Below are positions 1 to 28,598 of a DNA stretch of 28,598 nt, piece after piece (the stretch's first letter is position 1; each line of letters opens with the position of its first letter). The position numbers and the translations under genes are program-made. The notes beneath the pieces are model-generated. The model saw only the letters and a program-made list of their open reading frames with translations. It had not been told where the DNA came from and did not search any database. Source of the DNA: a virus; the IMG/VR virus record IMGVR_UViG_3300046369_000918, positions 1 to 28,598 of that record; one strand, written 5' to 3'.

Positions 1-2
1 AG

Positions 3-1979
3 TATCCAAAAGAATTAAGTAGAATTAAATCTAGATTTGATTGGGAAGAATATCCAGCTGAATTTAAAGAAAAGTGGTACGATTACATAGATGAAGAATT
101 TAAAAGAAGAGAACAAGGTTACTGGTTTTATAATAACGGTACTGCTACTTATATTACTGGTACTCATTACATGTACTTACAATGGTCAAAAATTGACGTT
201 GGAGCCCCTGATTTTAGAGAAGCAAATAGATTATTCTTTATATTTTGGGAAGCATGTAAGGCAGATACGAGATGTTACGGGATGTGCTACCTTAAAAACA
301 GACGATCTGGATTTTCATTTATGTCCTCGGCTGAACTTGTTAACCAAGCAACAATATCTAGTGACGCCAGATTTGGTATACTCTCTAAGTCTGGATCAGA
401 TGCTAAAAAAATGTTTACAGATAAAGTCGTCCCAATATCCGTTAACTATCCGTTTTTCTTCAAACCGATCCAGGACGGTATGGATCGTCCTAAAACAGAA
501 CTTGCATACAGAGTTCCAGCTTCGAAGCTTACTAGAAGGAAGCTTGAGAGCAATGAGCAACTAAGAGAGCTAGACGGACTTGATACAACTATTGACTGGA
601 AAAACACCGGTGACAACTCTTACGATGGTGAGAAATTAAAATTATTAGCACACGACGAAAGCGGAAAATGGGAAAGACCGGACAACATATTAAACAATTG
701 GCGAGTTACAAAAACAACACTAAGGCTAGGATCAAGAATCGTAGGCAAGTGTATGATGGGCTCAACTTCAAACGCGTTAGATAAAGGTGGAAACAACTTC
801 AAAAAATTATACTATAATTCAGACGTTACAAAAAGAAATCGTAACGGACAAACTTCTTCTGGACTCTATTCTCTGTTCGTCCCTATGGAATGGAACTACG
901 AAGGATTCATGGATTCTTACGGATCACCTGTTTTCATTAGAGAAAAAGATAGCATCAAAGGAGTCGACGGTTACAACATTACAACAGGCGTTATTGAACA
1001 CTGGGAAAACGAAGTTGAAGGACTAAAGCAAGATCCTGATAGTTTAAACGAGTACTATCGGCAATTTCCAAGAACTGAAGCTCACGCTTTTAGAGATGAA
1101 GCAAAAGATAGTTTATTTAATTTAACTAAAATTTATCAACAAATAGATTATAATGCTGAAATCAATAACACCTCATCATTAACAAAAGGTAATTTTCAAT
1201 GGGTTAGAGGATTAAAAGATACTAAAGTTGAATTTTACCCAAACAAAGATGGTAGGTTTCAATTGTCTTGGGTTCCTCCAGTTGAATTGCAAAATAGAAT
1301 CATTGTTAAAAATAATTTAAAAAGCCCAGGTAATTATCACATGGGTGCTTTTGGTTGTGATAGTTATGACATATCAGGAACTGTAGATGGTAAAGGTTCT
1401 AATGGGGCTTTGCATGGGTTAACTAAGTTTTCAATGGAAGATGCACCGCCTAACCATTTTTTCTTAGAATACATATCAAGGCCACAAACAGCTGAAATAT
1501 TTTTTGAAGATGTTTTAATGGCTTGTGTATTTTATGGTATGCCAATATTAGCTGAAAATAATAAACCTAGATTACTTTATTATTTCAAACGAAGAGGTTA
1601 TAGAGGATTTTCAATGAATCGTCCTGATAAAATTTGGAACAAACTATCTACAACAGAAAAAGAAATTGGTGGAATACCTAATTCAAGTGAAGATATTAAG
1701 CAAGCACATGCTGCTGCAATTGAGTCATACATAGAAGAATATATAGGTTTAACTACTGATGGTTATGGAGACATGTACCATCAAAAAACTTTAGAAGACT
1801 GGGGAAAATTTAATATAAATAACAGAACTAAACACGATGCTACAATTAGTTCTGGACTAGCTATAATGGCTTGTAACAAAAATAGATATAGGCCAAACCC
1901 TGAGAAAAAATATCAACCCATAAAATTAGGTATTAAAAGATATGACAATAATGGGGTAATTTCAAAAATAAGAAAATAA
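3..1979 (+). CDS. terL: Terminase large subunit (DNA-packaging ATPase/nuclease), 5' truncated
   Basis: The reading frame is open from the first bases of the window, so the gene begins upstream; the Met at 171 is internal. At least 658 residues are visible. The N-terminal half reads as a packaging ATPase: a Walker A-like segment (NRRSGFSF, visible residues 99-106), a Walker B (LLAHDES, D218/E219) and a coupling motif (GSTSNA). The C-terminal half reads as an RNase H-like nuclease with candidate metal ligands D453 (GCDSYD), E518 (LAEN) and D612 (KHDAT). The family docks on the portal, pumps DNA into the procapsid and cuts the concatemer. The Walker A-like loop lacks the classical GK[ST], as in crAss-like terminases I recall. 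Codon use shifts inside the gene: from about 240 to 1090 Asn is AAC 15 times and AAT 4 times; afterwards AAT 18 and AAC 7. The stop directly abuts the portal start. Confidence 0.93.
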   Translation, partial: YPKELSRIKSRFDWEEYPAEFKEKWYDYIDEEFKRREQGYWFYNNGTATYITGTHYMYLQWSKIDVGAPDFREANRLFFIFWEACKADTRCYGMCYLKNRRSGFSFMSSAELVNQATISSDARFGILSKSGSDAKKMFTDKVVPISVNYPFFFKPIQDGMDRPKTELAYRVPASKLTRRKLESNEQLRELDGLDTTIDWKNTGDNSYDGEKLKLLAHDESGKWERPDNILNNWRVTKTTLRLGSRIVGKCMMGSTSNALDKGGNNFKKLYYNSDVTKRNRNGQTSSGLYSLFVPMEWNYEGFMDSYGSPVFIREKDSIKGVDGYNITTGVIEHWENEVEGLKQDPDSLNEYYRQFPRTEAHAFRDEAKDSLFNLTKIYQQIDYNAEINNTSSLTKGNFQWVRGLKDTKVEFYPNKDGRFQLSWVPPVELQNRIIVKNNLKSPGNYHMGAFGCDSYDISGTVDGKGSNGALHGLTKFSMEDAPPNHFFLEYISRPQTAEIFFEDVLMACVFYGMPILAENNKPRLLYYFKRRGYRGFSMNRPDKIWNKLSTTEKEIGGIPNSSEDIKQAHAAAIESYIEEYIGLTTDGYGDMYHQKTLEDWGKFNINNRTKHDATISSGLAIMACNKNRYRPNPEKKYQPIKLGIKRYDNNGVISKIRK

Positions 1980-4412
1980 ATGAATCAGATTGATTATAAC
2001 AACAATAGTTCTTTTCCTAGTCAGGTTGTACCCGATGCAGAAAAAGCTACTTTAGAATATGGTCTTGCTGTAGGTAGAGCTATAGAGGGTGAGTGGTTTA
2101 GAAACTATAGAGGCGGAGCGGGTATGAGTGGTTATGCTACTAACTTTGCTAATTATCACAATTTAAGATTATACGCAAGAGGTGAACAATCGGTTCAAAA
2201 ATATAAAGATGAATTAGCTATTAATGGTGATTTATCTTATTTAAACTTAGACTGGAAACCAGTTCCTATAATATCTAAATTTGTCGATATTGTTGTTAAT
2301 GGTATGTCTCAAAGAAATTATGAAATAAGTGCTTTTTCAATGGATCCTTTTTCAGTAAAGCAAAGGACTGAATACGCATCCACATTAATGAGAGACGTTC
2401 AAGAATTAGAACTTGCTAAAAACATAGAGCAAAAATTAGGTGTAAAACTCATTAACGATAAAGTAAAAGAGTTAGGTTTAGAAAACAAAGATGAAGTTCA
2501 ATTACATTTACAATTAGATTATAAGCAGTCTATAGAAATAGCAGAAGAAGAAGTTATAAATGATGTTCTTAATAGAAATAAATATGACTTAGTTAAAAGA
2601 AGGTTTTGTGAAGATTTAACTGTTTTAGGTATAGGAGCTGTAAAAACAAATTGGAATAAAGCTGAAGGAATAACTATAGACTATGTTGATCCAGCTGCTT
2701 TAATATATTCTTATACACAAGATCCTAATTTTGAAGATATATATTATGTAGGAGAAGTAAAATCAATTTCATTATCAGATTTAAAAATGCAGTTTCCTAA
2801 TCTTACTGAAGATGAAATGATTCAAATACAGAAATACCCTGGAAACACAGAGTATTTAAGAAATTGGAGTGGTAGAAGTGACCAACAAACTGTCCAAGTA
2901 GTTTATTTTGAATATAAAACTTATTCTAATCAAGTTTTTAAAATAAAACAAACTCCCACTGGTTTAGAAAAAGCACTACAGAAACCTGATACTTTCAACC
3001 CTAGCGAAAGTGATAACTTCAAAAAAATATCTAGAACAATAGAAACAGTTTATTCAGGAGCAAAAATATTAGGTCATCCATTAATGTTAAGCTGGGGTTT
3101 AGCTGAAAATATGACTAGACCTTATTCTAACTCAAGCAAAGCTTATCTTAACTATAATATATGCGCTCCTAGAATGTATAAAGGACGCATAGATTCATTA
3201 GTTAATAGAATAACTGGTTTTGCTGACATGATACAGTTAACTCATTTAAAGATACAACAAGTATTATCTAGAGTTGTTCCTGATGGTGTGTTTTTAGACA
3301 TGGATGGGTTGGCTGAAGTGGATCTTGGCAATGGAACTAATTACAACCCAGCCGAAGCTTTAAATATGTATTTTCAAACTGGATCTATTGTAGGTAGAAG
3401 TTTAACTCAGGATGGTGATCCAAATAGAGGTAAAGTTCCAATACAAGAATTACAAACCGGATCAGGTGGCGCTAAGATACAAAGTTTAATACAAACTTAT
3501 CAGTATTACCTACAAATGATAAGAGATGTAACTGGACTTAATGAAGCTAGAGATGGTAGTACTCCTGATAAAAATGCTTTAGTAGGTTTACAAAAACTAG
3601 CAGCAGCAAATTCAAACGTGGCAACTAGACATTTAATGCAAGCTATGATGTACTTAACTGTTAGAACTTGTGAAAATGTTAGTTTAAGAGTAACGGACTC
3701 TTTAATGTTTCCACTTACTAAAGCAACTTTAGAGAATAGTATTTCTAGGTTTAACGTAGGCACATTAGAAGAACTAGCTGAATTAACAACTTCTGATTTT
3801 GGTATATTTTTAAAATTAGAACCAGATGAAGAAGAAAAACAAATACTAGAACAAAATATTCAAATAGCTTTAAAAAGTAATCAAATAACATTGTCCGATG
3901 CTATAGATTTAAGGAATATTAATAATCTTAAATTAGCTAATCAAATGTTAAAGCAAAGACAAGCTAAAAAGCAAAAGAAAGATCAAGCTACACAACAGCA
4001 AAACATGCAAGCTCAAGCAAAAGCAAATGGTGAAGCTAGTCAAATGGCTGCTCAAGCTGAATTACAAAAACAGCAGGCATTAGCTGACACTGAAGTTAAG
4101 GTAGAGCAAGCTAAATCTCAGTTTGATATAAATAAAATGCAACAAAAGGCAGAGTTAGATAAACAAATAGCTCAAATGAAACATCAATTTGATATGCAGT
4201 TAAAGCAAATGGAATTAGAGAATCAAAAATTTAAAGAAAAAGAAATTGAAGATAGAAAAGATAATAGAACTAAACTTCAAGCAACACAACAAAGCGAAAT
4301 GATTTCTCAAAGAAAAAATGATTTATTACCTATAGATTTTGAATCTAAACAAGATTTAACAAATATGGATATGAATAGCTTACAAAACCCAGGTGAATTA
4401 ATGCCTGAGTAA
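1980..4412 (+). CDS. Portal protein with long C-terminal helical barrel
   Basis: 810 residues, starting one base after the terminase stop (TAA-ATG), which indicates translational coupling. Portals form the dodecameric ring at one capsid vertex through which DNA is packaged and ejected. The position after terL, the length, and a conserved-looking segment at about residues 514-540 (IRDVTGLNEARDGS followed by TPDKNALVGLQ) support the call; I associate that segment with portals of crAss-like and marine phages. Residues about 655-780 are rich in Gln, Lys, Glu, Ala and Met with almost no Pro or Gly, predicting one long helix like the barrel of P22-type portals that projects into the head. An alternative reading of this tail as a separate coiled-coil domain is possible. 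No signal peptide or membrane segment is seen. Confidence 0.88.
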   Translation: MNQIDYNNNSSFPSQVVPDAEKATLEYGLAVGRAIEGEWFRNYRGGAGMSGYATNFANYHNLRLYARGEQSVQKYKDELAINGDLSYLNLDWKPVPIISKFVDIVVNGMSQRNYEISAFSMDPFSVKQRTEYASTLMRDVQELELAKNIEQKLGVKLINDKVKELGLENKDEVQLHLQLDYKQSIEIAEEEVINDVLNRNKYDLVKRRFCEDLTVLGIGAVKTNWNKAEGITIDYVDPAALIYSYTQDPNFEDIYYVGEVKSISLSDLKMQFPNLTEDEMIQIQKYPGNTEYLRNWSGRSDQQTVQVVYFEYKTYSNQVFKIKQTPTGLEKALQKPDTFNPSESDNFKKISRTIETVYSGAKILGHPLMLSWGLAENMTRPYSNSSKAYLNYNICAPRMYKGRIDSLVNRITGFADMIQLTHLKIQQVLSRVVPDGVFLDMDGLAEVDLGNGTNYNPAEALNMYFQTGSIVGRSLTQDGDPNRGKVPIQELQTGSGGAKIQSLIQTYQYYLQMIRDVTGLNEARDGSTPDKNALVGLQKLAAANSNVATRHLMQAMMYLTVRTCENVSLRVTDSLMFPLTKATLENSISRFNVGTLEELAELTTSDFGIFLKLEPDEEEKQILEQNIQIALKSNQITLSDAIDLRNINNLKLANQMLKQRQAKKQKKDQATQQQNMQAQAKANGEASQMAAQAELQKQQALADTEVKVEQAKSQFDINKMQQKAELDKQIAQMKHQFDMQLKQMELENQKFKEKEIEDRKDNRTKLQATQQSEMISQRKNDLLPIDFESKQDLTNMDMNSLQNPGELMPE

Positions 4413-4424
4413 ATTTTTATTAAT

Positions 4425-4439
4425 TATTATATTATATTA
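4425..4439 (+). repeat. (TATTA)3 pentamer run abutting a start codon
   Basis: Three tandem TATTA units at 4425-4439, with the last A forming the first base of the ATG of the scaffold-like gene. The same arrangement with four units occurs at 8241-8260. There is no hairpin terminator in this gap. Confidence 0.75.
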
Positions 4440-5608
4440 TGTCAGAAACAACCCAAGACAAGGAGAAACAACCTTTAAAAATAAAGAAAAAACCTTCTTT
4501 TAAGAAAAAATCTAATGAAACACATAAAGTAGATTTATCAAAAAAAGAAGAAACAGTAGAAGAAATAAAAGAAGAAGTAAAAGATGCCATTCAAGAACAA
4601 AGAACAGATGATAGCAATGTTATTGTCGAAGAAAAGAAAAACGAGACAAGTGGCGAGGAAATGGTTGAAGAAGTACGGACCTCCTCAAGCGAAAAGCTAG
4701 AAAGTCCTGTTACTGAAATACTTGAAGAAACTAAAGAAGTAAAAACTGAAGAAAAACAACCAGTAGAAAATAATAACACTGTAGATAAAAAGCTACCAGA
4801 AAATATAGAAAAACTAGTTTCTTTCATGGAAGAAACAGGTGGTAACATAGAAGACTATGTAAGGCTTAATTCAGATTATTCTAATGCCACTACAGAAGTT
4901 CTACTTAAAGAATATTATAAGACCAGCAAGCCTCATTTAAACGATGATGAAATAAGTTTCTTAATAGAAGATAAATTTGCCTACGATGAAGAGTTAGACG
5001 AAGAAAGAGATATTAAGAAAAAACAACTTGCTGCTAAAGAAGAAATTGCAAAAGCCAAAAACTTTTTGGAAGAAACGAAGAGTAAGTATTACGACGAGAT
5101 CAAGTTGAGACCGGGCGTTACTCAAGAACAACAAAAAGCTATGGATTTTTTCAATAGATACAACAAAGAACAACAAATAGCAAAGCAACAACATGATAAG
5201 TTTTTGCAGTCAACTAATGAAACTTTTTCTAATGAATTCAAAGGTTTTGAATTTAAATTAGGAGATAAAAATTTTAGATATAATATTGCAAACGCTAATG
5301 ATGTTGCTAATAAACAGTCAAACTTAAACACTTTTGTTAAGAAGTTCTTAAACAATCAAGGGGAAGTTGTTGATACTGTAGGTTATCACAAAGCTATTTA
5401 TGCTGCTGAAAATGTTGACACAATAGCTAATCATTTTTATGAGCAAGGCAAAGCCGATGCTGTGAAAGATGTTATTTCAAAATCTAAGAATATAAATCAA
5501 GAGCCAAGAGAAAATTCTGGAGGTGATATTTTTATAGGAGGATTAAAAGTGAAAGCAGTCAATGGTATTGATAGTTCTAAGTTGAAATTTAAAAGTAAAA
5601 AACAATAA
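4439..5608 (+). CDS. Probable scaffolding or capsid cargo protein
   Basis: 389 residues, highly charged. Residues 1-120 are mostly Glu, Lys, Thr and Ser and look disordered; from about 128 there is a more ordered part (FMEETGGNIEDYVRLNSDYS), then Lys/Glu/Gln-rich helices to about 265 and a Gly-containing tail near 360 (GGDIFIGGLKVKAV). Position between portal and major capsid protein, charge and helical content fit an assembly scaffold or an internal capsid protein. No catalytic motif was found. The start codon is preceded by a (TATTA)3 pentamer run whose last A is the first base of the ATG; there is no Shine-Dalgarno. The role is inferred from position and composition; homologues could instead be packaged cargo proteins. 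Confidence 0.7.
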   Translation: MSETTQDKEKQPLKIKKKPSFKKKSNETHKVDLSKKEETVEEIKEEVKDAIQEQRTDDSNVIVEEKKNETSGEEMVEEVRTSSSEKLESPVTEILEETKEVKTEEKQPVENNNTVDKKLPENIEKLVSFMEETGGNIEDYVRLNSDYSNATTEVLLKEYYKTSKPHLNDDEISFLIEDKFAYDEELDEERDIKKKQLAAKEEIAKAKNFLEETKSKYYDEIKLRPGVTQEQQKAMDFFNRYNKEQQIAKQQHDKFLQSTNETFSNEFKGFEFKLGDKNFRYNIANANDVANKQSNLNTFVKKFLNNQGEVVDTVGYHKAIYAAENVDTIANHFYEQGKADAVKDVISKSKNINQEPRENSGGDIFIGGLKVKAVNGIDSSKLKFKSKKQ

Positions 5609-5627
5609 CAACTAAAAAATATAAAAC

Positions 5628-7160
5628 ATGAGTTTTAATGTAAGTGGGAGCTTTCCCGCAAGTTTAGTTCCTCAAGCTAAAAGATTATTAGTCAGAGATA
5701 ATTATTTATCTTTTGATGATGCAGCTGGAGGGAACTTCGCACAACAATATCTACCTGAGCTTTACGAAGCAGAAGTAGAAAGATACGGAAACCGAACATT
5801 AGGTGGTTTCTTGAGAATGGTAGGCGCTGAAATGCCTATGACATCTGATCAAGTAATTTGGTCTGAACAAAATAGATTACACATAGCTTACAAAACAGCC
5901 TCTGCTGCAGATGCTATCAATGGTCAATCTAACGTTAGAGTAACTGTAGACATGACTACTAATGCTGCTGCTGGAAGTCCTAATTGTGCTATAAGAATAG
6001 GTCAAACAATTCTTTTAGCTGATAATGCTACTGGATTAGTAACACTTAAGGGTCTAGTTCAAAACGTTTCAACTACTGCCCCAAATAATGTTATTGACAT
6101 ATCGGTTTATGGAACTGTTGGAGGCACTCCAATAGCTTCTGCTGGTCTTACATCAGGTGGAACTGGAAATGTAAACTTATTTGTTTATGGTTCTGAATTT
6201 GGAAAAGGTACTACAGGAATGCAAGGGTCTATTGAGCCTTCTTTCACTCAATACCAAAATTCTCCAATAATAATAAAAGATAACTTCAAGATTAGTGGTT
6301 CTGATGCTGCTCAAATTGGTTGGGTAGAAGTTGCTACTGAAGATGGACAGTCTGGATACTTATGGTATTTGAAGTCTGAGTCTGAAACTAGATTAAGATT
6401 TGAAGATTACTTAGAAATGGCTATGGTTGAAGGTGAGTTTATGAATCCTGCCGCTATAAATGCTTCTACTGTTTCTTACGAATTTGGTGGAGCTGGAGAC
6501 CCAAGTGCTCCTGATACTACACAATTTGCTAAAGGTACTGAAGGTTTATTTGCTGCTATCGAAACAAGAGGTAATGTATATTCTGGTTTTGCTGGAGCTG
6601 CTGCTCCTGGTTCTGGTGCTTTAGGTGATTTCGATGAAATCCTTAAAAACTTAGACAAGCAAGGTGCTATTGAAGAAAATATGCTATTTTTATCTAGAGC
6701 TACTGCTCTTGATTTTGATGATATGATTGCTGCTGTTAATGGTGGATTTGCTTCTACTCAAGCTGCTTCTTATGGTTTATTTGACAATGATGGTGACATG
6801 GCATTAAACTTTGGATTTTCAGGTTTTAGAAGAGGTTCTTATGACTTCTACAAAACTGATTGGAAATACTTAAACGATGCTACTACTAGAGGATTATCTA
6901 AAGAGATCGATGGTGTAATGGTTCCTGCTGGAACAACTACAGTATACGATCAAATGTTAGGTTCTAATATTAGACGTCCTTTCTTGCATGTAAGATATAG
7001 AGCTTCTGAAACTGAAGATCGAAGAATGAAATCTTGGATTACTGGTTCAGTAGGTGGTGCTTACACTGACACTTTAGATGCGATGACTGTAAGTTTCTTA
7101 TCTGAAAGATGTTTAGTAACACAAGCTGCAAACAATTTTGTATTGTTTAAAGGAGCTTAA
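5628..7160 (+). CDS. Major capsid protein (HK97-type fold expected)
   Basis: 510 residues, the expected size for an HK97-fold capsid protein of the crAss-like type. The N-terminal part (FPASLVPQAKRLLVRDN) and the central block around residues 222-262 (KISGSDAAQIGWVEV, then LKSESETRLRFEDYLE) match my memory of those capsid proteins. A Gly/Ala/Thr-rich beta section at about 115-200 could be an insertion domain or extended loop on the shell surface. Codons are well balanced for Gly and Ala, as in a highly expressed gene. It follows the scaffold-like gene by 19 nt, and a hairpin terminator follows its stop closely, so it is probably the most abundant product of this block. Confidence 0.9.
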   Translation: MSFNVSGSFPASLVPQAKRLLVRDNYLSFDDAAGGNFAQQYLPELYEAEVERYGNRTLGGFLRMVGAEMPMTSDQVIWSEQNRLHIAYKTASAADAINGQSNVRVTVDMTTNAAAGSPNCAIRIGQTILLADNATGLVTLKGLVQNVSTTAPNNVIDISVYGTVGGTPIASAGLTSGGTGNVNLFVYGSEFGKGTTGMQGSIEPSFTQYQNSPIIIKDNFKISGSDAAQIGWVEVATEDGQSGYLWYLKSESETRLRFEDYLEMAMVEGEFMNPAAINASTVSYEFGGAGDPSAPDTTQFAKGTEGLFAAIETRGNVYSGFAGAAAPGSGALGDFDEILKNLDKQGAIEENMLFLSRATALDFDDMIAAVNGGFASTQAASYGLFDNDGDMALNFGFSGFRRGSYDFYKTDWKYLNDATTRGLSKEIDGVMVPAGTTTVYDQMLGSNIRRPFLHVRYRASETEDRRMKSWITGSVGGAYTDTLDAMTVSFLSERCLVTQAANNFVLFKGA

Positions 7161-7172
7161 ATAGTATATAAT

Positions 7173-7200
7173 GAGAGTGGCTTTTGTCACTCTCTTTATT
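7173..7200 (+). terminator. Hairpin terminator/attenuator after the capsid gene
   Basis: A perfect 7-bp stem (GAGAGTG 7173-7179 with CACTCTC 7188-7194) around an 8-nt loop, followed by a T-rich tail TTTATT. It begins 13 nt after the capsid stop. The T tract is weak and only 22 nt remain before the next start, so partial read-through is likely. Confidence 0.75.
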
Positions 7201-7222
7201 AATCTTTTAAATAATAAAAATT

Positions 7223-7567
7223 ATGGCAAGTTTAATTAAGTTTCCGTATTTACGATCTAATACAGCCAATACATCTCATTTAACATTAAATGTAGAGGGA
7301 GTGTATAGATGTGAATCGGTTTCAGATAAAATCAGAGTATATTATAACATCATAGGTTCTTCTGCTGGGCAAATACTGTGCGTTGATATAGACTTTAAGA
7401 CAATTGCAACATCTGCTGATGCTGAGTCTTTAGAAGTGCTAGTCAAAGCTGCTGCTCAAGCACCAGGAAGCTGTGAACTATTTGTTTTACCTTCGGATTC
7501 AACAAACAACGGAGAATTAGCGACTGATACACCTTTCGCGATGTCTTCCGCTGCTGAACCGTCTTAA
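7223..7567 (+). CDS. Small virion protein, possible capsid decoration protein
   Basis: 114 residues. No motif ties it to a named family. It reads as a small beta-rich protein (RCESVSDKIRVYYN, GQILCVDIDF) with an Ala-rich C-terminus and no membrane segment or signal peptide. It sits straight after the major capsid gene, in a two-gene cassette bounded on both sides by hairpin terminators. Phages commonly keep capsid cement or auxiliary proteins here, and the size fits. The start at 7223 follows AATAATAAAAATT without a Shine-Dalgarno, like its neighbours. Confidence 0.6.
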   Translation: MASLIKFPYLRSNTANTSHLTLNVEGVYRCESVSDKIRVYYNIIGSSAGQILCVDIDFKTIATSADAESLEVLVKAAAQAPGSCELFVLPSDSTNNGELATDTPFAMSSAAEPS

Positions 7568-7578
7568 TACTATTAATT

Positions 7579-8199
7579 ATGAGTAATTATGTAATAATAC
7601 CAATAGATGCGTCTAGTTTGCCTTTAGCAATTTCAGATTTAACTGGAACAGCAACAGGTGGCGGTACCGTAGGTCCAGCTTCTGGAACTGCTACCGCTAG
7701 TGATGCACAAGATGTAGGCGGTGGATCTGGATCTGGTGCTAAAGCAACTATAACACAGGGATCTAGTAATAATGCTACTATAGCAGCTGCTACTATCACA
7801 ATAACAGTTGCTGGAGACGGCTACAAAGCAGGTGACACTATCACTATTCCTATAATAGCCGCTAGTGGTTCAAAAACATCAACATCAGCTGTAGTGTCTT
7901 ACACTATATTAGCTGGTGACTTAGTGACTGCAGACTCTCAAGTTGAGGAGTTACTTCCAGTTGAAGACGTAGCGTGCGTAGATGTTGTTAATACTGGCGC
8001 TACTATAGATATACTTTTAAAACAAGCTACGGCTTTGAAAAAGTATACTTTAAGCTTAAATGGTGGTACTGACGACAATTATGAAGAAGTAGCAATACAT
8101 GTTAATGATGCTATTCAAAAAGCAATGCAAGCTGAAAATAGACAACCAATAATGACTTTTCCTTTAGGAGTAAGTTGTTATGACGTTGTGTTGTCTTAA
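7579..8199 (+). CDS. Probable capsid auxiliary protein carrying a GxGYxxGD module
   Basis: 206 residues, 11 nt after the previous gene. The outer parts (residues 1-23 and about 110-206) look like a small capsid-associated beta/alpha protein; the C-terminal half (EVAIHVNDAIQKAMQ) is more conventional. Between them, residues 47-109 form a Gly/Ser/Ala/Thr-rich insert with the motif GDGYKAGDTIT at 79-89. Related inserts occur in three other proteins of this window. Role by position: shell decoration or head fibre base. Function is not proven by any catalytic or binding motif. A strong hairpin terminator with a TTCG loop follows the stop. Confidence 0.62.
   Translation: MSNYVIIPIDASSLPLAISDLTGTATGGGTVGPASGTATASDAQDVGGGSGSGAKATITQGSSNNATIAAATITITVAGDGYKAGDTITIPIIAASGSKTSTSAVVSYTILAGDLVTADSQVEELLPVEDVACVDVVNTGATIDILLKQATALKKYTLSLNGGTDDNYEEVAIHVNDAIQKAMQAENRQPIMTFPLGVSCYDVVLS
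7717..7905 (+). repeat. GxGYxxGD module, copy in the 206-aa protein
   Basis: Codes for residues 47-109 of the 206-aa protein: a Gly/Ser lead (GGGSGSGAK), predicted beta strands, the core GDGYKAGDTIT, then another strand. This is a protein-level repeat related to the copies at about 9722, 12070, 12721, 13810 and 17158, not a nucleotide repeat. Confidence 0.6.
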
Positions 8200-8211
8200 A
8201 CTAAAATACAA

Positions 8212-8237
8212 GGTCCTGCTTCGGCAGGATCTTTTTT
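8212..8237 (+). terminator. Rho-independent terminator with UUCG tetraloop
   Basis: An 8-bp stem (GGTCCTGC 8212-8219 with GCAGGATC 8224-8231, one G-U pair) closes a TTCG tetraloop and is followed by six T. This is the strongest terminator in the window. It ends 22 nt before the next start codon. Confidence 0.9.
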
Positions 8238-8240
8238 AAT

Positions 8241-8260
8241 TATTATATTATATTATATTA
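8241..8260 (+). repeat. (TATTA)4 pentamer run abutting a start codon
   Basis: Four tandem TATTA units occupy 8241-8260, and the final A is the A of the ATG of the 255-aa gene. A three-unit version stands in the same phase before the gene at 4439. It provides an unstructured A/U leader; whether it also works as a promoter element cannot be told from sequence. Confidence 0.75.
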
Positions 8261-9027
8261 TGGAAACAAAAGAAAAGAAAAATCCTGAAGTAAAAAATAC
8301 TTGGGAATACAAAGATAGAAATTACTATCTAATAAAAGGTGAACCTTTAACTTATACTTTACCATCTAGACATTCTGCTAGATACCCATTAGTTTGGTTT
8401 GACAAAAGTATAGGTTATGAAAGAGAATTAAGATATGCTTCTAATCATCAATCAGTTTTTGTTGATGAACAAAAAGGAGCTGTAACTTTAAAACATATTG
8501 TTTTTCAAAAAGGTCATTTATCAATACCAAAAGAAAAAAGAAATTTACAAGAGTTTTTAGAAAAGCATCCTCACAATGGTGTTATATTCAAAGAATATGA
8601 CGAAGTTGTAGAAGCTGAAGATCAATTTGATGTTTTAGAACTAGAAATAGCAGCTTTAAATATGGCTTATGACATGGATGTAGATAAAGCAGAAGCTATA
8701 TTAAGAGTTGAAAAAGGCTCTTCTGTATCTTCAATGAGCTCTAAAGAGTTAAAAAGAGACTTATTATTATTTGCTAAACAAAATCCAGCTTTATTATTGG
8801 ATCTAGCTGAAGATGAAAATGTAGAATTAAGAAATTTTGCAATTAAAGCTGTAGAGAATAATATAATAAAGTTAGATGCTGATCAAAAAACATTTAAATG
8901 GGCTGCTAATGGCCGTAAGTTAATGACAGTACCATTTGATGAAAACCCTTATTCAGCTATGGCTTCGTGGTTTAAAACAGATGAAGGAGTTGAAGTCTAT
9001 AAATCTATAGATAAAAAACTTAAATAA
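8260..9027 (+). CDS. Conserved phage protein of unknown function
   Basis: 255 residues, no recognised catalytic motif, signal peptide or membrane helix. It begins with a charged stretch and then YKDRNYYLIKGEPLTYTLPS. The middle is a Glu/Asp-rich helical part (about 120-165), followed by SMSSKELKRDLLLFAKQNP and a C-terminal part with NGRKLMTVPFDENPYSAM. I recall proteins of this type at the same place in marine Bacteroidota-phage genomes, always unassigned. It lies between capsid decoration and connector genes, so a head-completion or assembly role is possible but only by position. It is flanked by hairpin terminators on both sides, forming a one-gene unit, and has the (TATTA)4 leader. Confidence 0.8.
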   Translation: METKEKKNPEVKNTWEYKDRNYYLIKGEPLTYTLPSRHSARYPLVWFDKSIGYERELRYASNHQSVFVDEQKGAVTLKHIVFQKGHLSIPKEKRNLQEFLEKHPHNGVIFKEYDEVVEAEDQFDVLELEIAALNMAYDMDVDKAEAILRVEKGSSVSSMSSKELKRDLLLFAKQNPALLLDLAEDENVELRNFAIKAVENNIIKLDADQKTFKWAANGRKLMTVPFDENPYSAMASWFKTDEGVEVYKSIDKKLK

Positions 9028-9042
9028 CAAGTGATTATAAAT

Positions 9043-9072
9043 AAGGGTGGTTTTATCGCCACCCTTTTTTTT
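9043..9072 (+). terminator. Rho-independent terminator after the 255-aa gene
   Basis: A perfect 8-bp stem (AAGGGTGG 9043-9050 with CCACCCTT 9059-9066) around an 8-nt loop, running into eight T (9065-9072). Only 13 nt separate it from the ATG at 9086. Confidence 0.88.
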
Positions 9073-9085
9073 AAAAAATATTAAA

Positions 9086-10171
9086 ATGGCAATAAACGTA
9101 AACACGGTATATACCACTGTATTAACTATACTTAATAAAGAACAAAGAGGTTACTTAACTCCTTATGAGTTTAATAATATAGCTAATCAAGTTCAATTAC
9201 AAATCTTTGAAAAGTTTTTTGAAGATTATAATCAGTATATACGTATGCCAAAAACAGATGTTGAATTTGCATCAAGAATGGATCACATTAGAGATGAATT
9301 TCAGATATTTGAAAAAACAGCTAATGCTTCTAATGATCCAGTTGCAAGTTCTAACGTTTATACCCAACCAACAGATCTATATAGATTTGGAACTGCTTTT
9401 TATACGAAAGCAACTGGCGCTCCAGAAATAGCTATAATGAGTAAAAGAGATTATAAAGAACAAACTTTATCTCCTCTTCTACAGCCTTCATTAAATTTTC
9501 CTATAGCTACATATCAACAAGATAAAATTACAGTATATCCAAGTTTAACTACTTTTTCTAATGAAGATGTAGAGTTTAATTATGTTAGAAGACCTGACTT
9601 AGCTAGATGGGGTTATTCTACAGGTGGATTTGGACAGTTTGTTTATGATCCAACAGTTTATAATCCTGCTCTTCTAAATAACACAGGTAGTTTGTTAAGT
9701 TCTATAAATCCTAATTTAACAAATGGCATAGCTCAACAAATTACTGTAACTCCAGGTGCGTCTAGTGACCCTGCGGTTACAATAACAACAGCAAATTCAT
9801 CAGCTACTGGCCTACAGCTTTTATTGACAATAGAAGCTTCTGGAGGCATAACTGAAATTAATGTCACTAATCAAGGAACTGGTTACAGTATAGGAGATAC
9901 AATAACTTTTGAAGCTTTAAATGCTACTCAAACGTTTACAGCAACTCCTAGTGGAGGCACAGCAAGTGTTAATGCCGTTTGTAAACTGGCTAAAGCTAAT
10001 TTTAACTCAGGCAGTACTTTTGGATCTACTAATTTTGAAATAAGTGACTCTATGCAAACTGAAGTTATTTTAGAAATATTAAAATACGCAGGAGTAGTAA
10101 TAAGAGATCCTCAAATAATACAAGCTGCTTCTCAAGAGTTAGCACAAGATGAAGTAAATTCAAAAAGATAA
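9086..10171 (+). CDS. Connector/tail ring protein carrying a GxGYxxGD module
   Basis: 361 residues from the ATG at 9086 (MAINVNTVYTT). A GTG at 9047 would add 13 residues but lies inside the terminator hairpin, so I reject it. The N-terminus (ILNKEQRGYLTPYEFNNIAN then QVQLQIFEKFFEDYNQ) is a helical segment I associate with the head-tail adaptor or ring proteins of crAss-like and marine podoviruses. The C-terminus (QTEVILEILKYAGVVIRDPQ) is also of conserved character. Between them, about residues 213-300 are a beta-rich insert with GTGYSIGDTIT at 264-274. The gene is 3 nt from the next connector gene. It probably forms a ring under the portal in the short tail; exact ring position is unknown. 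Confidence 0.65.
   Translation: MAINVNTVYTTVLTILNKEQRGYLTPYEFNNIANQVQLQIFEKFFEDYNQYIRMPKTDVEFASRMDHIRDEFQIFEKTANASNDPVASSNVYTQPTDLYRFGTAFYTKATGAPEIAIMSKRDYKEQTLSPLLQPSLNFPIATYQQDKITVYPSLTTFSNEDVEFNYVRRPDLARWGYSTGGFGQFVYDPTVYNPALLNNTGSLLSSINPNLTNGIAQQITVTPGASSDPAVTITTANSSATGLQLLLTIEASGGITEINVTNQGTGYSIGDTITFEALNATQTFTATPSGGTASVNAVCKLAKANFNSGSTFGSTNFEISDSMQTEVILEILKYAGVVIRDPQIIQAASQELAQDEVNSKR
9722..9985 (+). repeat. GxGYxxGD module, copy in the connector protein
   Basis: Codes for a Thr/Ala/Ser/Gly-rich beta segment with the core GTGYSIGDTIT (from 9875), set between two helical conserved parts of the ring protein. Related at protein level to the other copies. Boundaries are approximate. Confidence 0.6.
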
Positions 10172-10174
10172 TAA

Positions 10175-11383
10175 ATGGGACTAATAAAACAAACTAATGC
10201 TCAGTATTATGCTGGAGAGCAATTATATTTTGGAGATGGAACAGCTAGTCAAGTCTTAACTTGGCCTTCTACAATGGAAACCTTAATATGGGATGCCACT
10301 GTAGTTCCTTTAAGTTTACCTAATTTTACAGTGTTTATAAATAATATTCAAATACCGCCCTTAGATTATACTAATCCATCATCTCCAGTTTCTAATTACG
10401 ACTTAGCTTCATCAATAACTAATGGAGTAAAAACACAAACAATAACTTTAAAAAACCAAGCAGGCTCAATTGCTGTAGGATCTGTAGTGTCAATTAGATT
10501 AATATTACAATCTATATGGGATAATTATAACAGCTACGCTTACACTAGTCTAAAAGATATTGTAAATAACTTTATTGTAGCTTACGTAGGTATGGACAAA
10601 TTAATACCTAGATGCAAGAGATCAGATGTTGTTTTTCATGCTAAAAGAGGTTTGCAAGAGTTTTCTTTTGATACTTTAAAAAGTGTTAAATCTCAAGAAT
10701 TAACAATACCACCTAGTCTATCTGTAGTTATACCACAAGACTATGTTAATTATGTTCAACTTTCATGGATAGATTCTTCTGGAGTTAAACACATTATATA
10801 TCCAACTAGACTGACTAGTAATCCAGGTGAATTACCTCTGCAAGATGGTTTTGGTATACCAACTCAAGATAATTATGGAGAAAATTTAGAAGCTAGACAA
10901 TCTATAACTAGTGAAAGATGGAAAAATAATAACAACCTTAATATTACAGGACAACTAAGTGATCAAGTATTTAACAACGCTGATGTGTATGATTGGCAAT
11001 GGTGGAAAATGGCTTATGGTCAAAGATATGGCTTACAACCAGAGGTTTCTCAAAAAAATGGTTGGTTTACTATAGACGAAAGAGAAGGTAAGTTTAGTTT
11101 TTCTAGTGGTCTAGCTAATCAGTTAATAATATTAGAATATATATCAGATGGATTAGCTTATGACATGGATTCTAAGGTGCCTAAGATGGCCGAAGAGGCA
11201 TTATATATGCATATAGCTTATTCTATACTAGCTGGAAGAGCTAACGTGCAAGAATATATAGTTCAAAGGTTTAAGAAAGATAGAAGAGCACAGTTGAGAA
11301 ATGCTAAAATAAGGTTAAGTGAAATTAAAATTGAAGAGTTTACTCAAGTCATGAGGGGTAAATCTAAATGGATTAAACACTAA
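10175..11383 (+). CDS. Probable connector/tail ring (tail tubular-like) protein
   Basis: 402 residues, 3 nt after the previous gene and 2 nt before the next. The first 115 residues look like a beta sandwich. The rest has a helical entry (SLKDIVNNFIVAYVGMDKL), a conserved-looking part around 180-215 (VVIPQDYVNYVQLSWIDSSG) and a C-terminal helical part (MAEEALYMHIAYSILAGRAN) followed by a basic tail. I recall similar sequences in crAss-like phages as structural proteins at the head-tail joint, comparable in role to T7 gp11 or P22 gp4. No enzymatic motif. The call rests on context and recalled resemblance. Confidence 0.6.
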   Translation: MGLIKQTNAQYYAGEQLYFGDGTASQVLTWPSTMETLIWDATVVPLSLPNFTVFINNIQIPPLDYTNPSSPVSNYDLASSITNGVKTQTITLKNQAGSIAVGSVVSIRLILQSIWDNYNSYAYTSLKDIVNNFIVAYVGMDKLIPRCKRSDVVFHAKRGLQEFSFDTLKSVKSQELTIPPSLSVVIPQDYVNYVQLSWIDSSGVKHIIYPTRLTSNPGELPLQDGFGIPTQDNYGENLEARQSITSERWKNNNNLNITGQLSDQVFNNADVYDWQWWKMAYGQRYGLQPEVSQKNGWFTIDEREGKFSFSSGLANQLIILEYISDGLAYDMDSKVPKMAEEALYMHIAYSILAGRANVQEYIVQRFKKDRRAQLRNAKIRLSEIKIEEFTQVMRGKSKWIKH

Positions 11384-11385
11384 AT

Positions 11386-14300
11386 ATGGCTCAAACTAAA
11401 AATACTTTTATCAAGTCTAAAATGAATAGAGACTTAGACGAAAGACTTGTACCTAATGGTGAATATAGAGAGGCTTTAAATATACAGGTAAGTCAATCAG
11501 AAGACGCTGACGTTGGAACATTATCTACAGCTTTAGGAAATACTTTAATTACAGAGTTTGGACTAGAGGAAGACTGCAACGCTAAAATTATAGGAATGTA
11601 TGCAGATGAAAAAGATAAAAATATATTCTTTTTTATAACTAATTTCATTGACACTTCTTCTACAGGCTTAACCAACTACCCAACTTCGCAAGTTATTAAT
11701 CAGATTTGGGCTAGAAACATAAACTCCAATACTAACACTAAGCTTGTTGAAGGTCAGTTTTTAAATTTTTCTATAACGCATGAGATTTTAAATATAGATT
11801 TATTAGATGATTTGTTATTCTGGACAGACAATAGGAATCAGCCAAGAAAAATAAACATAGCTAAAGCAAATCCATCAGCATCGTTAAATCCTAATTATTA
11901 TACTAACGAAGATCAAATATGCGTTGCTAAGTATGCTCCTTGCGATGTTATAAGTTTAATGAAAGACTATATAGTAAGTTATTCAATAATTTCTGGAGGA
12001 GGCGGAACCGGCCCTAATCCAGCAAACTATGTAGTTAATAATATATATAGTACAGTTTCTACTCTTACAAATGGAGGTGAGGGTTTAACTATAAAGGTAT
12101 TGACAGTAACATCAGGTAATATAACTTCGTTTGAGATAGTGAACCAAGGAAGTGGATATATAGATCAAGAAAATGTAAATGTATCTCCTCGAACTGGATC
12201 GGCAAGAATCCAATTGTCTGTTGAAAATCAGAGTACTATGAAAAATAAGTGTACTGAGTTCCTTCCAGATACTCTTACGGATGTGGTTGCTACTGGGGTT
12301 GGCTATAGTATAACCTCAGGATCTGTTTTTCAAGGTAATTATGATTCATCTTTAGCTCCTTATGTAGGTTCATTAGTAAAAATAGAAAATGCCATAGGTT
12401 CAGATATAACGCCTAAGCTGGCTAGACTTACTAGTTTTACTAGCCAAGGGTCAAGCTTTTTTGCTATAATAACATGGCCTTTTCCAGCAGCGTCTTCTCC
12501 TCAAACTTTAAACGTTCCTGATGGTGGTAAGTTAATATACGGATTAAATCCAGATTATGATAATCAATGGCCTGGAGATTGTGAGTATTTAAAAGATAAG
12601 TTTGTAAGGTTTTCTTATAGGTTTAAGTTTGATGATAATGAATACTCTACTATAGCCCCTTTTACACAAGCTTGTTTTATACCTGTTAATAATGGTTATT
12701 TTTTAAAAGAAGAAATAAATACAGGAGTTATACAGTCTTTAGTTAGAACTGTAGCAGGAACTAATTATACCGTAGGCCAAACAAGCATTATAACTCAAAG
12801 CGGTAATCAAACTGCTCATGCTGAAGTTGTCAGTACTAGTGGAGATGTTCGTATAATAAACGGAGGATCTGACTATATTAATGGTAATTCTGTTTCTGTT
12901 TCTTTTACTAATGGATCAGGAGCAAGCTATACAGCTAATACTCTTGAAAAAGTATTTGATACTAATCAAGCTTTTAAGTCTACAGAAAATAAAAAATTTG
13001 AAAACTTAGTAAATAATATTGATCTTCAAATACCTTGTCCTAATTTTTTAAACTCTAATGGAAATACATGGGATAAAATACAAGAAAGTATGCATGTAGA
13101 TTCTATAGAGATAATTTATAAAGATGATGCTGAAGATGTTTTAAAAGTTTTAGACTCAATTAACGTTACCGAATTAGTTACAATTAATCAACCTTTTTTT
13201 AATTACCAATATCAATCAAGTTTACCTATAAAAACTTTAGAAGAGCGAGATTTATTAAGAGTTAGTGATAAAGTTCCTTTAAGAGCTTTGACTCAAGAAG
13301 TTTCTGGCAATAGAATTATATATGGTAATTATGTAGATGGTCACACAAGTAATGCTACGTTAGACTATCAAGTAGCTAGTTCTGCTAAATTTCCTACTAC
13401 TACTCCTTTTTTCTCTACATTAAAGAAAGAATACCAAAACCATACTTTAAAACAAAATAGAAATTATCAAGTAGGTGTAGTTCTTTCAGATCGATATGGT
13501 AGACAATCTGATGTAGTTTTATCAGAAATAGAAAGCACTGTTACTGGCCTTGGTAGTGATACAATTTATGGTTCGTCAACTACTTACCACCCTTATTACA
13601 GTAGTGATCCAGGGTTACTACAATCAGGTGGTTCTGGAACTGCAGGAACTACTTGGCCTGGTGATAGTTTAAAAATACAATTTAATTCTCTAGTTCCTGA
13701 AAACAATGGATTATTAGGTTATCCTGGTCTTTTTGTAGGTATAGAAGGGGCTAATGTTTCTAATTTTTTTACAGGAGGCCCTTATTTAGATAGTGGTTTA
13801 TATCCCTCGAACCCAGTTACCAATGCCGCAACAACTACTAATGGATCTGGCACGGGATTAACGGTGGATTATTGGACAGCAAATGGTCAAATGGGGCCTT
13901 ACTCGCCTGTCATAAATAACCCTGGCTTTGGGTATGCGAACGGTGATACCATAACTATATCAAGCAATATTTCCCCTACTCCAGGTAATTTTCAAGCAGC
14001 TACTTTTAGGATTCAAACAGGATTAGTTCCTAATTTAACAGGTTGGTATAGCTATAGAGTAGTTGTAAAACAACAAGAACAAGATTATTATAATGTTTAT
14101 TTACCTGGAATACTTAATGGAAATATAGTTGATAATATTTCTAACAATGCAACTTCAGCTACTTTAAGTTTATATGGAGATAATATTAATAAAATACCAA
14201 AAGATTTAACAGATGTAGGCCCAACACAGACTTCATTTAGAACTTCAGAAGAAGAATTAATCTTAAGAGTGCAAAACTTTTTAAACAATACTGAAACTGT

Positions 14301-16242
14301 AAGCAGGCAATTTTATCCAGAAACTGAAACAGAAGATGTAGTTAGCTTATCAGAATTAAGTGATTTAGGCTTTAATTTATCTAGAAATACACAAGCTATA
14401 GATGGATCTTATCCTAATGCTGTTTCTACTATTAATCTTACTACGTTTAATGAAAGCGTTTCTAATGGCGCTAGTGTTACAATACTAGATGGAAATGGGA
14501 ATACAGTTTATGGCACAGCAGCGGGACTTTATGCTCTTAGCTATTTTAAATCAACTAGCCCAGAAGCATCTGTAGTGTTAAATGAGAAAATCACATTACC
14601 GTCATCTCTAACACCTTACACTATAACGTTTGGTGCAAGTGGTATCGTATATAATAGTTTTAATAATCCTTTGGTAGGTTTTTTAAATACCTCTGAAAGT
14701 ATTGGTGTTTCAGAGGAAAAAGGATTTGTACCATCTTTAGCTGTTTTTGAAACGTCTCCTGTAGTTTCACAGTTGAATATATTTTATGAAACAAGTACTT
14801 CTGGAACTATATCAGATTTAAATGATTTAATAGTAGCTGGTAGTCCTGCCGGAACATTTATTGCTACAGTTTCTAATGTAGAAAGTAGCGACACACTGTT
14901 TAATGAGACAAAAACAGGCTCTTATACCGTAACTAATAGTTTTACTCCTGTAGACTTTAATGGTGATGCGATAGTGGATGCTGCTGCTAGTGGAGCTTTG
15001 GTTAGTGTTTTTGATGATAATGGAAGTTCTAGAATAAATGAATTTCAGTTAGAAAATAACAATGGAGTTTTTACTTTAAAAACTAATAGACCCGCTGGTA
15101 TTGGCTACTACGTAGGATCTAACAACAGACTCATAACTTTTAATTGTACTGTAAAAATAACAAGTAATGGCTCGAGTGTGTTTAAATCTTTTCAAATACA
15201 AGTAGGTAATTCTAAACCAACTTATGGTCCTTCAAGATATGCACCTAATCCTCCAGGCGCGATAAACGGCACTAATTACACAAGCTATTTAAATGGTTAT
15301 GGGCCAGGTCAAGTTTTACCGGCTCCTTCAGGATTTCCAACACCTAATTTACCTCCGTTAATAGCTAATCCAATTGATGGTCCACAGCTTTTTGGTCCTC
15401 TTGGTTTTTATGCTACTTTTAACAATGCTAATGATTATGACCCAACAACTCCTGGCGGTGGTTATGGAACAAAATCTCTAGCTCAATTTGTTGCCTTCAA
15501 CGGCAGTGGAGATAATTCAGCTCCATTTCCAAATGCCTCATTTTCACAACCTCCTTTACTTAATCCAAATTCTTTAAGAACAAGAGAAGTAAGTTGGTTT
15601 TGTACGTCGTGGAAAATTGGCTCAAATACTGTTGCTAAAAACTTTGATGAAAATGATATGGTAAAAGTGGTAGTAAATGGACAGACTGAAAGTGTTAGAT
15701 ATGGTGATATCAGTGGAACTCTACCAGATGTCCTCGTGTCGCAAGCGGAGAAAGAAGGTCCAAATGGAAATTCGTATCAAATATATATAGGCGAAGATTA
15801 TGCAGAAAAACAAGATAATAGATTTGGAGGTATAACTGATAGGATGGATTTTGCCGTATTCGCGGGAAATTCTAATTCAGATTTCCAATTTCTTCCAAGC
15901 CCGGGGTTAAAAATTGGAGCACAACCAGTAAACAATTTTAAATGTGGTATTGGGGTTAGGCCTTTAACTAGTGATGTCAGCACTTCATTAACATATGATC
16001 CAGATGGAGATCCTAGCGGCTTACAACAAGGTGCTGCTAATCTTTTAAATTTTTTTGGCAATAATAATAATTATTTAGGGTCAAACACTACCGCTGGTAA
16101 TATAAATCCATTAGCGGTAAGCTCTATACCTATTGCTTCTTTTATTGAACGAATAGAGCATGTAATTACCATACAAGCAAGCGATGGATCAAATTTAATA
16201 GGTGAACCAAGCGTTATTAAAGTAATTCAATTAGGAAATTAG
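11386..16242 (+). CDS. Large tail body (stabilisation/muzzle-type) protein with Ig/cadherin-like region
   Basis: 1618 residues. The N-terminus (NTFIKSKMNRDLDERLVPNG, then EYREALNIQVSQSED) is a signature I associate with the phage stabilisation or muzzle proteins of crAss-like and marine podoviruses. A second conserved block lies near residue 886 (GWYSYRVVVKQQEQDYYNVY). The C-terminal third (about 1155-1610) has cadherin- or Ig-like strands (GTFIATVSNVESSDTLFN, then INEFQLENNNGVFTLKT) and Pro/Gly-rich linkers. At least three GxGYxxGD modules are inserted at about residues 229-279, 446-525 and 809-875. The protein probably closes the short tail and carries surface-exposed domains contacting the host. 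No lyase or hydrolase motif was recognised. The following gene resembles the second half of the same family. Confidence 0.72.
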   Translation: MAQTKNTFIKSKMNRDLDERLVPNGEYREALNIQVSQSEDADVGTLSTALGNTLITEFGLEEDCNAKIIGMYADEKDKNIFFFITNFIDTSSTGLTNYPTSQVINQIWARNINSNTNTKLVEGQFLNFSITHEILNIDLLDDLLFWTDNRNQPRKINIAKANPSASLNPNYYTNEDQICVAKYAPCDVISLMKDYIVSYSIISGGGGTGPNPANYVVNNIYSTVSTLTNGGEGLTIKVLTVTSGNITSFEIVNQGSGYIDQENVNVSPRTGSARIQLSVENQSTMKNKCTEFLPDTLTDVVATGVGYSITSGSVFQGNYDSSLAPYVGSLVKIENAIGSDITPKLARLTSFTSQGSSFFAIITWPFPAASSPQTLNVPDGGKLIYGLNPDYDNQWPGDCEYLKDKFVRFSYRFKFDDNEYSTIAPFTQACFIPVNNGYFLKEEINTGVIQSLVRTVAGTNYTVGQTSIITQSGNQTAHAEVVSTSGDVRIINGGSDYINGNSVSVSFTNGSGASYTANTLEKVFDTNQAFKSTENKKFENLVNNIDLQIPCPNFLNSNGNTWDKIQESMHVDSIEIIYKDDAEDVLKVLDSINVTELVTINQPFFNYQYQSSLPIKTLEERDLLRVSDKVPLRALTQEVSGNRIIYGNYVDGHTSNATLDYQVASSAKFPTTTPFFSTLKKEYQNHTLKQNRNYQVGVVLSDRYGRQSDVVLSEIESTVTGLGSDTIYGSSTTYHPYYSSDPGLLQSGGSGTAGTTWPGDSLKIQFNSLVPENNGLLGYPGLFVGIEGANVSNFFTGGPYLDSGLYPSNPVTNAATTTNGSGTGLTVDYWTANGQMGPYSPVINNPGFGYANGDTITISSNISPTPGNFQAATFRIQTGLVPNLTGWYSYRVVVKQQEQDYYNVYLPGILNGNIVDNISNNATSATLSLYGDNINKIPKDLTDVGPTQTSFRTSEEELILRVQNFLNNTETVSRQFYPETETEDVVSLSELSDLGFNLSRNTQAIDGSYPNAVSTINLTTFNESVSNGASVTILDGNGNTVYGTAAGLYALSYFKSTSPEASVVLNEKITLPSSLTPYTITFGASGIVYNSFNNPLVGFLNTSESIGVSEEKGFVPSLAVFETSPVVSQLNIFYETSTSGTISDLNDLIVAGSPAGTFIATVSNVESSDTLFNETKTGSYTVTNSFTPVDFNGDAIVDAAASGALVSVFDDNGSSRINEFQLENNNGVFTLKTNRPAGIGYYVGSNNRLITFNCTVKITSNGSSVFKSFQIQVGNSKPTYGPSRYAPNPPGAINGTNYTSYLNGYGPGQVLPAPSGFPTPNLPPLIANPIDGPQLFGPLGFYATFNNANDYDPTTPGGGYGTKSLAQFVAFNGSGDNSAPFPNASFSQPPLLNPNSLRTREVSWFCTSWKIGSNTVAKNFDENDMVKVVVNGQTESVRYGDISGTLPDVLVSQAEKEGPNGNSYQIYIGEDYAEKQDNRFGGITDRMDFAVFAGNSNSDFQFLPSPGLKIGAQPVNNFKCGIGVRPLTSDVSTSLTYDPDGDPSGLQQGAANLLNFFGNNNNYLGSNTTAGNINPLAVSSIPIASFIERIEHVITIQASDGSNLIGEPSVIKVIQLGN
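12070..12222 (+). repeat. GxGYxxGD module, first copy in the tail body protein
   Basis: Codes for strands followed by VNQGSGYIDQENVNVSP, a diverged core in which GD is replaced. It interrupts two parts of the tail protein that look like one conserved block (VAKYAPC upstream, MKNKCTEFLP downstream). Confidence 0.5.
12721..12960 (+). repeat. GxGYxxGD module, second (double) copy in the tail body protein
   Basis: Codes for two half-related units in tandem, with cores GTNYTVGQTSI and GSDYINGNSVSV. The flanks (GYFLKEEIN upstream, NKKFENLVNNIDLQIPCP downstream) look like continuous conserved sequence, so this reads as an insertion. Confidence 0.5.
13810..14010 (+). repeat. GxGYxxGD module, third copy in the tail body protein, G+C-rich
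   Basis: Codes for GSGTGLTVDYW through GFGYANGDTITIS. By hand count, 82 of 180 bases in 13801-13980 are G or C, against 47 of 180 in 14041-14220. The composition break supports a recently inserted module. It directly precedes the conserved block GWYSYRVVVKQ. Confidence 0.6.
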
Positions 16243-16275
16243 TAGTAATAAGTTTTTAAAATAAGTGATAATAAT

Positions 16276-18282
16276 ATGGGAGCAGTTATAGAAGTAAAGT
16301 ATTTTAACTCATTTTGGATGAAGCAAATTCAAGGTCTAGTAACAAACCCTGCTGAAAATAATCCAAAATGGCCTAGTTTAGAGTGGAATCCTTTTGGGTA
16401 TCCTGAGTTTCCTTTAAATGCTGTTAATGATGCTGATAACTGGTATATAGAAGAAGCTAGAATAAAAGGTGGGTATAACAATACTATAGTATCTCAAGGT
16501 GTTAGAGCTTATTTAAATGAAAAAAACCCACAACAAGATATAAGAGAAGCATCTTTAATATATTCTGGAGTATATAATAATAGAACTGAAACAAATAGAA
16601 CAAATGTTTTTAGTATAGGCGAGGTTATAGAAGCTGACTTAGACCCTATGGATGGTAGTATTCAAAAACTTTTTGCTGAAGATACTAATTTAACTATATT
16701 TCAAGAAAACAAAGTAACAAAAGCCTTGGTAAACAAGAATGCTATATACTCTGGTACTCAAGGTTCTAAAGAAACTCCAGAAATACCTGTAATAGGTCAA
16801 ATTGTCCCTTATTTAGGTGTTTTTGGAATAGGTAAAAATCCTGAGTCTTTTGCTCAGTATGGTTTTAGAAAATATTTTGTAGATCCAATTAGAGGATCTG
16901 TTATGAGGTTATCAAGAGATGGTTTAACTGAAATATCTAATTATGGTATGAAAGACTATTTTAGAGACGCTTTAAACGGTACTATTTCTGAAAGACAAGA
17001 AGCTTCAATTCCTTGGACAAAGGTATCACCTACAATACCATCTTTAGTAGAAAACGTAACTTGGACAGGTGCTAATACTGGGGGAATTTATGCTTCTTTA
17101 GAAGGTGGTCAAACTTCAGGTTCTGTATATACTTTTATAACTACAGGAACTACAGCTGTGCTAAACTTAGCTTACAATCCACAAGGTGGCGGTGGTTCAG
17201 GTTCTGGCGGTAAAATACAAGTAACAATAAATAATCCTTCCGTTCCACAACTTGGAGGAGCTCAAGCGGTTGTTACCGATGGAGGCTCCGGGTATGCTGT
17301 AGGAGATCAATTAATAGTAGTAGGAGACGGTATTCATTTTAGTGGTAATATAGAAATTACTTTAAATACAAGTCAAATAAGTTCTACTGTAAATAGTTTT
17401 TACATTTCTGACGAAAACAAATGTGTAGTTTTTGCTGGAAGTAAAGTATTTAACGCTGATTCTAACGGCTTAAAAATAAATACTGGAGCAACGGTTTCTC
17501 AAGTTGTTAAAATTAACGACCCTACTCTAGGTGATATATTAGAAGTTTTTACAAATATAACAGTCACGCCAACAGATACAGGATTTTTTAGTTATGATTT
17601 TAAAAGTAAAATAATCGGAGGATGGGATAATTACAATAGATATTATATTGTTTCTATTCAGTCTAATCCTTCTTATTTAGTAACAACTAGAAATTTCGAT
17701 ACTTTATCTTATGATGAAAGCATTCGCGGTTGGGTTTCTTTTTACAGCTACAAACCTGGTCACATGGTTAGTTTAAAAGGTTTATTTTTCTCAACACAGT
17801 CAATTGGTTTTTACCAACACAACCTTGGTAGATATACCCAATATTACGGAGTTGCTGTATCACCTTATGTTAGAATGCTTATAAATGCAAATCCCTCTGT
17901 AAAGAAAACTTTTCAAACTATAAACTATGAAGGAGATAATGGTTGGCAAGTTTCAGGCATACGTTCTGACGCTACTAAGTTTAGCACTGCTGGAACTGCT
18001 AGGGTAGACATTGGAAATAGAATACTTAGTTATGAAGAGGGTATTTATACCGGTTACGACGGTTTTCCTCAAAGAGCTGGTTTTGATAGAAAAGAAAATC
18101 TATATACAGCAAATTTAAATAACTCATCTTTATTCAATGCTGAAGAAGTTATTAGTGGAAACGTTTTAACAGGATTAAAAGGTTATTTGCTTGAAGCAAC
18201 ATTTACAACAGACTTAACAACAGATCTATATGGACCTAAAGAAATATGGTCAGTAGGAACTACTTATGTTCAATCATCTTAA
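16276..18282 (+). CDS. Second tail body (stabilisation/muzzle-type) protein
   Basis: 668 residues. The sequence from about residue 55 (NWYIEEARIKGGYNNTIVSQ) through about 165 (LTIFQENKVTKALVNKNAIY), and again near 448 (GGWDNYNRYYIVSIQSNP) and 544 (TFQTINYEGDNGWQVSGI), matches my memory of a widespread marine-phage tail protein. In many relatives I recall it as the C-terminal part of the same polypeptide as the protein encoded just upstream, so here the function appears split over two genes 33 nt apart. A GxGYxxGD module (GSGYAVGDQLIVV) is inserted at about 295-365. It probably assembles with the 1618-aa protein at the tail tip. No enzymatic motif was found. Confidence 0.7.
   Translation: MGAVIEVKYFNSFWMKQIQGLVTNPAENNPKWPSLEWNPFGYPEFPLNAVNDADNWYIEEARIKGGYNNTIVSQGVRAYLNEKNPQQDIREASLIYSGVYNNRTETNRTNVFSIGEVIEADLDPMDGSIQKLFAEDTNLTIFQENKVTKALVNKNAIYSGTQGSKETPEIPVIGQIVPYLGVFGIGKNPESFAQYGFRKYFVDPIRGSVMRLSRDGLTEISNYGMKDYFRDALNGTISERQEASIPWTKVSPTIPSLVENVTWTGANTGGIYASLEGGQTSGSVYTFITTGTTAVLNLAYNPQGGGGSGSGGKIQVTINNPSVPQLGGAQAVVTDGGSGYAVGDQLIVVGDGIHFSGNIEITLNTSQISSTVNSFYISDENKCVVFAGSKVFNADSNGLKINTGATVSQVVKINDPTLGDILEVFTNITVTPTDTGFFSYDFKSKIIGGWDNYNRYYIVSIQSNPSYLVTTRNFDTLSYDESIRGWVSFYSYKPGHMVSLKGLFFSTQSIGFYQHNLGRYTQYYGVAVSPYVRMLINANPSVKKTFQTINYEGDNGWQVSGIRSDATKFSTAGTARVDIGNRILSYEEGIYTGYDGFPQRAGFDRKENLYTANLNNSSLFNAEEVISGNVLTGLKGYLLEATFTTDLTTDLYGPKEIWSVGTTYVQSS
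17158..17366 (+). repeat. GxGYxxGD module, copy in the second tail body protein
   Basis: Codes for a Gly/Ser lead (GGGGSGSGGK), strands and the core GSGYAVGDQLIVVGDG. The Gly/Ser lead closely resembles that of the copy in the 206-aa protein (GGGSGSGAK), which links the two copies. Confidence 0.6.
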
Positions 18283-18291
18283 AAATAAAAT

Positions 18292-18996
18292 ATGATATTA
18301 GATATATTACAAACAATGATAATAGAGCCTAATATGGCTCTTATTCCAGCATTAATGGTTGGTGGTATAGTATTACAAGGTGTTATGGGTGCTGTAGCAC
18401 TTGGTAAAGCTAATTCCATGAATGGAACTATTAGCGACTTAGATCAAGACATTAAAGACTTAGTCAACAGTAGACAGGATATACCTGATTTATCAGAATC
18501 CTTAGAAGACATGTCGGGCTCACTAACTAATCCATATGCTAATTTAAGTGTAGCAACTAAAGCCGCTGAAATACAAATGCAACAAACTGATTTAGCTTTA
18601 GCAAATACTTTAGATACTATTGCTCAAGCTGGTTTAGGCGCTGGTGGAGCCACTGCTTTAGCAAGGGAAGCTTCAAGATCTAAAAATCAAATATCAGCAA
18701 GTATAGAGCAACAAGAAGCTCAAAATGAAAAACTAAAAGCTCAAGGTAATATGCAATTACAACAACAGATATTAGCTGAAAAAGTTAGAATGCAGCAAGG
18801 AGATATGGCTGCACAACAATTCATGTATTCGGCACAAGAAACTAGAACTAATGCTGATTTAGATAGAGCTGCTGGATTATACGACAACGCACTAGCTCAA
18901 CAAGCTCAATACAATAGCGACGCTTTTGGAGCCTTTGGTAGTATGGGTGGTAATTTAGTTCAATTTGGCGCTTTAGCGGATCCGAAACAAAAATAA
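18292..18996 (+). CDS. Internal virion protein, probable DNA-ejection protein with membrane segment
   Basis: 234 residues. Residues about 15-38 are hydrophobic and Gly-rich (MALIPALMVGGIVLQGVMGA) and could insert in a membrane. The remainder is Ala/Gln/Glu-rich and strongly helical (MQQTDLALANTLDTIAQ; QQEAQNEKLKAQGNMQLQQQ). This layout is typical of small ejected virion proteins such as T7 gp14 or P22 gp7, which help build a conduit across the envelope; the assignment is by architecture and position before two other internal-type proteins. The start at 18292 follows AAAATAAAAT; an internal ATG at 18334, just before the hydrophobic part, is an alternative. Confidence 0.6.
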   Translation: MILDILQTMIIEPNMALIPALMVGGIVLQGVMGAVALGKANSMNGTISDLDQDIKDLVNSRQDIPDLSESLEDMSGSLTNPYANLSVATKAAEIQMQQTDLALANTLDTIAQAGLGAGGATALAREASRSKNQISASIEQQEAQNEKLKAQGNMQLQQQILAEKVRMQQGDMAAQQFMYSAQETRTNADLDRAAGLYDNALAQQAQYNSDAFGAFGSMGGNLVQFGALADPKQK

Positions 18997-18999
18997 AAT

Positions 19000-21147
19000 A
19001 TGGGAACTTATTCAAAACCAAGTTTAGTACTAGACACCAGCTTTGGAGCTTTTAATAAAGGTCTTCAAGCAGGTGTTGATAAAGCCGCTGCTACATTACA
19101 GGCCGAGAAAAAACAAGAAAAAGCTTTATTAGAGAAGCAATTAAAAGCTCAAGAGTTACAACAAAAAGCAGATATAAAGTGGAGCATAAAGCAGTCTACG
19201 GCTTTAAATAAAAATTTACAAACTATTAGTGATTTTAATATAAACAATGTATCAAATACTAATACTAGTTACATAGGGAGAAACGGAAATCCTATTGTAG
19301 GAAATGATATTGTAAAAAAATATAATGATTTTGCTAAAACTTTACCACAGGGTTTAACTGAAGATGAAATAAAAGATAAAGTAGAAGAAGCTGGTTTAGA
19401 TTTTAATACATATAAAGAATCTACTGACGAAGTTGGTCCAGATCTTTCAGATCAGCTTATTGACTATGTTAAAGGTCAATATGGTTTAATACCAAACTCG
19501 CCTCAAAATATAGAAGACACTAAACTTTACGATGAAACTCAAAAAAATATTGGAACATCAATGAGTGGTGGTTTAGAGCTTTTAGGTTTACTTAAAGTAA
19601 CTGGAGATAACCTAGTTGCTGATGGTTTTAATGGAGCTTTTAATCCTGATGGAACTGTTGTTAAGCCAAAGAAAGGTAGAAATAATACAATGTTATTATT
19701 TCCAGATGATCCTAATTATACTTTATTAACAAATACTGCTAGAGATTTAGCTTTAGGTACTAATAAAGGAAGATATAGTTATGGTGTCATAGGTAATGAA
19801 GCAGCTGTTATTGTTACTAGTCCAAACGGTGATAAAAACTACATAACTAAAGATATGCTTCAATCAGCAGCAAGTAAAACCGGTAACGGCTTTGTTTCTA
19901 CTACTAGTTCAGAGAATTTTGAAGCTTATGTGAAAGGTGTAAAAGGTTTTTTTACTAATGTTAACTTTAAAGGAGTAACTAATACTTTTACAAAAGAAAT
20001 ACCTGGAGAGACTTCTGCTGATAAAGATATAAGAATTACAACAAGAGTTAAAGATATTGTTCAAAGCCAAGTTGAACTTAGAAGAGCTTGTTATAATCAC
20101 GTTGCTAACGCAGGTTTAGGTCAAAAAGGAAAAGGCCAAATAAATAACATAAGTGGACAAGCTAATTGGCAAATGCTAGGTGGACCTATAGAGGCTAAAG
20201 CTGGTGATAACAAACTTGATATTAATAATAATATTATTGGACAATATACACAAGCAGAAATAGACGAAAGCATACAATGGAGAGGAACGCCAGCTCAAGT
20301 AGAAAAAGCAGCTGGTAAGTTATATGATTTAATGGCTGATAAATACTTGCCTAAAACAAACACAATATCCACAAATAGAAAAGAAATTAACAATGCAACT
20401 GGTAGAGTTACTGAGCAACGTGCAAATGCCTTACTTGAAGATGGAATACAGTTTCCAGCTAGTGGATCAACTGTTGTTAATAATATATTTGGTGCGCCAA
20501 TAAATGCTAGTCCTACAGGAGACAGAAATATTGGTTTAAGTCAGGTTCTTGAAAAAGAATCTAAATTAAATGAAAACAACTTTAAAGGAAAAGTAGATAT
20601 TTTAAACATCGTAGGCGGCGGTGGTATTTATATTACTGGTAAAGATTTAAAGACTAGAGGAGGAGCAGAGATTATTGATCAAAATGGTAACCCTGTTTCT
20701 AGTACTATACCTGATTCTAGTATCTATGTTAGTAGCGGAGGCCAGTGGGTTAGAAAACAAAATCTAGAAGGCCAAGACGCTTTTATTAGAACTTTAGTAT
20801 CAAGAGGAGCTTTTGGAACAAGAACAGAGGCTAATAGAGCTATGAAGATATATAAAGATAATATAAACGCTAACACAACAACAACAGCAACGACAACGAC
20901 AACGACAGGTACAGGAGCAGGCGTAACATTACCACCAAGTGATAGAAGGTTAAAGAAAAATATAGTTAAAATTAATGAATCTGAGTCTGGATTAAATATA
21001 TACGAATTTGAATATATAAACAAAGAAGGTACATACCAAGGCGTTATGTCTGACGAGATACCTAAAGAAGCTGTTTTAGTTGGTGATAATGGATACGACA
21101 CAGTTGACTATTCTAAATTAGATGTTGATTTTAAAAGAATAAAATAA
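19000..21147 (+). CDS. Internal virion protein with C-terminal peptidase S74-type chaperone
   Basis: 715 residues, 3 nt after the previous gene. The N-terminus (about 20-75) is an Ala/Lys/Gln-rich coiled coil; the middle (80-620) matches nothing I recognise. After a Thr-repeat linker (about 626-638), the last 69 residues start SDRRLKKNIVKI at S647 and continue with LNIYEFEYI, QGVMSDEIP and VDYSKLDVDFKRI. That is the pattern of the intramolecular chaperone auto-processing domain (peptidase S74), which trimerises, helps fold the upstream protein and cleaves itself at Ser-Asp, here between S647 and D648. S74 domains are usually on tail fibres and spikes, so this protein might be a fibre or needle; the coiled coil and location between an ejection-type and a giant protein favour an internal protein. 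Confidence 0.68.
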   Translation: MGTYSKPSLVLDTSFGAFNKGLQAGVDKAAATLQAEKKQEKALLEKQLKAQELQQKADIKWSIKQSTALNKNLQTISDFNINNVSNTNTSYIGRNGNPIVGNDIVKKYNDFAKTLPQGLTEDEIKDKVEEAGLDFNTYKESTDEVGPDLSDQLIDYVKGQYGLIPNSPQNIEDTKLYDETQKNIGTSMSGGLELLGLLKVTGDNLVADGFNGAFNPDGTVVKPKKGRNNTMLLFPDDPNYTLLTNTARDLALGTNKGRYSYGVIGNEAAVIVTSPNGDKNYITKDMLQSAASKTGNGFVSTTSSENFEAYVKGVKGFFTNVNFKGVTNTFTKEIPGETSADKDIRITTRVKDIVQSQVELRRACYNHVANAGLGQKGKGQINNISGQANWQMLGGPIEAKAGDNKLDINNNIIGQYTQAEIDESIQWRGTPAQVEKAAGKLYDLMADKYLPKTNTISTNRKEINNATGRVTEQRANALLEDGIQFPASGSTVVNNIFGAPINASPTGDRNIGLSQVLEKESKLNENNFKGKVDILNIVGGGGIYITGKDLKTRGGAEIIDQNGNPVSSTIPDSSIYVSSGGQWVRKQNLEGQDAFIRTLVSRGAFGTRTEANRAMKIYKDNINANTTTTATTTTTTGTGAGVTLPPSDRRLKKNIVKINESESGLNIYEFEYINKEGTYQGVMSDEIPKEAVLVGDNGYDTVDYSKLDVDFKRIK

Positions 21148-21148
21148 T

Positions 21149-24100
21149 ATGGCTGAAGAAGTATTTGAAGAAAATATACAAACTCAAGAAGTTGTTGAAG
21201 AAGTTTCTGTCAAACCAGAAGATCAAGACAATGTTGAAGTAGAGATAGAAAAAGATACTGTTGAAAAAGAACCTGTAAAGTATAAATATGTTAACGATCA
21301 AGGAGTTGCGGGTTATTTTACTATGGACGGACCTAATGGAGTGAAAGCAGCTGCAGAGAAAGCTGGTCAAACTCCAGATGAATATTTAAGTGAGCATAAA
21401 AATATTATTAAAATATTACCTATAGAAGATGTTGATGTTAAAATATCTTTTGAAGACTTTAAATTAAAAGAAGAAGAAAAAATAGTACCTGAGCTAAATT
21501 CTTTATACCCTAATTTTGTTTTTGATCAAGTTGAACCAGGTAGTGATAGTTTTACTGTTATAAATAAGAAAACTGGTGTAAATGAAACTATAAATCTAGG
21601 AACTATATATAATACTAAAAACAGAAGAAGTAGTGGAGCTGTAAGCATACCTGTAGGTCAAGAAGGTTTAATAGAAAAAGACGCACTAAGTGAAAGTAAA
21701 AAAGCATATAATAGCTTTATTAATTTTATAAATAACAATCCTGAATCTAGCAAAGAGGCTAACTTAATATATAAAGCAACAGGTAAAATTGGAGAAGATG
21801 GTCTTAGGTCAATAAAAATTGGTACATATTATGATCAACCAAAAATAAGGCCAGTTGGACAAAAACCACAAGGCGATTTTGAAGGTGCAGCTGATGCTAT
21901 AAAACCTAGTGAAGGACAAGCGGTTAGTTTAATAACAGAGTTAGATATATTACAAAAAGATGCCTTTAGAAACCCTTGGAAATATGGTATTGGTAATGAA
22001 AATACACCAGGCAAAGAAAAGTTTACTTTAACCGCAGAAAACCATGATCAAATTAAAGCAAAATTAATTGATGAGTTAAGAACTAATACAGAAATAGGTA
22101 TATATGAAAGTTCTTTTAATAGCTTGTATAATAACTTAATGGCAGAAAATAAAGTTTTTATAGAGCAAGAGTATGACGAAAATAGATCCATAAGTCTTTC
22201 AAGTATAGAAGTTGATGAAGATTTTAAAAGTAAAACAATAAGTAATTTTAACTCTAAATTAACACAGCAAGAATTAAAAAACCAAGAGCTAAGTATTAAG
22301 CAAGGCGATATATCAAAAGATATAAATATATTAGAGGAAAAAATTAAGCAAGTTGATAAGAAAGAGTTAACAATTGAATACGATGAAGAAGCTAAAGAGA
22401 ATGAATTAAAAGCTTTAGATTTACAGTTACTTAATAAGCAAGGTAAGTATCAAGTATTACAGCTTCAAAGAGAGCAGAATGCAACAACAATAACTAATAT
22501 ACCTGGTAGATTTGGAGAAGACTTTGGTTCAATAAAAGTTAAAACTACAGCTGGAGAATTAACTAAAAACTTTTTTAACGATAGAGGTTTTTCTGAAGCA
22601 AGTATAGATAAGTTAATCAACATAGCTGATGACGCACAATCTGGAATTGAAGATTCAATAAAATCAGAACAAGAGTCTAATCCTTTACTTACTCAAAGAG
22701 AAGCTATTGGTAATATATTTAATAAAGAAATTATAAACTTACAAACGTTACGTAAAGAAGGAAATGAATCTAAAATAAAATTAAAAATTCCTTTAGACTT
22801 TAAAGGTGGTTTTACTACTTTAAAAAATAATCTTAGAACTGCTGGTATTAATGTTGATAAAAATGGTGAAGTAGAAATATCTTTACTAAAGTTAAGACAA
22901 TTAGGAATAGATCAAAGAGATTTTGAAGGATTTATAGACGAAGCTTTAGGCATGGCTAGCAAGCAAGATGTTGAAGCTATTAAAATATATAACGAAGAAT
23001 ATGATGAAGTAGAAACTCTAGCCAATGCTTATTGGAGCATGTATGCTGGGAATGTAGATATATCAGCTATAGAGAAAGATGGTTTTTTAAAGACTCTTGC
23101 AACCTCTACGTTTGTAAGTACTTTAGAAAAGTTTGGCTATAATGACAAAGAAGCTAAAAATATTGTATATTCAAAAGGAATGTCACCCCAAGACAGAATA
23201 GCTGCTATAAACTCAGCTATAGTAACAAGTGCTTATGAAGTAAAGTCATTGTCGGGTGGTGAAATAAAATTAACACCAGAACAAAAAGAAGCTGTAAAAG
23301 TATCTGTAAGTAATCAAATAGCTCAAGGTATTGGTAGTTTCATTCCAGAAATGCCTTTACTAATGGGTGGTGGACAAGCTTTAAATGCTTTAGGTTGGAA
23401 AAAGTATTATAATGGCTTGAAAGGTATTAAGAAGTTTGTAATGGGTGCTGTTGTTGAAGATATACAAATGCAAATAGCTCTAGATGCTGAGTACGGAACT
23501 GGTGCTGTTTTCTTTAGTGTTGGATCTTTTGGTAGAACAACAATAAAATGGGGTAAAAACTATAGAGCTCTTCAACCTGTTTTTCAAAAATTAATAGCAT
23601 CTGGGCCATTAGGAGCTGTGTCTTCAGAAGTTGCGAGTGCAGTTAGTGCTGTTTCTGCAAGTATAAGAGGAGAGAAAAATTTTGAAACTTCAATAGAGGA
23701 ACTTTATGGAGAGTTAGGTCCTCTTGAAGAAAGAATTATGGTTCAAACTGGTATATTTTCTGGATTTGGAGCTATGGGTCTTAAAGGAAACGACGTTATT
23801 TCTACAGGTAAAAAGATAAAATTAAGAGATAAGCTTAATAAAAGAATAGAAGATGTTAGAAGAGGTCCAACTAGATTAGTAAATGAAAAAGAGCTTCCTG
23901 GATTACTAAGAGATTTTAAGGATCTTAGCCCTAAAGAAAAAAAACAAGTAGAAAACTTAACATCTGGTGTAAATGAGTTACAAAACTTAATACAATACGA
24001 AATAGCTTATGTAGAACTAACTCCACCAAGTAGAGAAAAGTTTGAAAGCACAAATCCTGAAACAGTAAAAGAATATAAAAAAGAAGTTGAAGCTTTTAAA

Positions 24101-27100
24101 AACAATCTTACAAAAAGATATGTAGATCCTTGGGTTAAGGGTATACAAGCATTTAGTCCAGATTTTAAAGGCGTAAACGTTGTGGTTGGTAGAGGGGCTA
24201 GATTTAGAAAAAATAATTTTAGAAAAAGTAAATCTACTGCTGAGTTTGATCCTAATACAAACACTATAACTATAGATATGGATCTTTATACGCCAGGAAA
24301 AGAAATACATGAGTTAACTCATTTACTTCAAAAAGAGTACTATAAGAAAAATCCAGCAGCGCTTGAAAATTTAGCAAAAGAAGGTATGTCTCAATTTTAT
24401 GATTATCAGTTTGGAGAGTTTAGTGGTAAAGAATTAGAACAAAGAATTATAGATAAATATAAAATAAATAAAAACACTTTAGAAGGTAAAAAATTATTAG
24501 CAGAAGAATATTTAGCTTTTATGGGTGAATACTTAAGTAGTCCAGAAGCTTATTACACAAACCCTGCTTTAGCTTCTAGTCTTTTAAATGAAATAAAGTT
24601 AGAAATTAAAGATATATTAATTCAAACTGGAGTAAAAAGTCCATTACCTAAGACAGCTAAAGATGTGGTTGAAAATATAGGTATATTAGCTAGAAAAGGA
24701 AATAGAGGACAAGGAGGAGCTGAAAGTCTTGTATCTGAGCTTTTGGGTTTTTCTGATAAAAGAGAAGATATTCCAGATGTTAATATAGATAACTTAAGTA
24801 ATGCAGAAGCTAATAAAAAAGCTGATAGAGCTAATATTGAAAAAGAAATTAGATCTTCTTTAGATTTAGAAGGTACAGTAGTTAAGAAAACTACAAAAGA
24901 AATAGTTGAAGACAATAGGAAATTAAGAGCTGAAATACTTAAAAATACAGATGGTAGACCAAATAGAAAACAAAGAGATCAAATAGTTGACAATAACAAA
25001 AATTTAATATATAGTATATTAAATAAATACGAAACAATTACTGGATTTAAATTGTCAAAAGATATAAAAGAAGAAGCTGCTTTTGAATTACAATTAAAAC
25101 TTTATGAATATGCTGAAAGATATGACGCTAACAAAAACGATGTTGGCGCTTATTTAAATATGGGATTTACAAAACAGGTTGTAAATACATTAAAGAAAGT
25201 AGGATCATTTGATAGAGAGATTAGTGAGTCAGATTTAGGAGACGGAGAATCAGGCGGCTTAGAAAATCTTGTTGACCAAACTTTTAGCACTAGCGGAGGT
25301 GTTAGTTCTATAAGGGAAGAATTTATTGATCCATCTACAGGAAAACTTGATGCTACTACAGTATTGAAAGAGCCAGAGGTAACTGTTAGGCTTTTAGATA
25401 ATAGAATACAAAATTCAAATTTAATTATAGATACTTATAAACAAACTCCTGATCTTTCTAATGTAAGTAAAGACTTTGGTGTTAAAGATGGTAAAGTTAA
25501 TAATGAAGATGGAACTTTCAAAGGTAAGACATCAACTAGATTATCAACCCCAGAAGTATTGAATTCTCAAAAATATATACTAGAAAATGCTGAGATGCTT
25601 TATGAGTTATTGCCTGATGGTAAAACTACTAAAACAGCTAAAGAGTCTTTAAAAGAAACTTCTACTGGTGTTCAACCAGTATTGCTAGATGCTTTTTATG
25701 AAATAGGAGATAGAGTTAGTACTGCTGCTGGATTAAAAGGTCAAGGAAAACTACCATTTAATAGAAGTAAATTTTTAGAGTATTTTGGAATAAAAGAAGA
25801 TGGTGGAGTTTTTGAAACAATAAAAGAAAATGGTAAGATTGATCAAAGAATAAAAGCTTTAATACATCAAAGTGGAAAAGCTATAACTAATGCTGAAATA
25901 AGAAAAATAAAAGACTTAACAGCTAATCAAATAGAAGATTTAAAATCTGGTAAATCTGAAGCTTTGGCATCTGTAGATTTAAGTGGCGAGAAAGCTTTTA
26001 ATAAGTTAGTTGAAAAATTAAACAATGGCGAAACAATAACTGTCGAAGACAAGAAGTTAATGATTGCAGAGTATAAGCCTAACGATTTCATGACTCAGTT
26101 AATTTACAATTCTACTGAAGATCAATTAAGAGTTATAGACGATGCAATATATCAAACTAGAAATGATGCACGACAACTTGTAATTAATGAGCGTATAGCT
26201 AAAGAAAAAGGTATGACTCCAGAGCAAATAGTTGAAATGGAAAAAGACTATATTTCTAGGTGGAGTAAAAAACTTCCAATTATAGGAAAAGAATTTGGTA
26301 TAAAAGATTTAAAAATTCCGGTTATGAGCAACATAACTAGTTTAAATAATGGCCCAAGAACTATTAAAAGTTTTAGTAAAATTCTTAAAAAGTTTCCTGA
26401 ATTATTAGAAAATGATGCTTTTTCAAAATATGTAAGAAACACTTTTGGAGAAGGATCATTAAAAACTTTTGGACTTAAAGAATATAAAAAGAAAAATGGT
26501 GAAACATTATCTACTTTTGGCAAAGAAGAGTTTAAAGAAATTTTTAAAGATGCTAAGGGTGAGGGTGAAACTTTGGATTTTATGAAAGAAGTTTACCAAC
26601 CAACATACGGTGCGGGTAAATACGGTTTAATTGGTAAGTGGGAAAAAGAAATAGATATTGCTAAGAAGAAATTTCCAAATTGGGAGACAACTGGGAAAAA
26701 TGAATACGAAGCATATTTAGTTGGTAAAGGAAGAGACTTTTTAAGTAATCCCAATATGAAAGTTGATGGCAAGTTTCCACCAGATGCTTACGAAAGAACA
26801 ATGGCTGCTAATAGAAAAGCTATAGAATATACATATGAAAAATTAGCTGAGGTTTATAGAGAAGCACCTACTAAAGAAACTTTAGAAGATATAATATCTT
26901 TTCTTCAAATACAAACTAATCAAGGAACTGGTATATTAAAAGGTCTTGCTCCAGTAGAATTTTTATCAACAGTAGGTGAAGCAGTAGTGCCAGGCGGTAA
27001 GAAGTTTTACAATGAACATAATAAAGATCTTTTCATATATAATAATGAATTTATTAGTTTATTATCTAAATCTGGAAAATTACCTCTTGTAAAAGATCCT

Positions 27101-28598
27101 TTAACAGGAGAATTAGTTACAAATCCAAAATTGCTAGAAGGAATAAAAGAAATTTCTAGTTCAATATCTCAATCTTTAACTAGCACATTTCAAGCTTCTA
27201 CAAAAGATGCGAAAGAAAATCAAGGTGCTGGAGCTAGTTTATTTCCAGGTTATGGAAATAAAAAGTATGAAACTTTATTCACTGGTTATCTAACTAAAAA
27301 ACAAGCTCCTTTTACTTTAGATTTAACAGCTTCAAAACCTGAGCCTGGAAAAGTTGTAACAGTAGCTGATTCATTTATAAAAGAATTAGGTAAGAAAAAT
27401 GTTTTATCCGCTTTAAATAATTATGCAAAAAATGGACAATTAAATGCTGCTGGTTACGAATTACTAAGAGTTGTTGAAAATAGAGAAACAGTTAAAGAGG
27501 TTAAAGTAAATAATAAAGATGTTGTTGAAAAGGCTGGTATGGGTAATGAAAAAGATACTACAGCCAATGAATCAACAAAAGAGATAAACGAAACAACAGC
27601 TCCATTAAAAAGAAGAGATGAAACTCAAAAAGTAGCTTTAATTCAAAAAGAAGTTAAATCAACAGATATTGTAGATATAGAAAAAGATCTTCCTAAAGAA
27701 TATAAGATGGAAGAAGAAATATACGGAGTAGAAGTTAAAGGTAAAAAAGGTTATGGCTTTGACTTTGACGATACATTATCTAAAACGGATAGTAAAGTAT
27801 ATGCAACATCACCTAAATTTAAAGACATCGAAATAACTTTTGAGACAAATGGTATGCCAACAAAAGAAACTATTAGGTTAGTAAAAGAAGGTAAAATAAT
27901 AGAGCTAAATGCTGGGCAATGGGCTGAGAGAGGCGAGAAGATGGCAGAGGATGGTTTTAAAATAAAGTTTGATAATTTTGATGCTGTTGTTGATCCTAAG
28001 CCAGGTCCTTTGTTAGAGATGGCTAGAAGAGTTTTAAAGAAAAGAGGCAAAGAAGATGCTTATATTATAACAGCTAGAGATAGAAAAGCTCAAAAAGCTA
28101 TTTTTGAATACTTAAAAGAACAAGGCGTTGAGTTTAAGTTTAATAATATATATGCTTTAGGTAATTCAAGCGGTAAAGCTAAAGCTGATTTATTAGTTAA
28201 GTTAATTGGAGAGAAAAACTACAACGATATATTTTTTGGTGACGACGCAACAAACGTAGTGGCTGAGGTTAAGAAAGTTTTAGACCTTGTAGATATTAAG
28301 TCTACTGTTCAGCAAGTAAGATCTTCTATGGATCTATCTGAAGAGTTTAATAAAAATTTAGAAGAGTCTTCTGGTATTGGACGTGAAAAAGTTTATTCAC
28401 CTGTTAAAGCTAAATTAGTAGGTGCAACTAAAAAAAGACAAAGATTTTTCATACCTTCGTCTGCTGAGGACTTTACTGGATTATTATATACTACTCTAGG
28501 TAAAGGTAAAGAAGGTGAAGCTCATATGGCTTTTTATCAAAAAAACTTATTAGATACTTACAATAGAGGTGTAGAGAACTTAGCAAAAGATAGAGTTA
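21149..28598 (+). CDS. Giant polyvalent virion-type protein (at least 2483 aa, 3' end outside window)
   Basis: One uninterrupted frame to the last base, starting 1 nt after the preceding stop (AAAATAAT-ATG). Residues 1-45 are very acidic. About 360-447 is coiled coil. About 725-880 is Gly/Ala-rich with hydrophobic and amphipathic helices (FIPEMPLLMGGGQALNAL) and may interact with membrane. About 1008-1130 is a zincin-like peptidase (HELTH 1054-1058; candidate third ligand in EEYLAF 1119-1124). About 1265-1375 resembles sigma-70 region 2. About 2200-2390 is a HAD phosphatase with all four motifs. The visible end (SSAEDFTGLLYTTLGKGKEG) is a segment I associate with phage polyvalent proteins. 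Its position after internal virion genes suggests that it is packaged and injected to act on the host at once. No RNA polymerase motif is visible in this part. Confidence 0.82.
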   Translation, partial: MAEEVFEENIQTQEVVEEVSVKPEDQDNVEVEIEKDTVEKEPVKYKYVNDQGVAGYFTMDGPNGVKAAAEKAGQTPDEYLSEHKNIIKILPIEDVDVKISFEDFKLKEEEKIVPELNSLYPNFVFDQVEPGSDSFTVINKKTGVNETINLGTIYNTKNRRSSGAVSIPVGQEGLIEKDALSESKKAYNSFINFINNNPESSKEANLIYKATGKIGEDGLRSIKIGTYYDQPKIRPVGQKPQGDFEGAADAIKPSEGQAVSLITELDILQKDAFRNPWKYGIGNENTPGKEKFTLTAENHDQIKAKLIDELRTNTEIGIYESSFNSLYNNLMAENKVFIEQEYDENRSISLSSIEVDEDFKSKTISNFNSKLTQQELKNQELSIKQGDISKDINILEEKIKQVDKKELTIEYDEEAKENELKALDLQLLNKQGKYQVLQLQREQNATTITNIPGRFGEDFGSIKVKTTAGELTKNFFNDRGFSEASIDKLINIADDAQSGIEDSIKSEQESNPLLTQREAIGNIFNKEIINLQTLRKEGNESKIKLKIPLDFKGGFTTLKNNLRTAGINVDKNGEVEISLLKLRQLGIDQRDFEGFIDEALGMASKQDVEAIKIYNEEYDEVETLANAYWSMYAGNVDISAIEKDGFLKTLATSTFVSTLEKFGYNDKEAKNIVYSKGMSPQDRIAAINSAIVTSAYEVKSLSGGEIKLTPEQKEAVKVSVSNQIAQGIGSFIPEMPLLMGGGQALNALGWKKYYNGLKGIKKFVMGAVVEDIQMQIALDAEYGTGAVFFSVGSFGRTTIKWGKNYRALQPVFQKLIASGPLGAVSSEVASAVSAVSASIRGEKNFETSIEELYGELGPLEERIMVQTGIFSGFGAMGLKGNDVISTGKKIKLRDKLNKRIEDVRRGPTRLVNEKELPGLLRDFKDLSPKEKKQVENLTSGVNELQNLIQYEIAYVELTPPSREKFESTNPETVKEYKKEVEAFKNNLTKRYVDPWVKGIQAFSPDFKGVNVVVGRGARFRKNNFRKSKSTAEFDPNTNTITIDMDLYTPGKEIHELTHLLQKEYYKKNPAALENLAKEGMSQFYDYQFGEFSGKELEQRIIDKYKINKNTLEGKKLLAEEYLAFMGEYLSSPEAYYTNPALASSLLNEIKLEIKDILIQTGVKSPLPKTAKDVVENIGILARKGNRGQGGAESLVSELLGFSDKREDIPDVNIDNLSNAEANKKADRANIEKEIRSSLDLEGTVVKKTTKEIVEDNRKLRAEILKNTDGRPNRKQRDQIVDNNKNLIYSILNKYETITGFKLSKDIKEEAAFELQLKLYEYAERYDANKNDVGAYLNMGFTKQVVNTLKKVGSFDREISESDLGDGESGGLENLVDQTFSTSGGVSSIREEFIDPSTGKLDATTVLKEPEVTVRLLDNRIQNSNLIIDTYKQTPDLSNVSKDFGVKDGKVNNEDGTFKGKTSTRLSTPEVLNSQKYILENAEMLYELLPDGKTTKTAKESLKETSTGVQPVLLDAFYEIGDRVSTAAGLKGQGKLPFNRSKFLEYFGIKEDGGVFETIKENGKIDQRIKALIHQSGKAITNAEIRKIKDLTANQIEDLKSGKSEALASVDLSGEKAFNKLVEKLNNGETITVEDKKLMIAEYKPNDFMTQLIYNSTEDQLRVIDDAIYQTRNDARQLVINERIAKEKGMTPEQIVEMEKDYISRWSKKLPIIGKEFGIKDLKIPVMSNITSLNNGPRTIKSFSKILKKFPELLENDAFSKYVRNTFGEGSLKTFGLKEYKKKNGETLSTFGKEEFKEIFKDAKGEGETLDFMKEVYQPTYGAGKYGLIGKWEKEIDIAKKKFPNWETTGKNEYEAYLVGKGRDFLSNPNMKVDGKFPPDAYERTMAANRKAIEYTYEKLAEVYREAPTKETLEDIISFLQIQTNQGTGILKGLAPVEFLSTVGEAVVPGGKKFYNEHNKDLFIYNNEFISLLSKSGKLPLVKDPLTGELVTNPKLLEGIKEISSSISQSLTSTFQASTKDAKENQGAGASLFPGYGNKKYETLFTGYLTKKQAPFTLDLTASKPEPGKVVTVADSFIKELGKKNVLSALNNYAKNGQLNAAGYELLRVVENRETVKEVKVNNKDVVEKAGMGNEKDTTANESTKEINETTAPLKRRDETQKVALIQKEVKSTDIVDIEKDLPKEYKMEEEIYGVEVKGKKGYGFDFDDTLSKTDSKVYATSPKFKDIEITFETNGMPTKETIRLVKEGKIIELNAGQWAERGEKMAEDGFKIKFDNFDAVVDPKPGPLLEMARRVLKKRGKEDAYIITARDRKAQKAIFEYLKEQGVEFKFNNIYALGNSSGKAKADLLVKLIGEKNYNDIFFGDDATNVVAEVKKVLDLVDIKSTVQQVRSSMDLSEEFNKNLEESSGIGREKVYSPVKAKLVGATKKRQRFFIPSSAEDFTGLLYTTLGKGKEGEAHMAFYQKNLLDTYNRGVENLAKDRV
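24170..24540 (+). other. Zincin-like metallopeptidase segment in the giant protein
   Basis: Residues about 1008-1130. A beta hairpin-like lead (STAEFDPNTNTITIDMDLYT) runs into GKEIHELTHLLQ, with HExxH at 1054-1058. A Glu pair at 1119-1120 in EEYLAFMGEYL offers the third zinc ligand, as in gluzincin-type domains. Predicted zinc-dependent peptidase; substrate unknown, possibly the giant protein itself or host proteins. Confidence 0.6.
24940..25275 (+). other. Segment resembling sigma-70 region 2 in the giant protein
   Basis: Residues about 1265-1375. NNKNLIYSILNKYE at 1282-1295, then YEYAERYDANKNDVGAYLNM and a basic helix FTKQVVNTLKK, then DREISESDLGDGESGGLENL. The order and spacing follow region 2 of FliA-type sigma factors (ALEKFDxxKG-FSTYA-IRGAMLDELRK, then an acidic SLD-GDD stretch). 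No region 4 helix-turn-helix was recognised after it. Similarity was judged by eye only. Confidence 0.5.
27750..28310 (+). other. HAD-superfamily phosphatase domain in the giant protein
   Basis: Residues about 2200-2390. Motif I is FDFDDTL (D2205 nucleophile, D2207 general acid/base), motif II is IITAR (T2308), motif III is K2343 or K2345 in SGKAKADLL, and motif IV is FFGDDATN (D2365/D2366). All catalytic positions are present and in order, so the domain is probably active. A cap-like insertion lies between motifs I and II. Substrate unknown. Confidence 0.8.

Follow-up and report, generated by a model that had tools for sequence, protein, structure and literature searches.

S74/ICA domains are known from endosialidases, the phage neck appendage gp12, the T5 L-shaped fibre and MyRF. 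Their catalytic Ser-Lys dyads have been placed at S911/K916 in endoNF and S587/K592 in MyRF, and the S-to-A mutants of both proteins yielded folded structures; MyRF trimerizes via a C-terminal coiled-coil helix, and mutations there block cleavage, according to the account in PMC8326128. For MYRF, a nucleophile S578 followed by D579 has been reported, with an expected N-terminal product ending at P577 (PMC3742443). As to the proteins that phages eject, phicrAss001 encodes its muzzle gp44, gp45 (cargo 1), gp46 (cargo 2) and gp47 in this order (PMC10172136), and T7 has gp14 (196 aa) and gp15 (747 aa) (PMC8954989). Little is known about the processing of ejection proteins or about what separates them before use. 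In the open PMC literature, we found no work joining S74 with an ejection protein or an internal virion protein and none on S74 in a Sulfitobacter phage; S74 combined with crAss gave only unrelated work, and the term S74 is absent from the main text of PMC10172136.

Gene order and the C-terminal module of p715

The window, that is, the whole stretch of DNA analyzed here, is a virus record of 28,598 bases in which the genes in question lie on one strand (table 1). Their order, muzzle, p234, p715 and giant gene, is the same as in phicrAss001, and p715 occupies the position between muzzle and giant that the cargo proteins gp45 and gp46 have there. ORF positions confirm that the gene lies between an ejection-type gene and a giant ORF, as the preliminary description had it, and the gap from p715 to the giant gene is one base. 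In order and size, p234 and p715 are also like gp14 and gp15 of T7. The muzzle profile matched the C-terminal part of gp44 with an hhalign probability of 93.6. In contrast, the probabilities against gp45 and gp46 were at most 1.0 for p234 and at most 0.3 for p715, and the giant protein had no detectable profile match to gp47. Since p715 has no detectable kinship with gp45 or gp46, its internal location is argued from gene position and by analogy, and the ejection role of p234 and p715 is likewise proposed from position. The relation of the window to Crassvirales would rest mainly on the muzzle C-terminal domain. A portal-like gene stayed below the cut-off (PF16510, 21.2 bits vs. 26.1), and residues 2197-2375 of the giant protein contain a polynucleotide-kinase stretch (PHROG 415, 2.8e-6).

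Table 1. Positions of the features in the window and, in the last row, chains with two modules in other loci
Feature	Position	Strand	Basis
Muzzle-like tail protein, 668 aa	16276..18282	+	Pfam PF25729 crAss_MUZ_C, 37.1 bits (cut-off 27)
p234, small ejection-type protein, hydrophobic N-terminal stretch	18292..18996	+	Directly after muzzle
p715, putative internal ejection (cargo) protein, 715 aa, C-terminal module	19000..21147	+	ORF and orthologues
Thr/Gly-rich linker, residues 625-646, ends VTLPP before module	20872..20937	+	Sequence
Compact S74/ICA-type module, residues 647-715, 69 aa	20938..21144	+	Pfam, PHROG, profile, AlphaFold2, BFVD
S647 codon, predicted nucleophile; predicted scissile bond P646-S647 just 5'	20938..20940	+	Aligned with endoNF S911, MyRF S587
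K652 codon, predicted dyad lysine	20953..20955	+	Spacing matches endoNF K916, MyRF K592
Giant protein, at least 2483 aa, continues past window end	21149..28597	+	
Double-module chains	L152 (4173-7997), L160, L169, L153, L163, L162, L167, L156, L154, L155, L204, L217, L218		

PHROG 14478 (1474 positions) matches two neighboring proteins in the window (11386-18282): its positions 2-180 align with a 1618-aa protein, as the best of four stretches, and its positions 923-1100 with the 668-aa muzzle, so a single long protein family may be split in two genes here. In some other loci, the muzzle match lies within a single ORF of at least 1409 aa. The interval between muzzle and p234 is a variable slot, with an inserted ORF in 32 of 64 muzzle loci. 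The 12 inserted ORFs listed are of differing kinds (e.g., L013 11739-12206, L022 11747-12565 and L056 12039-12449), and a GNAT neighbor as constant partner was dropped for this reason.

The C-terminal module of p715 reads SDRRLKKN...VDYSKLDVDFKRIK. The preliminary description had taken the last 69 residues, from SDRRLKKN, as a compact S74 pattern; residues 647-715 are almost certainly a module of this type, and the end that it quoted was read correctly, except that the protein runs one residue further, to K. As for a match to the S74 profile, Pfam PF13884 stayed below its cut-off of 22, both for the whole of p715 (17.1 bits) and for its isolated last 69 residues (21.6 bits, E 2.6e-4), while relatives passed it (e.g., L117 with 22.1, L100 with 27.7 and L150 with 41.6 bits). 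PHROG 6121 matched residues 603-707 of p715 with an E value of 6.9e-16. A profile of 13 modules, run with hmmsearch against PDB sequences, reached the ICA/S74 chains of known structure 6f45 (4.6e-5), 3gud (7.9e-5), 8jov (0.0032) and 7dc3, which is MyRF (0.0049). What the module has in common with the described domains is this profile match, the SDxRxK loop, the Ser-Lys dyad and the central Gly-containing strand.

The AlphaFold2 model of the module, built on an alignment of 37 sequences, had a pLDDT of 91.7. Foldseek against BFVD gave 10 matches at E ≤0.001, of which the top one was unnamed (TMq 0.97); among the best 12 rows, 7 were named "Intramolecular chaperone auto-processing domain containing protein" (TMq 0.76-0.87). 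No solved ICA chain was among the PDB matches of the module model (Foldseek, VIA), and this blank speaks neither for nor against the ICA fold. The full-length p715 model gave no meaningful Foldseek match, and PDB sequence searches with full p715 and with p234 found nothing.

Predicted catalytic residues and the missing coiled coil

The dyad is present in p715 as S647 and K652. Its conservation was examined in a set of 119 modules from the 216 loci listed, made non-redundant at <90% identity (by a simple measure); 86 were compact and C-terminal, 23 were internal, 2 had a longer tail and 8 ran off the contig end. S1, D2 and K6 were invariant in all 119, and R4 was found in 115. The residue before the Ser was of 14 types, with F in 43 of the 119. 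Counting every module domain, S1, D2 and K6 were kept in 168 of 168 distinct modules; in the 84 of these that lack all three N-terminal seed words, they were the sole fully invariant columns (R4 in 79/84). Considering that every locus was found via the module and confirmed by a dyad-bearing query, a mild bias to intact modules remains in these counts. Because the S-to-A mutants of endoNF and MyRF fold, the invariance of the Ser is not accounted for by folding alone. Cleavage had been predicted between S647 and D648, which is one residue off: by analogy with MYRF, where the expected N-terminal product ends just before the nucleophile, the predicted bond is P646-S647.

The module, with its 69 residues, is little more than half as long as the 3gud chain (129 residues), of which the module profile matched residues 1-70 only, and there is no room for the C-terminal coiled coil of ICA domains. 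In p715, 11 residues follow VDY. In the 74 of the 86 compact modules in which a V[DNS]Y motif was located (12 were without it), the median was also 11 residues, with a range of 3-18. The module model contained no helix of four or more residues, and the C-terminal triple coiled-coil helix was not found. Judged by sequence, two modules only, those of L133 and L139, end in a longer tail that looks helical, as in classical domains. The module further differs from S74/ICA domains in what stands upstream, a low-complexity linker that is Thr/Gly-rich by sequence and for which the low-confidence full-length model speaks neither for nor against a triple beta-helix stalk, and in being carried by ejection-type proteins or lying inside long chains. 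As the compact modules are too short for a coiled coil, the trimerizing chaperone of the preliminary description is doubtful and not supported as it was written; its self-removal is plausible, given the invariant Ser-Lys dyad.

Carrier families, internal modules and named phages

A motif scan of 75 muzzle-selected loci, many of them incomplete, found the module in three (L006, L007 and L056); five further regex matches were not S74. The carrier was p715 in L006, L007 and the window, and p234 in L056. A module-based scan gave 59 loci; two of them, L088 and L089, are the p715 contigs again, and eight (L090-L094 and L096-L098) have carriers of the p234 family, making nine contigs with L056; L093/L094 and L097/L098 are pairs with equal module and carrier length. 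Direct BLAST to p234 recovered L090, L092, L096 and L056, and the other five were reached by iterated profile only. The p234 profile match stops before the module in all eight, and in L056 it ends at 191 and the module starts at 206. In L091 (4453-6219), two p234-family genes stand in tandem, with the module on the second only.

With two further scans, the sample of viral-contig loci comprised at least 216, in which four contigs of the 59-locus scan recur under new ids. Among the 216 listed, 91 carriers belonged to a DNA-ejection group around L113 and L152 (PHROG 4287) and 14 were T7 gp14-like, both by iterated profiles; with ten crAss-like carriers, about half were assigned, and about 100 fit no family. 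PHROG 4287, a DNA ejection protein, covered residues 13-353 of 358 in L113, and the body of L117 matched the T7 gp14 family PF24072 (39.6 bits, cut-off 27). The module is carried by at least four families without detectable relation, namely, p715, p234, the T7 gp14 family and the PHROG "DNA ejection" family. No common ancestry was detected in seven profile pairs among p234, p715, gp14-like and PHROG-4287-like bodies (probability ≤2.7), a set that excludes p715 and the gp14-like carriers vs. the internal-carrier group; the template alignments were compared at the default column settings, possibly with some loss of sensitivity. The module is also found on some tail proteins. In L099 (1-2646), it is compact and C-terminal, and the N-part matches PHROG 13211, baseplate hub/tail lysozyme. 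From compact-module genes to the next ORF of >100 aa, the median gap was -1 base, and 119 of 139 gaps were within -20 to +30.

An internal module, lying more than 160 residues from the C-terminus of an ORF with a stop, was found in 50 of the 216 loci listed. For 49 of these 50 carriers, the N-part was matched by that of compact carriers, and all 5 that were scanned against PHROGs matched PHROG 4287 (DNA ejection) across the N-part and the module. Of 11 scanned against Pfam, 4 passed the cut-off for a domain that degrades cell walls, placed downstream of the module and belonging to one of three families (SLT in L150 and L152, Phage_lysozyme2 in L204 and Hydrolase_2 in L199), and no downstream domain was recognized in the other 7. 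Thirteen carriers contained two modules, each starting with SDxRxK, and two of these end at a contig edge (table 1). In L152 (SLT) and L204 (Phage_lysozyme2), the cell-wall-degrading domain lies 3' of both modules. Gene fission, judged by comparing the C-part of an internal carrier with a separate gene beside a compact-module gene (L269/L270), was dropped, since the match is of about 120 residues and near a sub-threshold transglycosylase-like hit and may be a shared enzyme domain only.

Searches of phage records with tblastn gave overlapping sets of 10 records for the window module, 18 for the L113 module and 18 for the L117 module. One of the 10 (MT835830) is without annotation; in 8 of the other 9, a C-terminal module ends a gene that follows the head-tail genes and opens a run of two to four. 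Most genes in these eight runs are hypothetical, and ejection is our own reading except in H6/1 and RHph_Y1_10, where the annotation itself speaks of ejection or injection. P22-type head or tail annotations occur in H6/1, PAE2 and two Vibrio phages. MW202675 has its module inside the chain (277-341 of 1185). Pseudoalteromonas phage H6/1 gp17 and Pseudomonas phage PAE2_13 (podophage-type, pfam13884) are like p715 in having a compact C-terminal module and an ejection position, with carriers of 303-358 aa whose gene overlaps the next, but they belong to another carrier family, and in the window the module is on the second, larger protein. In some phage records, the carrier is named "putative ejection protein," "internal virion protein D," "DNA injection protein" or "putative DNA transfer protein," and this like arrangement supports the earlier placement of an S74-type module on a protein in an internal or ejection position. 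In the Octadecabacter and Sinorhizobium records, the carrier is named tailspike, and in Roseobacter phage CRP-3, the module ends a 619-aa hypothetical gene in a different context.

Possible roles of the module and history of the p715 locus

The preliminary description was partly supported overall, its observation itself being confirmed; it had left a choice between an internal protein with a trimerizing, self-removing chaperone and a fibre or needle. That the p715 gene encodes a fibre or needle is highly improbable. S74 is best known from fibres, and fibre PHROGs match some carriers (in L100 and L108, on the module itself), but neither Pfam nor PHROGs gave a fibre family on residues 1-602 of p715, where the only other Pfam match was a sub-threshold Sputnik capsid (405-473); the low-confidence full-length model has a long N-terminal helix, and orthologues without the module stand at the same site between p234 and the giant gene. 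Instead, p715 is probably packed in the virion of this marine phage and pushed out at infection, and we consider an internal, ejected carrier likely. Such a carrier could still use its module as a classical ICA chaperone, with trimerization through the module, folding and release as in tailspikes. The S74 homology favors this, as does the compact module on the baseplate hub/tail lysozyme family, because the T4 protein of this type is a trimer. However, it is unlikely, given the short stretch after VDY without a C-terminal helix and the low-complexity linker before the module; moreover, the literature describes ejection proteins in complexes with 4, 6, 8 or 12 copies rather than as trimers (PMC8954989; PMC10172136). 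As both elements of the known trigger are apparently missing, that trigger cannot apply unchanged.

It is also possible, though we would put it somewhat on the doubtful side, that the module stays on as a folded terminal docking domain for the portal, a partner or the next ejection protein, with its Ser, Asp and Lys kept for structure or binding. The missing coiled coil, the low-complexity linker and the confident monomer fold predicted by AlphaFold2 are all consistent with docking, the several cargo types that bear the module all need packaging, and two modules in one chain resemble repeated domains. Against it, the sole invariant columns in the modules without seed words are exactly the known dyad and its Asp, and known ICA domains fold even with the Ser changed to Ala (PMC8326128). 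The reading that we prefer over these others, though at even odds, is that the module is a compact core derived from ICA domains, cleaving itself before S647 and tied to the assembly or packaging of the ejection protein; whether the p715 module does cut itself is, in our estimate, likewise an even question.

In this self-cleavage proposal, the module would keep two parts of the ICA domain, the beta core and the loop that bears the catalytic Ser and Lys, without room for the C-terminal coiled coil, and fold as a small autonomous unit joined by the flexible Thr/Gly-rich linker to a carrier that is packed in the virion and ejected. Once the carrier was assembled or packaged, the S647/K652 dyad would cut P646-S647, and the mature ejection protein would then end in the VTLP linker, near the point where the L037 orthologue, which lacks the module, stops. 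In chains with an internal module, the cut would split the ejection protein from what follows it, which in several cases is an enzyme that degrades cell walls. MYRF is a precedent for an internal ICA domain cutting a chain in two (PMC3742443), but it is a eukaryotic transcription factor with a full ICA domain and coiled coil.

The recurrence of the module on unrelated ejection proteins suggests a putative processing step in building the injection machinery. More speculatively, a stripped-down, trimer-independent ICA autoprotease might serve phage ejection machinery at large as a processing joint, placed terminally on gp14-like, gp7-position and crAss-like proteins. Equally tentative is its extension to internal modules, in up to two copies, where polyproteins of a DNA-ejection protein and a cell-wall-degrading enzyme might be packaged or assembled as one chain and then split themselves into ejectosome parts. 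If true, an invariant self-cleavage site would exist on unrelated ejection-type proteins, cultured phages included, testable by one serine mutation and mass spectrometry, and the range of the ICA domain, so far fibres and MYRF, would come to include the channel for DNA delivery, there without the trimerizing helix.

The history of the p715 locus was traced in its closest relatives. Between L006 and L007, nucleotide identity was 99.5% in the module and 99.3% in codons 1-387 of the giant gene, but 58.5% in the p715 body and 72.8% in p234. Since L006 and L007 share the module and the giant start and not the body, a recombination joint appears to lie near the module, with ejection bodies being exchanged. 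Between the window and L007, amino acid identity was 95.7% in the module and 45.7% in the body; selection on the module as the cause of the former value was dropped, because the pattern in L006 and L007 fits a recombination joint. The module-less p715 orthologue of L037 ends in NNVTLPTGTGTTP within the aligned linker, and the giant protein of L037 is 73% identical to that of the window. In a Tabrizicola aquatica contig (L308 4749-5216), a 155-aa ORF with a beginning like a signal for secretion has a compact module at its end, which may point to a cellular use.
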